From NCBI RefSeq assembly GCF_004348735.1, contig NZ_SMKT01000025.1, positions 1 to 64,000 of the forward strand: 64,000 nucleotides of DNA, written 5' to 3'. This stretch comes from Actinomadura sp. KC06. Lineage in GTDB: Bacteria > Actinomycetota > Actinomycetes > Streptosporangiales > Streptosporangiaceae. Position 1 is the stretch's first letter; every line of letters starts with the position of its first letter. Shown here piece after piece: positions 1 to 64,000 of this stretch. The position numbers and the translations under genes were made by a program. The notes under the pieces are model-generated. The model did not search any database and was not told the origin of the DNA. It saw nothing but the letters and a program-made list of their open reading frames with translations.

Positions 1-1246
1 GCAGCAGGGCCGCCGACATGCCGAGCTGGCCGAGGAGGGTGGCGAACTCGGGCCGGGGGGCGAGCAGCCCCAGCGCCGCGATCGACACGGCCATCGGGAC
101 GGCCGTGTCCGTCCCGGCGATCCCGGCCAGCGGCGCTGCGGCCCCGCCCAGCGCGAACTGCGACACGCCGAGCAGCGCCGAGGCGCTCCCGGCGACGTGC
201 GGCGCGCGTCCCGACAGGGCCAGCGCGGTCGCGTTCGGCCCGATGAGACCCTCCCCGCAGGCGAGCAGGAACAGCCCCGCCAGCACCCCGTGCAGGCCCC
301 CGCCGGCGAGCACCGCGACGACCAGCACGATCCCGCCGGCGACGACGATGGCGAGCCCGGCCGCGAGCAGCCTGCGCAGCGCGACCCGTCCGGCGAGCAT
401 GCCGCTGACCTGCCCGGCGGCCACGATCCCGATGGAGTTCACGCCGAACACGAGGCTGAACGCCTGCGGCGACAGGTCGTAGACGCCCTGCAGCACGAAC
501 GGCGACCCGGAGATGTAGGTGAACAGGGCGGCGAACCCCAGGCCGCTCGCCAGCCCGTATCCGACGAACGACCGGTCGGCCGCGAGCGTGCGGAACGTCG
601 CCGCCGTGGCCCGCAGGCCGCCCGTCTCGCGGCGCCCTGGCGGCAGCGTCTCCTTGAGCCCGAGCAGCGAGCCGAGGAACAGCGCCACGCCGATCCCCGC
701 GAGGACGGCGAACACCCCCGGCCACGGCACGAGCCGCAGCAGCTGCCCGCCGAAGACGGGCGCGAGGATCGGCGCCGCCCCGTTCACCAGCATCAGCAGC
801 GCGAAGAACTTGGCGGCGGCGACGCCGTCGTAGAGGTCCTGGACGATCGCGCGGGCGATCACGATCCCGGCGGCCCCGGCGGCGCCCTGCACCAGCCGCA
901 GCGCGATGAGCGCCTCCACGGTGGGCGCGGCCGCGCACAGCAGGGACGCGACGGCGTACGCGGCGAGCCCGATCAGGAGCGGGCGGCGGCGTCCGAACGC
1001 GTCGCTGAGCGGCCCCGCGACGGCCTGCCCCACGGCGAGCCCGACGATGCAGGCCGTCAGCGTGAGCTGCGTCTGCATCGCCTCGGTCGACAGGTCCTCG
1101 GCGAGCGTCGGCAGGGCCGGCAGGTACATGTCGATCGACAGCGGCGCGAGGGCGGTCAGCGCCCCGAGCACCATGATCAGCCAGAGCCGCCGGTCGGCCG
1201 GACGGGCCTGCGTGGTCTCGGCTGCCGATCCGGCCGTCTGCGTCAT
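1..1246 (-). CDS. Bcr/CflA-family multidrug MFS transporter (3' end outside window)
   Basis: Reading back from an ATG at 1246-1244, preceded by a GGAG about six bases upstream, gives an open frame of 415 codons that runs off the left edge. The N-terminus has LAPLSIDMYLPALPTL, the first-helix signature of Bcr/CflA drug/proton antiporters, and then GPLSDAFGRRRPLL, the MFS motif A loop between helices 2 and 3. The rest is hydrophobic segments typical of a 12-helix inner-membrane exporter. The family is about 400 residues, so only the extreme C-terminus should be missing. A palindromic operator-like site lies just upstream, so repression by a TetR-type protein is plausible, but no such regulator is in the window. 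The substrate cannot be inferred. Confidence 0.9.
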   Translation of the reverse strand, partial: MTQTAGSAAETTQARPADRRLWLIMVLGALTALAPLSIDMYLPALPTLAEDLSTEAMQTQLTLTACIVGLAVGQAVAGPLSDAFGRRRPLLIGLAAYAVASLLCAAAPTVEALIALRLVQGAAGAAGIVIARAIVQDLYDGVAAAKFFALLMLVNGAAPILAPVFGGQLLRLVPWPGVFAVLAGIGVALFLGSLLGLKETLPPGRRETGGLRATAATFRTLAADRSFVGYGLASGLGFAALFTYISGSPFVLQGVYDLSPQAFSLVFGVNSIGIVAAGQVSGMLAGRVALRRLLAAGLAIVVAGGIVLVVAVLAGGGLHGVLAGLFLLACGEGLIGPNATALALSGRAPHVAGSASALLGVSQFALGGAAAPLAGIAGTDTAVPMAVSIAALGLLAPRPEFATLLGQLGMSAALL

Positions 1247-1283
1247 GGGGGCTCCGTACGTGGGGGTACCGATCCCTTAAATC

Positions 1284-1302
1284 AGATGACGGTCCGTTAT
1301 CT
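1284..1302. promoter_or_regulatory. 19-bp palindromic operator-like site upstream of the MFS gene
   Basis: AGATGACGGTCCGTTATCT reads the same on both strands except at the centre and at one symmetric pair of positions (5 and 15). It starts about 38 bases upstream of the exporter ATG, in the expected promoter region. Size and symmetry fit a TetR-family dimer site, and TetR control of drug exporters is common. The regulator is not identified. Confidence 0.55.
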
Positions 1303-1354
1303 TCCGCGTCAGGAAGTGGGGTATGTCACATTCGGTCCGGACGCCCGGAAACGG

Positions 1355-3085
1355 CTAGAACGGGAAGCGTTCGGCGGCGGCCACGACCGCGCCCGTCAAG
1401 GTGCCAGCGGTGAGGACGGAGAGGCCGCACAGGACCGCCCAGCGCCCCACCGTGTAGCCGACGGGGACGCGGGTCGAGCCGCGTCCGCGCACGGGCCACG
1501 GGGCGCGGAGCGGCGCCGTTCCGGGAAGCTCCGGCGACGGGTCGCCGGGTGCGGCTTCGGCGGGCGGGTGGTCGCCGTTGGACGAGGCGGCCAGCCCGGT
1601 CACCCAGCCGAGCAGCTCGGCGACGTCCGCGGGCTCGGTCGCGAGCCCGGACGCGAAGTACCGCACCTGCCCGGCGACCTGGTCGAGCGTCCGGACGGTG
1701 TTGCCGAGCCCGACGCGCCCGAGCCAGTCGCGCAGGTCGGCGTCCCCGGCGAGGCAGCGGCCGATCTCCGTGCGGGCCAGCAGGTCGGTCTTGGTGACGA
1801 CGACCGCGACGCGCTTCTGCCGCCCCTGGTCGGGGCGCGAGCGCAGCTCGTTCAGCACCCGCTGCAGGGTGTCGGCGGGATCCTCCTCCGACGACACGGC
1901 GGCGTCGTCGACGAACTCCCGCTCGTCCCCGGTCAGGGCCCGGCGGAGCTGGGGGAGGGCGAACGGGTCGACCACGAACAGCAGCGCCTCGCTGTGGTCG
2001 AGGTAGCGCAGCGACTCGACCTCGGTGGCGCCCGTGTAGTGCTCGCCGGCGGGGTCGAACAGGTAGAGGATGCGGCGCGCGCGTCCGGGCAGCTCGATGT
2101 CCACCATCGTGGCCAGGGGCAGCTCCGGGCCGGTCTTGGCGAGGCGTCCGCCGCGCTGGAACTCGTGGATCGCGCCCGCGTACGCCTGCGCGTGCCGCTG
2201 CTCGACGAACGCGAGCCGCCCGTGGACGGCACGCGCGCGGGCGTGCAGGGCCCGGATGCCGAGCACCATGAACGTCGTCTTGCCCGCGGCCGGGCCGCCG
2301 ACGAACGGCAGCGGTTCGACGCGGACGCGTCCGATCCGCTCGGGCAGGCGTCCGCCGCAGTGCGGGCAGTACGCGGCCAGGCGGAACCGTCCGAGCGGCA
2401 CCGTCGTGGGCAGCCGCGCCCCGCAGCGGCACACGTGCCGGAACGCTCCGCCCGAGCCCGGCGCGAGATGCCGGTGCCGCGCGCCGCATCCCGGGCACTC
2501 GTACTCGGGCAGGCCGATCCGCTCGTAGCAGAACGGGTGCGGGCAGGTCTGCAGGATCCGCCCGTACGTCATGAACACGCGTTCCACGGCGGCGAGGACG
2601 AGCACGCACACCAGCCAGACCGCGAGCCCGGCCGCGGCGACGACCCCGTACAGGACGGTCAGCGCGAGCACGAACCCCGACGCCGGAACGGCCGCGGCGA
2701 CGATGCCCGTGCACAGCGCCAGCCAGACGGGGAAGACGAAGAACCCCCAGAGCCCGCCGAGCAGGACGCGGGTGAGCCGGACGATGGTGCCCCTGGCCGT
2801 CCGGTACACCTGCGGGACGACGGTCCGGCTGATCGTCCACCAGTCGCGCCACACCTGGCCGAGCAGGTAGTGCCGGTAGGACACCTTCGGCTCGGCGACC
2901 GGCGACGGCCCTTCGAGGGTGGACGGCGCGAGCGTCCGGCACGCGTGCAGGTAGTACAGGCCGAGAGCGGCGACCCCGGCGACGACGAGCGTCCCGGCGA
3001 ACAGCACGGGGAACACGTACATGAACCCGAGCCACATCGCGGCCCCCCACACGGCGATCAGCAGCAGCACGAGAATGGGATGCAC
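1355..3085 (-). CDS. Membrane-anchored zinc-ribbon GTPase (double-GTPase-like)
   Basis: 576 residues from a GTG at 3085-3083 with GGAGG about seven bases upstream; it begins five bases before the stop of the GAP1-like gene. Two hydrophobic segments lie at residues 3-50, more at about 108-170, and one near the C-terminus, so it is an integral membrane protein. Residues 181-243 contain eight cysteines (CPHPFC, CPGC, CRC, CPHC), likely zinc ribbons. A P-loop GGPAAGKTTF lies at about 263-272, a DPAGE switch-like motif at about 344-348 and TKTD at about 431-434, the order expected for a TRAFAC-type GTPase. It resembles the Pfam double-GTPase families (recalled, not searched). Last gene of the chaperone/GTPase operon; probably its membrane output or anchoring component (inference). 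Confidence 0.72.
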   Translation of the reverse strand: MHPILVLLLIAVWGAAMWLGFMYVFPVLFAGTLVVAGVAALGLYYLHACRTLAPSTLEGPSPVAEPKVSYRHYLLGQVWRDWWTISRTVVPQVYRTARGTIVRLTRVLLGGLWGFFVFPVWLALCTGIVAAAVPASGFVLALTVLYGVVAAAGLAVWLVCVLVLAAVERVFMTYGRILQTCPHPFCYERIGLPEYECPGCGARHRHLAPGSGGAFRHVCRCGARLPTTVPLGRFRLAAYCPHCGGRLPERIGRVRVEPLPFVGGPAAGKTTFMVLGIRALHARARAVHGRLAFVEQRHAQAYAGAIHEFQRGGRLAKTGPELPLATMVDIELPGRARRILYLFDPAGEHYTGATEVESLRYLDHSEALLFVVDPFALPQLRRALTGDEREFVDDAAVSSEEDPADTLQRVLNELRSRPDQGRQKRVAVVVTKTDLLARTEIGRCLAGDADLRDWLGRVGLGNTVRTLDQVAGQVRYFASGLATEPADVAELLGWVTGLAASSNGDHPPAEAAPGDPSPELPGTAPLRAPWPVRGRGSTRVPVGYTVGRWAVLCGLSVLTAGTLTGAVVAAAERFPF

Positions 3086-3089
3086 GGGT

Positions 3090-5369
3090 TCACCTCCCTC
3101 TGCGGACGGATGCGTCCTCGGCGAGGAGGTCCCGCAGGACGGGCCGGAGCTCGGGGCTGCGCGCCAGGTGCGAGTCGAGCTGCTTGGCCGCGAGCCAGCG
3201 CCCGGCGGCGGCCCGCGCCCACGCCTCCAGAGCCGGTTCGGCCCGCCCCCGCGCCCTCAGCCGCAGGACGACCTCGACCAGCTCGTTGCGCTGCTCGATC
3301 TCGGCGCCGCGCAGCGGGGCGCGCCCGGCGCGGGCGCGTGCGGGCAGCCCGGCGGTCCACTGCGCGCCGAGCCGGGCGCGGGCGGCGGCGGGCAGCTCGG
3401 CCAGCAGCTCCGCCCGGAACGCCGGCGGGCGCCGGGCCAGCCGCCGCGCCGCCCCGACGAACGCCTCCCCGGCGAGCTGCGACGTCGCCCCCTCCGCGGC
3501 CGTGATCTCGTGCAGCGCCCGCGCGGCGCGTGCCGGGCCCGCGGTGATCGCCTTCCCGTACGCCTGGACGAGCGCCGCGTCGCGCCCGGACCGCCCGTCC
3601 GGCATGAGCTCGCGGACCCGGTCCGCGAGCCGCAGCGCCGCCGGTTCGGCCAGGCGCTCGCCGCCGGGGAACGCGAGCCGCGTGAACGTCCGGGACGGCA
3701 GCCCGGCCAGCGCGGGACGCTCCGCCACCGCCTTCCCGTGCGCGTCCAGCAGATCGGTGCATTCGCCGGTGGACGGAGGCGTGCCCCAGACCTCGCGCAG
3801 CGCCGCGTCGACGTCGGCGGGCGCCGCGTCGGCGTCGGCGTCGGCGTCGCCGGGCTCGTCGCCGTCGAGGCGGAGCAGCTCGCCGGTGACCGCGATGCGG
3901 CGTCCGGGGCTTCTCCGCCCGACCGATGCCAGCACGGCGCACGCGACGGCGGGCGCGGCGCGCAGCCGCTCTGCATGCCTGTAGAGGAGATCGCAGTTCC
4001 CGGACGTGAGGGCCGCCGCCCTTTCCGGTTCACCGGCATCGGCCAGGCCGGAGACGACGCCGTCCAGCAGAGCGCCGCGGAGCGCGGCGGGGCAGTCGGA
4101 GAGCGCCTTGCCCAGGTCAACGGCCCCGCCCCGCACGCAGCGCGCCGCGGACGCCTTGATCTCGGCGGGATCGAGCGGCGCCCCGGCGCGCTCGGCCATC
4201 CCGGCCGCCGCCACCACCGCCGCCAGGCCGGACGCCTCCGCCAGCGCGTCCAGGACCCGGCCCGTGACGCGGAGCGAGCACTGCCGCGCGACCTCGTCCG
4301 CGCCCGCCGCACGCGCCCGCTCGTGGACGGCGAGCGCCAGGTCCAGCCCCATGGACGGCACGCCGGGCACCAGGTCGCGCCACACCCACTCGGGAATCCG
4401 GGAGCCGTGCCGCGACATCAGCTCCGCCGCCGCGGCCTCCTCGTCCGCCGTGACCGTCGCGTCCCCCCGGCACAGGGCGAGCAGGGCGGCGGCGCCCTCC
4501 TGCGCGGGGTCGTTCAGCGGGGCCAGCTCGCCGAGCGCGTCCAGGCCGCCGAAGTCGGAGTCGCGCCAGCAGCCCGCGACCGTCCGCGCGAACCGGCTCG
4601 CCGTCCCCTCGGGGACGCCGTCGCGGAGGTCGAACGCGGACGCGTGCGAGGCGTGGTGCTGCGCGGCGGCCCAGATCGCGGGGGTCGTGCCGACCAGGCG
4701 CTGGGCCGCGCCGTCCGGGTCGGCGGTGTAGGTGACGAACGAGAGCCGCGCCGCCGCCGCGACCGGCAGCGAGTACGACACGACCGCGATCCAGCGCGCG
4801 ATCAGCTCCACGTCGTCGGCGACCAGGACGACACGGCCGTGGCCCCGGCCCAGGACGTCCGCGACGGCGTCGACCAGATGGCCGAGCAGCGCGTACGGGT
4901 CGGCGGGGCCGGACACCGCGAGCCACGCGGCGAGCGCCTCGGGGTCGAGCGCCGCGCCGGGGGTCAGCTCGTCCAGCCGGTCGAGGACGGTCTCCGGCGC
5001 GGGATCGTGCGTCCAGTGCGGGGCGTGCCACAGTTCGGCGGGGCGCAGGCCCTCCAGCTCGTCCGGCTCGGCCACGACGGCGTGCGCGAAGAAGTTGCCG
5101 TAGCGGCCCGAGTAGTCGCGGCCGAGGTAGCGGCAGCGCAGCAGCAGCGGCCGCCCGTCCACCTGGTCGTACAGCAGCGACACGGGGAACCCGCCCAGCT
5201 CGGCGTCGTCCGGCGACAGCGGCGCGTCGGGCGGCGGACGGTACGACAGGTACGGCGTCACGCCCGCCCGCACCCCGTGCGGCAGGCCGGGCGTCTCCGC
5301 GACGAACTGGAACCCGGCGCGGCCGGTGGGCCCGCGCCGCGCGGAGGTGTAGTGCAACTGCCAGGCCAC
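3090..5369 (-). CDS. GAP1-like GTPase-associated protein
   Basis: 759 residues from a GTG at 5369-5367, chosen because GGAGG lies about nine bases upstream and the product then begins with AWQLHYTSA, the usual start of proteins with the GAP1 N-terminal type 2 domain (recalled family knowledge). The conserved block LHYTSA...GFQFVAETPGLP, then LLYDQVDG and GRYGNFFAHAVV, fills about residues 1-110. The remaining 650 residues are alanine/leucine-rich and probably helical, with an aspartate/alanine tract. No catalytic motif is evident. Its stop is five bases before the membrane GTPase start, and its start is two bases after the soluble GTPase stop, so all three are probably translationally coupled. 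In this family GAP1 proteins are encoded beside double-GTPases and are thought to be their partners. Confidence 0.72.
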   Translation of the reverse strand: MAWQLHYTSARRGPTGRAGFQFVAETPGLPHGVRAGVTPYLSYRPPPDAPLSPDDAELGGFPVSLLYDQVDGRPLLLRCRYLGRDYSGRYGNFFAHAVVAEPDELEGLRPAELWHAPHWTHDPAPETVLDRLDELTPGAALDPEALAAWLAVSGPADPYALLGHLVDAVADVLGRGHGRVVLVADDVELIARWIAVVSYSLPVAAAARLSFVTYTADPDGAAQRLVGTTPAIWAAAQHHASHASAFDLRDGVPEGTASRFARTVAGCWRDSDFGGLDALGELAPLNDPAQEGAAALLALCRGDATVTADEEAAAAELMSRHGSRIPEWVWRDLVPGVPSMGLDLALAVHERARAAGADEVARQCSLRVTGRVLDALAEASGLAAVVAAAGMAERAGAPLDPAEIKASAARCVRGGAVDLGKALSDCPAALRGALLDGVVSGLADAGEPERAAALTSGNCDLLYRHAERLRAAPAVACAVLASVGRRSPGRRIAVTGELLRLDGDEPGDADADADAAPADVDAALREVWGTPPSTGECTDLLDAHGKAVAERPALAGLPSRTFTRLAFPGGERLAEPAALRLADRVRELMPDGRSGRDAALVQAYGKAITAGPARAARALHEITAAEGATSQLAGEAFVGAARRLARRPPAFRAELLAELPAAARARLGAQWTAGLPARARAGRAPLRGAEIEQRNELVEVVLRLRARGRAEPALEAWARAAAGRWLAAKQLDSHLARSPELRPVLRDLLAEDASVRRGR

Positions 5370-5371
5370 GC

Positions 5372-6625
5372 CTAACCACCTCCGGGGCGGACGCCTTCGA
5401 GCATCCCGAACCGGTACAGCAGCCACAGCAGCGGATCCTCGGCCCGGTACGGCCGGACCCCTCCCGCGCCGACCCGGCCCTCGTCGGGGACGCCGCCGAG
5501 CGCCGACAGCCCGAACAGCGCGTGATCGGCGTACTGCTGCCCGAGGTAGGTGTCGAGCTGCCCCGCCTGCCAGTCGTGCAGCAGGGCCCTGACCTGCTCG
5601 TTCACCGCGTCCCTGTCGTCCAGGTCGAGGACGCCCGACCCCGACCGGGACCGGTGCAGCGCCGACTGCCGCAGCAGCCCCGGCCGCAGCACGTCGATCT
5701 TGGTGAGCGCGACCGCGACCGGGACGGGCAGCGGCTCACCCGGACGGGTGCCGTGCCGCTGCCGCAGCGTGTCGGTGACGCGGGCGATGACGTTCAGGGG
5801 CTCGCTGTCGGGATCGTCCCCCGCGCCGCGCGGCGGCGCCACGGCGTCGCGCACGCCCGTCCGCGCGCCGGGCAGCTCCAGCGGGTCGACCAGGAAGACG
5901 ATCGCGTCCGCCGCCTCCAGGTACCGCAGGTGCAGGTCGGTGACCTCGCGGCTGCGCAGGTCCTCGCCCGCGGTATCGAACAGCACGAGCGCGAGCGAGT
6001 CGTTGCGGGGCCGCGCGAAACGCCCCCGGCGCGTCCGGGTGAGCAGGTACACGAGCGGTTCGCGGGGACCGGTCGCCGCGCTGGCCGTCGTCGGCAGCAG
6101 CCGCCGCTCCTCCAGCAGCGGGCGCGCGAAGTCGCGCTTGTACCGCTCGATCGTGCGGTCGTCGCAGGCCACGAGCGACGCGTCCAGCTCCGTCCCGACC
6201 CGGTTCATCAGCTCGTGCAGCAGGACGGCGATGTAGGTGCTCTTGCCCGCGTTCTTCGCGCCGACCAGCGCGACGATCCGGCCGGGGGAGTCGCAGTACG
6301 CGGACGGCAGCGGGTTGTGACACTCCGGGCAGGCCCGGTTGCCGGTCGCGAGGCCGCACTCGGGGCAATCGGCGCGCCCTTTGCGCCCGGACGCGGCGAA
6401 TACGGGCGGCAGCGACGCGCCGGCCGTCGATCCCGTGTACTTGGCGAGCGCCTCGTCCAGGACGGGCGCGCAGCCCTGCCGCCGCCCCGCCTGCCCCCGG
6501 CACCGGAACAGGATCCGCTGCGGCGCGACCGACTCGAAGCAGTACGGGCAGGTGACGCCGTTCTTGGGAGCGCGCTGCCTGGACGGCACTCCGGGGATGC
6601 CCACGCGGGCGAGCGGCCTGGTCAT
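5372..6625 (-). CDS. Soluble zinc-ribbon GTPase (double-GTPase-like)
   Basis: 417 residues from an ATG at 6625-6623 that overlaps the upstream stop as ATGA. N-terminal cysteine pairs CPYC (26-29), CPEC (87-90) and CPEC (99-102) indicate zinc ribbons. A P-loop GAKNAGKST lies at about 122-130, a G3-like DTAGED at 217-222, FLVDP at about 244-248 and a G4-like TKID at 308-311. This is the same GTPase type as the membrane protein at 1355-3085, but without transmembrane segments and with a different zinc-ribbon layout. A paired soluble and membrane GTPase beside a GAP1-like protein suggests a GTP-switch relay. No effector domain is seen in the protein itself. Confidence 0.75.
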   Translation of the reverse strand: MTRPLARVGIPGVPSRQRAPKNGVTCPYCFESVAPQRILFRCRGQAGRRQGCAPVLDEALAKYTGSTAGASLPPVFAASGRKGRADCPECGLATGNRACPECHNPLPSAYCDSPGRIVALVGAKNAGKSTYIAVLLHELMNRVGTELDASLVACDDRTIERYKRDFARPLLEERRLLPTTASAATGPREPLVYLLTRTRRGRFARPRNDSLALVLFDTAGEDLRSREVTDLHLRYLEAADAIVFLVDPLELPGARTGVRDAVAPPRGAGDDPDSEPLNVIARVTDTLRQRHGTRPGEPLPVPVAVALTKIDVLRPGLLRQSALHRSRSGSGVLDLDDRDAVNEQVRALLHDWQAGQLDTYLGQQYADHALFGLSALGGVPDEGRVGAGGVRPYRAEDPLLWLLYRFGMLEGVRPGGG

Positions 6626-9240
6626 CTCGTGACCTGGAGCCGGCGGACGGGCGGATCGCTCAGCTCGACGACGTCGTCGTCGGCGAAGCAGCGCAGCCAG
6701 TACGGCCCGGACGCGTCCGGCGCGGCCAGGGACAGCTCCCCGGGGACCGGCACCTGCTCCCACGCGCCGAGCGTCTCGCCGTCGGCGGCGCGGTGCGGCA
6801 TGACCCGGCCGGTGCGCAGCACCAGCGACAGCCGCGCCACCCGCAGCGGGCGCGACGACGTCAGCCTGATCGTCAGCGACCGCCGCCACGGCGGGCCCGA
6901 CCGCAGCACGTCGTACCGGACGATCGCGCGCGCCGCGACGGCCGCCGTCACCGGCGTTCCCGTCACCCGGGAGCCGCCGACGGTCCCGGCCGCGGCGACC
7001 GACAGCTCGACGGGCTCGTCCTCGGGGACGGGCAGCCGGATCCCGCCCTGGGTGTCGTAGGCGGCGCGGGTCACGGTCTCCGCCGGCGGCGGATCGGCCG
7101 CCTGCGGCGCGTCCCGGCCGATCCGGTAGGCGACGTCGACCTCCGCGACGTCCGGCGGCCAGTCGAACCCGACGTGCACGTGGTCGCCGCGCCGCTCGGC
7201 GACCAGGCGGCGCGGCGGCGGCAGGTTCACGTGCCGGTGGTACGCGCCGATCGCGGCGCCGCCCTCCGCCACCGACACCGCGAGCAGCCACCCGCTCGCC
7301 CCCGGCCGCACCGAGAGCCCGCCGGGCACCGGCGTGCACGCGAGCCGCCGCGTCTCCCGCCGCACCTCCTCCAGCGGGACGAGCGCGCTGCGCGGCCACG
7401 GCGGCGGACCCTCCGACAGCACCAGCTCGACCGTCCCGCTCCCCGGCGGGTCGAACCGGACCGTGACCAGCCCCGGATCGGACGGATCGGTCCCGGCGGC
7501 CAGCTCGTACACCGGCTCGGGCGCCGCGCTCGGCGTGACCGACGCGCGCACCCCGTCCGTCACGACCTCGCGGCCGGACGGGTCGAGGTAGACGGCGGCG
7601 ATCCGGTAGTGGTGCGTCCGGCCGTTGGGCACGCGTTCGCGGAACCCGTCGCGTCCCGCCGGGACGGCCGTCCCGTCCCGGACGACGACGACCCGCGCCG
7701 CCTCCGCCGGGCACCGCCACCGCCCGGTGACCTGGCCGTCCCCGGCGAGCAGCTCGACCTCGCCCGGCTCGGGCCGCACGACCACCGGGCCCGCCACCGC
7801 CGGCGCGGCGACGGCGTCCCCGCGCAGGGCGAACACCGCGTAGTACACGGGCGCGTTGACCGGCGGCCGCTCGTCCAGCGCCCCTTCCATAGGCTGCCCG
7901 TCCCGCACGTCGCGGGGCGCGCGGCCCGCTCGCCGCACGACCTGGTAGGCCACCTCGCCCGCGGTGGACGCGGACGGCTCCCACGAGAGCCGGACCACGG
8001 CCCCGCCGTCCCCGGCGACGTCCACGTCCGCTTGGACGCCGGGAACCGGACGCGGCGGCAGGCGGCGCTGCTGGCCCTGCGCGCCCGGGAGGTCGCGGAC
8101 GAGCCGGAGCGCGTCGTCGAGGAGGCGGTGCGCGCGGTCCGGGTCGGGCTCGGCGGCGGCGGTCTCGCGGAGGCGCAGCGCCGTGTCGAGCCGGTGCCGG
8201 GCCTCGGCGGCGAGGACCTCCTCCTCCGACGGCCCGCCGCCGGACGCGGGCGGGACGTTCGCGGCGTCCGCCAGCTCCGCCGCCGCGAACACCTCCCCGG
8301 CGTCGAGCAGCGCGCGGAGCCGTCCCGCGAGACCGCCGCCCGGGCCCGTCTCGCGGACGACGGCGAACACCATCCGGCGGGCGTCGCCCGGGTCGATGCC
8401 GAGATCGTCGACGGCGTAGCGCAGCAGCGCCCGCTCGGACGCCCGCTGCCGCAGCCGCTCGCGGAGCCGGTCCACGACGTCGTACAGCACCAGCTCGGGG
8501 AGCGGGGCGTCCGACCGGAGCGCGGCGAGGATCGTGTCGGCGTGCGTGGTGCTGGTGTCGCGGCTGCGGCGCGCCCATTCGGCGGCGACCGCCGCGACGG
8601 CGTCCTGGTCGAGCCGGAGGTTCCTGCCGGGCGCGGCGAACCCGTCCAGCGGCCGGATCGGGCCGGTGAGCCGGGCGCCGAACACGAAGTCGGCGAGGTG
8701 CCGGGCGCCGAGGACGTCCAGGGACTCCTGCACCTTCCGGTACGCCGGGTAGGGCGCGGCGGACGGCAGCGCGTCCGGCTCGCGGATCTCGATCCCGTCG
8801 GCGGCGGCGTCCCGCTCCAGCTCGGCGCGGGTGACGCCGGCGGTGCGGGCGATGCCCTCGACCTCGGCGGGCGTGGCCATCTTCAGCGTCCCGGCCGCGT
8901 CGGCGAGGCGGGCGCGGGCCTCGGCGCGGCGCCGCTCGGTGCGCTCCCGCCCGCCGCGCAGCCGCGCCTCCAGCGGGCGCAGGTCGCCGCGCTCGGCGGC
9001 GGCGAACAGCGGCGCCAGCTCGCGGTGGTCGGCCTCCAGCCGGTCGATCAGCTTGCGGTACTTCAGCTGCCCCCGCGCCCGCCGCCAGCACTGCCGGACC
9101 TGCTTCACTTGCGCCGCGACCACCGGCCCTGTGAGGGTGTCGGGCAGCGCGTAGCGGACGCGCAGGTCCTCGGGAGGCTGGTCGCCCGCCGCCCGGGCGG
9201 GCTCCAGGACCTCCCGCCGGTAGTCGTCGTCGAACGCCAC
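6622..9240 (-). CDS. Large chaperone-operon protein with helical N-terminus and FN3-like beta modules
   Basis: 872 residues from a GTG at 9240-9238, with GGGAGG about six bases upstream; 14 bases follow the Hsp70 stop. Residues 1 to about 400 are charged and probably helical (for example YRKLIDRLEADHREL and many ER/AR runs). The C-terminal half is proline/valine-rich with repeats of the type VVRLSWEPS...YQVVRRAG and HHYRIAAVYLDPSG, which look like fibronectin type III or related Ig-fold modules. No signal peptide or catalytic motif is seen. It may be a scaffold or client-recognition subunit linking the Hsp70/GrpE pair to the GTPases. I do not recognise a specific family for the N-terminal half. 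Confidence 0.6.
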   Translation of the reverse strand: MAFDDDYRREVLEPARAAGDQPPEDLRVRYALPDTLTGPVVAAQVKQVRQCWRRARGQLKYRKLIDRLEADHRELAPLFAAAERGDLRPLEARLRGGRERTERRRAEARARLADAAGTLKMATPAEVEGIARTAGVTRAELERDAAADGIEIREPDALPSAAPYPAYRKVQESLDVLGARHLADFVFGARLTGPIRPLDGFAAPGRNLRLDQDAVAAVAAEWARRSRDTSTTHADTILAALRSDAPLPELVLYDVVDRLRERLRQRASERALLRYAVDDLGIDPGDARRMVFAVVRETGPGGGLAGRLRALLDAGEVFAAAELADAANVPPASGGGPSEEEVLAAEARHRLDTALRLRETAAAEPDPDRAHRLLDDALRLVRDLPGAQGQQRRLPPRPVPGVQADVDVAGDGGAVVRLSWEPSASTAGEVAYQVVRRAGRAPRDVRDGQPMEGALDERPPVNAPVYYAVFALRGDAVAAPAVAGPVVVRPEPGEVELLAGDGQVTGRWRCPAEAARVVVVRDGTAVPAGRDGFRERVPNGRTHHYRIAAVYLDPSGREVVTDGVRASVTPSAAPEPVYELAAGTDPSDPGLVTVRFDPPGSGTVELVLSEGPPPWPRSALVPLEEVRRETRRLACTPVPGGLSVRPGASGWLLAVSVAEGGAAIGAYHRHVNLPPPRRLVAERRGDHVHVGFDWPPDVAEVDVAYRIGRDAPQAADPPPAETVTRAAYDTQGGIRLPVPEDEPVELSVAAAGTVGGSRVTGTPVTAAVAARAIVRYDVLRSGPPWRRSLTIRLTSSRPLRVARLSLVLRTGRVMPHRAADGETLGAWEQVPVPGELSLAAPDASGPYWLRCFADDDVVELSDPPVRRLQVTR

Positions 9241-9254
9241 GGGCGCCTCCCGGC

Positions 9255-10838
9255 TCAGCTCACCTGGACCCGGGAGAGGGCCTTCCGGGAGCGCTCGACC
9301 TCCTCCTCGGACATGCCGCCGACGTCCACCTTCAGCTCCAGCCGCTCCCCGGTCTCCTTCTCCACGGCCGTGACGTTCAGCAGCCCGGACGAGTCGAGCG
9401 CGAACGTCACGCCGATCGGCCAGCCCGCCTTCTTGCCCGGCGGGACGCGGATCTCCCCGGTCGCGATCTCGGCGTTGTCGATCAGGTCGCCGGACTCGAC
9501 CACGCCCGCCTGCTCCATCACCCGGATGTCGGCGGACGCCTGGTCGTCGTACACGGTGAAGAAGTCCTCGGTCTTCGCGGCGGGCAGCTCGTCGTTGGCG
9601 TGCACGAGGTGCGCGACGCTCTCCGCGCCGGTCTCCCGGTCGACCACCACGATCCCGAACGCGTGCGACGCGACCGTCTTGATCTGCCGTCCGGCGATCT
9701 GCTTCTGCTGCTCGGCGGACAGGCCGGCCCGGTTCGCCATCTCCTCGGCGCGCTCGGCGGCGCCCTCCCGGACGAGCCGCCGGTACGTCTCCTCGAACGC
9801 GTACAGCGCGGCGCCCTTGGCGACGGCGAGGTCGGGGTCCTGCAGGCGCGGCGGCAGGCCCAGCTCGGTCTCCAGCCGCGCCGCGACGACCGGCATCTTC
9901 GTGGACCCGCCGACGAGGACGAGGTCGTCGTAGTCGTCCACGCCCTTCTCGGCGGCGGTCGACAGCGTCCGCCCGGTGATCTCGACGGTGCGGTCGAGGA
10001 GGTCCTTGGTCAGCTCCTCCAGCTTCTCCCGCGTCACCTCGACCGACGCGACCCGCCCGCCGTGCATGACGCGGACGGTGTGCGCGGTGCGGGTGGTGAG
10101 CGCCTTCTTGGCGTCCTCGGCGTCGCGGCGGAGCTGCTGCTCGGTCTGCTTGTCGTCGAGCGGGTCGCCGGCGTCGGGGTGCTCGGCGCGGAACCGCTCG
10201 GCGAGGTGCTCGACGAGCCGCGCGTCCCAGTCGGCGCCGCCGAGCTCGTGGTCGCCGTCGGTGCACACCACCTCGATGTGCCCGCCGCGCAGCGCGATGA
10301 CGGTGGTGTCGAACGTCCCGCCGCCGAGGTCGTACACCAGGATCGTGCGGTCCTGCTCGGGGTTGAGGACGCCGTAGGTGATCGCGGCGGCGATCGGCTC
10401 GGACACGATGTCGATGACGTTCAGCCCGGCGATCCGGCCCGCCTTGCGGGTGGCGTCGCGCTCGGCGACGCCGAAGTACGCCGGGACGGTGATGACGACG
10501 TCGCGGGTCTCCTCGCCGGTCGTGGTGCGCGCGTCCGTCGCCAGCTTCAGCAGGATGAACGCCGACAGCTCCTCGGGCGTGAAGTCGATCCCGTGGATGG
10601 GGCGGGTCACGTCGCGGCCCATGTCGCGCTTGATCAGGCTGACGACGTTGTCGGGCTCCAGGACGGCGGTGTCCTTCGCGGTGGCGCCGACGACGACGTT
10701 CTCGCCGCTCTCGAAGTAGACGACGGACGGGGTGGTGTCGGTGCCCTCCAGGTTCCGCAGGACCGCCGGGCGCCCCACGTCGTCGATGGAGGCTATGCAG
10801 GAGTACGTGGTTCCCAGGTCGATCCCGTAGACGGCCAT
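9255..10838 (-). CDS. Hsp70-type chaperone lacking the C-terminal lid
   Basis: 527 residues from an ATG at 10838-10836; another in-frame ATG 15 bases upstream is less likely because the GAGAGG ribosome site would lie inside it. Hsp70 ATPase motifs are intact: YGIDLGTTYSCIA at the start, VYDLGGGTFDTTVI (phosphate loop) and LVGGSTKMPVV (adenosine site). The substrate-binding beta domain follows, but the protein ends about 30 residues after it, where DnaK normally carries a helical lid of roughly 100 residues. It is therefore a divergent, specialised Hsp70 rather than the housekeeping DnaK. The GrpE-like gene ends seven bases upstream, so exchange factor and chaperone are made together. No J-domain protein is recognised in the operon. 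Confidence 0.88.
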   Translation of the reverse strand: MAVYGIDLGTTYSCIASIDDVGRPAVLRNLEGTDTTPSVVYFESGENVVVGATAKDTAVLEPDNVVSLIKRDMGRDVTRPIHGIDFTPEELSAFILLKLATDARTTTGEETRDVVITVPAYFGVAERDATRKAGRIAGLNVIDIVSEPIAAAITYGVLNPEQDRTILVYDLGGGTFDTTVIALRGGHIEVVCTDGDHELGGADWDARLVEHLAERFRAEHPDAGDPLDDKQTEQQLRRDAEDAKKALTTRTAHTVRVMHGGRVASVEVTREKLEELTKDLLDRTVEITGRTLSTAAEKGVDDYDDLVLVGGSTKMPVVAARLETELGLPPRLQDPDLAVAKGAALYAFEETYRRLVREGAAERAEEMANRAGLSAEQQKQIAGRQIKTVASHAFGIVVVDRETGAESVAHLVHANDELPAAKTEDFFTVYDDQASADIRVMEQAGVVESGDLIDNAEIATGEIRVPPGKKAGWPIGVTFALDSSGLLNVTAVEKETGERLELKVDVGGMSEEEVERSRKALSRVQVS

Positions 10839-10845
10839 GTCCCTC

Positions 10846-11634
10846 TCACCCATCGGTCTTCTGCGTGTCCGCTGTCTGCTGCGAGTCCGGTGTCTGCTGC
10901 TCGTCCGGTGTCTTCTGCGTGTCCGGTGTCAGCGTCTCGCCGTTCGCGGCGCCGTTGCGGTGACTTGAGCCGGATTTGACGGCGCGTCCGGCCCCGTTCG
11001 CCCCGGTCTCCGCCTTCGTTTCGGGCTTGTCGTGCTTCGTGGTGAGCTTCCCGACGCGCACCGCCGCCTTCCGCAGCACCTTGCCGCTCTGCTCGAACCC
11101 GTCGGACTCCGCGGCCGTGACGGTGCCGTCCCGCATCGGGTCGTCGACGGGCGTGACCGCGACCGGACGGTGCCGCGCCGCGTCGTAGGGCGCGCCCGGC
11201 TCGACCGTGAACCGCTCCACGCCGAGCCGCGCCAGCGCGTCCGCGACGTCGTCGGCCACGGCCGCCAGCAGCAGCGCCGTCTCGCGCGGGTCGGGCGGCT
11301 CGGCCAGGTCGGGCGCGGCGAGCCGGCCGGACTCGCGGCGCGCCTGGTCGTGCAGCCGGTACAGCGCGGCGCGGACCGGCTCCAGCATGGCCTGCAGCTC
11401 GCCGCGCCGCAGCCGCTGGTTCTCCTCGTGCAGCCGGTCGATGACGGCCTCGCGGTGCTTGGCGCGCTCGTGCTCGCGGTCGAGGCGGGCGGCGAGCCCG
11501 GTGAGGGCGTCCGTGACCCCGGCGCGGAACGCCTCGCCGTCCGGGTCGCCCGGAGCGGCGGGGACCGGCCCCGGCTCCGCATCCGGCCCGGTTCCGGATT
11601 CCGCGCTGACTTGGGGTTCCCCGTCCCTCGACAC
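10846..11634 (-). CDS. GrpE-like nucleotide exchange factor with repetitive acidic tail
   Basis: 262 residues from a GTG at 11634-11632, with AAGG about nine bases upstream; first gene of the operon. A coiled-coil stretch (DREHERAKHREAVIDRLHEE, residues about 52-71) leads to LEPVRAALYRLHDQA and a beta-rich end with GVERFTVEPGAPYDAARH and SDGFEQSGKVLRKAAV, which match the GrpE dimer and wing regions. The last 25 or so residues are a TPD.QQ repeat made by four 18-bp DNA units. It probably exchanges nucleotide on the Hsp70 encoded immediately downstream. The operon promoter should lie between 11635 and 11829. No canonical HspR (HAIR) element was found there. Confidence 0.75.
   Translation of the reverse strand: MSRDGEPQVSAESGTGPDAEPGPVPAAPGDPDGEAFRAGVTDALTGLAARLDREHERAKHREAVIDRLHEENQRLRRGELQAMLEPVRAALYRLHDQARRESGRLAAPDLAEPPDPRETALLLAAVADDVADALARLGVERFTVEPGAPYDAARHRPVAVTPVDDPMRDGTVTAAESDGFEQSGKVLRKAAVRVGKLTTKHDKPETKAETGANGAGRAVKSGSSHRNGAANGETLTPDTQKTPDEQQTPDSQQTADTQKTDG
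10857..10928. repeat. Four tandem 18-bp units in the 3' end of the grpE-like gene
   Basis: Units start at 10857, 10875, 10893 and 10911, with the form TCTKCTGCGWGTCCGGTG plus small changes. Each encodes six residues of the hydrophilic C-terminal tail (TPD/TAD followed by TQK or xQQ). The unit is in frame, so copy-number change would only alter tail length. Confidence 0.85.
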
Positions 11635-11829
11635 GTGCAGTTACCTTAATGGTGGGCGACATGAGGCGATAGGCCCGCTGGTGACCTTCACTGGACTCTA
11701 GTTTGACCCGTGCCCGCCATTCCAGCACCGGCCACGGCGCCGTTTTCCCGCGTCGTCACTTCTGGGTAACACCAGGGAAACGGGTTTCGCGGAGGCTGGG
11801 GACCGCGGAGGGGGAGACTGGAGGTGGCG

Positions 11830-12474
11830 ATGTTGCTGCGGATACGCATCCGCCTGCCGGACCGTCCCGGATCGTTGGGGCAGGTCGCGCGCACGCTGGG
11901 GGCCGCGGGCGCGGACGTCGTGCAGATGGCGGTGCTGGAGCGCGACAACGGCAGGGCGATGGACGACTTCACGGTCGCGTGGCCCGCGGGCGTGGACACC
12001 GCCCGGCTGAGCGAGGGGCTCGGCACGGTGCCGGGCGTGGAGGTCGTCGGGGTCTGGCCGACGGCCGAGCCGCAGGGCGCGTTCCCGGACGCCGCCGTGA
12101 TCGGGCAGGTCGCGGCCGTCCCGGAGCGTGGGGCGGAGATCCTCGCGGACGCCGTCCCGGCCATCCTGAGCGCCGACTGGGCCGGGCTCGCCGAGCTGAC
12201 GGCCGAGGGCGGCGCGGTCATGACGCACGCCAGCGTGGGCGGCAAGTCAGGGGCCGATCTGCCGGAGCTGCTGCCGCTGCGTCCGCGTGCCTTCACGGCG
12301 CCGGACGGCACGCAGTTCGCGGTGTGCCCGCTCGCCAAGGGCACGCTCGCGCTGGTCGTGGCCCGGACGGGCGCGCCGCCGTTCCACCGGACGGAGGTGT
12401 TCCGCCTGGAGCAGCTCGCGGGCGCGGCGGACGCGGTGCTCACCGGCGACAGATCGGGGAGATCTCCCGTGTGA
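11830..12474 (+). CDS. ACT-domain protein
   Basis: 214 residues. Residues 1 to about 75 form an ACT domain (LLRIRIRLPDRPGSLGQVARTL..., alternating strands and helices with the conserved GSL/Q region), a small-molecule, usually amino-acid, binding fold. The remainder is alpha/beta with no catalytic motif recognised. ATG at 11830 is preferred because GGAGG lies five bases upstream; a GTG two codons earlier is possible. It stands alone, divergent from the GrpE operon, so it may be a free-standing ligand sensor. Confidence 0.72.
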   Translation: MLLRIRIRLPDRPGSLGQVARTLGAAGADVVQMAVLERDNGRAMDDFTVAWPAGVDTARLSEGLGTVPGVEVVGVWPTAEPQGAFPDAAVIGQVAAVPERGAEILADAVPAILSADWAGLAELTAEGGAVMTHASVGGKSGADLPELLPLRPRAFTAPDGTQFAVCPLAKGTLALVVARTGAPPFHRTEVFRLEQLAGAADAVLTGDRSGRSPV

Positions 12475-12498
12475 CCTGGTCAGCGGGGTGCGGGCGTT

Positions 12499-12515
12499 CT
12501 AGAGTCGCGTTCTAG
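12499..12515. promoter_or_regulatory. Imperfect palindrome upstream of the acyl-CoA synthetase
   Basis: CTAGAGTCGCGTTCTAG has perfect CTAGA/TCTAG arms around a seven-base centre. CGTTCTAG also occurs as a direct repeat at 12495 and 12508. It starts 44 bases before the ATG. TetR-type regulators of lipid catabolism such as KstR bind similar TAGAAC/GTTCTA symmetry, but here the spacing is one base longer, so the assignment is weak. Confidence 0.3.
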
Positions 12516-12542
12516 GGACTCCCCGCGTCCAGGAGGTGGCCG

Positions 12543-14093
12543 ATGGCCGTACTGCTCCGCCCGCACGCCGAAGCCAGGCCCGGAGAACCGGCGATCACCG
12601 ACGAACGCGGAAGCACGACGTGGCGGGACCTCGACGCCAGGACCGACCGGCTCGCGAACGCGCTGCGCGGCCTCGGCCTCGGCACGCGCGACGTCATCGC
12701 GCTCCACTCCGGCAACCGGCGCGAGTACTTCGAGCTGATGGCCGCCGCCGGGCACGTCGGGCTGCGGTACGTCCTGGTCAACTGGCACTGGACGGCCGAC
12801 GAGCTGCGGTACGTCCTGGAGGACGCGGGCGCGCGGGCGCTGTTCTCCGAGGACGCGTTCGGCGACGTCGCGCTGGCGGCGTCCGGCGGGCTCGACCTGG
12901 CCGCCCGCGTCGCGTTCGGCGCGGAGACAGCGGGCTTCACCCCGTACGAGGAGTTCCTCGCGGCGGGCGCGCAGGAGGAGATCGCCGACCCGGTGATGGG
13001 CTTCCCGATGTTCTACACGTCGGGCACCACCGGACGGCCGAAGGGCGTCAGCCGCAAGCTGCTGGACGCGGGCGCGCCGATCGAGACGGCCGCGCTGATC
13101 GGCGACGTGTTCGCCGACATCCTGAAGATCCCGGCGGGCGGGCGGTCGCTGCTCGTCGGCCCGGCCTACCACTCGGCGCAGTGGCTGTGGTCGTTCGTGT
13201 TCATGCTGGTCGGGCGGTCGCTGGTGATGCGGCAGAGCTTCGACGCGGCCGAGACGCTGCGGCTCATCGACGAGCACCGCGTCACGAACGTCCATCTGGT
13301 GCCGACGCAGTTCGTCCGGCTGCTGCGCCTGGACGCGGAGACCCGCGCGGCGTTCGACGGGTCCAGCCTGGAGGTCGTCTGGCACGGCGCCGCGCCCTGC
13401 TCGCCCGAGGTCAAGCGGCGGATGATCGACTGGCTCGGGCCGATCGTCCACGAGTACTACGGCTCGACCGAGGCGGCGGTGAACAGCGTCATCACCGCGC
13501 CGGAATGGCTGGAGCGGCCCGGCAGCGTCGGCCGCCCGCTGCCGACGACGGAGGTGCACGTCCTGCGCGACGACGGCGGGCCCGCGGCGCCGGGGGAGCG
13601 CGGCCAGATCTACTTCCGCTACACCAGCGGCGACGACGTCGAGTACTGGGGCGACGAGGACAAGACCCGCTCGATGCACCGCGGCGACGGCCTGTTCACC
13701 ACCGGGGACGTCGGCCATCTGGACGAGGACGGCTACCTGTTCCTGTCCGACCGCGCCATCGACATGATCATCAGCGGCGGGGTGAACATCTACCCGGCGG
13801 AGATCGAGGGCGTCCTGATCACCCATCCGGCCGTCCGGGACGTGGCCGTGTTCGGCGTCCCGGACGAGGAGTTCGGCGAGCAGGTGAAGGCCGCGGTCGA
13901 GCTCGACGGCGGGGCGGAGCCGTCCGAGGCGCTGGCCGCGGAGCTGATCGGGCACGTCCGCGCCTCGCTCGCCGGGTACAAGGCGCCCCGCTCGGTCGAC
14001 TTCGTGGACCGGATGCCGAGGACGCCGACCGGCAAGCTCTACAAGCGCCTCCTGCGCGACCCGTACTGGGAGGACGAGACGCAGAAGATCTGA
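12543..14093 (+). CDS. AMP-forming acyl-CoA synthetase
   Basis: 516 residues from an ATG with AGGAGG about seven bases upstream. It has the adenylate-forming core motifs: FYTSGTTGRPKGVSRK (P-loop), HEYYGSTEA (A5), LFTTGDVGHLDEDGYLFLSD with the hinge aspartate, SGGVNIYPAEIE (A8), and PRTPTGKLYKR with the C-terminal catalytic lysine. It converts a carboxylic acid, ATP and CoA to acyl-CoA, AMP and pyrophosphate in the cytoplasm. The overall sequence is like medium/long-chain fatty acid or steroid-type FadD enzymes; the substrate is not resolved. It converges on the PfkB kinase with only nine bases between the genes. Confidence 0.92.
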   Translation: MAVLLRPHAEARPGEPAITDERGSTTWRDLDARTDRLANALRGLGLGTRDVIALHSGNRREYFELMAAAGHVGLRYVLVNWHWTADELRYVLEDAGARALFSEDAFGDVALAASGGLDLAARVAFGAETAGFTPYEEFLAAGAQEEIADPVMGFPMFYTSGTTGRPKGVSRKLLDAGAPIETAALIGDVFADILKIPAGGRSLLVGPAYHSAQWLWSFVFMLVGRSLVMRQSFDAAETLRLIDEHRVTNVHLVPTQFVRLLRLDAETRAAFDGSSLEVVWHGAAPCSPEVKRRMIDWLGPIVHEYYGSTEAAVNSVITAPEWLERPGSVGRPLPTTEVHVLRDDGGPAAPGERGQIYFRYTSGDDVEYWGDEDKTRSMHRGDGLFTTGDVGHLDEDGYLFLSDRAIDMIISGGVNIYPAEIEGVLITHPAVRDVAVFGVPDEEFGEQVKAAVELDGGAEPSEALAAELIGHVRASLAGYKAPRSVDFVDRMPRTPTGKLYKRLLRDPYWEDETQKI

Positions 14094-14102
14094 GGAGCCG
14101 GC

Positions 14103-15047
14103 CTAATTCAGCATGCGGAGCACGTCGTCCAGGCCGGTGAGGCAGGCGTCGGAGCCGAGCCCCTGCGCGACGGTCGCGGCGGCGGCGGTGCCCCAGCGCG
14201 CCGATTCCAGGACGTCCCGCCCGTGCGCGAGGCCGGTGATGAACCCGGCGCAGTAGGCGTCGCCGCAGCCGGTCGTGTCGACGACCTCGACGGGCAGGGC
14301 GGGCAGCCGGTGGACGGCGGGTGCGTCGGCGGGGCCGGCCGCGACGAGGCTGCCGCCGCCGCCGAGCGTGACGACCACCGTCGCCGGGCCCTGGGCGAGC
14401 AGCGTCCTGGCGGCCTTCTCGGGGTCGTCCTCTCCGGTCATCGCCGCGGCCTGCTCCTCGTCCGGCAGGAAGTGGTCGACGTGGGGGAGGAACGCGGCGG
14501 CGCCGGCGAGGAGGTCGGGCACGGCCGACAGCGGGTCCATCGTCACGACGGTGCCGGTCTCGCGGGCGGCGGCGAGCATCGCGAAGAACGCCGGATCGTT
14601 GAGCCCTGACGTGACGTCCGGGCCGCCGAGGTGCACGAAACTCGCCGCGCCGAGCAGCCCGGGGCCGACCGCGCCGGCGGTGAGCGTCAGGTTGGCGCCG
14701 GGGGCGTGCAGGACCGGGCGGCCGCCGTCCGCCCGCCGCCCTCCGGCGGGGACGGGCAGGATCGACGCGGCGGTCTGCGCAGCCGTCCGCCGGACGAGCC
14801 CGCGCACGTCCACCCCGTTCCGGGTCATGATCGTGACCAGCAGGTCGCCGAGGTCGTCGTCGCCGATCGCGCCGACCGAGACGACGTCGTTGCCGAGCCT
14901 GGCGAGGGCCACCGCGGTGCCCGCCGCCGCGCCCGCGGCGGTCGCCCTGATCTCGTCGACGACGACGGCGCCCTGCCCGGCGGCGAGGTCGGGCACCGGC
15001 CGGGCGAGCACGTCCAGGATGTGCGCGCCCAGTGTCACAACCGCCAT
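14103..15047 (-). CDS. PfkB-family carbohydrate kinase
   Basis: 314 residues from an ATG. The C-terminal PfkB signature VVDTTGCGDAYCAGF contains the catalytic aspartate (GCGD) and anion-hole glycines; VVTLGGGGSLVA is the preceding nucleotide-binding stretch. The N-terminal region GAAAGTAVALARLG matches the first PfkB signature. It is an ATP-dependent sugar or nucleoside kinase of the ribokinase fold. It is transcribed divergently from the class II aldolase at 15119, 71 bases away; a kinase and a sugar-phosphate aldolase side by side would make a short phosphorylation and cleavage route (inference). Confidence 0.88.
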   Translation of the reverse strand: MAVVTLGAHILDVLARPVPDLAAGQGAVVVDEIRATAAGAAAGTAVALARLGNDVVSVGAIGDDDLGDLLVTIMTRNGVDVRGLVRRTAAQTAASILPVPAGGRRADGGRPVLHAPGANLTLTAGAVGPGLLGAASFVHLGGPDVTSGLNDPAFFAMLAAARETGTVVTMDPLSAVPDLLAGAAAFLPHVDHFLPDEEQAAAMTGEDDPEKAARTLLAQGPATVVVTLGGGGSLVAAGPADAPAVHRLPALPVEVVDTTGCGDAYCAGFITGLAHGRDVLESARWGTAAAATVAQGLGSDACLTGLDDVLRMLN

Positions 15048-15118
15048 GACCAGACCCCTTAAAGATCGTCAGGGCCGTAGCGTAACCGTGGAGGACCTGG
15101 AACGTGAAAGGTGTTCGC

Positions 15119-15763
15119 ATGTTGTTGTCGGACGAAAGGGACGAACTTGCTGCGATCGGTCGGCGGCTGGCCGAAACCGGTCTGGTCATCGGCTCGTCCG
15201 GCAACGCCAGCGTCCGGTCCGGCGACCTGGTCGCGGTCACGCCGGGCGGGATGATGCTCGACCGGACGGAGCCCGCCGACTGCCCGGTCGTCACCCTGTC
15301 GGGCCGGGTGGCCGAGGGCGAGCGGGCGCCGTCGTCCGAGACGCCGATGCACCTCGCGCTCTACGAGGCCACCCCGGCGGCGGCGATCGTGCACACCCAC
15401 TCCACCTACGCGGTCGTCGTCGCGACGACCATGTCCGAGCTGCCGCCGATCCACTACAACACTCTTCTGCTCGGCGGCGTGGTGCAGGTCGCCCAGTACG
15501 CCACCTACGGGACGCCCGAGCTCGCGGACAACGTCCGCGCCGCGATGACCGGAGGCAAGCGCGCCGCGCTGATGGCCAACCACGGCGGCGTCGCCATCGG
15601 TCGCGACCTGGACGAGGCGTTCGAGAACGCGCGGCTCCTCGAATGGCTCTGCGGCGTGTACGTCCGGGCCAGGACGATCGGCGAGCCGCGCGTCCTGACC
15701 GACGAGGAACTGGCGAAGGTGGTCGAGCGGGGCCTCGCTCCTCCTGGGTTCCCGCCCGTGTAG
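15119..15763 (+). CDS. Class II aldolase/adducin-family protein
   Basis: 214 residues from ATG 15119, with AAAGG about eight bases upstream; an in-frame GTG at 15104 is less likely. It has SSGNASVRSGDLVAVTPGG (phosphate-binding loop), HTHSTYAVVVA (two zinc-ligand histidines), a third ligand in LMANHGGVAIG, and a catalytic-type glutamate in the APSSETPMH stretch. The family includes L-fuculose-phosphate and ribulose-phosphate aldolases or epimerases. The exact substrate is not evident. Confidence 0.88.
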   Translation: MLLSDERDELAAIGRRLAETGLVIGSSGNASVRSGDLVAVTPGGMMLDRTEPADCPVVTLSGRVAEGERAPSSETPMHLALYEATPAAAIVHTHSTYAVVVATTMSELPPIHYNTLLLGGVVQVAQYATYGTPELADNVRAAMTGGKRAALMANHGGVAIGRDLDEAFENARLLEWLCGVYVRARTIGEPRVLTDEELAKVVERGLAPPGFPPV

Positions 15764-15785
15764 GCGGCCGTGGCAGGCTGAGGGG

Positions 15786-16205
15786 GTGCCGAAGCTTTCG
15801 CCGGACGAGGCGCGCCGGCTGCTGACCACGGTCCCGGTCGTGCGGCTGGCGACCGTCGGGGAGGACGCGCGGCCGCATCTGGTCCCGGTGGCGTTCGCCG
15901 TCCACCGGGGCGCGGTCTACACGGCCGTCGACCACAAGCCGAAGAGCACCAGGGATCTGCGGCGGCTCGCGAACATCCGCGCCAACCCGCGTGTCGCTCT
16001 CCTGGCCGACCACTACGAGGACGACTGGGACAAGCTGTGGTGGGTCCGCGTGGACGGCCACGCCTACATCGTCGAGGATCCCGCGCGTATGGCCGCGCCC
16101 GTCCGGCTCCTGGCCGAACGCTACGCGCAGTACCGCGAGCGCCCGCCCGAGGGGCCGGTCATCGTCGTCACCATCCAGGCATGGACGGGATGGACGGCAT
16201 CCTGA
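15786..16205 (+). CDS. PPOX-class, probably F420-dependent, oxidoreductase
   Basis: 139 residues from a GTG, 22 bases after the aldolase stop. The split-barrel flavin fold begins VPVVRLATVGEDARPHLVPVAF and continues with VYTAVDHKPKSTRDLRRLANI, which is characteristic of small actinobacterial F420/FMN-binding proteins of the PPOX class. No second domain is present. The physiological substrate is unknown. Confidence 0.82.
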   Translation: MPKLSPDEARRLLTTVPVVRLATVGEDARPHLVPVAFAVHRGAVYTAVDHKPKSTRDLRRLANIRANPRVALLADHYEDDWDKLWWVRVDGHAYIVEDPARMAAPVRLLAERYAQYRERPPEGPVIVVTIQAWTGWTAS

Positions 16206-16221
16206 CCCGCGCGCAGGGGGC

Positions 16222-17022
16222 TTAGAGCGAACGCTCGAAGGTCAGGACGGCGTCGGCGACCGTCTGGGGGAAGTCCACGTGCGGCTGGTGCCCGGCGCCG
16301 TCCACCAGGACGAGCTCGCCGTTCAGCCTGTCCTTGACCCACTCGGCCTCCGCGACCGGGTCGGGCCAGTCGATGTCGGCCGTCCCCATGACGACCAGCG
16401 TCGGCGCGGTGACCTGGTCGAGCCGCGCCTCGGACTCGGCGTGCGACATGTCCAGGTACTCGGCGATGACCTTGGCGCGGCCCGGCCGCTTGAAGCTCTC
16501 CTTCAGCTTGGCCTTGTGCTCGGCGAAGTCCGCGGGCGGCGTGGGCACCCACTTCGGGTAGTACGACATGTAGAGCGGCACCGCCAGCCCCGGGACCCGC
16601 ATGAGCGCGACGGTCAGCTTCTGCGAGAACCCGGCCTTGCCGTCCCGGACGAACGGGCCCGCCAGCACCAGGCCCCTGATCAGCTCGGGCGCCTCCGCGG
16701 CGACCCACACCCCGGCAGCGGCGCCGTTCGAGCAGCCGTAGACGAGCGCGGGCCCGGCGTCCAGGTGCCGCAGCAGCGCGAGCAGGTCGCGGGCCAGCGG
16801 CGTGCTCCCGTACTCGGGCCAGTCCGCGCTGGTGTCGCCCATCCCGCGCTGGTCGACGGTCACGACGCGGTGCCCGGCGTCGAGCAGCAGCGGCTTGAGG
16901 AACCTGAACTGCGACCGCAGGTCGAGCATGGACGGCAGGCAGACGACGAGCGGCCCCTCGCCTTCGTCGTCATAGGCGAGTCGTCCGCCGGGAAGGTCGA
17001 GGTATCGGGTCTGCTCGCTCAT
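16222..17022 (-). CDS. Alpha/beta hydrolase
   Basis: 266 residues from ATG 17022. The nucleophile elbow is YGCSNGAAAG (serine), the acid is likely the aspartate in VVMGTADIDWPDP, and the base histidine is in DGAGHQPHVDF. VTVDQRGMGDTS is the typical strand-helix segment before the elbow. It is close in look to haloperoxidase or esterase-like fold members; no signal peptide. Its own strong promoter, overlapped by an inverted-repeat operator, lies at 17046-17092, so it is probably induced by a ligand-responsive repressor encoded elsewhere. Confidence 0.88.
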   Translation of the reverse strand: MSEQTRYLDLPGGRLAYDDEGEGPLVVCLPSMLDLRSQFRFLKPLLLDAGHRVVTVDQRGMGDTSADWPEYGSTPLARDLLALLRHLDAGPALVYGCSNGAAAGVWVAAEAPELIRGLVLAGPFVRDGKAGFSQKLTVALMRVPGLAVPLYMSYYPKWVPTPPADFAEHKAKLKESFKRPGRAKVIAEYLDMSHAESEARLDQVTAPTLVVMGTADIDWPDPVAEAEWVKDRLNGELVLVDGAGHQPHVDFPQTVADAVLTFERSL

Positions 17023-17045
17023 CCTGCACTCCTTGCGCTTCCTTG

Positions 17046-17092
17046 TAGCCCTATGGCTAATGATATTAGCCTCAATGCTAGGTGCAGGTCAA
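17046..17092 (-). promoter_or_regulatory. Promoter with overlapping operator for the alpha/beta hydrolase
   Basis: On the minus strand TTGACC (17092-17087) and TAATAT (17068-17063) are 18 bases apart, a good -35/-10 pair. The -10 sits inside GGCTAATGATATTAGCC (17055-17071), a palindrome with seven-base perfect arms. A second inverted repeat TAGCC-CTAT-GGCTA (17046-17059) shares one arm, and a further TAGC half-site lies at about 17077-17080. Overlap with the -10 implies repression. Confidence 0.6.
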
Positions 17093-17095
17093 GGA

Positions 17096-18094
17096 TCAGT
17101 CCCAGGCCTCGCCGATCCTGGTCAATTGATCGGCGTACTCGATGCGGCCCGCCCACTCGCCGGGCCAGGCGCCCATCCCGAGGTGCGCGCCCGCGAAGGC
17201 GCCCGCCAGGCAGGCGATCGAGTCGGAGTCGCCGGAGCTGGCCGCCCCGCGCCAGATCGCCTCGACGGGCTCGTCCGGGAAGAGCAGGAAGCACAGCAGG
17301 CCGGTCGCCAGGGCCTCCTCGGCCGTCCAGCCCGGCCCGGTGATCTCGCAGGGGTCGGACGCGCGGTCGCCGCGGGCGAGGGCCTCGTCCAGCGCGTCGA
17401 GCCGTGCGAGGCACTCGTCCCAGCCGCGGGCGATGAACGTCTCGGGGGCGTCGATGCCGGGGTGCTGCCACAAGGTGCCGAGCCACCGTTCGTGGTACAC
17501 CGCGCGCTGGTCGTGGCACCGGGCCCGGAGCGCGGCGGGCAGGTCGGACGGGTCCATGCCGTCCGCCAGCCACCGGACGGCGAACGCGGTCAGCTCGCTG
17601 GCGGCCAGCCCGGTCGGATGGCCGTGGGTGAGGGCCGCCTGGAGCTGGGACGCGCCGGCGCGCGTCTCGTCCGGCAGGCCGGGCGCCAGCCCGACCGGCG
17701 CGACCCGCATGTTCGCGCCGCAGCCCTTCGAGCCCGCCACGGTGGCCTCCAGCCACGGCTTCCCGGCGGCTAGGCCCCTGCACGCCCGCAAGCACGTGTT
17801 TCCGGGCGCTCGATTGTTGTCGGGGCTGTTGAGCCACTCGATGAAACGCCGACGCCACATCGGCGTTATCAAATCCGCTGTGAAAGGAGGGTTTTCCAGG
17901 GCGTCCAGCATGGCGAGCCCGACCGCGATCGCCATCTGCGTGTCGTCGGTGACCAGCGCAGGGTCGCCGTTGAGCTGCGTAGGCCCGTGGTCACCGAAAC
18001 GCCGGTGAATCTGCTTCATGGTGAGGAATTCCGTCGGCGCGCCCAGAGAATCCCCGTACGCCAGACCGAACATCGCCCCGCTCGCCCGTCTCAT
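17096..18094 (-). CDS. ADP-ribosylglycohydrolase-family protein
   Basis: 332 residues from ATG 18094, which is better placed behind GAGGGAG than the ATG three codons upstream. Metal-ligand motifs of the family are present: GLAYGDSLGAPTEF near the start, TDDTQMAIAVG, and SSGDSDSIACLAGAFAGAHLG near the C-terminus. These coordinate two Mg ions and hydrolyse ADP-ribose from proteins or small molecules (DraG/ARH3-like). It follows the AraC regulator by only a few bases, so the two probably form an operon. The target in this organism is unknown. Confidence 0.87.
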   Translation of the reverse strand: MRRASGAMFGLAYGDSLGAPTEFLTMKQIHRRFGDHGPTQLNGDPALVTDDTQMAIAVGLAMLDALENPPFTADLITPMWRRRFIEWLNSPDNNRAPGNTCLRACRGLAAGKPWLEATVAGSKGCGANMRVAPVGLAPGLPDETRAGASQLQAALTHGHPTGLAASELTAFAVRWLADGMDPSDLPAALRARCHDQRAVYHERWLGTLWQHPGIDAPETFIARGWDECLARLDALDEALARGDRASDPCEITGPGWTAEEALATGLLCFLLFPDEPVEAIWRGAASSGDSDSIACLAGAFAGAHLGMGAWPGEWAGRIEYADQLTRIGEAWD

Positions 18095-18109
18095 GGGCGG
18101 CATTCTCCC

Positions 18110-18934
18110 TCAATTCGTGCACGCCCCGCGGTAGCCGCCGGGCGTCATGCCGTAGCAGCGGACGAACCAGCGCGTCAGATGGCTCTGGTCCGCGAACCCC
18201 GTCGCCGCCGCCACGTCCCCGATCGCGTCGCCCCGCGCCAGCAGGCGGCGCGCGGCGCGGAGCCGGAGCTGCCGCTGGTAGTCGCTCGGCGCCATCCCGT
18301 ACACCCGCCGGAACCCCCGGTAGAGCGCGAACCTGCTGCACCCCGCCGCCGCGGCCAGCTCGTCGGCGCCGATGTCGTCCAGGTACGCGTCCTGAAGCCG
18401 CCGCCGGGCCCGCTCCACCGCGCCCGGGACGGACGCCGCGCGCACCCTTCGCGTGGCGGCGCGGTGCACCATCGCGCCGACCGTCGCGGTGAGCAGCTCG
18501 TCCCGCCGCAGCGCGGACGCCCCGCCGAGCAGCGCCGCGTGCAGGCCGCGCAGGTTCCGCGCCAGGACGGGATCGGCCACGACGGGGGAGCCGAACAGCG
18601 GAAGCCCCGCCGGACGGTCCGCGATGTCGGCCAGCACGCCGGACACCAGCTCCGGTCCGATGTGCACGATCCGGTACGTGAAGCCCAGCTCGTCGGCGGC
18701 GTGGCCGTCGTGCGGATCGTCCGGGTTGAACGCGATGACCATCCCGGCCGCGCTGGTGTGCGCGCCGCCCCGGCACCGGAACGCCTGATAGCCGTCCTCG
18801 GTGACGCCGAACGAGTACGTCTCGTGGCTGTGCCGGTGGTAGACGTGCCGCTCGAAATGCGCGTGCATCGCCTCCAGCGGACGGTCGGACGACCGCCAGT
18901 ACCTGCTCCAGTCCACGTTTCCAGTGTGGCGCAC
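18110..18934 (-). CDS. AraC-family transcriptional regulator
   Basis: 274 residues from a GTG at 18934. The N-terminal cupin-like half (HVYHRHSHETYSFGV, FNPDDPHDGHAAD) is the ligand-binding domain. The C-terminal half has two helix-turn-helix motifs: IGADELAAAAGCSRFALYRG and IGDVAAATGFADQSHLTRWF. It is divergent from the DUF2000 gene, a pairing often seen in actinomycetes, which suggests it controls that gene and itself. The 45-bp intergenic space must hold both promoters. A later GTG at residue 7 could also be the start. Confidence 0.9.
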   Translation of the reverse strand: MRHTGNVDWSRYWRSSDRPLEAMHAHFERHVYHRHSHETYSFGVTEDGYQAFRCRGGAHTSAAGMVIAFNPDDPHDGHAADELGFTYRIVHIGPELVSGVLADIADRPAGLPLFGSPVVADPVLARNLRGLHAALLGGASALRRDELLTATVGAMVHRAATRRVRAASVPGAVERARRRLQDAYLDDIGADELAAAAGCSRFALYRGFRRVYGMAPSDYQRQLRLRAARRLLARGDAIGDVAAATGFADQSHLTRWFVRCYGMTPGGYRGACTN

Positions 18935-18979
18935 GAGCGTTCAAGACGGCCCCGCCCCCGGTCGCGGAAGCTGGACGGC

Positions 18980-19390
18980 ATGCGTTTCGACACCAAGATC
19001 GGGATCGTGGTCCGGGACGACCTGGCCGCGTGGCAGCGGCTCAACGTGACCGCGTTCCTGGCCAGCGCCGTCGCCGGCGGCGTCCCCGGCGTCATCGGCC
19101 TGCCGTACGAGGACGCGTCCGGCAACGAGTACCTGCCGATGTTCCGGCAGCCCGTCCTCGTCTACGAGGGCGGCGCAGCGGCGATCCTCACCGCCCACGG
19201 GCGCGCCCTCGCCCGCGAGATGGACCTCGCCGTCTACATCGAGGACATGTTCAAGACGGGCCACGACGAGGCCAACCGCGAGACCGTCCGCGCGGTGACC
19301 GCCGACGAGATGCCGCTCGTCGGGTTCGCCGTGCACGGGCCGAGGAACGGCGTGGACAAGGTCCTCAAGGGGCTGCGGCTGCACCCGTGA
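18980..19390 (+). CDS. DUF2000-family protein
   Basis: 136 residues from ATG 18980. The opening FDTKIGIVVRDDLAAWQRLNVTAF and the central GLPYEDASGNEYLPMFRQPV match DUF2000, a small fold of unknown function often next to AraC regulators. No signal peptide or catalytic motif is seen. Its last 26 bases overlap the 3' end of the convergent acyl-CoA dehydrogenase gene. Confidence 0.82.
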   Translation: MRFDTKIGIVVRDDLAAWQRLNVTAFLASAVAGGVPGVIGLPYEDASGNEYLPMFRQPVLVYEGGAAAILTAHGRALAREMDLAVYIEDMFKTGHDEANRETVRAVTADEMPLVGFAVHGPRNGVDKVLKGLRLHP

Positions 19391-20465
19391 GCCCGGCCAG
19401 CTCGGCGAGGCGCTCCCGGTGCAGGCCGGGGGCGCCGAAGAGCTGCCGCGACCCCTGCGCCCGCTTGAAATAAAGATGCGCGTCGTGCTCCCACGTGAAC
19501 CCGATGCCGCCGTGCAGCTGGATCGCCTCGCCCGCCGTGTGGAAGAACGCGTCCGAGCAGTACGCCTTGGCGAGCGCGGCGGCTTCGGGCAACTCGTCAG
19601 GGCTCTCGTCCGCGACGGCCGCCGCGTTCAGCACCGCCGACCGCGCCGACTCCACCAGCACGAACATGTCCGCGCACCGGTGCTTGACCGCCTGGAACGA
19701 CCCGATCGGACGCCCGAACTGGCGCCGCACCTTCAGGTACTCGACCGTCATGTCCAGGGTCTTCTGCGCCCCGCCGAGCTGCTCGGCCGCCAGCGCCACG
19801 GCCGCCACGTCGAGCGCCCTCTCCACGGCCTCCGCCCCGCCCACCCGGCGCGTGGGAACCCCGCCGAACCCGACCCGCGCCAGCTTCCGCGTCTGATCGA
19901 GCGTCGGCAGCAGCTCCCGGACGACCCCGTCCGCGTCGCCCGCCACCGCGTACAGGCCGACGCCGTCGCCGTCCCTGGCCGCGACGAGGATCACGTCGGC
20001 GACATGCCCGTCCAGGACGAAGCTCTTGCTTCCGCGCAGCACACCGCCCTCGAACACGGTCTGCACCGCGCCGAGGTCCCAGCGGCCGTCCTCCTCCGCC
20101 ACCGCGAGCGTCGCGATCGTCGACCCGTCCGCGATGCCCGGCAGCAGGTCGTGTCCGCCGTCCCCGGCCTCCAGCGCCGCCGCGGCCGTGATCGCGGCGA
20201 GGAACGGCGCGCACACCACGGCCCGTCCCATCTCCTCGAACACGACGGCCAGCTCGCGCATCCCGAACCCCGCGCCGCCGTGCTCCTCCGGAATCGCGAG
20301 GCCCTGCAGCCCGAGCTGCCCCGCCATCTGCGCCCACATGTCAGGGTCGTAGCCCGTGGCCGTCCTCATCAGCCGCCGCACCTCACCGGCGGGGGACCGG
20401 TCGGCGAAGAAGCGCCGCAGCGCGTCCCGCAGCTCCCGCTGTTCCTCGGTGACGACGAGCTTCAT
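19365..20465 (-). CDS. Acyl-CoA dehydrogenase (FadE-like)
   Basis: 366 residues from ATG 20465. The N-terminal helical domain contains AIPEEHGGAGFGMRELAVVFEEMGR; the C-terminal domain has VRRQFGRPIGSFQAVKHRCADM and QLHGGIGFTWEHDAHLYFKR. The TWEHDAHLY glutamate position is typical of actinobacterial FadE enzymes. It is an FAD enzyme oxidising an acyl-CoA to the 2-enoyl-CoA. It could work with the acyl-CoA synthetase at 12543, but they are not adjacent. Its end overlaps the convergent DUF2000 gene. Confidence 0.9.
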   Translation of the reverse strand: MKLVVTEEQRELRDALRRFFADRSPAGEVRRLMRTATGYDPDMWAQMAGQLGLQGLAIPEEHGGAGFGMRELAVVFEEMGRAVVCAPFLAAITAAAALEAGDGGHDLLPGIADGSTIATLAVAEEDGRWDLGAVQTVFEGGVLRGSKSFVLDGHVADVILVAARDGDGVGLYAVAGDADGVVRELLPTLDQTRKLARVGFGGVPTRRVGGAEAVERALDVAAVALAAEQLGGAQKTLDMTVEYLKVRRQFGRPIGSFQAVKHRCADMFVLVESARSAVLNAAAVADESPDELPEAAALAKAYCSDAFFHTAGEAIQLHGGIGFTWEHDAHLYFKRAQGSRQLFGAPGLHRERLAELAGLTGAAAAP

Positions 20466-20554
20466 CCGGGCGGCCTCCCCACGCTGGTACCGGGGCCATC
20501 CTGCCGCACGCCGCCCGCCCGCCTCACCGGCGGTTCCCGGCCAGCGGGACGTGG

Positions 20555-20797
20555 TCAGGGCGCCCAGTCGTGCGGCCCCAGCACGTACCCCTTCGGGGTG
20601 GAGTGCACGTGGTTGATCGACACCAGATGCCCGAGCGCGGCCCACAGATCCTCCTCGGGCCCGCCCACCAGCCGCCCGATCGTGTCGAAGTCCGCCGCCC
20701 CGCCCTCCTTGTCGATCTCCGCCACGGTCTCGTACACGGTCAGCTCGAAGTCCGTCAGCTCCTGAACGTCCCCACGCCGTGCATCTCGCTCATCCAT
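20555..20797 (-). CDS. Small winged-helix-like hypothetical protein
   Basis: 80 residues from ATG 20797. It is acidic with an alternating helix pattern: LTDFELTVYETVAEIDKEGG, then FDTIGRLVGGPEEDLWAALGHLVSINHV and a short beta end TPKGYVLGPHDW. The pattern of three helices and a beta wing suggests a small winged-helix fold, but I recognise no named family. It sits between the acyl-CoA dehydrogenase and the Uma2 gene. An upstream TTG two codons earlier is also possible. Confidence 0.55.
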   Translation of the reverse strand: MDERDARRGDVQELTDFELTVYETVAEIDKEGGAADFDTIGRLVGGPEEDLWAALGHLVSINHVHSTPKGYVLGPHDWAP

Positions 20798-20911
20798 GAC
20801 CAAACCGTGCCCACTCTGGGTCGTCTTATCTGCACGGCGTCTCCGACCGGCCGTAGGCTGGGACCGTAGAGTTCGATGACTACGATCTGTGTGCGAAGGG
20901 TGGCGCTCTGC

Positions 20912-20937
20912 TATAACCTCGCTCGCGAGGAAAGGAG
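20912..20937 (+). promoter_or_regulatory. Probable promoter and leader hairpin of the Uma2 gene
   Basis: A TATAAC -10 box lies at 20912-20917 with no clear -35. Immediately after it CCTCGC-TC-GCGAGG (20917-20930) can form a perfect six-pair hairpin at or near the transcript start, and AAAGGAG (20931-20937) is the ribosome site for the ATG at 20944. The hairpin could influence transcript stability, but this is inference. Confidence 0.4.
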
Positions 20938-20943
20938 CAGGGC

Positions 20944-21531
20944 ATGCCTGTCATGGTTGAAGAGCCTCTGTCGCAGGGAGACGACGCTCTCCTGGAAGGT
21001 TTCCTCGCCCTCGATACCCCCGAAGGCTTCCGGGCCGAGCTGATCGACGGAGAGGTCGTCGTGACCCCACCCTTCCTGGGCGACCACGAGCATTGCGTCG
21101 CGGAAATTTCCTACCAGGTCGTCCGTGACTCCCCGAACGCCTTCCACTGGGCCGGTCAGAAGGGTTTGATCGTCCCCGGTGGCGCGGGCGGCCAAGGCAA
21201 CCGCGTCATCCCGGACATGGTCTTCGCCCCCCGGGATCTCCATCTCTTCGGCGGCGCCAGCGAATGGATGCCGGTCGAGCCAAACGGTATCGCCATGGTC
21301 GTCGAGGTGACGTCCTCCAAGCCGGAACCCGACCGCACCAGCAAGAGGTACGGGTACGCGCGCGCTGGGATCCAGCTCTATCTCCTCGTTGATCGTGGTG
21401 AGGAGCGGGTGTTCCTGTTCAGCGGTCCGGACGGCGAGGACTACGGGCACATCGACCAGGTGCCGTTCGGGAAGGGTCTTCCGCTGCCGGAGCCGTTCGA
21501 GATCGAGCTGGACACGTCCAAGTTCGGCTGA
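20944..21531 (+). CDS. Uma2-family (DUF820) putative restriction-fold protein
   Basis: 195 residues from ATG 20944 behind AAAGGAG. The Uma2 pattern is clear: FRAELIDGEVVVTPP near the N-terminus, NRVIPDMVFAPRDL with the PD aspartate, and MVVEVTSSKPEPDRTSKRYGYARAGIQLYLLVD, where VEVTS carries the second acidic residue of a PD-(D/E)xK core. These proteins are numerous in actinomycetes and cyanobacteria and their role is not settled. It has its own promoter and no operon partner. Confidence 0.88.
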   Translation: MPVMVEEPLSQGDDALLEGFLALDTPEGFRAELIDGEVVVTPPFLGDHEHCVAEISYQVVRDSPNAFHWAGQKGLIVPGGAGGQGNRVIPDMVFAPRDLHLFGGASEWMPVEPNGIAMVVEVTSSKPEPDRTSKRYGYARAGIQLYLLVDRGEERVFLFSGPDGEDYGHIDQVPFGKGLPLPEPFEIELDTSKFG

Positions 21532-21599
21532 GCTGTCACGCGGGTGGGTGGTGTGTCGTCTTCCTGGTGAGGAAATCTTCGAGCTAGGGAGCGGACGCT

Positions 21600-22514
21600 A
21601 TGCGAGCAGTGCGGATTCATGAGCGGGGCGGTGGCGACGGGCTTGTCGTGGAGGACGTGCCGTTGCCGCAGGCGGCCACCGGGGACGTGGTGGTGCGGGT
21701 GCGGGCGGCCGGGATCGTTCCGGACGAGCTCGACTGGCCCGGCACCTGGGTCGACCGGGCCGGGCGCGACCGGACGCCGTCCATTCCGGCGCACGACGTC
21801 GCCGGGGAGGTCGCCGAGGTCAGGTACGGGACCAGCGGGTTCGCCGTGGGCGACCGCGTCTTCGGCCTGACCGACTGGCACCGCGACGGTGCGGCGGCCG
21901 AATACGTGGCGGTGGAGGCGCGGAACCTTGCGCCGATGCCGTCCTCCCTCTCTTTCACCGACGCGGCCGCGCTGCCGCTGTCGGGGCTGACGGCCTGGCA
22001 GGGACTCTTCGTGCACGGTGGGCTGGAGGCCGGGCAGACGGTCGTGGTCCACGGCGCGGGCGGCGGCACCGGTGTTCTGGCGGTGCAGCTCGCTCGGCAG
22101 GCGGGGGCGCATGTGATCGCCACGGGGCGGGGGCGGGCCGCCGATCTCGCGACGAAGATGGGCGCGCACGGCTTCGTCGACCTGGAGAAGCAGAGCTTCG
22201 CCGAAGCCGTCGGCCCGGTCGATCTGGTCTTCGACACCATTGGCGGTGACCTGCTCGTTGAGTCTGCGGGGAAGGTCAAGGCCGGGGGTGCTCTTGTCTC
22301 GATCACGGCGCCGCCGCCGGTTCGGCCCGAGGGCGGACGTGCCGCGTTCTTCATCGTCGAGCCGAACCGCGACCAGCTCGCGGAATTGGCCGGACGGGCC
22401 GAGTCGGGCGAACTACGTCCGCACGTCGGGGCCGTTTATCCCTTGGCCGAGGCCCGCGAAGCGTTCAGGGCCAAGAGCGAAGGTGTGCCTGGGAAGGTCG
22501 TCCTGCGGGTGTGA
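21600..22514 (+). CDS. NADP-dependent quinone-oxidoreductase-like alcohol dehydrogenase
   Basis: 304 residues from ATG 21600. The N-terminal GroES-like domain (MRAVRIHERGGGDGL...VVVRVRAAGIVPDELDWPGTW) lacks zinc-ligand cysteines, as in zeta-crystallin-type quinone oxidoreductases. The Rossmann motif VVHGAGGGTGVLAVQLARQAGA is intact, followed by a C-terminal GKVVLRV strand. It reduces quinones or enals with NADPH (family knowledge). No partner gene is evident. Confidence 0.9.
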   Translation: MRAVRIHERGGGDGLVVEDVPLPQAATGDVVVRVRAAGIVPDELDWPGTWVDRAGRDRTPSIPAHDVAGEVAEVRYGTSGFAVGDRVFGLTDWHRDGAAAEYVAVEARNLAPMPSSLSFTDAAALPLSGLTAWQGLFVHGGLEAGQTVVVHGAGGGTGVLAVQLARQAGAHVIATGRGRAADLATKMGAHGFVDLEKQSFAEAVGPVDLVFDTIGGDLLVESAGKVKAGGALVSITAPPPVRPEGGRAAFFIVEPNRDQLAELAGRAESGELRPHVGAVYPLAEAREAFRAKSEGVPGKVVLRV

Positions 22515-22661
22515 GCTATGCCACATTGGCACGGTCCCGATCGAGGATAGAGTGATCTTGTAATCCGGGACGGAACTCCCCGCAGGTGGTCCTTCCGAGG
22601 ATTTTCCCATCCGGTTCTGCGCCCACTCACGACCTCTGTCCATGCACAGAAGGGAATTACA

Positions 22662-24338
22662 GTGAGGCGCTGGAGAACAGCCCTGATCAGTGTTGCCGCG
22701 CTCGCGGCTTTACTCGTCCCCGTACAGACGGCCGCGGCCGACGGCCCCAAGGAATCGCAGGCCCGCGGTCCTCTGGCGGGACCCTCCTACAAACTCGGAC
22801 ACAGCAAGATCAAGGCTCCCGCGCGGGCAAGCGCGGCGGCCGACCACACGATCACGCTCCGCGCCATCGACCTGGACGGTGTGGCGAAGGCGCCCCTGGC
22901 GAGCCTGGTCGATCTGGCGACCGGCACGGAGTACGTGCTCACCGAGTCCGGCACCACGCTCACCGGCGTCGTCCCGGCCGGAGACTACAACCTGAACGGG
23001 ATCGTCCTCACGGGCAATCCCTTCTCGCCGAGCGACCTGGCCCTCTACGGCAACCCCACGCTCACCGTGGCCGGTGACGTCGATCTCACGATGGACGCCC
23101 GGACGGCCACGGAGATCCACTCGGTCAGCCCGTCCGCGACCGCGACCGAGATCCACAGCCACGCCCAGATCATCCAGACGATCGCCGGGCAGGAGATCTC
23201 CGCGACCGTGAGCGGCAACCCCGGGGCGACCCTGCGCACCTGGCCGTCGGCCAGCACCACGCGGCCGTACCACTTCATCTACGCGGAGAGCAAGACCGAG
23301 CCGCTGAACACGCTGCCGTCGCCGCGCGCCTACAAGCTGGCGTTCACGACGGCCGGCCGCGTCCCCGCGAACCTGACGTTCACCGCCGCCCAGAGCAGTC
23401 TGGCGCTGGTGAACACCACGTACGCGTCTCAGGGCGTGCCGTCCGCCGGGGCCGGCGCCCACTCCACGATCGTCGACTTCGACGGCATCGGCGGGACCCC
23501 GATCGGGCTCTCGAACACCCCCACCGCGGGCAGCACCCAGCGGGTCTACTACACCGCGAACGGCGTGAAGTGGATCGCGGGGACCTACGTCTACGACGTG
23601 GGCAGCGTCCAGGTGGCGGAGAACCGGCTCGGGGTCCGCACCTACACCGCGGGGAGCACGTCCGCCGAGGTGTGGAACAAGGCCGCGTTCGGGCCCACCA
23701 CGAGCGTCGGGCACGGTCAGGGGATGCTCGTCTTCCGCCCGCGGGTGACCGACACGGGGCAGGTCGGCCACGACAACTACAGCGGCAACAACTCCACGGG
23801 AACCACCGGCACGATCACCCTCTACCGCAACGGGGTGCAGGTCGGCGTGAGCACCAACCCGCTCGCCGGCGACTGGACCGTGCCGCCCGCCTCAGCCACC
23901 TACCAGCTGCGCATGGTCACGCAGCGCACCGTCGCCTGGTCGCAGTACGCCAAGAGCATCAACGCGCGCTGGACGTTCACGTCCGCCGAGCAGCCGGGCG
24001 ACCCGTTCGACAACCAGTTCCGCCTGCTCCAGCCGCGGATCACCGGCGCCTACGACAGCAGCGGGCGCGCGCCGGACGGCACCACGTTCCCGCTGGACGT
24101 CGCCGTCGAACGCGCCACGAGCGGGAGCGCGGTCACCTCGCTGTCGCTGCAGGCGTCGTTCAACGACGGCTCCACCTGGGTCAACGTGCCGCTGACCGCC
24201 AACGGCACCGACCGCTGGACGGCCAACGTCGCCCACCCCCTCACCCACAACGGCTTTGTGGCCCTGCGCTTCAACGCCTCCGACGGCTCCGGGAACTCGG
24301 TGCAGCAGACCGTGACCCGCGCCTACGGCCTGAGCTGA
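22662..24338 (+). CDS. Secreted protein resembling the C-terminal region of S8 peptidases
   Basis: 558 residues from a GTG. A signal peptide is clear (RRWRTALISVAALAALLVPV, then TAAADG). The rest is serine/threonine-rich beta sequence with no catalytic triad: TITLRAIDLDGVAKAPLASLVD, VPAGDYNLNGIVLTGNPFS, LTMDARTATEI and a C-terminal Ig-like segment. From memory this order of modules matches the long C-terminal part of secreted actinobacterial subtilases, here without the protease domain. It could be an orphaned domain or a stand-alone adhesin. A strong terminator follows. Confidence 0.6.
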   Translation: MRRWRTALISVAALAALLVPVQTAAADGPKESQARGPLAGPSYKLGHSKIKAPARASAAADHTITLRAIDLDGVAKAPLASLVDLATGTEYVLTESGTTLTGVVPAGDYNLNGIVLTGNPFSPSDLALYGNPTLTVAGDVDLTMDARTATEIHSVSPSATATEIHSHAQIIQTIAGQEISATVSGNPGATLRTWPSASTTRPYHFIYAESKTEPLNTLPSPRAYKLAFTTAGRVPANLTFTAAQSSLALVNTTYASQGVPSAGAGAHSTIVDFDGIGGTPIGLSNTPTAGSTQRVYYTANGVKWIAGTYVYDVGSVQVAENRLGVRTYTAGSTSAEVWNKAAFGPTTSVGHGQGMLVFRPRVTDTGQVGHDNYSGNNSTGTTGTITLYRNGVQVGVSTNPLAGDWTVPPASATYQLRMVTQRTVAWSQYAKSINARWTFTSAEQPGDPFDNQFRLLQPRITGAYDSSGRAPDGTTFPLDVAVERATSGSAVTSLSLQASFNDGSTWVNVPLTANGTDRWTANVAHPLTHNGFVALRFNASDGSGNSVQQTVTRAYGLS

Positions 24339-24350
24339 CGCCAGGCTTCC

Positions 24351-24386
24351 GCGGCCCCGGACGCCCTCGCGGGCGTCCGGGGCCGC
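24351..24386. terminator. Perfect 16-bp stem terminator
   Basis: GCGGCCCCGGACGCCC (24351-24366), loop TCGC, and its exact complement at 24371-24386. It lies 13 bases after the secreted-protein stop. No U tract follows, which is normal in high-GC actinomycetes. Confidence 0.85.
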
Positions 24387-24471
24387 TCTGCGGTCAGGGG
24401 TCTGTTGTGCGGGGCTTTAGGGTGGCGGCGGGGGACAGGCGCGTCCCGCCGCCATGAGGAGGAGTGATCAC

Positions 24472-25209
24472 GTGACCTGGTTCCGCTGCGCCGAGAGCCG
24501 TCCCTGGGCGTCGCTGCGGCTGTTCTGCCTGCCGCACGCGGGCGGGTCCGCGGTGTTCTACCGGCCGTGGGCCAAGGAGATCAATCCGGCCGTCGAGGTG
24601 CACGCCGTCCAGTACCCGGGACGCGCCGACCGGATGGCGGACGCGCTCGTCCCCGACGCGCACCAGCTCGCCCGGCTCGTCGCCGGGGCGATGGCGCCGC
24701 TGGCCGACCGCCCGGTCGCGCTGTTCGGGCACAGCATGGGCGCCGTCCTGGCGTACGAGGTGGCGCGGCTGCTGCAGGAGCGGGGCAGCGCGCCGGTGCA
24801 CCTGTTCGCGTCCGGCTCGCGCCCGCCGCACGACCGCGGCGACGACCGCGTCTCCGACCGGGACGACGACGGCGTGGTCGAGGAGATGCTGAGGCTCGGC
24901 GGCACCGACGCGGAGGCGCTGCGCGAGCCGGAGCTGCGGGAGCTGGTGCTGCCGTACGTCCGGAACGACTTCGCGCTGATCGAGGACTACGCGCACCGGG
25001 AGGGCGTCCGGCTGGCCGTCCCGGTCACCGCGATCGTCGGGGACGCCGACCCGCACGTGACCGAGGAGCAGGCCGCCGGCTGGTCCGACGTCACCGACGG
25101 GCGGTTCGCGCTCACCGTCATGCCCGGCGACCACTTCTACCTGCTGGACCGGCAGCGGGACGTCATCGCGGAGATCCTCCGCACGCTCGAGGTTCCCGCC
25201 GCTCCCTGA
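24472..25209 (+). CDS. Type II thioesterase
   Basis: 245 residues from GTG 24472, chosen because AGGAGG lies eight bases upstream; an ATG at 24454 would put that site inside the gene. The hallmark TEII opening LRLFCLPHAGGSAVFYRPWA is followed by VQYPGRADRMAD, the nucleophile elbow ALFGHSMGAVLAYEVA and a C-terminal MPGDHFYL histidine; VGDADPHV carries the acid. Such enzymes clear misprimed acyl groups from PKS/NRPS carrier proteins. No PKS or NRPS is nearby, so its partner is elsewhere in the genome. It is insulated by strong hairpins on both sides. Confidence 0.87.
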   Translation: MTWFRCAESRPWASLRLFCLPHAGGSAVFYRPWAKEINPAVEVHAVQYPGRADRMADALVPDAHQLARLVAGAMAPLADRPVALFGHSMGAVLAYEVARLLQERGSAPVHLFASGSRPPHDRGDDRVSDRDDDGVVEEMLRLGGTDAEALREPELRELVLPYVRNDFALIEDYAHREGVRLAVPVTAIVGDADPHVTEEQAAGWSDVTDGRFALTVMPGDHFYLLDRQRDVIAEILRTLEVPAAP

Positions 25210-25222
25210 GAGCCGGAAAAGC

Positions 25223-25264
25223 GGCGGGCCGCCTCCACGGGAGTCCGTGTGGAGGCGGCCCGCC
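25223..25264. terminator. Bidirectional terminator between thioesterase and S1 protease
   Basis: A 16-bp perfect inverted repeat, 25223-25238 and 25249-25264, with a ten-base loop lies in the 81-bp gap between two convergent genes. It can serve both. Confidence 0.85.
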
Positions 25265-25290
25265 TACTCGGGTGCCGTTCGATCAGCGGA

Positions 25291-26361
25291 TCAGTAGATC
25301 TCGACGCCGTACACCTGCATCGGCTCGGTGACGGGCTGGAAGAACGTCGTCCCGCCGGACGAGCAGTTGCCGCTGCCGCCGGAGGTGAGGCCGAGCGCGG
25401 TCGTCCCGGCGAACAGCGAGCCGCCGCTGTCGCCCGGCTCGGCGCACACGTTGGTGCGGATCAGGCCGCTGACGCTGCCCTCCTGGTAGTTCACCGTCTG
25501 GTTGAGCGCGTTGACGCTGCCGCTGTGCACCTGGGTGGTGCTGCCGCTGCGCGTCACCCGCTGCCCGACCGTCGCGTTGGCGGCGCTGGTGATGTCCTGG
25601 GTCCCCTGGCCGTAGAGGTGGACGGCGCCCTGGCTGTCCGAGGGAGTGGACGAGTACTTCACGATGCCGTAGTCGTTGCCGGGGAAGCTGCTGCCCGTGA
25701 CGGTGCCGAGCGTCTGCCCGGAGCTGTCCGTCCACGTCGAGCCGATGTTCGTGCAGTGCCCGGCGGTGATGAAGAAGTACTCACTGCCCTTCTTGACGTT
25801 GAAGCCCAGCGAGCAGCGGGATCCGCCGGTGCGGATTGCCTCGCCGCCCATGATGAACTTCTGGAACTTCCCGGCGACCTGCTCGGTCCGGACGGCCGCG
25901 CCGTGCTTGGCCGCGGCGGCCTTGACCTTCTGCAGCTTCGCGCCGGTGACGGTGCTGTCCATGGTGAGCAGCACCTGGTTGGCTGCCGGGTCGACGGCCC
26001 AGGCGGTGCCCGGGATCGTCGCGTCCCGCTTGAGCGCGGACATGACCTTCTTCAGGTACGAGCCGTTGCGCGCGACGGTCTGCGGGACGGCGCCCGCGTC
26101 GCGCACGGTCTGCGCGGCCTTGGCGTCCGTGACCGTGACGACGAGCTTGCCGCCCTTCAGGTAGGAGCCCGCGGACCGGGCGCCGAGCTGCTTGGCGAGC
26201 GCCGTCGACGTCTCGCCGGGGCCTGCGGGAGCGGCGGCGGCCACGGGAGCTGCGGCCGACGTCGTGGACATGGTGGGAGCGACGGCGAGCACGCCCGCCA
26301 CGAGACCGGCCGTCGCCGTTGGCACGGCGACGGTGAGCACACGCCTCTTGGTGATCTTCAA
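25291..26361 (-). CDS. Streptogrisin-like S1 family serine protease with propeptide
   Basis: 356 residues from ATG 26361. A signal peptide (residues about 1-38) is followed by a propeptide of roughly 140 residues of alpha-lytic type ([20 protein letters not shown]...). The mature domain starts near IMGGEAI. The catalytic triad is visible: TAGHC (His), FPGNDYGIV (Asp) and [12 protein letters not shown] (Ser). Paired cysteines around the His and Ser loops fit the family's disulfides. It is secreted and self-activating. A paralogue lies upstream at 26562, and the two share an upstream motif. Confidence 0.93.
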
Positions 26362-26442
26362 CTATGCCTCCACGGGGGGTTGGGCGCACCCTGCTGGTGC
26401 ACCGGAGGTCCTGGGACATGGTGGTGGAAATGTCAAGGCAGA

Positions 26443-26466
26443 CGTAAGACGCAGAAAGTGACCAAT
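26443..26466 (-). promoter_or_regulatory. Motif shared with the paralogous protease promoter (copy 1)
   Basis: CGTAAGACGCAGAAAGTGAC followed by CAAT, about 80 bases upstream of the first protease. The same string, with one deletion and two substitutions, lies at 27373-27395 upstream of the second protease at a similar distance. It is probably a promoter element or a regulator site common to both genes. Confidence 0.5.
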
Positions 26467-26561
26467 TCAGGACAGAGCGCTTGTCACCCCTGACGTTGGC
26501 TCCGTGGTCAGCGCAGGAAAACGCGGTCTGCACCGGACCAAAGGAACCGATTCGGCAGCTG

Positions 26562-27296
26562 TCAGTAGACCTCCAATCCGTAGGCGTCGAGCGGCTCCCC
26601 GATCGGCTGGACGAACGACGTCCCGCCGGGGCAGCGGCCTTCGGCGCCCACGATGATCCCGATGGCGAGGTGGTCGGCGAAGACCGGTGCGCCGCTGTCG
26701 CCGGGCTCGGCGCACACCGAGATGCGGATCAGGCCGGTGACGGCGCCCTCCGCGTGGTTCACCGTCTGGTTCAGCGCCCTGACCTGGCCGGTCCGGGTGC
26801 CGATGGGGGACGTGACGGTCACGTGCTGGCCCACCTGGGGAGTCGCGACGCCGATGATGTCGTAGAACTCGCCGTTGACTCTGACGCCGCCCTTCGTGTC
26901 CCCCGGAGTGGAGGCGTAGCGGACGATGCCGTAGTCGTTGCCGGGGAAGCTGCTGCCGCCGGTGATGCCGAGCGTCTGGCCGGAGCCGTCCGTCCAGGTG
27001 CTGCCGTTTCTGGCGCAGTGGCCCGCCGTCAGGAAGAAGTACGCGTCTTTCCCCTTGAGGTTGAACCCCAGCACGCAGCGGGATCCGGCGGTGTAGATGG
27101 CATCGCCTCCCAGGGCCGGGGCGGCGCTGGAGGCGGTGGCCGGGACGGTGGCGGTGGCCGGGACGGTGGCGGTGGCCGGGACGGTGGTGGACGCGTGCGC
27201 GGCGGGAGCGGCCGGAGCGGTGGCGATCGACGCCGCCAGCAGCCCCGCCATCGCCGCGGCGGTGGTGCCGCGCGCAGGCGCGGGTAGGGACTTCAC
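26562..27296 (-). CDS. S1 family serine protease without a propeptide
   Basis: 244 residues from GTG 27296 behind TTGGAGG. A signal peptide (about 1-33) is followed only by a short repetitive linker (TVPATA repeated) and then the mature fold beginning GGDAIYTAGSRCVLGFN. The His (TAGHC), Asp (FPGNDYGIV) and Ser ([12 protein letters not shown]) residues are all present; the serine motif is GDSGAP rather than GDSGGS. Streptogrisin-type enzymes normally carry a propeptide of over 100 residues needed for folding. Here it is absent, so this enzyme must fold unaided, be helped in trans by the neighbour, or be inactive. It is a diverged tandem copy of the protease at 25291. Confidence 0.82.
   Translation of the reverse strand: MKSLPAPARGTTAAAMAGLLAASIATAPAAPAAHASTTVPATATVPATATVPATASSAAPALGGDAIYTAGSRCVLGFNLKGKDAYFFLTAGHCARNGSTWTDGSGQTLGITGGSSFPGNDYGIVRYASTPGDTKGGVRVNGEFYDIIGVATPQVGQHVTVTSPIGTRTGQVRALNQTVNHAEGAVTGLIRISVCAEPGDSGAPVFADHLAIGIIVGAEGRCPGGTSFVQPIGEPLDAYGLEVY
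27135..27188. repeat. Three tandem 18-bp units encoding the protease linker
   Basis: GGTGGCCGGGACGGTGGC occurs at 27135, 27153 and 27171 (the last ends in T). On the minus strand each unit encodes one in-frame six-residue TVPATA repeat, which occupies the place where a propeptide is expected. Confidence 0.85.
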
Positions 27297-27642
27297 GGTG
27301 CCTCCAAGGGAGCGGGCGCGCCCTGATGGCGCGTCGGAGGTCACGGTCATGCTGAAAGAATGCTGAACATGGCGTAAGGCAAGAAAGTGACAAATCGGTG
27401 AGGTCAGGATTGTCACAATGGGTGCCTGGCCGTATACCCGAGCGTCACGGCGGCCGTTGTACGGGAGGCGGGCGGGCCGCGGAAGCGGCGTCCCGGCCCC
27501 TGCCGGCCCGACCGATTGGGACTCTGCGAACGCCGAAAAAGAGGCTCGCACAATGGACCAATTATGCCGCCGGGCGCATTCGTCCCGAAGGCCGGGCCGG
27601 GCGGTAGTGACGCCGCGATGGGCGGGACGGGAGAATGGTCCG
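27297..27642. other. Intergenic region between divergent protease and cyclodeaminase genes
   Basis: This 346-base stretch holds the second protease promoter region, including the shared motif at 27373-27395, and the leader of the cyclodeaminase-like gene. No additional gene or RNA is evident. Confidence 0.5.
27373..27395 (-). promoter_or_regulatory. Motif shared with the paralogous protease promoter (copy 2)
   Basis: CGTAAGGCAAGAAAGTGACA followed by AAT, about 77 bases upstream of the GTG of the propeptide-less protease. It aligns with 26443-26466. Conservation outside the coding region while the genes have diverged strongly suggests a functional site. Confidence 0.5.
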
Positions 27643-28608
27643 GTGACGCTCCTTTTGACCCGTTCCGACCTTGAAGCGCTCCTCGACCCCGCCGGCTGCC
27701 TGGACGCGCTGCGCCGCGGCTTCACGGCCGGGGAGGGCGAGGCCGTGGCGCGCCGGGTGGTGGGGAAGCTGCCGGGGCAGGGCACCGCGACGGCGCTGCT
27801 GCCGGGCCTGGTCGAGGAGATCCCCGCCTACACGGTGAAGGTCAACGCCAAGTTCCCGGGGAGCCGTCCGGCGCTGCGCGGCGTCGTCTGCCTGCACGAC
27901 CTCGGCACCGGCGAGCTGCTGGCGCAGCTCGACTCGGCCACCGTCACCGCGTGGCGGACCGGCCTCGCCGCCGCGCTCGGCACGCACGCGCTGGCCCGTC
28001 CCGACGCGGACGCGGTCGCGGTGATCGGCGCCGGGGCGCAGGCGGAGCTGGTCATGCGGGGGTTGCCCGAGCTGCGCGCGGTGCGCCGCCTCATCGTCTG
28101 CGACCTGGACGCCGGCCGGGCCGCCGCGTTCGCCGGGCGGCACGGCGAGCGGCTCGGCCTGGCCGGGGATGACGCGGTTTCCGTCGCGGCGGATCCGCGC
28201 GCCGCCGTCGCGGACGCCGGGATCGTCGTCATGGCGACCTGGGCGCGCCGCCCGATCCTGCACGCCGCGGACGTCGCGAGCGGGACGCACATCACCTCCC
28301 TCGGGGCGGACGAGCCCGGCAAGGCGGAGCTGTCCGCCGACCTGCTGGAGGGCGCCCGCGTGGTCGTCGACGACGTGCCGCTCGCCGTGGAGATGGGCGT
28401 GCTGGCCGGTGCCGGACTCGACGTCAAGCACGCCGCCGGGACGCTCCGCGACCTGCTGTGCGGCCAGGTGCCCGGACGGGTGAAGGGCAGCGAGATCACG
28501 GTCTACGCCCCGGTCGGGCTTCCCTGGCAGGATCTCGCGGTGAGCTGGGCCGCCTACCGCGCGGCTCGCGCGGCGGGCGCGGGGACAGAGTTCGACTTTC
28601 TTTCTTGA
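27643..28608 (+). CDS. Ornithine cyclodeaminase/mu-crystallin family protein
   Basis: 321 residues from GTG 27643. The fold is clear: a conserved N-terminal KVNAKFPG lysine segment, TVTAWRTGLAAALGTHALA, and the dinucleotide-binding VAVIGAGAQAELVMRGL, followed by VIVDDVPLAVE-type and MATWARRPILH segments. Members cyclise ornithine or lysine, or reduce imines with NAD(P)H. The substrate here cannot be told. The in-frame sequence upstream of 27643 is low-complexity and not likely coding. Confidence 0.87.
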   Translation: MTLLLTRSDLEALLDPAGCLDALRRGFTAGEGEAVARRVVGKLPGQGTATALLPGLVEEIPAYTVKVNAKFPGSRPALRGVVCLHDLGTGELLAQLDSATVTAWRTGLAAALGTHALARPDADAVAVIGAGAQAELVMRGLPELRAVRRLIVCDLDAGRAAAFAGRHGERLGLAGDDAVSVAADPRAAVADAGIVVMATWARRPILHAADVASGTHITSLGADEPGKAELSADLLEGARVVVDDVPLAVEMGVLAGAGLDVKHAAGTLRDLLCGQVPGRVKGSEITVYAPVGLPWQDLAVSWAAYRAARAAGAGTEFDFLS

Positions 28609-28899
28609 TCATGTGTAGCGCGGGCTTTTCGCGGTATATGTGCGTCCGGAATGGTCGTTTGTGCCGCTCTTTACAATGACGCCGTGATTAGTGTTGACTC
28701 CGGGCGGTAGGTCATCCCCCTGACTATTGCTCCCGTCAAGGTGGCCCCCCTATGGAAGATCGTCTTTGTCCGGCCCAGCCCGGTCTTCCCACCCGTTCTC
28801 CGCCTGGCACTCCTGGCCAGAATGCGATTCGGAAAAGTATTCCCGCAGGCTGCGGTGGTTATGCGGCATACCGCTGTGCGTCAAAGCTAGGAGACGAAA

Positions 28900-29505
28900 A
28901 TGATTCGGATTTTGCTCGCCGAGGGGGCCCCCCTCCTCCGCGGCGGGTTAGTCGCGTTGTTCGATGATGTGAAAGACCTCGATGTCGTCGCGGCGGTCGG
29001 CTCCGGTGATCAGGTGCTCGCGACCGCGCGCAGACGGCGGCCCGACGTCGCGCTGATCGACGTCGGGCTGCCCGGCCTGGACGGCTTCGCCGCGGCGTGC
29101 GCGATCCGCGAGGCCGTGCCCGAATGCCGCACAGTCCTGCTGTCGGCCCGGCGGCGGACCGGCGACCTGCGCCGCGCGGTGGCCGCGCGGGCCGCCGGCC
29201 TGGTGCTGAAGGACACCTCGCCCGGCGACCTGGTGGACGCGATCCGGCGCGCCGCGAACGGGTCGCGTGTGATCGACCCCGACATGGCCTTCACCGAGCT
29301 CGGCTCGGTGCAGAGCCCGCTCACCGAGCGGGAGGTCGAGGTGCTCGCCCTCGCGTCACGGGGTGCGTCCGCGGCGCAGATCGCCGAGGACCTCGTCCTG
29401 ACGATCGGCACCGTTCGCAACCATCTGTCCCGCATCAACCGGAAGGTCGGCGCGCAGAACCGGATCCACGCCGTCCGGATCGCCGAGGAGGCCGGCTGGC
29501 TCTGA
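28900..29505 (+). CDS. NarL/FixJ-type response regulator of the lanthipeptide locus
   Basis: 201 residues from ATG 28900 behind AGGAGA. The receiver domain has the phosphorylation aspartate in ALIDVGLPG (about residue 54) and lysine in VLKDTSP, but the usual acidic pair near the N-terminus is reduced to AEGAPLL, so phosphorylation may be altered. The C-terminal LuxR helix-turn-helix is PLTEREVEVLALAS...GTVRNHLSRINRKVGAQNRI. Its position next to the AmfS-like cluster is the same as RamR/AmfR, the activators of SapB/AmfS operons (established knowledge). No sensor kinase is adjacent. Its 3' end overlaps the convergent ABC transporter gene by 150 bases. Confidence 0.85.
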   Translation: MIRILLAEGAPLLRGGLVALFDDVKDLDVVAAVGSGDQVLATARRRRPDVALIDVGLPGLDGFAAACAIREAVPECRTVLLSARRRTGDLRRAVAARAAGLVLKDTSPGDLVDAIRRAANGSRVIDPDMAFTELGSVQSPLTEREVEVLALASRGASAAQIAEDLVLTIGTVRNHLSRINRKVGAQNRIHAVRIAEEAGWL

Positions 29506-31194
29506 GTTCCAGCGGCCGATGAGGTCGCGGTAGAGAGGGGACACCGCGGGCAGGTCGGCGTGCCGTCCGATCTGCGCGCGGGTCCCGTCCAGCACCAGGA
29601 CGCGCCGCGCCCGCACCGCGGAGCTGATCCGGTGCGCGATGACGATCAGCGTGCCCGGGCGCCGCGCGAACGCCTCCTCCGCCCGCGCCTCGGCGGCAGC
29701 GCCGAGCCGGTAGGCCGCCTCGTCCAGGACGACGACCGGCTGCGGCGCGAGGTAGGCGCGGCACAGCGCGATGAGCTGCCGGTCGGCCTCCGACAGGTCC
29801 GCCGGGACGACCGGCGCGCCGTACCCGCCGAGCTCATCGACGAGCCGCGCCAGCCCGACCTCGTCCACGGCCCGCTCCACCTGCTCCGGCGCGGCGTCCG
29901 GCGCGTAGTAGGCGAGGTTGTCGCGCAGGGAGCCGCTGAACACGTACGCCTCCTGCGGGATGAGCACCCGCCGGTCCGGGTCGCCGGGCGGGAGGCCGTC
30001 CACCAGCACCTCGCCGGCGGTGGGGGAGACCAGGCCCGCGATCAGGGCGGCCAGCGTCGACTTCCCGATCCCGCTGGGGCCGACCACGGCGAGGTGGTCG
30101 CCGCGCGGGACGACGAGGTCGAGGTCCTCGATCACCGGCCGCGCGCCCTCCCCGTACGCGAACGACACCCCGCGCAGCTCGACGGCCGGCGCGTCCGCGG
30201 CGGGGGCCGCCGCCTCCGGCCGGGCGGGCGGCGCGGGCGCGCTCGTCTCCAGGATGCGGGCGAGCGTCACCGCCAGCCGCAGCCCGCTGCCGCCCATGCC
30301 GTGCACGAGCGTCCGCAGCGCGGGCTGCAGCCCGTGCAGGACGTAGGTCAGCGCGCCGATCAGGACCCCCGGCGTGGCGCCGCGCCGCATCAGCCACGGC
30401 GCCGCCGCCAGGACGAGCAGCAGCGGCAGCCATCCGCTCACGGCGAGCGACACGGCGCGCAGCGCCGCGAACCGCGCCACCGCGCGCCCCGCCGCGGCCT
30501 GCGCCTCCACCGACGCGCCCATCTCGGCGCGCAGGATGTCCTCGCCGCCGCAGGCGACGGCGTCGCGCAGGCCCTCGGCGAGCGCCGTGGTGCGCTCGGC
30601 GATGTCCTCCTCGCCGACGACCAGGGCCCGCTGCCGGACGGCCGCCGCGCCGAACACCGCGCCGAACAGCAGCAGCCCGAGCACCAGCGGCGGCACCACC
30701 AGCAGTGCCACCTCGGGCATCAGGGTCGCCAGGCCGATCAGGGCCGCACCGGTCGCGAACAGGAACCCCCGCACGACGACGAGGAGCCCGCCGAAGGTGT
30801 CCCGGACGATCTCCACCTGGTGCGTGAGCCGCGCGACCGCCCCCGTGTCGGGCCGCCCGCCCATCGACCGGCGCAGCGCCCCGTCCGCGACGCGGCGGAC
30901 GAGGTCGTCGCGGAACGGCTCCACGATCGCGGCGAGCGCCGGATAGAGGCGGCGGCTGCCGAATGCCCCGACAGCCGCCGCCAGGGCAAGGACGCCGAGC
31001 CAGATGACCGCCTCTTTCGTGCGCCCGGTCCGGAACGCGTCGACGGCCTCGCCGACGGCGCGTCCGAACACCGCCGTCGGCACCGCCTCGACCGCCGACC
31101 ACGCGGCGGCGCGCGCCACCGCGCGCGGCTGGGCCCGGACCGCGCCGCCGACCGTCTGCCGCAGTACCCGCGCGGCCTCCCGCCTGCTCCTCAC
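29356..31194 (-). CDS. ABC exporter half with intact Walker motifs but degenerate signature (AmfA/B-like)
   Basis: 612 residues from GTG 31194, overlapping the upstream stop as GTGA. Residues 1 to about 330 contain transmembrane helices. The nucleotide-binding domain has an intact Walker A (GPSGIGKST) and Walker B (VVVLDEAA), but the signature LSGGQ has become LSEADRQ. The C-terminal 45 residues or so, after SPLYRDLIGRW, are unusual: they read through antisense to the response regulator gene. Together with the next gene it probably exports the AmfS-like peptide. Confidence 0.85.
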   Translation of the reverse strand: MRSRREAARVLRQTVGGAVRAQPRAVARAAAWSAVEAVPTAVFGRAVGEAVDAFRTGRTKEAVIWLGVLALAAAVGAFGSRRLYPALAAIVEPFRDDLVRRVADGALRRSMGGRPDTGAVARLTHQVEIVRDTFGGLLVVVRGFLFATGAALIGLATLMPEVALLVVPPLVLGLLLFGAVFGAAAVRQRALVVGEEDIAERTTALAEGLRDAVACGGEDILRAEMGASVEAQAAAGRAVARFAALRAVSLAVSGWLPLLLVLAAAPWLMRRGATPGVLIGALTYVLHGLQPALRTLVHGMGGSGLRLAVTLARILETSAPAPPARPEAAAPAADAPAVELRGVSFAYGEGARPVIEDLDLVVPRGDHLAVVGPSGIGKSTLAALIAGLVSPTAGEVLVDGLPPGDPDRRVLIPQEAYVFSGSLRDNLAYYAPDAAPEQVERAVDEVGLARLVDELGGYGAPVVPADLSEADRQLIALCRAYLAPQPVVVLDEAAYRLGAAAEARAEEAFARRPGTLIVIAHRISSAVRARRVLVLDGTRAQIGRHADLPAVSPLYRDLIGRWNSEPAGLLGDPDGVDPVLRADLPVDAGQMVANGADRQDEVLGDLRRGRTP

Positions 31195-32882
31195 GCGGCA
31201 CCCCCGAAGAGCGCGCGGTAGCCGGGGTCGCGCCAGAGTTTCGCGTGCGGGGCCAGGGAGCGGACGCGGCCGTCCTCCAGCCACGCGACCAGGTCGGCGC
31301 GGGCCGCCGTCGACGCCCGGTGCGTGATGATCAGGCGGGTGCGGCCCGCGAGCCGGTCCAGCAGCGCGTCGGTGATCTGCAGCTCGGTGACTGTGTCGAG
31401 GCTGGACGTCGCGTCGTCCAGCACGAGGACGCGCCCGGCGTGCGCGAACGCCCGCGCGAGGCCCATCCGCTGCAGCTCGCCGCCCGACATCGGCGCGTCG
31501 GCGAGCGGGGTGGCGTACCCGCGCGGGAGGCGGCGGATGAAGTCGTCGGCGCGGGCGGCCCGCGCGGACTCGCGCACCCACGCGTCCGGCGGCCGCGACG
31601 GCCCGAACGCGAGCGCGTCCTGGACGGTGCCGCCGAACAGCGCGGGCCGGGCGAACGCGTAGCCGATCTCGCGGCGCAGCGCCTCCCGGGTGAGATCGGG
31701 GAGGGGCGTCCCGTCGACCAGGACCTCCCCCTGGTCGGGGTCGGCGAGGCGCCCGGCGAGCGCGGCGAGCTCCGACGTGCCGGACCGCCCGGTGACGGCG
31801 ACGGCGAGGCCGCCGGGGACGGTCAGGTCCAGGCCGTCCAGCGCGCCGCCGGCGGCGGTGACGCCGCGGAAGTCCAGCCGGCCGGGGCCCGCCGGGAGGG
31901 TCTCGGCGCCGTGGCCGGGCGCCGGGAGCGCGAGGACCTCGGCGGCGCGGGCGGCGCCGGCGCGGGCGCGGGCGAGGCGCAGCAGCTGGGTCAGGACGGG
32001 CCCGAACCCGGCGGCGAGCCCCGCGTACTGGACGGTCGCGACCAGCTCGCCCGGCGTGAGCCGTCCGGCGGCCAGCTCCGCGCCCGCGACCCCGACGGCC
32101 GCGATCTGCAGGAGCAGCAGCGCCAGCAGCCCCCGCGCCGCGATGCCGCCCTGGACCCGCCACATCGTCTCGCCCTCGGCGCGCAGCCCGGGCAGCGGCT
32201 CCAGGACGCGTCCGGTCTCGCGGTCGACCGTTCCGGCCGCGGCGATCGTCCGGCATCCGGCGAGGGCCTCGGCGAGCCGGCCCGCGATCGTCCCCTGGAC
32301 GGTGAGGTAGCGGTGCGCGGTCGCGCTGATGTCGCGGACGAACGCGCGCATCAGCAGCGCGATCACCGGCAGCGCCACCGCGATCGCCGCCGCGACCCGC
32401 CAGTCGATCAGGAACAGCGCGACCAGCGCCCCGGCGGCGGGCACCAGGCCCACGGCCGCCTCCGGCGCGGCGGCGGGCGCCACCCCGGCCTCGGCCGCGC
32501 CGCCGACGACGCGTCCGGCGACGTCGCCCGGCGGGACGCGCAGCGAGGGACCGACCGCGAGGACGTGCCTGACCAGCGTGTGCCGCAGCCACGCCGTCGA
32601 GCGTGCCGCCGCGCAGCCGGTCGCGAGCTCCGACAGAACCTCCGCCACGGCGGACGCCACGACGAGCGCGACGCACGGCCACACCGCGGCGGCGGCCGGG
32701 GCCCCGCCCGGCGGCACCGCGTCGATCGCGCGGGCCAGCGCGTACGGGAGCAGCACGGCCGCGGCCGCGTCCGCCAGCGCGGCGGCGGCCACGAGCGCGG
32801 TCCAGCCGCGGGCGCGCCCGGCGGCGCGCAGCAGCAGCCGGTTCGCCCCGGCCGTGGGGTTCGCGGCGGGAAGGGTGGTCAT
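31191..32882 (-). CDS. ABC exporter half with intact signature but lysine-less Walker A (AmfA/B-like)
   Basis: 563 residues from ATG 32882; the upstream in-frame ATG lacks a ribosome site. Transmembrane helices cover residues about 25-300. In the nucleotide-binding domain the Walker A reads GRSGTSELA, where the GKS/T lysine is lost, while the signature MSGGELQRMGLARA is intact and Walker B is VLVLDDATSSLD (the catalytic glutamate replaced by Asp). This is the mirror image of the partner protein's defects, so a heterodimer would have one competent ATP site and one degenerate site. Confidence 0.87.
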   Translation of the reverse strand: MTTLPAANPTAGANRLLLRAAGRARGWTALVAAAALADAAAAVLLPYALARAIDAVPPGGAPAAAAVWPCVALVVASAVAEVLSELATGCAAARSTAWLRHTLVRHVLAVGPSLRVPPGDVAGRVVGGAAEAGVAPAAAPEAAVGLVPAAGALVALFLIDWRVAAAIAVALPVIALLMRAFVRDISATAHRYLTVQGTIAGRLAEALAGCRTIAAAGTVDRETGRVLEPLPGLRAEGETMWRVQGGIAARGLLALLLLQIAAVGVAGAELAAGRLTPGELVATVQYAGLAAGFGPVLTQLLRLARARAGAARAAEVLALPAPGHGAETLPAGPGRLDFRGVTAAGGALDGLDLTVPGGLAVAVTGRSGTSELAALAGRLADPDQGEVLVDGTPLPDLTREALRREIGYAFARPALFGGTVQDALAFGPSRPPDAWVRESARAARADDFIRRLPRGYATPLADAPMSGGELQRMGLARAFAHAGRVLVLDDATSSLDTVTELQITDALLDRLAGRTRLIITHRASTAARADLVAWLEDGRVRSLAPHAKLWRDPGYRALFGGAA

Positions 32883-32944
32883 GAGGTCTCCAGAACGGGG
32901 GGCGGCCATGGCCCCGCGGAGGGGACCATGGCCGCCTGCTGCCG

Positions 32945-33055
32945 TTACAGGCAGATGGTGACACTGTGGGAGCTGTGGCAGAGAATGCTCAGGCTGCTGT
33001 TACCGCCGCCGCCGCCGTTCTCGCTCACCATCCCCTGAAGGTCGAGAAGCGCCAT
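32945..33055 (-). CDS. amfS-like: AmfS/SapB-like class III lanthipeptide precursor
   Basis: 36 residues from ATG 33055, AAAGGAGG about seven bases upstream (the site lies in the last codons of the synthetase gene). The leader begins MALLDLQ, the conserved LanKC recognition opening of AmfS-type peptides, and is followed by a glycine run (14-18). The core has two ring motifs: SSLSILC (Ser20, Ser23, Cys26; S-x-x-S-x-x-C) and SSHSVTIC (Ser28, Ser31, Cys35; S-x-x-S-x-x-x-C), ending in Leu36. The first ring is one residue shorter than usual. Class III enzymes dehydrate the serines and link them to cysteine as lanthionine or labionin. In the SapB family the product is a surface-active peptide aiding aerial growth. 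The gene is too short for routine callers. Confidence 0.93.
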   Translation of the reverse strand: MALLDLQGMVSENGGGGGNSSLSILCHSSHSVTICL

Positions 33056-33060
33056 GTTCT

Positions 33061-35670
33061 TCACCTCCTTTCGGGCTGGATAGAGGTGGCCGCCGTGAGG
33101 GTTCCCACGGGGAGCTCATCGGACTGAGTGGAGCGAACAGGGGGGTCGTCCCCCCACTGGAGCCCGGTCGGCCGGAAGAACGGGAGGCCGGGGGCCGGGT
33201 CGTGGAGCGCCGCGCCCAGGGCCAGCAGGACGCCGGCGGTGCCGGTCGCCAGGTCCATCGACAGGCGGTACATGTGCTCGCCCGGGAACGCGAGCCCGTC
33301 GCCGTACGGCAGCGCGTGCCAGGCCAGGTCGCGGACGTGCCCCGCGACCCGCGGGTCGTCGCGGCCGTGGCGGGCCAGGTAGAGCAGCATCCCGGCGCGC
33401 CCGCCGAACAGGCTCGGCTGCGCGTAGTACCGCGACATCGCGGCGACGCGGATCGCGCGACGCGCCTCCTCGAACTCCTCGTCGGAGCGGAGCGCGAGGT
33501 ACTCGTCCAGGACGAGGCCGATCCCGACGCTGCCGCGGCCGAGGTACGGGAACACCCGGTTGCCCTGGTCGACGTGCAGCGCGCCGTTGTGGTCGGTGAC
33601 GCAGGCGGCGAGGTCGCGGCGCAGCGCGGCCGCGGCGTGGTCGAGCAGGGCCGCGTCGCCGGTCCGCTCGTAGGACCGGATGAACATCAGCGCCGCGCCC
33701 GCGCCGCCGTGCATCAGGCCGGGGCGGGCGCTCGGGCCGTCCGCGGCGTGCGACAGGCGCTCGGCCACGATCTCGGCGGCGCGGCGCGCGTCGTCGTGCA
33801 GGGACGTCTCGCCGGTGGTGTCGGCGAGGTCGTCCAGGGCGAGCGCCATGCCGGGCAGCCCGCCGTACAGGTCGTCGCCGAGCCGCTCCCACCGCTCGTT
33901 CAGGCAGTGGCCCGCCGCGGTGAGCGCGTCCTCGCTCCGGCCGAGGCGGGCGAGGACGTACGCGGCTCCGAGCAGCCCGTCGTACAGGCCGATGCCGGTG
34001 CCGCGCTTCGGGTCGGCGGCCCGCGCGGCCAGCCACTCCTCGTGCGCGGGGAGGCGGCCGGCGCCCGTCGCGCCCAGCGCGTACAGGACGCCCGCGGCGC
34101 CGTGCGCGAGCCCGAGCGACGCGCCGTCGAACTGCTCCGGGTCGCCCGGGAACAGCCGGTCGGCGCGGTCCAGGGTCGCGCTCGCGCGGATCGACCGCGA
34201 CAGCGACTCCCTGGCGCGTTCCCAGCCCCGCGCGTCCGGGACGAACCCGGGCGCGGCCACCGGCTCGGCGCCCCGCGTGATCCGCTCCACCGCCTCGTCG
34301 AGGAACGGCCGCGGCACCGGGAAGTTGGCGGCGATCAGGTCGGCGAGCTGCGGCGCCTTGCCCCGGTCGATGACGAACAGCGTGGTCAGCGGGACGAACA
34401 GCGCCAGCCGCAGGCACGCCAGGCTGTAGAGGTCGACCTCGGCGCCGCGCCGGTCGGGCGGGGCGAGGAACGCCGGGTTGGCGAGGGTCTGCCGGCCGCC
34501 GTCGGACGCGGGCGCCGCCGTCTCGAAGTCGATCAGCGCGGCGGAGTCGTCCGGGCGGACCATGACGTTGAACATGTGCAGGTCGTTGAACACGACGCCG
34601 CGCTCGTGGATCGCGGCGACCACCCGCTCGACGCCCTCGTGGACGCGCAGCGCCCATTCGGTGTAGGCGGCGGTCTTTTCCGGGTCAGGGTCGGGATCGA
34701 GCATCGGATGCCGTTCCGCGAAGAACGTGTTGAGCGTCCGCCCCTCGATGAACTCCTGCACGAGGAAATGGTGCTCGCCGAGCGTGAACCAGTCGAGTGC
34801 GGCGGGCACGCCGTCGATTCCGTCGAGTTTCCGGAGAACGTCGCGTTCCCGTTCGATGCGCGTTACCGCGTCCGCTCCGTCGGCGGCGAGGCCGGCGTGG
34901 GGGCGTCCCTCTTTCAGGACGACCTTCCGTCCGGAACGGGTATCGGTCGCCTCATAAACGCCCCCGCCGTTGGAGAAATGCAGGGCCTTGGTGATCTGGT
35001 ACGGCAGATCGGTCGTCGTCGTCGCGCCGCGCGCCTTGAGATGCGGCTCCAGGCAGGCCGGGACGGTCACCCATCCGGGGACGGAGAAGACCGGCTCGCG
35101 GCGGTCGGGCACCAGTTCCCCGTCGCCGTTCTCCAGCGCGGGGACGAGCTTGCCCTTCTCGTCCAGGCAGCGCCGCTCGGCGAAGCCGCCGTACCTGACG
35201 TGCAGCGGCCCGTCGCCTATGCGCAGGTCACTGAGGATGTAGGGGCCGGGCAGGCCGTTCAGCCGGGCGCCGAGCTCGGCCAGGACGCGCTCCAGCTCGC
35301 GCTCGTCCTCGGGGTAGATCGTGACGAGCTTCCCGCTCGCCCCGCGCGGCGCGTACTTGGCGTTCCGCATCCGGAGCGTGCCCGGGCCGCGCAGGTGCTT
35401 GAACTCGATGTCGTTGTCGACGCAGTACTCCCAGGCGCCGGAAAGGATCTCCGCGGCGCTTTCCGCACACCCGGAGACATGCACTTTCCAGCCCTGGAGG
35501 GGAGCGCGGCTCTGCGGCGGATCGTAGACGACCCACTCGTCGCCGAAAATCTGCTCCCAGCCCGCCGGAAGGTCACGTTGAGTGATTTCGAAGTCCGTGC
35601 GGCGGGTGACGGGTGGCGCATCGTAGAACAGCTTGTCCGCGAGGCAGTAAAGCTCATACCCCTTGTCCAC
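33061..35670 (-). CDS. lanKC: Class III lanthipeptide synthetase LanKC
   Basis: 869 residues from GTG 35670 behind AAGGGA. The N-terminus MDKGYELYCLADKLFYD is typical of RamC/AmfT. Residues 1 to about 200 form the lyase region, about 220-480 a Ser/Thr kinase-like domain (VVLKEGRPHAG lysine, GVVFNDLHMFNVMV catalytic loop, LIDFETA metal site) and about 500-869 a LanC-like cyclase. The zinc-binding CHG of class I/II/IV cyclases is replaced by LMHGGAG, so the cyclase is the zinc-less class III form. It phosphorylates and eliminates serines of the adjacent precursor and closes the rings. Its stop codon overlaps the precursor's ribosome site, which couples synthesis of the two. Confidence 0.95.
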   Translation of the reverse strand: MDKGYELYCLADKLFYDAPPVTRRTDFEITQRDLPAGWEQIFGDEWVVYDPPQSRAPLQGWKVHVSGCAESAAEILSGAWEYCVDNDIEFKHLRGPGTLRMRNAKYAPRGASGKLVTIYPEDERELERVLAELGARLNGLPGPYILSDLRIGDGPLHVRYGGFAERRCLDEKGKLVPALENGDGELVPDRREPVFSVPGWVTVPACLEPHLKARGATTTTDLPYQITKALHFSNGGGVYEATDTRSGRKVVLKEGRPHAGLAADGADAVTRIERERDVLRKLDGIDGVPAALDWFTLGEHHFLVQEFIEGRTLNTFFAERHPMLDPDPDPEKTAAYTEWALRVHEGVERVVAAIHERGVVFNDLHMFNVMVRPDDSAALIDFETAAPASDGGRQTLANPAFLAPPDRRGAEVDLYSLACLRLALFVPLTTLFVIDRGKAPQLADLIAANFPVPRPFLDEAVERITRGAEPVAAPGFVPDARGWERARESLSRSIRASATLDRADRLFPGDPEQFDGASLGLAHGAAGVLYALGATGAGRLPAHEEWLAARAADPKRGTGIGLYDGLLGAAYVLARLGRSEDALTAAGHCLNERWERLGDDLYGGLPGMALALDDLADTTGETSLHDDARRAAEIVAERLSHAADGPSARPGLMHGGAGAALMFIRSYERTGDAALLDHAAAALRRDLAACVTDHNGALHVDQGNRVFPYLGRGSVGIGLVLDEYLALRSDEEFEEARRAIRVAAMSRYYAQPSLFGGRAGMLLYLARHGRDDPRVAGHVRDLAWHALPYGDGLAFPGEHMYRLSMDLATGTAGVLLALGAALHDPAPGLPFFRPTGLQWGDDPPVRSTQSDELPVGTLTAATSIQPERR

Positions 35671-35738
35671 GGCGGCATTCCCTTCTGCGCGCGCCGACCC
35701 GTTTGGCGCTCACAAAGGAAAGGTTTCCAGTCCGAACA

Positions 35739-35767
35739 GGTATAGGCCAGTAGCGGGAATAACGAAT
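35739..35767 (-). promoter_or_regulatory. Candidate lanthipeptide operon promoter
   Basis: A TATACC -10 (35744-35739) is 17 bases from ATTCGT (35767-35762), a poor -35. Such a promoter would need an activator, which fits the RamR-like regulator at 28900. The region between 35671 and 35859 holds no gene. Confidence 0.25.
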
Positions 35768-35859
35768 GACCCGTGAAGAACTACCGTCCGGCGTGTGCGC
35801 GCGTCACGGTACCGGCGCGCCACCGGCGGCGGGACGGGCGGGAAGGGGGAGGAGGGCGC

Positions 35860-38820
35860 TCAGCCGAGGCCTTCGCGGTGCGCGACGGCGGCGGCCTGGG
35901 TGCGGCTGGCGACGTTCAGCTTGGCGAGGATGTTGGAGACGTGGACGCTCGCCGTCTTCGGGGAGATGAACAGCCGCGCCGCGATCTCCCGGTTGCCGAG
36001 CCCGTCCGCGACCAGCTTCAGGACCTCGCGCTCCCGCCCGGTCAGGGAGCCGAGCGGCCCGGACGAGGCCGGGCCGGACGAGCCCGGGGCGGGCGCCCCG
36101 CCGGCGGGCCCGAGCCGGGCGCGGGTCCCGAGGTCGCGCAGCGCGGCCAGCAGCGGCTCCGCGCCGAGCCGCGCGGCGGTCTCGGCGGCCGACCGCCACT
36201 CCGCCGCGGCCGCGTCCCGGTCGCCGTTCTCGGCGAGCGCCTCGGCCAGCCGCCACCGCGACCGCGCCACCTCGTAGACGAACCCGCCGCCCGGGTCGCC
36301 GTAGGTGAACAGGTCGGTCGCCTTCCGCCACAGGTCCACGTCGTGGACGCCGTCCACGCGGCGCCGCTCGGCCTCCGCGCGGGCCAGCCAGGCGTGCCCT
36401 TCGAGCCCGAGCCAGGCGCGGGGCAGCCCGTCGGTGTTGACCGTGAAGACCGTCTTGGCGCGGCGCAGCAGCTCGTCGGCCGCCTCCGCCGCCGCCCGCA
36501 CCGCGCCGTCGTCCCCGGCGGCGCGAGCGCGGGCGGCGATCTCGGCGTGCGCCCACAGCCCCGTCGCCGCGAGCCGGATCGCGCCGTCCGTCTCGCCGTA
36601 GATGGTGCCGAGGACGTGCCCGACGTGCTCGACCGCCGCGTGCGGATCGCCGCACCACACGGCGTGCTCGGCCGCGAGGCCCCGCGCGAGGTAGTTGAGG
36701 AAGAGGTCCTCGCCCCACTGCGGCTCGATCCACCGCAGCCGCTCGTCCGCGCGCGGCGTGCCCTGCGCGACCTCGACGAACAGCGCGTACGCGGAGATCT
36801 GCGCCTCCGCCGGCCGGACGACCTGGACGGCGAACTCGTCGGCGAGCCGGTTCGCCTCGGCCCAGTTCCCGGTCGTGTAGTGGATCAGGTACCGCAGGGA
36901 CCGCATGATGATGCCGTACGTGCTCCACCGCAGGCCCTTGTCCAGGACGAACCGCACGCCCGCGTCGGCGGCCCGCGCCGCGCCCGCGAGGTCGCCGCGG
37001 TCGAACATCGTCCGGGCGTGGTGGTACCTGGCGCGCACCGCCGCCTGCGGGCTGTCGCCGGCCGCGTCCGCCAGGTCGCGGGCCCGCGCGAACACCTCCG
37101 CCACCCCCGAGTCGGCCTCCCGCGACTCCCGCCACAGCCCGAGCGTGACCAGCAGCGCCGCCTCGGCGCCGGAGATCCCGGCGGCGCGGGCCTCCGCGAC
37201 GGACTTCTCCGCGAACTCCGGCATCTCGCCGTCCGGGTCCCGGTAGAGCAGCGAGCGGGCGTAGGTCGCGAGCGCCCAGGCGCGCTCGGGCGCGGCCGGG
37301 TCGTCCGCCAGCATCGCCACCGCCTCCCGCGCGGTCGCCTGCGACTCCTCGTCCTCGTCGATGTTGCCCAGATGGGTCGCCAGCTGCTCGCGGATCTCGG
37401 CGCCGAGCCGCAGGTCCGCCGGGTCGGCGGCGTCCAGCAGGCGGCGGAGCCGGTGCACCGCGCGCCGCGGCTCCCCGGCCCGCGCCGACTCCCTCGCCGC
37501 CGTCAGGGACAGCCGCATCCGGGTGGCCCCCGCCGCGGCCTCCGGGTCGGGGACCGCGTCCCACAGCTCCAGCGCCCGCTCGTAGTGCTCGAACGCTTCG
37601 GCCGGCGCGCCGAGCCGCCCCGCCTCCCGTCCCGCCCGGACGGACGCGGCGAACGCGGCGGGCAGGTCGTGCGCGGCGAGGCTGTGGTGGGCCAGCTCCG
37701 CCGCGGACCCGCGCGTCCCGTCGGGGAGATCGGCGAGCAGCCGCGCGAAGTCGGCGTGCAGCCGGGTCCGCTCGCCGGGCAGCAGGTCGGCGTAGACGGC
37801 CTCGCGGAGCAGCGCGTGCCGGAACGTGTACCCGGTCCCGGACGGGACGAGCAGCTGGTGCGACACGACCTCGCGGAGCGCCTCGCCGACCTCGGCCTCG
37901 TCCAGGCCGGACACGCGGCGGGCCAGCTCGTCGTCGATGCGGCGCCCGGCGACCGCCGCGACCCGCACGACGCGCTGCCCGGCGTCCGACAGCCGCTCCA
38001 TCCGCGACAGCAGCAGGTCAGCGAGCCCGGACGGCAGCTCCGCCGGCTCGCCGGGGGCGTCGAGCCCGGCCGAGTACAGCTCGGCGGCGTAGAACGGGTT
38101 CCCCTCCGACCGGCGGTGCACCCGCTCGACGGCCTCCGCCGTCACCGGCGCGGCCCCGCGGGACAGCTCGGCGAGGTACTCCGCGGTCTCGCCCGGCCCG
38201 AACGGGGCGACCGGGACGCCGGTCACGTTCGGCAGCCGCAGCAGCTCCGCCACCACCGGCCGCAGCGGATGCCGCCGGTGCAGGTCGTCCGACCGGTACG
38301 TGCCGACGAGGCACACCCGCTCGCGCTGCAGGACGCGGCAGAGGAACGTCAGCAGATGCCGGGTGGAGCGGTCGGCCCAGTGCAGGTCTTCCAGGACGAG
38401 CAGGACGGGCCGCTCCTGCCCCAGCTCGCCGAGCAGCCCGAGCGCCGCCCCGAACAGCTGCTGCTGGCCGAGCTCCGCCACCGATCCGGGGTCGGCGCCG
38501 CTGTCGGGCAGCAGGCGTCCGAGCACCGGGCGGGCGTCGAGGGCGGCGCGGACCGCGTCCGACTCGGGGGCGCCGGCGTGGGCGGCCGTCCAGAGCGCGT
38601 CCGCGAGCGGCAGGTACGGCATGCTCTCGCCCAGCTCGGCGCACTGCCCCACGAGCACGGCGAAGCCGTCGTCGCGGGCGGCGCGGGTCAGCGCGGACAC
38701 CAGATGCGACTTCCCCACGCCCGCGTCCCCGCTGACCAGCACGGCCCCGGCGCCGCCCGCGGCCGCCCGCGCCAGCGCGGCCCTCAGCTCCGCGAACTCG
38801 GCCGCCCTGCCGATCAGCAC
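35860..38820 (-). CDS. LAL-type LuxR-family transcriptional regulator
   Basis: 986 residues from GTG 38820. The N-terminal NTPase has Walker A VLVSGDAGVGKSHL and Walker B VLLVLEDLHWADRS; a long helical/TPR-like middle region covers about 350-900; the C-terminus carries the LuxR helix-turn-helix LTGREREVLKLVADGLG...SVHVSNILAKLNVASRTQA. Large ATP-binding LuxR (LAL) regulators typically activate secondary-metabolism or catabolic operons. It lies directly upstream of the lanthipeptide synthetase on the same strand, so it is a candidate second regulator of that locus, though it may instead control other genes. Confidence 0.9.
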   Translation of the reverse strand: MLIGRAAEFAELRAALARAAAGGAGAVLVSGDAGVGKSHLVSALTRAARDDGFAVLVGQCAELGESMPYLPLADALWTAAHAGAPESDAVRAALDARPVLGRLLPDSGADPGSVAELGQQQLFGAALGLLGELGQERPVLLVLEDLHWADRSTRHLLTFLCRVLQRERVCLVGTYRSDDLHRRHPLRPVVAELLRLPNVTGVPVAPFGPGETAEYLAELSRGAAPVTAEAVERVHRRSEGNPFYAAELYSAGLDAPGEPAELPSGLADLLLSRMERLSDAGQRVVRVAAVAGRRIDDELARRVSGLDEAEVGEALREVVSHQLLVPSGTGYTFRHALLREAVYADLLPGERTRLHADFARLLADLPDGTRGSAAELAHHSLAAHDLPAAFAASVRAGREAGRLGAPAEAFEHYERALELWDAVPDPEAAAGATRMRLSLTAARESARAGEPRRAVHRLRRLLDAADPADLRLGAEIREQLATHLGNIDEDEESQATAREAVAMLADDPAAPERAWALATYARSLLYRDPDGEMPEFAEKSVAEARAAGISGAEAALLVTLGLWRESREADSGVAEVFARARDLADAAGDSPQAAVRARYHHARTMFDRGDLAGAARAADAGVRFVLDKGLRWSTYGIIMRSLRYLIHYTTGNWAEANRLADEFAVQVVRPAEAQISAYALFVEVAQGTPRADERLRWIEPQWGEDLFLNYLARGLAAEHAVWCGDPHAAVEHVGHVLGTIYGETDGAIRLAATGLWAHAEIAARARAAGDDGAVRAAAEAADELLRRAKTVFTVNTDGLPRAWLGLEGHAWLARAEAERRRVDGVHDVDLWRKATDLFTYGDPGGGFVYEVARSRWRLAEALAENGDRDAAAAEWRSAAETAARLGAEPLLAALRDLGTRARLGPAGGAPAPGSSGPASSGPLGSLTGREREVLKLVADGLGNREIAARLFISPKTASVHVSNILAKLNVASRTQAAAVAHREGLG

Positions 38821-38904
38821 AAATATGCCCCTTCCGGTCACCAGCCAGTATCCCACCTGGCGGGACGTGACCAGGCCGGGCGCTGGAGCGGGTCAGACGT
38901 GAAC

Positions 38905-38936
38905 GGGCCCCGGATCCGGGGAGGGATCCAGGGCCC
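38905..38936. terminator. Terminator after the glycosyltransferase gene
   Basis: GGGCCCCGGATCC (38905-38917) pairs with GGATCCAGGGCCC (38924-38936) with one mismatch and a six-base loop. It lies 14 bases downstream of the minus-strand glycosyltransferase stop and separates it from the LAL regulator. Confidence 0.75.
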
Positions 38937-38950
38937 GCAAGGCGGGGCGG

Positions 38951-40216
38951 TCAGCCGGCCAGGGCGGGGGTTCGGCCGGTGTCGTGCTCCGCCTCGTCCT
39001 CCTCGACCGCCTCCGTCTCCGGTTCGGGCTCGGCGGGCAGGACGCGCTGGTACGCGCGGAGCGTCTCGGCGGCGATCCGCTCCAGGGAGTACCGGGAGCG
39101 GGCGCGGTCGGCGGCGGCGATCGAGTAGCCGTGGAGGGTGGTCTCCTCGGTGAGCAGGTGCCGGATGGTGCGGCCGATCACGACGGGCCGTCCCGCCGGG
39201 ACGTGCACGCCGGTGATGTGGTCGAGCACCTCGTCGGCGTTCCCGCCCGCGGGGGTCGCGACGACGGGGACGCCGCAGGCCATCGCCTCCAGCGGCACCG
39301 CCGGGCACGGCTGGTGCGGGGTCAGGCACAGCGCGAGGCTCGCCGTCCGCAGCAGCTTCGGCAGCGCCTTGCGGGGCAGCCGGCCCAGGAAGATCACCCG
39401 GTCGTTGACGTGCAGCTCCTTCGCGAGCAGCACCAGCCGGTGCACGACGGGGTCGTTCTCCAGCTCCTCGCGCGCCGGGCCGCCGGCGACGGCGAGCTCT
39501 GCGTTCGGGACGTGCACCAGCGCGCGCAGCGCGGTGGCGACGTCCCCGGCCTCCAGATCGCTGCAGATCATCACGAGCCGGCGCCGGTCGCCGCGCGGCA
39601 TGGCCGGGCCGACCTGCGCGAACTGCTCGCCGTCCACCCCGTAGGGGACGACGGACACGCTCGGCCGCGGCACGCCCATCCGGACGAGCGCGCCGGCCTC
39701 CTCCGCATGCCCGGCCAGCACGACGTCGGCGTCCCGCGCGATGGCCTTCTCCAGCCGGTCGCGGTGCGGGTGCACCCGGTTCCCGGCGCGGCGCTCGGCG
39801 GCGGCCACGCCGTGGTAGCTCTGCGCGAACGGGATGCCGAGCTCGCGGGCGACGGCGCAGGCGGCGAGCCCGCCGACCCAGCCGTGCGCGTGGACGATGT
39901 CGGGGCGCCCGGCCCCGGACCAGCGGCGGCGCAGCCCGTCGGCGAAGTCGCGGACGTGCTTCAGCAGCTCGTCGTCGGAGAGCGGGCGGGCGGGCCCGGC
40001 GTCGAGATGGACGAGCGCGGCGCCCGGCGCGAGCCTGACCCGGGCGCGGGCGGCCTTGTCCTGACGCCGGGCGTAGACCGTGACCTGGTTCGGCTTCCCG
40101 TCGGCGGAAAGGGGACGGGTGAGCGAACGAGCGAGATCCCGGACGTGGACTGACTCCAGGTGTTCGCCGTCAAGGTCGGAGGCGGACACGAGAGCGATGT
40201 TCAACGGGCGGTGCAT
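38951..40216 (-). CDS. Family 4 glycosyltransferase
   Basis: 421 residues from ATG 40216, GGAGG about seven bases upstream. It has the GT-B double Rossmann layout: DIVHAHGWVGGLAACAVA in the N-terminal half, VVPYGVDGEQFAQVGP, and the C-terminal nucleotide-sugar region PLEAMACGVPVVATPAGGNADEV. The C-terminal tail is acidic. The acceptor is unknown; an unusual point is the absence of neighbouring cell-envelope genes. Confidence 0.9.
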   Translation of the reverse strand: MHRPLNIALVSASDLDGEHLESVHVRDLARSLTRPLSADGKPNQVTVYARRQDKAARARVRLAPGAALVHLDAGPARPLSDDELLKHVRDFADGLRRRWSGAGRPDIVHAHGWVGGLAACAVARELGIPFAQSYHGVAAAERRAGNRVHPHRDRLEKAIARDADVVLAGHAEEAGALVRMGVPRPSVSVVPYGVDGEQFAQVGPAMPRGDRRRLVMICSDLEAGDVATALRALVHVPNAELAVAGGPAREELENDPVVHRLVLLAKELHVNDRVIFLGRLPRKALPKLLRTASLALCLTPHQPCPAVPLEAMACGVPVVATPAGGNADEVLDHITGVHVPAGRPVVIGRTIRHLLTEETTLHGYSIAAADRARSRYSLERIAAETLRAYQRVLPAEPEPETEAVEEDEAEHDTGRTPALAG

Positions 40217-40384
40217 GGCGGATCCTCCGGGACAACACAGGGGAAGCACGGAGGTATCTGCGTCGTAGACACCTGCTTGGCCAGTTTCCTATCCGGCCGC
40301 AGCTCCCGTCAAACCTCGCGAATCGGATCTCCCGCCCCGTCCGGCCCGCCGCACCGCCCCCGACCAGGGTGGATACTGGAAGTG

Positions 40385-40993
40385 ATGGACGACGAACCGC
40401 TCTGGTACGTGGCCTACGGATCGAACCTCTACCGGGAGAGGTTCCGCTGCTACCTGTCCGGCGGCCGTCCGCGCGGCGGCGCCCGCCACTACCCGGGCTG
40501 CCGCGACCCCCGTCCCGCCCGCGCCGAGGCGTCGATCACGGTGCCCGGCGGGATCTACTTCGGGTACACGTCCCTGGTCTGGGGCGGCGGGATGGCGTTC
40601 TACGACCCCGCCCTCCCCGGCCGCGCCGCCGCGAGGGCCTACCTCCTGACCCGGCGCCAGTTCTGCGACGTCCTGTCTCAGGAGATGCGCCGCGACGCCG
40701 GCGCCGACCACGACCTGTCCGAGGCGATCGCCCGCGGCCGCCAGCGCCTCGGCCCGGGGCGCTACGAGACCGTCCTCAAGGTCGGGGAGCGCGCCGGGCA
40801 CCCCATGCTCACGTTCACCTCCCCCGAACCGCACCCGCCGAACGCGCCGACGGCCGCGTACCTCACGATGCTCGGCAACGGCCTGCGCGAGGCGCACGGC
40901 TGGTCCGCCGAACGCGCCGCCGCCTACCTGGCCGCCCGCCCCGGCGCCCACGGAACCTGGACGTCCACGGACATCACCGCCCTTCTCGGCTAA
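40385..40993 (+). CDS. Gamma-glutamylcyclotransferase-like protein
   Basis: 202 residues from ATG 40385. The fold signature WYVAYGSNLYRERF near the start is the substrate-binding loop of gamma-glutamylcyclotransferase-like (BtrG/AIG2) proteins. The later stretch GGRYETVLKVG-type sequence follows. I do not see the canonical catalytic glutamate with confidence, so the activity is uncertain. Divergent from the glycosyltransferase. Confidence 0.7.
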   Translation: MDDEPLWYVAYGSNLYRERFRCYLSGGRPRGGARHYPGCRDPRPARAEASITVPGGIYFGYTSLVWGGGMAFYDPALPGRAAARAYLLTRRQFCDVLSQEMRRDAGADHDLSEAIARGRQRLGPGRYETVLKVGERAGHPMLTFTSPEPHPPNAPTAAYLTMLGNGLREAHGWSAERAAAYLAARPGAHGTWTSTDITALLG

Positions 40994-41003
40994 GTTCGGG
41001 CCC

Positions 41004-41459
41004 ATGAACGCCGGTGACGTCGTCGACGACTTCGAACTGCCCGACGAGACGGGCGAGCCCCGCACGCTGACCGCTCTGCTGGAGAAGGGCCCGGTCGTCC
41101 TGTTCTTCTACCCGGCCGCGATGACCCCCGGCTGCACCGCCGAGGCCTGCCATTTCCGCGACCTGGTCGCCGAGCTCGCCGCCGCCGGCGCCCACCCGGT
41201 CGGCATCAGCGCCGACCCGGTCGCCAAGCAGAAGGAGTTCGCCGACAAGCACTCCCTCGGCTACCCGCTGCTGTCCGACCCGTCCGGCGAGGTCCGCGCC
41301 CGCTTCGGCGTCAAGCGCGGCATCGCCCTCATGCCGACCAAGCGCCAGACCTTCGTCATCGGCACCGACCGCCGCGTCCTCACCGTCGTCAAGAGCGAGA
41401 TCCGCATGAACGCCCACGCCGACAAGGCGCTGGAGGCCCTGCGTCAGCGCACGTCCTGA
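41004..41459 (+). CDS. bcp: Peroxiredoxin (BCP/PrxQ type)
   Basis: 151 residues from ATG 41004, ten bases after the GGCT-like gene, so the two are probably cotranscribed. VVLFFYPAAMTPGCTAEACHFRD contains the peroxidatic Cys44 and resolving Cys49 five residues apart, the BCP/PrxQ arrangement. It reduces peroxides with thioredoxin as reductant (family knowledge). Confidence 0.93.
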   Translation: MNAGDVVDDFELPDETGEPRTLTALLEKGPVVLFFYPAAMTPGCTAEACHFRDLVAELAAAGAHPVGISADPVAKQKEFADKHSLGYPLLSDPSGEVRARFGVKRGIALMPTKRQTFVIGTDRRVLTVVKSEIRMNAHADKALEALRQRTS

Positions 41460-41541
41460 AGCACCGGCGGTCTCCGCTCACTGCGTCCGAGTGCCCTGTC
41501 CGGCGGGCGGCCTTCGTGGTGCCCGGCACCCGTTTCGGGGG

Positions 41542-43170
41542 CTAGCGGGGGACGACGGGGAGGTTGATGGTGGACGGGTGGGCGGGGGAGTGGAAGATCT
41601 CCTGGTCGGCGGTGAGCATCTCCGTCGCGGTGCCGATGGGGGCGCCGGTGCCGGGGTTGCGGGCGACGCGGGGGTAGGCGCCGCTGGCGACCTGGACGCG
41701 GACGCGGTGGCCGCGGCGGAACCGGTGACCGGCCGGCCACAGCTCGACGGCGACGTGCTGGACGCCGTCCTCGCCGGGCTCCGGGGTGCCGGGGACGAGC
41801 CGCCGCATCCCCTCGCACAGGTTCAGCGACTCGCCGTCCGGGGTGACGTCGCAGAGCCGGACGACGAAGTCGGTGTGCTCGCGGTTCGACCGGACGTGCA
41901 GGTCGGCGGTGACCGGGCCGATGATCTCCAGGTCGTCGTCGAGGACGTCGGAGGTGTAGACGAGGACGTCCCGCCGCCGCTCCAGCCGCCTCTGGTCGGT
42001 GGACGGGCGGGTCTCGCCGAGCAGCGTCGGGCCGCCGAGGAACGGCGTCGGATGGTCCGGGTCGTAGCGGTAGGCGTCGGGCTCCGACTCGGGCGGCTCG
42101 CCCGGGGAGAGGGCGCCGCCCGGATGCAGATGCCAGCGCTCCTCCCGCATCCCGGGGACGGGCCAGTCGGGGAACTCGCGCCACTCGTCCGCGCCCGTGA
42201 TGTACAGCCGGACGGCCTGTTCCCGCAGCTCGGACGGGTCGTCCAGCAGGTGGGCGCGGAACCAGGCGATCGACTCGCCGATCGAGCCGCGCATCATCCG
42301 CTGGTCGGCGTGGAACCACGGGCCGATCGTCAGGTACGGGCGGCGCCCGGCGGCGCGGAGCGCGGCGTAGTCCTTGATCTGCCAGGGCAGGAAGATGTCG
42401 TACCAGCCGCCCGTCATGTTCACCGGGGCCGTGACCTTCGACACGGTCGGGGAGAAGTCGCGCTTGTCCCAGAACGGGGTGTCGGGGCCGTTGACGAGGA
42501 GGTCCTGGAAGAAGCGCTGCTGCTCGCCGGTCGCGAGCCGGTCGAGCTCGGCGAGGGGGCGTCCGGACAGCGTGGCCCGGCGGGCGCGGCGCGGCGACAG
42601 GACCGCGGTGGTGATGCCGGACAGGGAGTTCTTCATCCGCGCGGTCATGTCGACCCAGATGAGCGCGGACTCCAGCGCGAACGTCCCGCCGACGTTCACC
42701 GCGTCCCGGAACGTGGACGCCGTGACCTGCATCGACAGCGCCTTCAGCGCGGGCCCGGCGTCGGCGGCGACCGCCCACTGGACGTAGCCGAGGTAGCTCG
42801 GGCCGTGCATGGCGAACGTCCCGCCGAACCAGGGCTGTGATGTCAGCCACTCGACGGTGGCGAGGCCGTCCTCCCGCTCGTCCAGCGCCTCGAACACGCC
42901 GCCGGACCCGAAGCCGCCGCGGACGCTCTGCACCACCACCTGGAACCCGTGCGACGCGAACCCCTGCCCGCACAGCAGCCCGAACGGCCCGCGCCGCCCG
43001 TACGGGGACCGGACGAGCACCGTCGGCGCCCGTTCCACCCCGGCGGGCGCGTAGTGGTCGGCCAGCAGCGTGACGCCGTCGGCGGCCGGGACCTCCAGGT
43101 CGCGCTCGACCGTGACGCGGTGGGGGCCGTTCCGCAGTCCCAGCGCCGTGACCCCGAGCCGGCGCATCAT
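41542..43170 (-). CDS. CocE/NonD-family hydrolase (X-Pro dipeptidyl-peptidase type)
   Basis: 542 residues from ATG 43170; an in-frame GTG at 43185 and the next ATG at 43167 are alternatives. The alpha/beta catalytic core has the nucleophile in AMHGPSYLGYVQW, the acid in MTGGWYDIFLPWQ and the histidine in TIGPWFHADQ. The C-terminal third is the jelly-roll domain (VTADLHVRSNREHTDFVVRL...). Members hydrolyse acyl-proline peptides, esters or cocaine-like substrates. No signal peptide is seen, so it is probably cytoplasmic. Confidence 0.88.
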   Translation of the reverse strand: MMRRLGVTALGLRNGPHRVTVERDLEVPAADGVTLLADHYAPAGVERAPTVLVRSPYGRRGPFGLLCGQGFASHGFQVVVQSVRGGFGSGGVFEALDEREDGLATVEWLTSQPWFGGTFAMHGPSYLGYVQWAVAADAGPALKALSMQVTASTFRDAVNVGGTFALESALIWVDMTARMKNSLSGITTAVLSPRRARRATLSGRPLAELDRLATGEQQRFFQDLLVNGPDTPFWDKRDFSPTVSKVTAPVNMTGGWYDIFLPWQIKDYAALRAAGRRPYLTIGPWFHADQRMMRGSIGESIAWFRAHLLDDPSELREQAVRLYITGADEWREFPDWPVPGMREERWHLHPGGALSPGEPPESEPDAYRYDPDHPTPFLGGPTLLGETRPSTDQRRLERRRDVLVYTSDVLDDDLEIIGPVTADLHVRSNREHTDFVVRLCDVTPDGESLNLCEGMRRLVPGTPEPGEDGVQHVAVELWPAGHRFRRGHRVRVQVASGAYPRVARNPGTGAPIGTATEMLTADQEIFHSPAHPSTINLPVVPR

Positions 43171-43348
43171 TCCCACGCCTACCACTTGATCGATCGTAAT
43201 CGCCCCGCAGGTAGATCCCTGTCCCCGGAGCCCGTGATGTGCCTCGCACGCTCCGGGTCTTCACTACCATCGGGGACGCACAACATGGCAAAACGGACGT
43301 CAGGGGCGGCCCGCGGGTGGTCCTGGCAGAGGGAGAGATGCGCGCGTC

Positions 43349-44443
43349 ATGGACGACCTGAGCTGGGAGCGGATCATCGCCGCCGCGATCGTGCTGGCGG
43401 GCGCCCTGGCGATCGCGGTCATCCTGCGGTTGCTGACCGGACGGCTGTCCAAGCGGGCCGGCGACACCCGGTGGGCCTGGGACGACATGGCCGCCCGGCT
43501 GGTCAAGGACCTGGCCGTGCCGGTGTCGGTGATCCTCGGCCTGTGGTTCGCGGCGAAGGTGCTGGAGCTGCCGCGCGGCACCCTGGACGTGATCGCCAAG
43601 GTGCTCCTCGCCGTGACGATCTTCGTGGTGTCGGTGGCGCTGGCCCGGCTGATCGCGAGCTCGGTCGGCTCGTACGCGCTGGCCAAGCAGGGCGTCGCCG
43701 CCAATGTGACGATCTTCGCCAACATCGCCAAGGTGGTGGTGATCGGCGTCGGCGTCCTGGTGATGCTGCAGAGCCTCGGCGTCTCGATCTCGCCGCTGCT
43801 CGGCGCGCTGGGCGTCGGCGGCCTCGCGGTCGCGCTGGCCTTGCAGGACACGCTGGCGAACCTGTTCGCGGGCGTGCACGTCCTGGCGTCCAAGACGATC
43901 GAGCCCGGCGACTACATCAAGCTGGCCACCGGCCAGGAGGGGTACGTCGTCGACATCAACTGGCGCAACACCTCCATCCGGACGCTGTCGGACAACATCG
44001 AGGTCATCCCGAACCAGCGGTTCTCCGACACGATCCTCACCAACTACCACCGGCCAGCCCAGGACATGTCGATCATGGTCTACGCGAAGGTGGCGTACGA
44101 GGTCGACCTGGACCGGGTGGAGCGGCTCATCACCGAGGTCGGCGAGGACGTGATGAAGGACGTGCAGGGCGGCGTCGAGGACACGAGCGTCCTGGTCCGG
44201 TTCGACGACTTCAACGACGCGACGGTCGGCTTCCACGCCATCCTGCGGTCGACGGAGTTCGGCGACCAGTTCCTCATCAAGCACGAGTTCCTGAAGCGCC
44301 TGCACCGGGCGCTCCGCGAGGAGGGCGTCGCGCCGCCGTACTGGCACCACCGTGTGGTCCTCAGCGACGCGACCGCCGATAGCGACGCGCCTCCGGCGCC
44401 GCGCCAAGGCGAACTGTCCCAGAAGGACGGCCTTTCCCTCTGA
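43349..44443 (+). CDS. MscS-family mechanosensitive channel
   Basis: 364 residues from ATG 43349. Four to five N-terminal hydrophobic helices lead to the pore-lining helix ISPLLGALGVGGLAVALALQDTLANLFAG, then the MscS beta domain (IEPGDYIKLATGQEGYVVDINWRNTSIRTLSDN...PNQRFSD) and an alpha/beta C-terminus. It opens under membrane tension to release osmolytes. The charged tail after VLSDATADS is variable. Confidence 0.93.
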   Translation: MDDLSWERIIAAAIVLAGALAIAVILRLLTGRLSKRAGDTRWAWDDMAARLVKDLAVPVSVILGLWFAAKVLELPRGTLDVIAKVLLAVTIFVVSVALARLIASSVGSYALAKQGVAANVTIFANIAKVVVIGVGVLVMLQSLGVSISPLLGALGVGGLAVALALQDTLANLFAGVHVLASKTIEPGDYIKLATGQEGYVVDINWRNTSIRTLSDNIEVIPNQRFSDTILTNYHRPAQDMSIMVYAKVAYEVDLDRVERLITEVGEDVMKDVQGGVEDTSVLVRFDDFNDATVGFHAILRSTEFGDQFLIKHEFLKRLHRALREEGVAPPYWHHRVVLSDATADSDAPPAPRQGELSQKDGLSL

Positions 44444-44456
44444 GCCTCTGGCGCCG

Positions 44457-45308
44457 TCAGTCGAGCGGCGGGGGAGGCGTCTCGTCGAACCAGGCGAGGA
44501 ACTCGGCGGCGCCGAACATCCTCGCCGTGTCGAGGGCGGACGGCGACCCCGCCCGCGGGTCGGCGCCCGCGTCGAGGAGGGCCCGCACCACGTCCGCCTC
44601 CCTCTTGAACACCGCGCCGGCGAGCGGCCGCTGGCCCCGGTCGTTGGCGCGTTCCGGGTCGGCGCCGCGCGCCGCCAGCGCCCGGACGGTCTCGGCGCGG
44701 CCGTGGTAGGCGGCGAGCATCAGCAGCGTGTCGCCCTTGTCGTTGGACAGGTTCACCGGCACCCCGGCGTCGACGTACTCGGCGAGCTCCGCCGTCCGGC
44801 CGGCGCGCGCCATCTCGAACAGCCGGGTCGCGAGCTCTTCCATCTCCGGGTCGGCCTCGGTCATGAGCGGAACACTACTGTCCGCCGTGAGCAGCCCGCC
44901 GAAGCTGTCCTCCCCGTAGTGCAGCTGCTTCTCCAGCGCGACGAGCGCGCCGTTCTCGGGCAGCGAGCGGAAGCGGACGTCGTCCGCGAGCGTCCTCATG
45001 ATCAGCAGCCCGCGGCCCCGCTCCGCGCCCGGACCGGGGTCCGGGACGTCCCCGGGGTCGAACCCGTGCCCCGCGTCGATCACCTTGATCACGCAGTGGC
45101 GGTCGTGGATCGTGGCCCGCACCGTGTAGCCGGCGCCGTCCTCGGCGTGCCGGATCACGTTCGTGCAGGCCTCGGTCAGCATCACCTCGATGTCGTCGCG
45201 GATCTCGGCATCCACCCCGAGGGCGGTCAGCGCCGCGTTCAGCAGCCTCCGTGTCGCCGGGACGCTCGCGGCCTCCCGGGGGAGCAGGAGGTCGAGGCTG
45301 ATCTCCAC
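44457..45308 (-). CDS. HATPase (RsbW-like)-ankyrin repeat fusion protein
   Basis: 283 residues from a GTG at 45308. Residues 1 to about 140 form a GHKL ATPase: N-box EACTNVIRHAEDG, G1 VIDAGHGFDPGD and G2 GRGLLIMRTLADDV, as in anti-sigma factor serine kinases. Residues about 155-283 are ankyrin repeats (GDTLLMLAAYHGRAETVRALAARGADPE and two more). An internal ATG (about residue 145, MTEADPEMEELA) looks like the natural start of a free-standing ankyrin protein but has no ribosome site, so it reads as a true fusion. It could sense a partner through the ankyrins and kinase-inhibit a sigma factor or anti-anti-sigma factor (inference). Confidence 0.78.
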   Translation of the reverse strand: MEISLDLLLPREAASVPATRRLLNAALTALGVDAEIRDDIEVMLTEACTNVIRHAEDGAGYTVRATIHDRHCVIKVIDAGHGFDPGDVPDPGPGAERGRGLLIMRTLADDVRFRSLPENGALVALEKQLHYGEDSFGGLLTADSSVPLMTEADPEMEELATRLFEMARAGRTAELAEYVDAGVPVNLSNDKGDTLLMLAAYHGRAETVRALAARGADPERANDRGQRPLAGAVFKREADVVRALLDAGADPRAGSPSALDTARMFGAAEFLAWFDETPPPPLD

Positions 45309-45395
45309 GTGCTCTCCGTCCGTTTTCCGTCACTATGTTCGTGCCCTTCCGGGCACCCTCAAACATCGGACGGCCTCGGACGCCGGGCGGGCGCC

Positions 45396-46082
45396 TCAGC
45401 GGCCGGACGGGCGGGGCGCGTAGTCGTCCACGTACTCCTGGCCGGACAGCCGCTGGATCGCCTCCATGATCTCGTCGGTGACCTGCCGCGCCGCCTTCCC
45501 GCGCGGGACGCCGTCGTCGCGTCCGGCGAAGGCCATCGGCGCGCCGATGCGCAGCCCGATCCGCCCCGGCCTGGGGACGGCCCGCCCCGGCGGCTGCAGC
45601 CGGCCGGTGCCCTCGATCGCCACCGGGACGACGGGCGCGCCGGTCCGCATGGCCAGCCGCGCGACGCCCGTCCGGCCGCGGTACAGCCGCCCGTCCGGCG
45701 ACCGGGTGCCCTCCGGGTGGATCGCGAACACCCCGCCGCGCTCCAGGACCGCCGCCGACGTGTCGAGCGCGGCGGCCGCCGACCGCCCGCCGGACCGGTC
45801 GACCGCGATCATGCCGAGGCCGCTGAAGAGGGCGGCGACGGTCCGGCCCTTCACGCCCGTCCCGATGAGGTACTCGTGCTTGCCGAGGAAGTGGACGCGC
45901 CGCGGGACCATCAGCGGCAGGACGAACGAGTCCAGGAACGCCAGGTGGTTCGCCGCCAGGATCACCGGCCCGATCCGTGGGACGTGCGCGAGGCCGCTCA
46001 CCCGGGGCAGGAAGGCGACGCGCATCGCGGGTCCCATGAGGACGTGCTTCAGCAGGGGATAAATCAGGCGATCGGGCTCCAT
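45396..46082 (-). CDS. 1-acyl-glycerol-3-phosphate acyltransferase (PlsC-like)
   Basis: 228 residues from ATG 46082. The HX4D catalytic motif is NHLAFLD, and the second block is FAIHPEGTRSPDGRLYRGRTGVARLA (acyl-acceptor arginine/glutamate motif). It transfers acyl-CoA/ACP chains to the 2-position of lysophosphatidate, a membrane lipid step. It is the next gene downstream of GPP34, a pairing that may be functional. Confidence 0.88.
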   Translation of the reverse strand: MEPDRLIYPLLKHVLMGPAMRVAFLPRVSGLAHVPRIGPVILAANHLAFLDSFVLPLMVPRRVHFLGKHEYLIGTGVKGRTVAALFSGLGMIAVDRSGGRSAAAALDTSAAVLERGGVFAIHPEGTRSPDGRLYRGRTGVARLAMRTGAPVVPVAIEGTGRLQPPGRAVPRPGRIGLRIGAPMAFAGRDDGVPRGKAARQVTDEIMEAIQRLSGQEYVDDYAPRPSGR

Positions 46083-46173
46083 ATGCGTCGAGGCTATGGT
46101 CCGCGCGATCCCCGCCGCCGCTGGGGTCCGGTACAAGTTCGACCCGGCCGGGCTTGTAGGACCGCGCACTTGC

Positions 46174-46190
46174 GGGCCCGGGCCGGGCCC
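46174..46190. terminator. Hairpin downstream of the GPP34 gene
   Basis: GGGCCCGG-G-CCGGGCCC is a perfect 17-base inverted repeat about 40 bases downstream of the GPP34 stop and before the acyltransferase start. It could terminate or attenuate read-through. Confidence 0.5.
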
Positions 46191-46231
46191 GGGGCCGGTG
46201 CTCAGCCGCGGCCGGCGCCGCCCGGCGGTGC

Positions 46232-46858
46232 TCAGCCGGCGCTCTCGGCGGCCTGCTGCTGGCGGATCACCCGGCGGACCGCCGGCGCGGCGGGCCCCGT
46301 CCGCGCGGTCAGCTCCTCGATCCGCCGCCTGTGCCGCCGCCGGTCCTTGCCCGGCAGGACGGTCTTCAGCTCGCCCGCCGCCGCCAGCGCGACCGCCGCC
46401 GCGTCGTAGCTGTTCACGTGCGCGACCGGGCGTCCCCGCAGCGCGGACGACGCCCCGCCCCACAGCGCCTTCACCACCCGCGGGTCCTTGACCGTGACCT
46501 CCTGGTACGGGAACAGGCCGAGGGCCTTGCGCGTCCGCACCCGGATCCAGCCGCCGCGGACGAGCTCGTCCCGGACCGCCGCCACGATCGCCTTGCTGTC
46601 CTTGCGCACCCAGTGCTGCCATGACCGGGGCCGCGACGCCGTGATCTGCGCCAGCACCCCGTACGGGTCGTCGCCGGGCGTCCCGGGGACGGGCCTGCGC
46701 CGGTCCTCGCCGAGCCTGCCGTCGAGGTAGAGCTCGGTGAGCGCGGCGGCGCGGAGCACGTAGCCGAGCCGCGCGCCGTGCTTGGTCATCTTGTGCTTGG
46801 TGGTGTCGTACGCCAGCAGGTACATCCGCGCCGGCAGCGATTCCGGTACTTCGACCAT
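46232..46858 (-). CDS. GPP34-family (GOLPH3/Vps74-like) phosphoprotein
   Basis: 208 residues from ATG 46858. The opening LPARMYLLAYDTTKHKMTKHGARLGYVLRAAALTELYLDGRL matches the GOLPH3/GPP34 fold, a phosphoinositide-binding protein in eukaryotes but of unknown role in actinobacteria. An arginine-rich helix (RRRHRRRIEELTAR) is near the C-terminus. It ends directly upstream of the acyltransferase. Confidence 0.85.
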   Translation of the reverse strand: MVEVPESLPARMYLLAYDTTKHKMTKHGARLGYVLRAAALTELYLDGRLGEDRRRPVPGTPGDDPYGVLAQITASRPRSWQHWVRKDSKAIVAAVRDELVRGGWIRVRTRKALGLFPYQEVTVKDPRVVKALWGGASSALRGRPVAHVNSYDAAAVALAAAGELKTVLPGKDRRRHRRRIEELTARTGPAAPAVRRVIRQQQAAESAG

Positions 46859-46861
46859 CGG

Positions 46862-47119
46862 CTAGTCCTCGCTCCCGCCGCCGTGCGCCCGGCCCGGCGG
46901 GTCGTGCTCGTCGTCCTGTCCGGGCCCCTCCTTGGGGGGACGGCCCCGGCCGCGCATCCGTTCCGCCGAGCCGGGCATCCGGCCCGCGTCGGCGAGCGCC
47001 CGCCGCAGCAGGAACTCGATCTGCGCGTTGGTGCTGCGCAGCTCGTCCCCGGCCCAGCGCGCGAGGGCGTCGTGCACGGCCGGGTCGAGCCGCAGCAGGA
47101 TCTTCTTCCGCTCAGCCAC
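46862..47119 (-). CDS. Ribbon-helix-helix (Arc-like) DNA-binding protein
   Basis: 85 residues from a GTG at 47119. The first 50 residues fit the RHH fold: ERKKILLRLDPAVHDALARWA (beta strand plus first helix) and NAQIEFLLRRALADAGR (second helix). The rest is a charged, disordered tail. It lies 11 bases after the SPFH stop, on the same strand, as an autoregulator of that operon might (inference). Confidence 0.72.
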   Translation of the reverse strand: MAERKKILLRLDPAVHDALARWAGDELRSTNAQIEFLLRRALADAGRMPGSAERMRGRGRPPKEGPGQDDEHDPPGRAHGGGSED

Positions 47120-47130
47120 TGGGCAGGGGG

Positions 47131-48045
47131 TCACTGGTAGAGGCTGCCGGTGTTGACCACCGGCTGCGCGTCGCGGTCGGCGCAGAGCACGACCAGCAGG
47201 TTGCTGACCATCGCCGCCTTGCGCTCCTCGTCCAGGGCGACGACGTTCTCCTCGTCCAGCCGCTCCAGCGCGAGCTGAACCATGCCGACCGCGCCCTCGA
47301 CGATACGCTGCCGCGCCGCCACGACCGCGCCCGCCTGCTGCCGGCGCAGCATCGCCTGCGCGATCTCGGGCGCGTACGCCAGCCGGGTGATCCGCGACTC
47401 GATGATGTCGACGCCCGCGGACGCGACGCGCTGGGACAGCTCGTCCGACAGCTGCGCGGTGATCTCGTCGGCGTTGTCGCGCAGCGAGGTCCGGTCGTGG
47501 GCGTCGTAGGGGAAGCTGCCCGCGATGTGCCGGACGGCCGCCTCGGTCTGGAACGCCACGAACTCCACGAAGTCGTCGACCTCGAACACGGCCCGCGCGG
47601 TGTCGGCGACCTGCCACACGACCACGGCCGAGATCTCGATCGGGTTGCCGTCGAGGTCGTTGACCTTGGCGTGGCCGGTCTCGTGGTTGCGGATCCGCGT
47701 CGACACGCGGCTGCGCTCCGTCAGCGGGTTGACCCAGCGGAGCCCGTCGGTGCGGACCGTCCCGTAGTACCGTCCGAGCAGCTGCAGGACCCGGGCCTCG
47801 TTCGGCGCGACCGGGGTCAGCCCGGCCGCGACGACCAGCCCGGCCAGCCCGAGCAGGGACCCTGCCACGATGCCCGCCGCCAGGGCGGCGCCCCCGCCGG
47901 CCGCCACGCCCGCCAGCACCGCCACGGCGGCGAGCAGGATCAGCGCCAGGGCGAGCCCGAGCATCGCCCATCCGCCGCGGTCCGCCGCCGCCCGCTCCTC
48001 GATCTTCGGACGCGGCATCTCGACCTTGGCCGTCATGTCTGCCAT
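47131..48045 (-). CDS. SPFH/Band 7 domain protein
   Basis: 304 residues from ATG 48045, GGGGGA six bases upstream; ATG 48036 is also possible. Two hydrophobic segments (about residues 26-75) anchor it, and the SPFH domain follows: LTPVAPNEARVLQLLGRYYGTVRTDGLRWVNPL...VVVWQVADTARAVFEVDDFVEFVAFQ. The C-terminal coiled-coil region contains AMLRRQQAGAVVAARQRIVEGAV. Bacterial flotillin-like proteins organise membrane domains. It is the first gene of the SPFH-RHH operon. Confidence 0.88.
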   Translation of the reverse strand: MADMTAKVEMPRPKIEERAAADRGGWAMLGLALALILLAAVAVLAGVAAGGGAALAAGIVAGSLLGLAGLVVAAGLTPVAPNEARVLQLLGRYYGTVRTDGLRWVNPLTERSRVSTRIRNHETGHAKVNDLDGNPIEISAVVVWQVADTARAVFEVDDFVEFVAFQTEAAVRHIAGSFPYDAHDRTSLRDNADEITAQLSDELSQRVASAGVDIIESRITRLAYAPEIAQAMLRRQQAGAVVAARQRIVEGAVGMVQLALERLDEENVVALDEERKAAMVSNLLVVLCADRDAQPVVNTGSLYQ

Positions 48046-48070
48046 CGCCGTCCCCCTTCGCCTCCATTGT

Positions 48071-48101
48071 TATCACCAACCTATCAAAGTGATATCACTT
48101 T
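48071..48101. promoter_or_regulatory. TATCA-rich operator-like region of the SPFH operon
   Basis: AAAGTGATATCACTTT (48086-48101) is a perfect 16-bp palindrome that also forms the last codons of the MFS gene. TATCAC at 48071, TATCAA at 48083 and TATCAC at 48093, plus the reverse TGATA at 48090, form a cluster of similar half-sites within 30 bases, spaced 12 and 10 apart. RHH proteins bind such short repeats, so the encoded RHH protein is a candidate binder. Confidence 0.5.
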
Positions 48102-49628
48102 TTCCAGGTCGGGTTCCTCGGCGTCCGGGATCGCCTTCGGGACGTTGCGGAGCGTGACGAGCGCGAACACCGCGACCAGGGCGGCGCACCCGGCGCTGCA
48201 CACGAGCGCGGCGTGCATGCCGTCCATGAACGCCTCCCGCGCGGCCGCGACGACCTGGGCGGCGAGCGCGTCCGGAAGCCCGGCCGCGGTCTGCCAGGCC
48301 GCGCCGAGCGAGTCGGCGGCCGCGGACGCGGCGGGCGCGGGCACGCCCGCCGGAAGGTCCAGCACGTTCCGGTACACCGCGTTCAGGACGCTGCCGAGGA
48401 CCGCCATGCCGAGCGCGCCGCCCAGCTCGGTCGCGGTCTCCGAGATCGCCGACGCCGCCCCGGACCGCTCCTTCGGGACGGACGCGAGCACGGTGTCGCC
48501 GGTGACCGTGAGCCCCATGCCCATCCCGATCCCGGCCAGCAGCATCGCGGGGACCATCGCCCAGTACGAGGTGTCCAGCCCGATCGTCAGGTACATCGTG
48601 TAACCGGCGGCGGCGATCAGCATCCCGGCCGTGACGACGCGGGCCCGCCCGAGCACGGCGATCAGCGGCGGGGCCAGCAGCACGCCGCCGAGCACCGCGC
48701 CGGCCGCGCCGGGCAGCCCGGCCAGGCCCGCCTTCAGCGGCGACCAGCCGAGCGCCAGCTGGAAGAACAGCGAGAAGATCAGCGACTGCGCGACCAGGGC
48801 GAACATCGCGAACATGTTGGTGACGACCGAGCCGGTGAACGCGGCGCGGCGGAACAGCCGGACGTCGATCAGCGGCTCGTCCAGCCGGGTCTGCCGGATC
48901 AGGAACGCCGCCAGCGCCAGCACGCCCGCCGCCGCCGACACGTAGATCCGCTGCTGGTCCAGGCCGTGCGCCGCCGCCTCCTTGACCGCGTACACGACGC
49001 CGAGGACGCCCGCGACCGACAGCGGCACGCTGGGCAGGTCGATCCGTCCGGGCACCGGGTTGCGCGACTCCGGCAGCACCAGCGCGCCCGCGACCAGCGC
49101 CGCCGCCATGATCGGCACGTTGATCAGGAAGACCGAGCCCCACCAGAAGTGGTCGAGCAGCGCGCCGCCGAGGACGGGCCCGAGCCCGACCGCGAGCCCG
49201 GCGACGCCCATGAACGCGCCGACCGCCATCGTCCGCTCCTTCGGCTCGGCGAAGGCGCGGCGGATCAGCGACAGGCACGACGGCATCAGCGTCGCGCCCG
49301 CGACGCCCAGCACGGCGCGGGCCGCGATCAGCAGCTCCGCGGTCGGCGCGTACGCGGTCACGGCGGACGCGGCGGCGAACAGCGCGGTGCCGATCAGCAG
49401 CAGCCTCTTGTGCCCGATGCGGTCGCCGACGCCGCCCATGGTGATCAGCAGTCCGGCGAGCGCGAACCCGTAGGCGTCCGCGATCCACAGGATCTGCGTG
49501 GACGAGGGGTGCAGGTCGGCGCTGAGATGCGGGACGGCCTGGTTGAGCGCCGTGAGGTCGATGTTCGGGACGAGCGCGACCAGGAGGCAGATCGCGAGCG
49601 TGCCCCATTTGCGGGCCGAGGTGTTCAT
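48084..49628 (-). CDS. DHA2-family (14-helix) MFS drug exporter
   Basis: 514 residues from ATG 49628. The N-terminus MNTSARKWGTLAICLLVALV leads to VPHLSADLHPSSTQILWIADAYGFALAGLLITMGGVGDRIGHKRLLLIGT, which is the helix 1-3 region with motif A of EmrB/QacA transporters; about 14 hydrophobic segments are present. It is an export antiporter for drugs or lipids. It is convergent with nothing close and probably monocistronic. Confidence 0.92.
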   Translation of the reverse strand: MNTSARKWGTLAICLLVALVPNIDLTALNQAVPHLSADLHPSSTQILWIADAYGFALAGLLITMGGVGDRIGHKRLLLIGTALFAAASAVTAYAPTAELLIAARAVLGVAGATLMPSCLSLIRRAFAEPKERTMAVGAFMGVAGLAVGLGPVLGGALLDHFWWGSVFLINVPIMAAALVAGALVLPESRNPVPGRIDLPSVPLSVAGVLGVVYAVKEAAAHGLDQQRIYVSAAAGVLALAAFLIRQTRLDEPLIDVRLFRRAAFTGSVVTNMFAMFALVAQSLIFSLFFQLALGWSPLKAGLAGLPGAAGAVLGGVLLAPPLIAVLGRARVVTAGMLIAAAGYTMYLTIGLDTSYWAMVPAMLLAGIGMGMGLTVTGDTVLASVPKERSGAASAISETATELGGALGMAVLGSVLNAVYRNVLDLPAGVPAPAASAAADSLGAAWQTAAGLPDALAAQVVAAAREAFMDGMHAALVCSAGCAALVAVFALVTLRNVPKAIPDAEEPDLEKVISL

Positions 49629-49706
49629 GCCCGCGAGATTCGCGGCGGGCGCTGACCGTCCCCGCACCGTCCGCTGACCGCGCGGGCCCGGCACCCGCCC
49701 GCGCTG

Positions 49707-52700
49707 TCAGCGGGCGGTGAGCAGGGCGCGCGCCTTCTCCCGCGACAGGGCGGCGCCTCCCGCGAACGCCGCCTCGTACGCGGCGTCGCCGATCAGCTCG
49801 CGGGCCCCGGCCGAGACGCGCGCCGTGTCCGGGTCCCCGGCGACCTGGACGCCCTGGAGCGCGGCCGCCGCCCCGAGCAGCGCCGCCGCGCGGCCGCCGT
49901 CGCCCTCCGCGACCGCCACGCCCGCCAGCCCGGCGCCCGCGAGCGACTGGTACATGAAGATCGGATGGTCGATCGACTTGTCGAGCGCCTCCAGGAACAG
50001 CTCCCGCCCCCGCGCGGGGTCGCCCTCGGCCAGCGCCAGCCAGCCCAGCCCGACCAGCGCCGAGCCCCGGACGGCGGCGGCGATGAACCGCTCGGAGGTG
50101 TAGCCGGTCAGCGCGGTCTCGTACAGCCGCTGCGCCCCGGCGAGGTCCCCGCGCAGCCGCGCCACCTCGCCGAGCCCCTGGTATCCGCCGGCGATCTTGT
50201 CGGGGGTGCCGGCCCGGTGGGCCATCCCGACGCCGCGCTCGAACTCGGCCCGCGCCGCGTCCAGGTCGCCGCCGAGGATGTGCACGAAGCCGCGCTGGTA
50301 GAGCAGGTCGGCCGTGTCCTCCAGCGCGCCGAGCTGCGCCATGAGCTCCAGCGCCTCGTTCAGCAGCGCGAGCGCGCGGCGCCGGTCGCCGCGCCGCCCG
50401 GCCGCCTGGGCGAGCGGGTCCAGCGAGTTGGCCGTGCCCCAGCGGTCGCCGCACTCCCGGAACCCGCGCAGGGCCTCCGCGCCCGCCAGCTCCATCTCCG
50501 CGACGTCGCCCTGGGCCTGGGAGAGGAACACGTCGCTCATCCGCAGCAGCGCCCGCGACCACGGGTCGTCCCCGACCTGCATGGCGAAGACCTCGTAGTC
50601 GGTGCGGTCGGGGCCCGCCGTCAGGGCCCACAGGACGATCGCCACCGGATAGGCCAGCGGGCGCTGGATGCGGCGCAGGAGCGCGTCGGCCCGGTCGAGC
50701 CACGCCACCGCGTGCTCGCCCGTGACGCCGCCCGCCACCGCCGTGGTGACGCACAGGACGTACTCCTCGTCGAGGCCGTCCGGCACGTCGTCGCCGATCG
50801 CCTCCAGCAGCTCCGACGCCAGCGGCGCGCCCTCGACGCGGCCGCGCAGCCACCAGTACCACGACAGCGACGCCGTCAGCCTCAGCGCGAGCGCCCGGTC
50901 CAGCCGGACGGACCGCCGCAGCGCCGCGTGCAGGTTCCCGTGGTCGGCGGCGAGGACCGCGAGCCATTCGAGCTGCTCGAAGCCCCGCAGATGGGGATCG
51001 GCGCGCTGGGCGAGCGCGAGGAAGTACGCCGCGTGCGCCCGCTCGAACCGCTCCGCCTCGCCCGCCTCGGCGAGCCGCTCCGCGCAGAACGCGCGGACGG
51101 TGTCGAGCATCCGGTACCGGGCGCCGTCGCTCTGCACCAGCGACTTGTCGGCCAGCTCGGCGACCAGCTCGTCCGCGTCGTCCAGATCGCAGACGCCCAC
51201 CGCCGCCTCCAGCGTGAACCCGCCCGCGAACACCGTCAGCCGCCGCGCGAGCGTCTGCTCCGCCTCGTCCAGCAGGTCCCAGCTCCACTCGACGACGGCG
51301 CGCAGCGTCCGGTGCCTCGGCGGGGCGCTCCGGTCGCCGCGCGACAGCAGCCGGAACCGGTCGTCCAGCCGCGTCGCGACCTCGCCGACGGGCAGCGACC
51401 GCAGCCGCGCCGCCGCCAGCTCGATCGCCAGCGGAAGCCCGTCGAGCGCCCGGCAGATGCCCACGACGGACGCGACGTTGCCGTCGTCCACCTCGAAATC
51501 CGGGCGCACGGCCGCGGCCCGGTCGAGGAACAGCCGGACCGCCGGATAGGCCGCCGCCTCGCCCGCGCCCGCCCCCTCGGGCGGCGGCTCCAGCGGCGGC
51601 AGCGGCCGCAGCGCCTCGCCCGTGATGCCGAGCGCCTCCCGGCTGGTCGCGAGGATCCGCAGGTCGGGGCAGGCGGTCAGCAGCCGGTGCGCCAGGTTCG
51701 CCACCGGGACGACGACATGCTCGCAGTTGTCGAGGACGAGCAGCATGCGCCGCCCGTCCAGGGCCGTGACCAGCCGTTCCAGCGCGTCCGGGTGCTCGCC
51801 GGGGACGGGCCGCATCCCGCCCTCGCGCAGCCCGAGCGCACCGAGCAGCGCCTTCACCACCTCGTCGCGGCCGGCGGGCGCGAGGTCGACGAAGCAGACG
51901 TCGCCGCCCTCCCGTCCCGCCGCCTCGACCGCCAGCCGCGTCTTGCCCGCGCCGCCGGGGCCGAGCAGGGTGACGAGCCGTCCGTCCGTGAGCATCTTGC
52001 CGACCCGGCGCAGCTCCTCCTCGCGTCCGACGAAGCTGGTGAGCTGCGCCGGAAGGTTCGCCCGGACGGCCTCGGCCCCGCCCATCTCGCCGCGCATCTC
52101 CCCGCGCAGGATCGCCAGGTGCACGTCGGCGAGCTCCCGCGACGGGTCGGCGCCCAGCTCCTCGGCCAGGACCCGCCGCCCGTCCTCGAACACCGCGAGC
52201 GCCTCCGCCTGCCGCCCGCTGCCGTGCAGCGCCCGCATCAGCAGCGCCCGCGCCCGCTCCCGCAGCGGCTGCGCGTCCACCAGGCCGCGCAGCTCCGCGA
52301 CCACCGTCCCGGCGTCGCCGGCGGCGAGCCGGGCCGCCGCGAGATCCTCGACGACCGCCGCCCGCTCCTCCTCCAGCCGCGCCGCCTGCGCCTCCGCGAA
52401 CGGGGCGCCCACGTCGGCCAGCGCGGGGCCGCGCCAGAGCCCGAGCGCCTCCTCGAAGGCCGCGGCCGCCGCGCGGTGCCGCCCGTCCGCCATCGCCCGG
52501 CGCCCGTCCCGCGCCAGCCGCTCGAACCGGTGGACGTCGACGTCATCGGCCGCGACCGCGATCCGGTACCCGGCCGGGAGGTTCTCGACCAGGCCCGCGT
52601 CGCCCAGCCCGCGCCGGAGCCGCGACACCTGCGACTGCAGCGCGTTGGCGGCCCCGCTCGGCGGCTCCTGCCCGTACAGGCCGTCGATGAGCCGCCCGGA

Positions 52701-52823
52701 CGGGACGACCCGGCCCGCGTCCAGCAGCAGCATCGCCAGCAGAGCCCGCACCGCGGGCCCGCCCACCGGCACGGCAGCCCCGCCGGAACGGGCCTCCACC
52801 GGGCCCAACACGCCGAACCGCAT
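49707..52823 (-). CDS. AfsR/SARP-family regulator with BTAD, NB-ARC and TPR regions
   Basis: 1038 residues from ATG 52823. An OmpR-like winged helix (MRFGVLGPVEARSGGAAVPV...ALQSQVSRLRRGLG) covers about 1-90, a bacterial transcriptional-activator domain about 95-240, an ATPase with Walker A LLGPGGAGKTRLAVEAA about 255-530, and a long TPR-like C-terminus. AfsR-type proteins activate antibiotic and development genes. It lies divergent to the M20 amidohydrolase with 122 bases between. Confidence 0.92.
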   Translation of the reverse strand: MRFGVLGPVEARSGGAAVPVGGPAVRALLAMLLLDAGRVVPSGRLIDGLYGQEPPSGAANALQSQVSRLRRGLGDAGLVENLPAGYRIAVAADDVDVHRFERLARDGRRAMADGRHRAAAAAFEEALGLWRGPALADVGAPFAEAQAARLEEERAAVVEDLAAARLAAGDAGTVVAELRGLVDAQPLRERARALLMRALHGSGRQAEALAVFEDGRRVLAEELGADPSRELADVHLAILRGEMRGEMGGAEAVRANLPAQLTSFVGREEELRRVGKMLTDGRLVTLLGPGGAGKTRLAVEAAGREGGDVCFVDLAPAGRDEVVKALLGALGLREGGMRPVPGEHPDALERLVTALDGRRMLLVLDNCEHVVVPVANLAHRLLTACPDLRILATSREALGITGEALRPLPPLEPPPEGAGAGEAAAYPAVRLFLDRAAAVRPDFEVDDGNVASVVGICRALDGLPLAIELAAARLRSLPVGEVATRLDDRFRLLSRGDRSAPPRHRTLRAVVEWSWDLLDEAEQTLARRLTVFAGGFTLEAAVGVCDLDDADELVAELADKSLVQSDGARYRMLDTVRAFCAERLAEAGEAERFERAHAAYFLALAQRADPHLRGFEQLEWLAVLAADHGNLHAALRRSVRLDRALALRLTASLSWYWWLRGRVEGAPLASELLEAIGDDVPDGLDEEYVLCVTTAVAGGVTGEHAVAWLDRADALLRRIQRPLAYPVAIVLWALTAGPDRTDYEVFAMQVGDDPWSRALLRMSDVFLSQAQGDVAEMELAGAEALRGFRECGDRWGTANSLDPLAQAAGRRGDRRRALALLNEALELMAQLGALEDTADLLYQRGFVHILGGDLDAARAEFERGVGMAHRAGTPDKIAGGYQGLGEVARLRGDLAGAQRLYETALTGYTSERFIAAAVRGSALVGLGWLALAEGDPARGRELFLEALDKSIDHPIFMYQSLAGAGLAGVAVAEGDGGRAAALLGAAAALQGVQVAGDPDTARVSAGARELIGDAAYEAAFAGGAALSREKARALLTAR

Positions 52824-52945
52824 GCCCCGATTCTCCCGCATCGCGACCCGCCCGCCGGACGGGCCGGAGGCGGACGGAAAGCGGGGGTTGGTGGGGCCCG
52901 GCGGCGATGTCATCCTGATCGTGGGCTTCGAGACGGGCGGTCCGC

Positions 52946-54145
52946 ATGATCTCAGACGGCGTCTCCCGGGCCGGCGCGGACCGGACCGGGGTGCTGCCGA
53001 AACTGCTGGACCTCCTGGACGCCGAGATCCCCGCCGCCGTGGAGCTGCGGCGCCGCCTGCACGCCGTCCCCGAGCTGGGCGCCCAGGAACACGCCACGAT
53101 CGCGCAGGTCGAGACCGGCCTCCCGGTCCCGGGGACGCCCTTCGCCGGCACCGGCCGCCTCGTCTCCGTCGGCCCCGCCGGACGGGACGCCGTGTGGGTG
53201 CGCGCCGAACTCGACGGCCTCGCCATGGAGGAACTGACCGGCTCGCCGCACGCCGCCTCCAACGGGCACATGCACGCCTGCGGCCACGACGTGCACCTCG
53301 CCGCCCTGACCGCGCTCGTCCGCGCCGCGCACCGCGTCCGGGACGCCCTCCCGGCCCGCCTGGTCGCGGTGTTCCAGCCGAGCGAGGAGCGGTCCCCGTC
53401 GGGCGCGCGGGCGCTGGTCGGCGATCCGGGCCTCGGCGCGGGCGTGCGGGCCGCGGTCGCCGCGCACGTCCACCCCGACCTGCCCTGGGACGGCCTCGGG
53501 ATCGAGCCCGGCGCCGTCAACGCCGCGGCCGCGGCGGCGCACATCGTCATCGAGGGGTCGGGCGGGCACGCCGCCTACCCGCACCTGGCCGCCGATCCCG
53601 TGCTGCCGCTGGCGCACCTGGTGGTCGCCCTGCACGGGCTCGTCGGACGCCGCGTCGACCCGGTGCGGGGCGCGACGCTGACGGTCGGGAGCGTCCGGGC
53701 GGGATCGGCGGAGAACGTCATCCCCAGAAGGGCCGAGGCGATGGTCACGATCCGCGCCCTCGACGAGTCCGACCAGGACCGGCTCTGCCGCGCCGTGACC
53801 GGGATGGCCGAGCACATCGCCGCCGCCCACGGCTGCACGGCGACGCTGGACTTCCCCAAGAGCGAGCCCGCCCTGGTCAACGACGAGCGGCTCGCCCGCA
53901 CGGCCCGCGCGCTCGCGGAGCGGGCGGGCTTCGGGATCGCGCCGCCGTGGAAGTCGTGCGGCGGCGACGACTTCGCGCACTACCGGGCCGTGTGCCCGGC
54001 GCTCATGATCTTCGTGGGCCTGCGGGGCGCGCCGGGCTTCGAGCCCGTCCCGCTGCACCGCCCGACCTTCCTGCCGCCGGACGACGCCGTCCGCGCCGTC
54101 GCACGAGCCCTGGCCGTCGGCTACGCGGCGGCCGCGACCGGTTAG
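52946..54145 (+). CDS. M20-family amidohydrolase
   Basis: 399 residues from ATG 52946. Metal ligands are visible in GHMHACGHDVHLAALTAL and VFQPSEERSPSG, with further ligands in AAHVHPD and LHRPTFLPP; the lid domain is at about 180-290. The family includes aminoacylases, hippurate hydrolases and carboxypeptidases. The substrate is unknown, and it may be controlled by the divergent AfsR-like gene. Confidence 0.9.
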   Translation: MISDGVSRAGADRTGVLPKLLDLLDAEIPAAVELRRRLHAVPELGAQEHATIAQVETGLPVPGTPFAGTGRLVSVGPAGRDAVWVRAELDGLAMEELTGSPHAASNGHMHACGHDVHLAALTALVRAAHRVRDALPARLVAVFQPSEERSPSGARALVGDPGLGAGVRAAVAAHVHPDLPWDGLGIEPGAVNAAAAAAHIVIEGSGGHAAYPHLAADPVLPLAHLVVALHGLVGRRVDPVRGATLTVGSVRAGSAENVIPRRAEAMVTIRALDESDQDRLCRAVTGMAEHIAAAHGCTATLDFPKSEPALVNDERLARTARALAERAGFGIAPPWKSCGGDDFAHYRAVCPALMIFVGLRGAPGFEPVPLHRPTFLPPDDAVRAVARALAVGYAAAATG

Positions 54146-54185
54146 GTCGCGGGCGCGCGGGCGGCTGAGCCGCGGGCGCGGTCGG

Positions 54186-56135
54186 CTAGGTCGCGGGCGC
54201 CGCCGCGTCCTGAGCGGGGCGCCGGAACACCAGCACCTTGAACAGCGGCACCGTCCCGATCGAGTGCGCGCCCACCGCGACGAGCCCGCGGCCCTCGGCG
54301 GACTCCTTCAGCTCCGCGAAGCTGAACGCGTCGCACATGTCCGGGTTGCCGGTGATGAAGCCGTCGGCGTACTCCTCCGACAGCCCGCTCGCGACCATCG
54401 AGTCGCGCCAGAGCCCGACCGCCCCGGCGGCGTCGACGCCCGTCTCCTCGTCCACCCCGAACGCGTCGGAGAAGACCAGGCTGCCGCCCGGACGCAGCCG
54501 CTTCACGCACTCGGCGAAGAACGAGTCGGCGCTCGCCCGCCCCGCGCCGTGGTCGAGCATGAAGTGCGCCACCAGCGACCCGAAGATCACGTCGTACTGC
54601 AAGTCGTCGCGCAGCCCCTGCCAGGCGATCTGCCGGAGCAGGTAGACGCGGGCGTTGACGTCGTCGCCCAGGTACTCGCGCGCCAGGTCGTGCATCTGCT
54701 CGGCCCGGTCGACGGCGTAGTAGTGCCCGACCGGCGGCAGGTCGCCGAGCGCCTCCGACGGCGCCCGCAGGTGCTTGATCCACGGCAGGATGCGGGCGGT
54801 CAGGCTGCCGGTGCCGTGCCCGAGTTCCAGCAGGTTCACCGGCTTGCCGGTGCCCTGGCGGATGTGCAGCACCTCCCGCGCGACCGCCGCCGCGCACTCG
54901 GAGATCATCTCGTTGTAGGACGGGATCCAGCAGCGGGCGTGCTGGTCGTACCGGTCGAAGTAGACGGGCGGGCGGCGCTCGGTCTGCTGCGTCCAGGACG
55001 CGTCCCAGTGGCCGATCCGGTGCTTGGTGAGCCAGGCCCGCTTGAGGCTGACGAAGTCGTCGGTGGGCCCGAACTCGACCGCGCCCTCCAGCACCGCGTT
55101 GTAGAACACCTTCGCGTTCTCGCAGCGGTGCTCGTCGTGCTCCATCACGAACAGCTGGTGGCCGGTGGAGTTGCGGCTGCGGCGGTACCCGCCGAAGGTC
55201 GCGTCGTCCTCGACGAGCAGCAGGTTCAGGCCGATCGACTCGCTGCTGAACGGATGCCTGGCGCGCCGGTCGATGTCGTCCTTGGTCGTCACGAAGATCT
55301 TGTAGTCCTTGTAGCGCTGCAGCTCCTTGCGCCAGGTGTCGATGTAGCGCGACAGCTCCGCCTCGCCCTCGAAGAACAGGCGCCAGTCGATGAGGAAGAT
55401 CCGCTCGCCGACCGGCGTGCTCAGGTCGGGCTTGTTCGACTTCCAGAACGGCTCGACGTCCTCGGTCAGGTCCGCGATCGCCTTGACCCGGATGTCCTTG
55501 TTCTTCTGCAGGGCGTTGAACATGCGCACGTAGTACTCGGAGTGCGCGGTGATGACGGACTGCCCGCCCTCCCGCACCGCCCCGGACAGCGCCCGGACGA
55601 GCCCGTCCATCAGGTAGAGGTGGGCGTGGTCGCCGGAGTGGGCGTCGAGGATCTGCTGGACGCCGCGCTGGAACTCGCCGCGGGCGCGGCGCAGCTCCCG
55701 GTGCCCCGGGCTGAGGACGCCGCTCTGCAGGCCGTCCAGCAGGCGGCGCAGGTCGGCCTCGAACCGCTTGAAGTTCGGCTCCCAGCTCGCGTCGCTCGGG
55801 TACCGCAGGTACTTCGGGGCGCCGAAGTCCTCCGGCAGGTCGCCCGAGTCCTCCTGCTTCAGCACGATCACCGGGATGTCGGCGCAGCGCGCGAAGCCGA
55901 CCTCGAACGCCAGGTTGGGACGTCCGGACGTGCCCTCCAGGATCATCAGGTCGCAGGCCTGGATCTGCTCCTCGATCTCCTGCCCGATGTTGCGGATGTG
56001 CTGCTGCTCGCTCCAGTCGTAGACGGCGCAGTCGCGCTCGCCGAGCTGCCGCTTGACGATGTCGAGGGCCTTGCGCAGGGCCTCGTCCTCTTGAACCTCC
56101 TGGGACCAGGCCAGGAACACTCGTGTGCGGTCCAA
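54186..56135 (-). CDS. TIR/nucleoside-deoxyribosyltransferase-like - unassigned domain - SAM methyltransferase protein
   Basis: 649 residues from a TTG at 56135, chosen because GGAGGG lies ten bases upstream; an ATG or GTG about 18 codons earlier has no ribosome site. Residues about 1-120 have a Rossmann-like pattern (TRVFLAWSQ, then CDLMILEGTSGRPNLAFEVGFARCADIPVIVL), with Glu78 in NLAFEVG placed like the catalytic glutamate of TIR or NDT enzymes. Residues about 120-420 are an alpha/beta region I cannot name. Residues about 430-600 are a class I methyltransferase (LLELGHGTGSLTARIL at about 436, YYAVDRAEQ, SLVAHFMLDHGAG). The gene is 113 bases after the helicase gene on the same strand. A TIR-type NAD-cleaving plus methylating effector in an immune-like locus is plausible but unproven. 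Confidence 0.7.
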   Translation of the reverse strand: MDRTRVFLAWSQEVQEDEALRKALDIVKRQLGERDCAVYDWSEQQHIRNIGQEIEEQIQACDLMILEGTSGRPNLAFEVGFARCADIPVIVLKQEDSGDLPEDFGAPKYLRYPSDASWEPNFKRFEADLRRLLDGLQSGVLSPGHRELRRARGEFQRGVQQILDAHSGDHAHLYLMDGLVRALSGAVREGGQSVITAHSEYYVRMFNALQKNKDIRVKAIADLTEDVEPFWKSNKPDLSTPVGERIFLIDWRLFFEGEAELSRYIDTWRKELQRYKDYKIFVTTKDDIDRRARHPFSSESIGLNLLLVEDDATFGGYRRSRNSTGHQLFVMEHDEHRCENAKVFYNAVLEGAVEFGPTDDFVSLKRAWLTKHRIGHWDASWTQQTERRPPVYFDRYDQHARCWIPSYNEMISECAAAVAREVLHIRQGTGKPVNLLELGHGTGSLTARILPWIKHLRAPSEALGDLPPVGHYYAVDRAEQMHDLAREYLGDDVNARVYLLRQIAWQGLRDDLQYDVIFGSLVAHFMLDHGAGRASADSFFAECVKRLRPGGSLVFSDAFGVDEETGVDAAGAVGLWRDSMVASGLSEEYADGFITGNPDMCDAFSFAELKESAEGRGLVAVGAHSIGTVPLFKVLVFRRPAQDAAAPAT

Positions 56136-56228
56136 CGTCTGTGCCCTCCGGGGTCGGCGTCCACGGCGCGTCTCAGGACACAGCATCACCGGCGGGGCGG
56201 CGTTCTTCTATGGCGTACGCCTCGTTCA

Positions 56229-56246
56229 CCGGCCTGTATCGGCCGG
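56229..56246. terminator. Short inverted repeat between helicase and TIR-like genes
   Basis: CCGGCC-TGTATC-GGCCGG forms a perfect six-pair hairpin three bases after the helicase stop. It could attenuate read-through, giving a lower level of the downstream protein. Confidence 0.4.
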
Positions 56247-56248
56247 GT

Positions 56249-59200
56249 TCAGGGGCCGATGTCAGCCGGGCGATCGGGCGTGATGCCGAGCGAGCCGAGC
56301 AGTGGCCAGAGCGAGGACATCGCGGCGTCCGGGTCGCGGTGGAAGACGCTGCCGCGGACGCGCCAGAACCGCCAGCCGAGCCGCTCCAGGACGGCCTGGC
56401 GGCGCAGATCGCCCTCCCACTGGTCGGGCCCGTGGAACTTGTCGCCGTCGCACTCGATCGCGAGCTTGTGGCCGCCGCCGCGCACGACCAGGTCGATGCG
56501 CAGGTTCCCCACGGGATGCTGCGGCGTGACGAGATAGCCGCGCCCCAGCAGCAGGCGCAGGACGCGGCGCTCGAACTCCGAGTCGCAGCGGGCCTCCAGA
56601 TCGCGGGCGAGGTCCGCGGAGCGCTGCCCGTCCGCGGCGTACCGGATGAGCCGGGCCCGCTGGTCCTCGGGGTGCAGCCGGTGCGGCTGGACGCTGTGGA
56701 ACACCCACATCTGGTCGCGGGCGCGGCTGGCGGCGACGTTGATCCGCTGCTCGTACCGCCGGGCGGTGAACGGCGCGCCCTCCCCGTCCGAGACGACGCT
56801 GATGAAGACCACGTCGCGCTCGTCGCCCTGGAAGCCGTAGGAGTCGCCGCAGCGCAGCAGTCGGCGCTCGTACTCCTCCGGGCCGAGCTTGCCCAGCAGC
56901 CGCTCGTCGATGAGCTGCGCCTGGCGCGACGTCCCGAGCAGGGAGATGACGCCCATCGTCCGGCCGTCGTAGGCGGGGTCGGCGCAGCACTGGACGACCT
57001 GGTCGACGACCGCGTCCGCCTCCGCCTCGTTGACGTTCCCGATCGCCAGGTCGCGGCGGACGCCGTCCGGAACGTGCACGGCCCGGACGGCGGGCCCCGG
57101 CAGCCGGACGGCGGACTCCTCCCGCAGCGGCTGGATCTCCCCGCCGTAGTAGTGCTGCGACGAGAACTCGATGATGCGCGGCAGGCGGCGGAAGTGCTCC
57201 CGCAGCCGCACCACGCCCGGGAACAGCCGCGCGGACGCGTCGTACAGGCTCGACTCCATGTCCAGCAGCATCGCGTTGGGGAAACTCGGCAGGTGGGTGC
57301 GGATGAGCTCGTCCACGCGGTCGCGGCGGACGCCCACGGCGGACGGGCTGATCTGCTTGTCGTCGCCCACCACCACGACCTTGTGCCCGAGGCCGAGCAG
57401 CCCGATGGCGAACACGTCGCACTGGCTGCTCTCGTCCACGATGACGACGTCGAACGGGGGAGCGGCGGCGGGGTCGAACGACTCCGCCACCCGGTAGTAC
57501 GGCATGATCCACACCGGGACCGCGCCCATCGCCTCCGGCATCAGCCGCCGCGCCTCCGCGCGCCACTTGTTCGCGTTGACGCCCGTGCCCTTGCCGATCT
57601 TGCGGAGGGTCTGCAGCCAGCCCACCAGCGCCTGCCGCTGCGTGTGCCCGAGGCCCCGCTTCATCGCGAGCCACGCGGACCGCCGCGTCAGCTCCAGGGT
57701 GAGGCGGCGCTGCTCGTCCCGGACCTCGTCCAGGCGCCGCTGCACCTGGCCGAGGTCGTCGGCGTCGATGATCGCGCGGAGCCAGGTCTCGGCCTGCCGC
57801 CACCGCCACAGCGAACCGAGCCGCGACGGGTCGCCGCAGCCGTCGCCGCCGGTCTCCAGGATGCGCCGCGCCCACTGCGGCGCGACGACCGCCAGCCGTC
57901 CGTGCAACTCGTTGAGCCGCGCCACCTGCGGACGCAACGCGGTCAGCCGTGACGCGGTCGCGATCGCGGCGTCCCAGGAGTCGGCGTCGTGGCGTTCCAG
58001 GGCGTTCACCAGGTCGGTCCAGAGAGGACTGGCGCCGTCCCGCGCGCGAGCCTCCCCTAGGAAAGCGGCCAGGGCGTCGAAATCCGCATGTACCTGCCGC
58101 TGCCGGACCCTCGCCTGCAACCCGCCGAGCACGGTGGCGAACCGGTGCAGATCGTCCGGGACGGGACGCGCCGGAACCGCGTCGTCCGCGATCACCCGCG
58201 ACAGCCGCGAACGCAGCCGCGGCCACTGATCGGTCTCCCAGGCCAGCGCGGCATGGATCTTCTGCGTCTCCGCGTCGATCCAGACCTCCACCGCCCCTTC
58301 ACCCGGCGGGACGGGCGCGCCGAGCGCCGCGACCAGCTCCTCGTACCACAGCCGGACGGCCGTCTCGCGCCGCCTGCGCAGCTCCGCGAACGCGGCGATC
58401 TTGTCGATGTCGGCGGCGCTCCGCGGCGGCTCGCCGTCCAGCCGCGTCGTCTTCAGGAACTGGGCGAGCCCGCGCTGCACCAGCGGCGACACCCGCTTGC
58501 CCTGGGCGAACCGCGCCCGCGCCTGCTCCAGCAGCGCGAGCGTCTCCCGGTAGGGCGCGGCCGACAGCTCGATCAGCGACCCGGCGATCGTGGCGCGCAG
58601 CCGCCCGCACTCCGCGGTGTCCTCGGACAGCCGCCGCGCGTGCCCGGTCCACAGCTCCCGCCACCGCGGATTCTGGACGACCTGTTCCCGCAGCCGCGCC
58701 ACCCACGGCTCCTGCAGCGCGGCGAGCGTCCGGGCGGCGTGCCCGCACTCCTCGGCCAGCGCCGCGAGCTCCTCCGGTCCGACCCCGTCGACACGGCCGA
58801 GGTCGGCGCCGTGCTCCTGGAGCCCGGCCAGGATCTCGCCGAGCCTGCGCAGCTCCTCCCACCGGGCGGTGAGGGCCGCGCCGGCGGGGAGCCGCCGGGC
58901 GGGCGGCAGGTCGAGCATCGCGGCGACCGCGTCCTGCCGCGCGATCCCGGCGGCGAGCGTGTAAAGCTCGGTGAGTTCGCGCACGTCCAGCGGGCATCCG
59001 GACGCGGTCGTGAGCGCGTCCGGGATTGTGGCGAACTCGTCCTCATGCTCGGCGAGCCATTCGGCGACCTCCGCCGCCGTCCGCCGGAACCCGCCGATCT
59101 CCAGGCTCTCCTGCTCGCGCGCCAGCGACTCGCGGAGCCGCTTGCGCAGCAGCGCCACGTCCCCCTGCACCTGGTCGAGCCTGTCCCGGAGCGCGGCGGT

Positions 59201-60436
59201 CGCCCGCTCCTCCCGCTCCTCGTCGACGCCGTCGGCCGCCGCCGTGATCGCCTGCACCGACCGCTGCAGCTCCGTGAGATCCGCCGAAGACGCCCCCAGC
59301 ACCGCCAGCGAAAGATCCCGCAACTCCTCCGGGATCTTCTCCCGCAGGACGGCGAGCGCCTGATCCTTGTGCGCCGTGACCAGCACCCGCTTGCCGTGCG
59401 CGACCAGGTGCGAAACGAGATTGGCGATGGTGTGGCTCTTGCCGGTGCCAGGCGGACCCTGCACGGTCACACCACTATGCCGGGCGAGCTTCCGGGCGAT
59501 CTGCTCCTGCTCGTCGTTCGCGGCGAGAGGCAGTAGCAGACGTTCGGCGACCGGCGCCCAATCCGCATCGCCGGCCGCGATGGCCCCCCGCGCCGCGTCC
59601 TCCCCGGCGGCGAGCGCCACCATCGGGGCGGGCAACCGCTCCCCCTCCGCGGCCTTGAGCTGCTCGAAGAACCGCAGGAACATGACCCTGCGCCTGCGGA
59701 CGAACAACCGCCACGTCGCCGCGATGACCGGCGCCTTTTCGCTTTCCGGCAATCCGGGGCCGTCGACGAGCCGGTCGTCGAGCCCGAGTGGCGCGAGGAT
59801 CCGCCGGTACAGCGGACGCGTCTCGTCCGCCGCCCAGGGGTCGACGGCCTTGTCTTTCACCTGCTCCACGACCGCGTTGAGCTGGTCGAGCCCGGCGACC
59901 CCGAGACCCTGCAGGCAGTCCAGCTCCAGCACGGGCAGCCCGTCGGGGACGATCGAGATCTCACCGGACCGCTCATCGAACGCGATCCGCGCCCGCGTGA
60001 TCAGCAGCGGATGGCAAACACGGTGCCCGCCCTGCTTCCAGCCGAGAACACCGTGGCCCCACACCAATTCGTGGGTGGCCTCGTCCGTGCGCATCCGCTG
60101 CCGGAGCCGGAACAACGCCTCGTACAGCCGCCGCGCCGCAACAGCGTCCCGCGCGGCCTCCGCCCAAGGCGCCCATACACTCGCTCGCCACCGCTCGAAC
60201 TCGGCGATCGCGTGATCGTCGCCTTCGGCGAGATCGTCCGGAGCTTCCGGCAGGACGTACGGATCGTCCCGCACGACCCCGCGGAACGGCTCGCGCAGCT
60301 CAAGGGGAAGCGCAGGCGGCAGCGGCTTCGGCACCTTCCCGACCCGCAACCACGCGTCCCCGGCCGCCGCCCCGACCCGTACCGCAGGGTGGGCCGGCAG
60401 CTCGTCCGGCGACGCGGCGACGTCACTCCCCGACAT
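56249..60436 (-). CDS. SF1 helicase with C-terminal Vsr/DUF559-like endonuclease domain
   Basis: 1395 residues from ATG 60436. Helicase motifs: Walker A GPPGTGKS at about 327-334, Walker B VIVDESSQCD near residue 1001, VVGDDKQISPS (motif III), GFQGDERDVVFISVV (motif V) and INVAASRARDQMWV (motif VI), as in Upf1/Dna2-type helicases. A long helical insertion of about 600 residues separates motif I from motif II. The C-terminus from about 1284 contains SEFERRVLRLLL, RIDLVV (Asp1315) and AIECDGDK (Glu1328), the acidic-residue layout of DUF559/Vsr-like nucleases. Such helicase-nuclease fusions are common in defence islands. It is translationally coupled to the upstream small ORF. Confidence 0.88.
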   Translation of the reverse strand: MSGSDVAASPDELPAHPAVRVGAAAGDAWLRVGKVPKPLPPALPLELREPFRGVVRDDPYVLPEAPDDLAEGDDHAIAEFERWRASVWAPWAEAARDAVAARRLYEALFRLRQRMRTDEATHELVWGHGVLGWKQGGHRVCHPLLITRARIAFDERSGEISIVPDGLPVLELDCLQGLGVAGLDQLNAVVEQVKDKAVDPWAADETRPLYRRILAPLGLDDRLVDGPGLPESEKAPVIAATWRLFVRRRRVMFLRFFEQLKAAEGERLPAPMVALAAGEDAARGAIAAGDADWAPVAERLLLPLAANDEQEQIARKLARHSGVTVQGPPGTGKSHTIANLVSHLVAHGKRVLVTAHKDQALAVLREKIPEELRDLSLAVLGASSADLTELQRSVQAITAAADGVDEEREERATAALRDRLDQVQGDVALLRKRLRESLAREQESLEIGGFRRTAAEVAEWLAEHEDEFATIPDALTTASGCPLDVRELTELYTLAAGIARQDAVAAMLDLPPARRLPAGAALTARWEELRRLGEILAGLQEHGADLGRVDGVGPEELAALAEECGHAARTLAALQEPWVARLREQVVQNPRWRELWTGHARRLSEDTAECGRLRATIAGSLIELSAAPYRETLALLEQARARFAQGKRVSPLVQRGLAQFLKTTRLDGEPPRSAADIDKIAAFAELRRRRETAVRLWYEELVAALGAPVPPGEGAVEVWIDAETQKIHAALAWETDQWPRLRSRLSRVIADDAVPARPVPDDLHRFATVLGGLQARVRQRQVHADFDALAAFLGEARARDGASPLWTDLVNALERHDADSWDAAIATASRLTALRPQVARLNELHGRLAVVAPQWARRILETGGDGCGDPSRLGSLWRWRQAETWLRAIIDADDLGQVQRRLDEVRDEQRRLTLELTRRSAWLAMKRGLGHTQRQALVGWLQTLRKIGKGTGVNANKWRAEARRLMPEAMGAVPVWIMPYYRVAESFDPAAAPPFDVVIVDESSQCDVFAIGLLGLGHKVVVVGDDKQISPSAVGVRRDRVDELIRTHLPSFPNAMLLDMESSLYDASARLFPGVVRLREHFRRLPRIIEFSSQHYYGGEIQPLREESAVRLPGPAVRAVHVPDGVRRDLAIGNVNEAEADAVVDQVVQCCADPAYDGRTMGVISLLGTSRQAQLIDERLLGKLGPEEYERRLLRCGDSYGFQGDERDVVFISVVSDGEGAPFTARRYEQRINVAASRARDQMWVFHSVQPHRLHPEDQRARLIRYAADGQRSADLARDLEARCDSEFERRVLRLLLGRGYLVTPQHPVGNLRIDLVVRGGGHKLAIECDGDKFHGPDQWEGDLRRQAVLERLGWRFWRVRGSVFHRDPDAAMSSLWPLLGSLGITPDRPADIGP

Positions 60437-60563
60437 GCCGGACGGGCTTGGCGTAGACCTCCTGCGCGAGCGCGCTCAGATAGTCGTAGAGATGCCCGAT
60501 CCGCTCCCGCGTCAGCGCGTCCCCGGCCACCGGCACCCCAACATTCCTCTCGTTTGGCCCCAT
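60423..60563 (-). CDS. 46-residue ORF overlapping the helicase start
   Basis: From ATG 60563; the stop at 60423 lies 14 bases inside the helicase gene, so translation should be coupled. The product has a helical core ALTRERIGHLYDYLSALAQE and ends AKPVRHVGE. No known family is recognised. The overlap and the amphipathic helix suggest a small partner or regulatory peptide for the helicase, but a spurious ORF cannot be excluded. Upstream in-frame extension would give a longer, low-complexity N-terminus with no clear ribosome site. Confidence 0.55.
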   Translation of the reverse strand: MGPNERNVGVPVAGDALTRERIGHLYDYLSALAQEVYAKPVRHVGE

Positions 60564-60772
60564 AAGCCCACGAACCAGACCTAGATGGGACGCACAACAC
60601 GCTCTCCCGGTTGCCGTTGCCTTGCCGCGCCGGACATCGTCGCGACGAATGGGGGACGAGACCGTAATGGCCGAGCCGATAAGCATCACTCTGAGTGCGG
60701 AACCGGCTGCGGCGGCGACCCTCGCGCCGGCCTATTCAGGACATCCGTGGATTCACCATTCACCTCCCGCTA

Positions 60773-60778
60773 TGATCG
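60773..60778 (+). promoter_or_regulatory. -10 box of the small membrane protein gene
   Basis: TATGAT is a good -10 match, with no convincing -35 seventeen bases upstream. It would give a transcript starting near 60785, which supports the GTG start at 60814 over the earlier in-frame codons. Confidence 0.4.
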
Positions 60779-60813
60779 TCCAGCTTTTTATCCCGGACAT
60801 GCGGAGAGGCATC

Positions 60814-61158
60814 GTGAATATCGATTTCAGTGCCGACGCCACTTTCTCGTGGTACGTCGTCTTGTTGATGGTGTCCGGCGTCGCCATGCTCATCATGGCG
60901 GCCATCGGAGGCGGCCAGGGCATCGGCGCGAGGCTGCTCAATGCCGCCTTCGGCGTGGGCTTCCTCGGATACGCCGTCTATCTCAACTTCATCTTCGATG
61001 GTGGCGAATACGCCATGTTCTTCTATGCGTTCATCCTGCCGGTACTGATGCTCTTCCGCTTCGTAGGAGCCCTACTGAGGGGGTTCTCTCCGTATCCGCG
61101 CCCCGAGCTGGCCGCCCGGCATGCCGACATCGTTGGAGATCCGGGCGGGAACTCGTGA
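60814..61158 (+). CDS. Small integral membrane protein
   Basis: 114 residues from GTG 60814, GGAGAGG about five bases upstream; longer in-frame starts at 60622 or 60667 precede the -10 box. Three hydrophobic helices: FSWYVVLLMVSGVAMLIMAAI, LLNAAFGVGFLGYAVYLNFI and MFFYAFILPVLMLFRFVGAL. No catalytic motif is seen. It is divergent from the helicase locus and its role is unknown. Confidence 0.6.
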   Translation: MNIDFSADATFSWYVVLLMVSGVAMLIMAAIGGGQGIGARLLNAAFGVGFLGYAVYLNFIFDGGEYAMFFYAFILPVLMLFRFVGALLRGFSPYPRPELAARHADIVGDPGGNS

Positions 61159-61508
61159 GGGCACTGTTGGAGGCTGGAAGCGACCGCGTTCGCGCGGCTC
61201 CTGTCCGACCTGACACAGCGCGTGTACGACACCTACAGCGCCGATTACGCCGATCACTTGCACGCGCTGGCCATTCCGGCCGACCTTCTGGCCCCGGGTG
61301 GACGGCCTTTGGTGCGGCCTCATCGTGTTGCCCCTTCACCTGCGCCCACGCCGACGTCCACCGCCGCAGCATGATCGTGGGCGGTCAATTCGGCGATCGT
61401 CGACTCCGTCCGCTACTCGCGGCTCGTCGCGCGGAACGGCCCTTATCGGCCGCCCTGCGCGCCCGCTGACCGGGCGGCCACGCAGCGCGGCCTCGGGTTA
61501 GGCGGGGG
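61159..61508. pseudogene. Possible degenerate gene remnant
   Basis: No intact gene. In the membrane-protein frame after its stop, 61183-61368 encodes TAFARLLSDLTQRVYDTYSA and more protein-like sequence with no start codon, ended by TGA. In another frame, near 61380-61440, NSAIVDSVRYSRLVARNGPL also looks coding. Two protein-like pieces in different frames suggest a decayed, frame-shifted gene, but the evidence is only the look of the translation. Confidence 0.3.
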
Positions 61509-62675
61509 CTAGCGGAGGGGGCGGAAGAAGGCGCGGACGTCCTCGGTGAGCAGGTCGGGACGCTCCATGGCGGCGAAGTGGCCGCCCTCGTCGAAGTCGG
61601 ACCAGTGGACGATGTTGTTGCCCTGCTCCGCATACCGGCGGATCGCGATGTCCTCGGCGAACGCGGCGACGCCGGTCGGGGTCGTCGGGGGCTCGGTGTT
61701 CCAGCCGCCGGACATGTGCATGTTCTCGTAGTACATGTTGGCCGCCGAGCCGAAGGTGTCGGTGAGCCAGTAGAACATCACGTCGGTGAGAATCCGGTCG
61801 CGGTCCATCGCGGTCTCCGGGAGATCGCGGGACGGGTGCGTCCACTCCTTGAACTTCTCGACGATCCAGGCGAGCTGGCCGGCGGGGGAGTCGGTGAGCC
61901 CGTACGCGAGGGTCTGCGGGCGGGTCGCCTGGATCTGGAAGTAGCCGCTGCCGTTCGCGGTCCAGTCCGCGAGCCGGTCCAGCCGGGCCCGCTCCCGGTC
62001 GTCGAGCGCGGCCCGTTCCTCGTCTGACACCTCGCCGTACGGGATGAAGCCGTAGGTGGCGGCGTTCACGTGCACGCCGACGACGTGCTCCGCGTCGATG
62101 CGGCCCAGCTCCGGCGCGACGAACGCGCCCATGTCGCCGCCCTGCGTTCCGTAGCGCTCGTAGCCCAGCCGGCTCATCAGCGTGGCGAACGCGCGGGCGA
62201 CCCGGCTGGAATTCCAGCCCTCCTCGTGGGTCGGGCCGGAGAACCCGAAGCCCGGCATGGAAGGGATGGCGACGTGGAACGCGTCGGCGGGGTCGCCGCC
62301 ATGCGCACCGGGGTCGGTGAGCGGGCCGATCATGTCGAGGAACTCGACGACCGAGCCGGGCCACCCGTGGCACAGCAGCAGCGGCAGCGCGTCCGGCTCG
62401 GGCGAGCGGACATGCAGGAAGTGGACGGTCTGCCCCTCGATCTCGGTGACGAACTGCGGGATCTCGTTGAGCGCCGCCTCATGGCCGCGCCAGTCGTAGG
62501 ACGTGCGCCAGTACTCCACGAGGTCGCGCAGGTAGTCGACGGGGACACCGCGCTCCCACGCCCCGCCGGGCAGGGCCGCGCCCCACCGCGTGCGGGCGAG
62601 CCGGTCGCGGAGGTCCTGCAGGCGGACCTCGGGAACATCGATGCGGAACGGACGGATCTCACTGGAACCGGTCAT
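61509..62675 (-). CDS. Epoxide hydrolase (EHN domain) family protein
   Basis: 388 residues from ATG 62675. The N-terminal EHN region ([25 protein letters not shown]) is followed by the alpha/beta core: oxyanion [10 protein letters not shown], nucleophile GGDMGAF (Asp), lid tyrosine region, and base EGGHFAAME (His). It opens epoxides by adding water. The promoter region contains a cluster of inverted repeats, so it is probably regulated. Confidence 0.92.
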
Positions 62676-63150
62676 GACGCCTCCATCGCGATACGGAACG
62701 GATCGTTCTGTTCTCAGAGTACCAGAACGGAATCATCTATTCCATCTGGAGGTCATCACAACGACGCGTAACCGGCCAGAGCGGGAACGCTGGCTGCCGG
62801 GCGGTATCAACGACGCCATGCGGCGGCCGGGCAGGCGGGTTCCTGCGCCCCGCGCCCGATATCCCCGTCCGGCCGGCCCGGATCATCGGAGGGCTGTCCG
62901 AATACGGTCAGGCTCACCGCACACGGGGAGTCCCATGGCCACCCGACTCCGTCCGACGTGCTACGACCTGGGATGATGTTTCGCTCCTGGGGTGGCGCCC
63001 GCGCCGGCCGACGGCGGCGAGCGGCCCGGGTGGCCCACGGTCACCACGCAGCGACGCTCGGGGAACCGTGCTCGTTCGTCTGCGCGCCCCTATCCTGGCT
63101 GTCCGGCCGGGGGGACCCTGGTCAGAGCCGTCCTGGGAAGGCGGGCGCCG
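62676..63150. other. Intergenic region between epoxide hydrolase and protein kinase
   Basis: About 475 bases between two divergent genes. It holds the epoxide hydrolase operator-like repeats at 62696-62729 and the kinase leader. No convincing ORF or RNA gene is seen in the rest. Confidence 0.5.
62696..62729. promoter_or_regulatory. Operator-like inverted repeats upstream of the epoxide hydrolase
   Basis: GAACG-GAT-CGTTC (62696-62708) is a perfect palindrome with a three-base centre. CGTTCTG (62704-62710) is also repeated as CAGAACG (62723-62729) twelve bases on. The two overlapping inverted repeats start about 20 bases upstream of the ATG, where a repressor such as a TetR dimer would block the promoter. 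Confidence 0.4.
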
Positions 63151-64000
63151 ATGAAGCCGCTCGAACCGTCCGATCCGCGGGAGATCGGCGGCATCGAGCT
63201 GCACGGCAAACTCGGCGAGGGCGGTATGGGCGTCGTCTACTTCGGCGTGACCTCCGACGCCGAGCAGGTCGCGGTCAAGGTGATCCGGGACGGCTTGGCG
63301 AGTCACGCCGGCATCCGGGAGCGCTTCGACCGCGAAGTGCTCGCGGTCGGGATGGTGCAGGGGCCGCGCGTCGCGGGTCTCGTGGCGGCCTCCGAGCCGG
63401 GCGCCGACAGTCCGTGGCTCGCGATGGAGTACGTGCGGGGCGAGACGCTCATGGAGTACCTGGAAGGGCATCCGCCGTTCAGCCCGGAGATGGGTGCGGC
63501 ACTCGGCGTCCTTCTGGTGGAAGCGCTGACCGAGATACACGGTGCCGGAGTCCTGCACCGGGATCTCAAGCCCGCCAACATCGTGCTCGGCCCGGACGGC
63601 CCGAAGGTCATCGACTTCGGCCTCGTCGACCTGGCGGAGGCGGACGACGCCCTCACCGAGACGGGCATGCGGCTTGGCACGCCTGCCTTCATGCCGCCCG
63701 AGCAATTGGAGTCGGCGAAGGACCTGACACCAGCGGCGGATGTGTACTCGACTGGTGCCACGCTGCTCTACGCGCTGACCAAGCGCCACCCGTACGGGCC
63801 GTTGAAAGGAAACCCGCTGTACTCGGCAATCGCGAACCCCGACAAGAGGCCGGACGTGTCGGGCCTGCCCGCGCCGCTGGAACCGGTGATCGAGGCCATG
63901 CTGGCCCATGACCCGGCTGCCCGGCCGACTCCGGTGGAGGCGTCCGCCGAGTTCCGCGGGGTGCTCGCCGGCGCCGGTCTGACGCCGCGGGACGCCCGCA
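63151..64000 (+). CDS. Serine/threonine protein kinase (3' end outside window)
   Basis: ATG 63151 with GGAAGG about nine bases upstream. The Hanks-type kinase domain is clear: LGEGGMGVVYFG (glycine loop), VAVKVI (lysine), VLHRDLKPANIVL (catalytic loop) and VIDFGLVDLA (DFG). The kinase domain ends near codon 270 and the frame continues out of the window, so an extracellular sensor domain may follow. Actinobacterial kinases of this type often respond to cell-wall or osmotic signals. Confidence 0.93.
   Translation, partial: MKPLEPSDPREIGGIELHGKLGEGGMGVVYFGVTSDAEQVAVKVIRDGLASHAGIRERFDREVLAVGMVQGPRVAGLVAASEPGADSPWLAMEYVRGETLMEYLEGHPPFSPEMGAALGVLLVEALTEIHGAGVLHRDLKPANIVLGPDGPKVIDFGLVDLAEADDALTETGMRLGTPAFMPPEQLESAKDLTPAADVYSTGATLLYALTKRHPYGPLKGNPLYSAIANPDKRPDVSGLPAPLEPVIEAMLAHDPAARPTPVEASAEFRGVLAGAGLTPRDAR

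What the first reader, a model, noticed from the sequence alone, without database searches (positions are those of the whole stretch)
32945..33055. Unannotated AmfS/SapB-like precursor with a shortened first ring motif
The core has S-x-x-S-x-x-C then S-x-x-S-x-x-x-C. Known SapB-type peptides have three residues between the second serine and cysteine in both rings, so the first ring here should be one residue smaller, giving a new ring size. The leader is also very short, with a five-glycine run.
Basis: partly seen in the sequence, partly recalled or inferred. Interest (0 to 1): 0.7.

Follow-up and report, generated by a model that had tools for sequence, protein, structure and literature searches.

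The report
Ordinary SapB-type morphogen peptide gene
This is the small precursor gene of a SapB/AmfS-type lanthipeptide that probably helps an Actinomadura raise aerial hyphae; its slightly shortened first ring motif is shared by many Actinomadura species and falls inside the motif range already in print, so it is a real but mostly ordinary finding.

Summary
Window 32945-33055(-) encodes a 36-aa peptide, MALLDLQGMVSENGGGGGNSSLSILCHSSHSVTICL, with SxxSxxC then SxxSxxxC, behind a strong ribosome site. It passes the curated cut-offs of NCBIfam SapB_AmfS (42.4 vs 25 bits) and Pfam RamS (45 vs 24.3), and sits in a ram/amf-like cluster: LanKC, precursor, two ABC transporters, convergent LuxR-type regulator. 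Two papers print the class III motif as S-(X)2-S-(X)2-5-C, and noursin's labionin (residues 3, 7, 15) shows that LanKC ring sizes vary widely. The short first ring occurs in 27 of the 40 genomes of the genus (of 65 searched) with a family match, and in other genera; another lineage has the same spacing in ring 2. Among 212 distinct precursors collected (a biased set), 31 have it in ring 1 and 19 in ring 2. Leader length and glycine run are ordinary. What remains modestly interesting: a conserved, lineage-bound contraction (Thermomonospora relatives have spacing three), with no published product structure found in the searches made. Ring formation and function are inferred, not shown.

The parts
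32945..33055 (-). Precursor gene (LanA, RamS/AmfS-like), 36 aa, stop codon 32945-32947
   Evidence: NF033212 42.4 bits (cut-off 25), PF19402 45 bits (cut-off 24.3)
33064..33069 (-). Ribosome-binding site AGGAGG, 8 bases before the ATG, inside the end of the LanKC gene
   Evidence: sequence shown
33035..33049 (-). Leader motif LLDLQ (residues 3-7), inferred LanKC recognition site
   Evidence: sequence; same motif in relatives; L-L-D-L-Q named as leader motif in PMC13380574 (passage)
33002..33016 (-). Five-glycine run (residues 14-18) before the ring region
   Evidence: run length varies in relatives
32978..32998 (-). Ring 1 motif S20-x-x-S23-x-x-C26
32951..32974 (-). Ring 2 motif S28-x-x-S31-x-x-x-C35
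33061..35670 (-). LanKC (RamC-like) lyase-kinase-cyclase, 869 aa
   Evidence: NF038151 1088 bits, cut-off 575; RamC_N, Pkinase, LANC_like; solved relatives 7wj6 (kinase part) and 8sam/8sao/8sap, named LanKC in the entries
31191..32882 (-). ABC transporter 1 (RamA/B-like); likely ATG at 32882 preceded by GGAG
   Evidence: ABC_tran and ABC_membrane; starts
29356..31194 (-). ABC transporter 2; GTG start overlaps the stop of transporter 1
   Evidence: ABC_tran only, no separate membrane-domain hit; starts
28900..29505 (+). LuxR-type response regulator (RamR/AmfR-like), convergent with the cluster
   Evidence: Response_reg and GerE; about 3.8-4.0 kb from the precursor in 21 of 27 SxxSxxC genomes; in the other 6 the precursor lies at a contig end on that side

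Best explanation
It is the precursor of a SapB/AmfS-type class III lanthipeptide of an Actinomadura. Inferred working: LanKC (33061-35670) binds the LLDLQ leader, phosphorylates Ser/Thr of the core, removes the phosphates to give dehydroalanines, and closes two rings, each from S-x-x-S...C, as lanthionine or labionin. In ring 1 (S20, S23, C26) the thioether loop would be one residue smaller than in SapB: 13 instead of 16 ring atoms if C26 adds to S23, 22 instead of 25 if it adds to S20. The two ABC proteins export it; leader trimming is probably by a protease outside the cluster; a RamR-like regulator controls it; the small amphiphilic peptide acts as surface-active morphogen for aerial hyphae. 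Family and cluster are shown by sequence; ring chemistry, processing and function are inferred. The short ring 1 is a conserved lineage trait within the known motif range.
For: Family models above cut-off for peptide and LanKC. Gene order LanKC-LanA-ABC-ABC plus convergent LuxR-type regulator; the regulator is 3.8-4.0 kb away in 21 of 27 SxxSxxC genomes of the genus, and in the other 6 the precursor is at a contig end. By my own reading of the translation, the LanKC kinase has NDLH..N and a DFE motif, and the cyclase shows no Cys/Cys/His zinc set where ThurKC lacks it (account; ThurKC itself was not aligned by me). The motif range S-(X)2-S-(X)2-5-C is in print. Spacing two is found in 27 of the 40 genomes of the genus with a family match and recurs in other genera.
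Against: No product was measured. Whether this LanKC makes lanthionine or labionin cannot be read from sequence; ring 1 might also stay open or use S21. SapB-like function outside Streptomyces is assumed. 25 of 65 genomes of the genus have no family match, so the peptide is not needed throughout the genus. One defining pattern of the SapB subgroup (SxxSxxxC in both rings) is not met in ring 1.
Confidence: 0.88

Rival explanations
1. Same family, but the short first motif does not form a contracted labionin: C26 pairs otherwise (for example with S20 alone as a lanthionine, or with S21).
For: [quoted passage not shown] SapB and AmfS are reported with lanthionines, rochsin A and durhapeptin with labionins (PMC13380574 abstract, passages and discussion). 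NorKC made a lanthionine instead when one ring residue was changed (PMC10206099 passage).
Against: Position 21 varies between S and T in the genus while the two motif serines and the Cys are kept. This is partly circular, because the type is defined by those three residues, and it fits either ring kind.
Confidence: 0.35
2. The short spacing is a truly new ring class that marks a functionally distinct group of morphogens, not a minor one-residue change.
For: It is clade-bound on the LanKC tree (2.3 type: 3 changes on 193 rows, shuffled mean 37.7; 4 changes on 83 chosen rows) and the peptides vary little inside the Actinomadura clade. None of the 33 distinct peptides from the 30 best class-wide loci had it in ring 1.
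Against: Same cluster layout and enzyme types as usual; relatives with spacing three lie inside or beside the clade (L204, L209, L210, L085); spacing two also occurs in other lineages and in ring 2 (7 of those 33); the printed motif range covers it.
Confidence: 0.1
3. A chance small ORF, or a degenerate copy.
For: None found.
Against: Family scores, ribosome site, conservation with third-position bias.
Confidence: 0.01

Closest known systems
SapB/AmfS family lanthipeptides (RamS, AmfS; NF033212, PF19402)
   Same: LLDLQ-type leader, two ring motifs, gene order with LanKC, two ABC transporters and LuxR-type regulator (ram/amf gene names recalled)
   Different: Ring 1 spacing two instead of three; 36 aa against a median of 42 in the 212 collected; core ends CL rather than TTCN
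Actinomadura peptides of the same type (A. soli, A. mexicana, A. chibensis, A. latina, A. rubrisoli and others)
   Same: Peptide identical in A. soli 14C53 (L115); its LanKC is 93% identical; same layout
   Different: Other species differ by one to several residues, for example I24L, V32I
Thermomonospora echinospora and relatives (L106/L209, L204, L207)
   Same: Related core [DE]SSxSLLLCDKHSS[HQ]STxLCL; LanKC 67-69% identical over the full length (L204, L209)
   Different: Ring 1 spacing three, and two more residues (DK) between the rings
Peptides with SNLSLLACTPHENSSLSLLCG-like cores in other genera of the same family (L014, L017-L019, L023, L024, L026 and others)
   Same: Contain the same NSSLSLLC short ring motif
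   Different: It is ring 2, not ring 1; LanKC lies in a separate supported clade
Labyrinthopeptin-like peptides of the same genus (L072-L074)
   Same: Class III, LELQ/LDLQ leader, LanKC
   Different: ECC...CC or ECC...CGC cores; LanKC 46-47% identical

Membership tests
SapB/AmfS family precursor (NF033212 / PF19402) | Score above the curated cut-off over the whole model | tested here: met
   42.4 vs 25 bits, model 1-42 of 42; 45 vs 24.3 bits, model 1-44 of 44
SapB/AmfS family precursor (NF033212 / PF19402) | Two tandem SxxSxxxC motifs, as described for the SapB/AmfS/durhapeptin subgroup | tested here: not met
   Ring 2 fits; ring 1 is SxxSxxC. Not taken as a bar to the wider family: 50 of 212 collected relatives have one ring of spacing two, and the printed class III range is two to five
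Class III lanthipeptide | LanKC with lyase, kinase and LanC-like domains next to the precursor | tested here: met
   NF038151 1088 bits; RamC_N, Pkinase, LANC_like
Class III lanthipeptide | L-x-L-Q leader motif | tested here: met
   LLDLQ, residues 3-7; motif named in PMC7268733 (passage)
Class III lanthipeptide | Lanthionine or labionin in the product | not testable with these tools
   needs mass spectrometry
ram/amf morphogen cluster | LanKC, precursor, two ABC transporters, LuxR-type regulator together | tested here: met
   regulator linkage across genomes
ram/amf morphogen cluster | Needed for aerial hyphae | not testable with these tools

The most novel reading that the evidence does not exclude
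The Actinomadura-type SapB peptides carry a contracted first labionin or lanthionine (13-atom thioether loop if C26 adds to S23), fixed in this lineage by loss of one ring residue relative to Thermomonospora-like relatives, and the same NSSLSLLC ring arose separately as the second ring in another lineage of the same family: a recurring small-ring subclass of morphogens with no product structure found.
Probability: 0.5. Interest if true: 0.3.

Novelty: new member of a known kind. Interest (0 to 1): 0.2.

Why it matters
It adds a set of SapB-like morphogen candidates in many Actinomadura species, outside Streptomyces, and a natural test of how tightly LanKC enzymes and morphogen function depend on ring size: related clusters differ by one residue in ring 1. 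It does not change the picture of class III lanthipeptides.

Tried and rejected
Rejected: (1) GTG start at 33064, because the ribosome site overlaps it and sits 8 bases before the ATG. (2) A new ring class, because the printed motif range includes spacing two and relatives with it are frequent. (3) The nearby alpha-lytic-type protease (25291-26361) as a dedicated leader protease: an orthologue lies within 12 kb in 19 of 27 SxxSxxC genomes, about 22 kb away in 2, and on another contig in 6, but homologues are in 65 of 65 genomes, including 73-77% identical ones in genomes without a SapB match such as G235, G255, G276, G271 and G272; kept only as a lead. AplP-like M1 peptidases trim other class III leaders (PMC10885120 passages): there are five Peptidase_M1 matches in the own genome, none on the window's contig; none was shown to be AplP.

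Led nowhere: literature searches for the motif spelled SxxSxxC and similar (two papers, neither holding SXXSXXC) and for fragments of these cores (0 papers). These cover only the held open-access library, so absence there is weak. [quoted passage not shown]

Limits of the counts: the 212 distinct precursors come from 247 loci chosen by family score, by the MALLDLQGM pattern and by similarity to this peptide, so 31 and 19 of 212 are not frequencies in nature. The parser needed a leader motif and accepted Ser or Thr; peptides where spacing two and three are both readable were counted as three. Unnamed G genomes and named records overlap (G269 and A. soli share contig length 33714, G285 and A. 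terrae 1091803); peptides were counted once by sequence. One search read 80 of the 83 stretches (the three others entered); two of its 91 peptides are cut by a contig or locus end and one (L092) is a chance match. In the LanKC tree 193 rows were used after dropping 29 duplicates, 11 without a whole C-terminal part, 5 with mixed ring types and 2 without a parsed precursor; the 83 rows are one row per distinct short-ring peptide, the Thermomonospora-like rows and 38 others drawn at random after leaving out 6 long branches. Trees are FastTree or quick IQ-TREE; change counts cannot tell gain from loss. The match lists are capped.

Full report
WHAT IS THERE. Window 32945-33055 on the minus strand is a 37-codon ORF (36 aa and stop): MALLDLQGMVSENGGGGGNSSLSILCHSSHSVTICL. 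Eight bases lie between AGGAGG and the ATG at 33055, and the upstream LanKC gene ends (33061-33063) directly after that site, so the two may be translated together (coupling is inference). The peptide passes the curated cut-offs of NCBIfam NF033212 SapB_AmfS (42.4 vs 25 bits) and Pfam PF19402 RamS (45 vs 24.3 bits). It is not over the cut-off of NF038159, another class III model (21.9 vs 30 bits).

SURROUNDINGS. Reading along the minus strand: LanKC 33061-35670 (NF038151, 1088 bits; RamC_N, Pkinase, LANC_like), the precursor, ABC transporter 31191-32882, ABC transporter 29356-31194 (the second has an ABC_tran hit but no membrane-domain hit); then, on the plus strand and convergent, a LuxR-type response regulator 28900-29505. 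This is the ram/amf layout (ramC-S-A-B plus ramR; gene names recalled). Solved relatives of the LanKC are the kinase part 7wj6 and whole enzymes such as 8w7a and 8sam. By my own reading of the translation against the published account of ThurKC (PMC10604976, section 11; further passages), the kinase has the DFE form of the DFG motif and the cyclase lacks the zinc-binding Cys/Cys/His, as expected for class III; I did not align ThurKC itself.

RELATIVES. In the genus, 40 of 65 genomes have a family match. Reading the peptides, 27 of these 40 have the SxxSxxC first ring; the other 13 have SxxTx3C or SxxSx3C forms or labyrinthopeptin-like cores. Named genomes with the short first ring include Actinomadura soli (identical peptide), mexicana, terrae, macra, latina, chibensis, litoris, rubrisoli, barringtoniae, formosensis, fibrosa, pelletieri, bangladeshensis, geliboluensis, syzygii, spongiicola, roseirufa and alba, and two Sinosporangium species. 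Thermomonospora echinospora (L106) and A. craniellae (L085) have spacing three in ring 1. In the wider family, 195 of 341 genomes in 34 of 68 genera have a family match, and a search with this peptide itself found relatives in 41 of 338 genomes, 6 of 68 genera.

Over all 247 loci, 212 distinct precursors were parsed. 31 have SxxSxxC in ring 1 (29 two-ring, one three-ring, one with an alternative TxxSx4C reading) and 19 in ring 2. This set is biased toward this lineage. Among the 33 distinct peptides from the 30 best loci of the class-wide search (394 genomes), 26 were three-and-three and 7 had the short ring second; none had it first. So spacing two is not rare in this family of genomes, but spacing three is the common state, and a short first ring is mostly a trait of this lineage.

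HISTORY. On a tree of LanKC C-terminal parts (193 rows, FastTree) the type with short ring 1 needs 3 changes and the type with short ring 2 needs 2; on 83 chosen rows (IQ-TREE quick) they need 4 and 2. The window's peptide is represented in the drawing by L115, which has the same peptide and a LanKC 93% identical. The Actinomadura rows and the rows with LLDMQGM leaders (genus groups g3 and g5) group together with the spacing-three Thermomonospora-like rows among them, so a gain with a loss and two gains both fit. The ring sequence NSSLSLLC (NSSLSILC in the window's own peptide) is ring 1 here and ring 2 in peptides such as SNLSLLACTPHENSSLSLLCG; their LanKCs lie in different supported clades, which suggests convergence or shuffling of a ring unit; I cannot decide which.

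RING SIZE CLAIM. Two papers state the class III motif as S-(X)2-S-(X)2-5-C: PMC8960859 (figure legend seen in passages) and PMC11251773 (introduction and results passages); the latter also notes a predicted TxxSxxC peptide. Noursin has a (3,7,15) labionin (PMC10206099 passages), so LanKC ring sizes vary widely. I found no published structure for a spacing-two ring in searches, which cover an open-access library only and were judged from listings and passages. The ring sizes given here (3n+4 atoms for a lanthionine spanning n residues: 13 for n=3, 16 for n=4, 22 for n=6, 25 for n=7) are arithmetic, and the comparison with nisin ring B is recalled.

OTHER PARTS OF THE CLAIM. Residues before the first ring Ser: 19 here, median 21, range 16-27, 41 of 212 at 19 or fewer. 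Runs of five or more Gly: 58 of 212. Neither is unusual. 'Unannotated' cannot be tested here; [quoted passage not shown]

HOW IT LIKELY WORKS. Leader-guided phosphorylation, elimination and cyclisation by LanKC; export by the ABC pair; trimming by a protease outside the cluster (AplP-like M1 enzymes act on several class III leaders, PMC10885120 passages; five M1 matches in this genome, none shown to be AplP); action as a surface-active morphogen as proposed for SapB (PMC13380574 discussion). The steps after family assignment are inferred.

VERDICT. Real gene, correctly recognised, ordinary family; the shortened ring is a conserved lineage trait inside the published motif range. Interest 0.2.

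Noticed in passing
window 29356-29505: The second ABC gene and the convergent response regulator overlap at their 3' ends by about 150 bases; A. soli (L115) has the same overlap (ABC stop ends at 6675, regulator reading frame from 6526), so it is unlikely to be an assembly fault.
   Followed up: partly
window 25291-27785: Two tandem alpha-lytic/trypsin-type proteases beside the cluster. An orthologue of the first lies within 12 kb of the precursor in 19 of 27 SxxSxxC genomes and about 22 kb away in two more, but homologues occur in all 65 genomes of the genus. Could be neighbours only, or an extracellular leader protease.
   Followed up: partly
G280 C513:3473-4075: This genome of the genus has a regulator 86% identical to the cluster's but no SapB-family match: the precursor may be lost, changed or in an assembly gap.
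   Followed up: no
L069, L070: Two genomes of the genus have a different precursor with leader MENNGLLELQ and core SYVSLLLCFSYASVLLCL (L069; L070 differs slightly); their LanKC matches the window's in the best local alignment only up to residue 467, though the reading frames run on with a cyclase-like end.
   Followed up: no
L151: A Micromonospora precursor carries an extra CGC between leader and the usual SapB-like core (GGDGGCGCGGSRASLLLC).
   Followed up: no
L072, L073, L074: Labyrinthopeptin-like double precursors with cores ending in CC or CGC in three genomes of the genus.
   Followed up: no
L075: Genome G232 has a second, different spacing-two precursor (MALMDLQGLTVENSDHPGRSSLSVHCGSRASVTICDS) with its own LanKC, 70.5% identical to the window's.
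   Followed up: no
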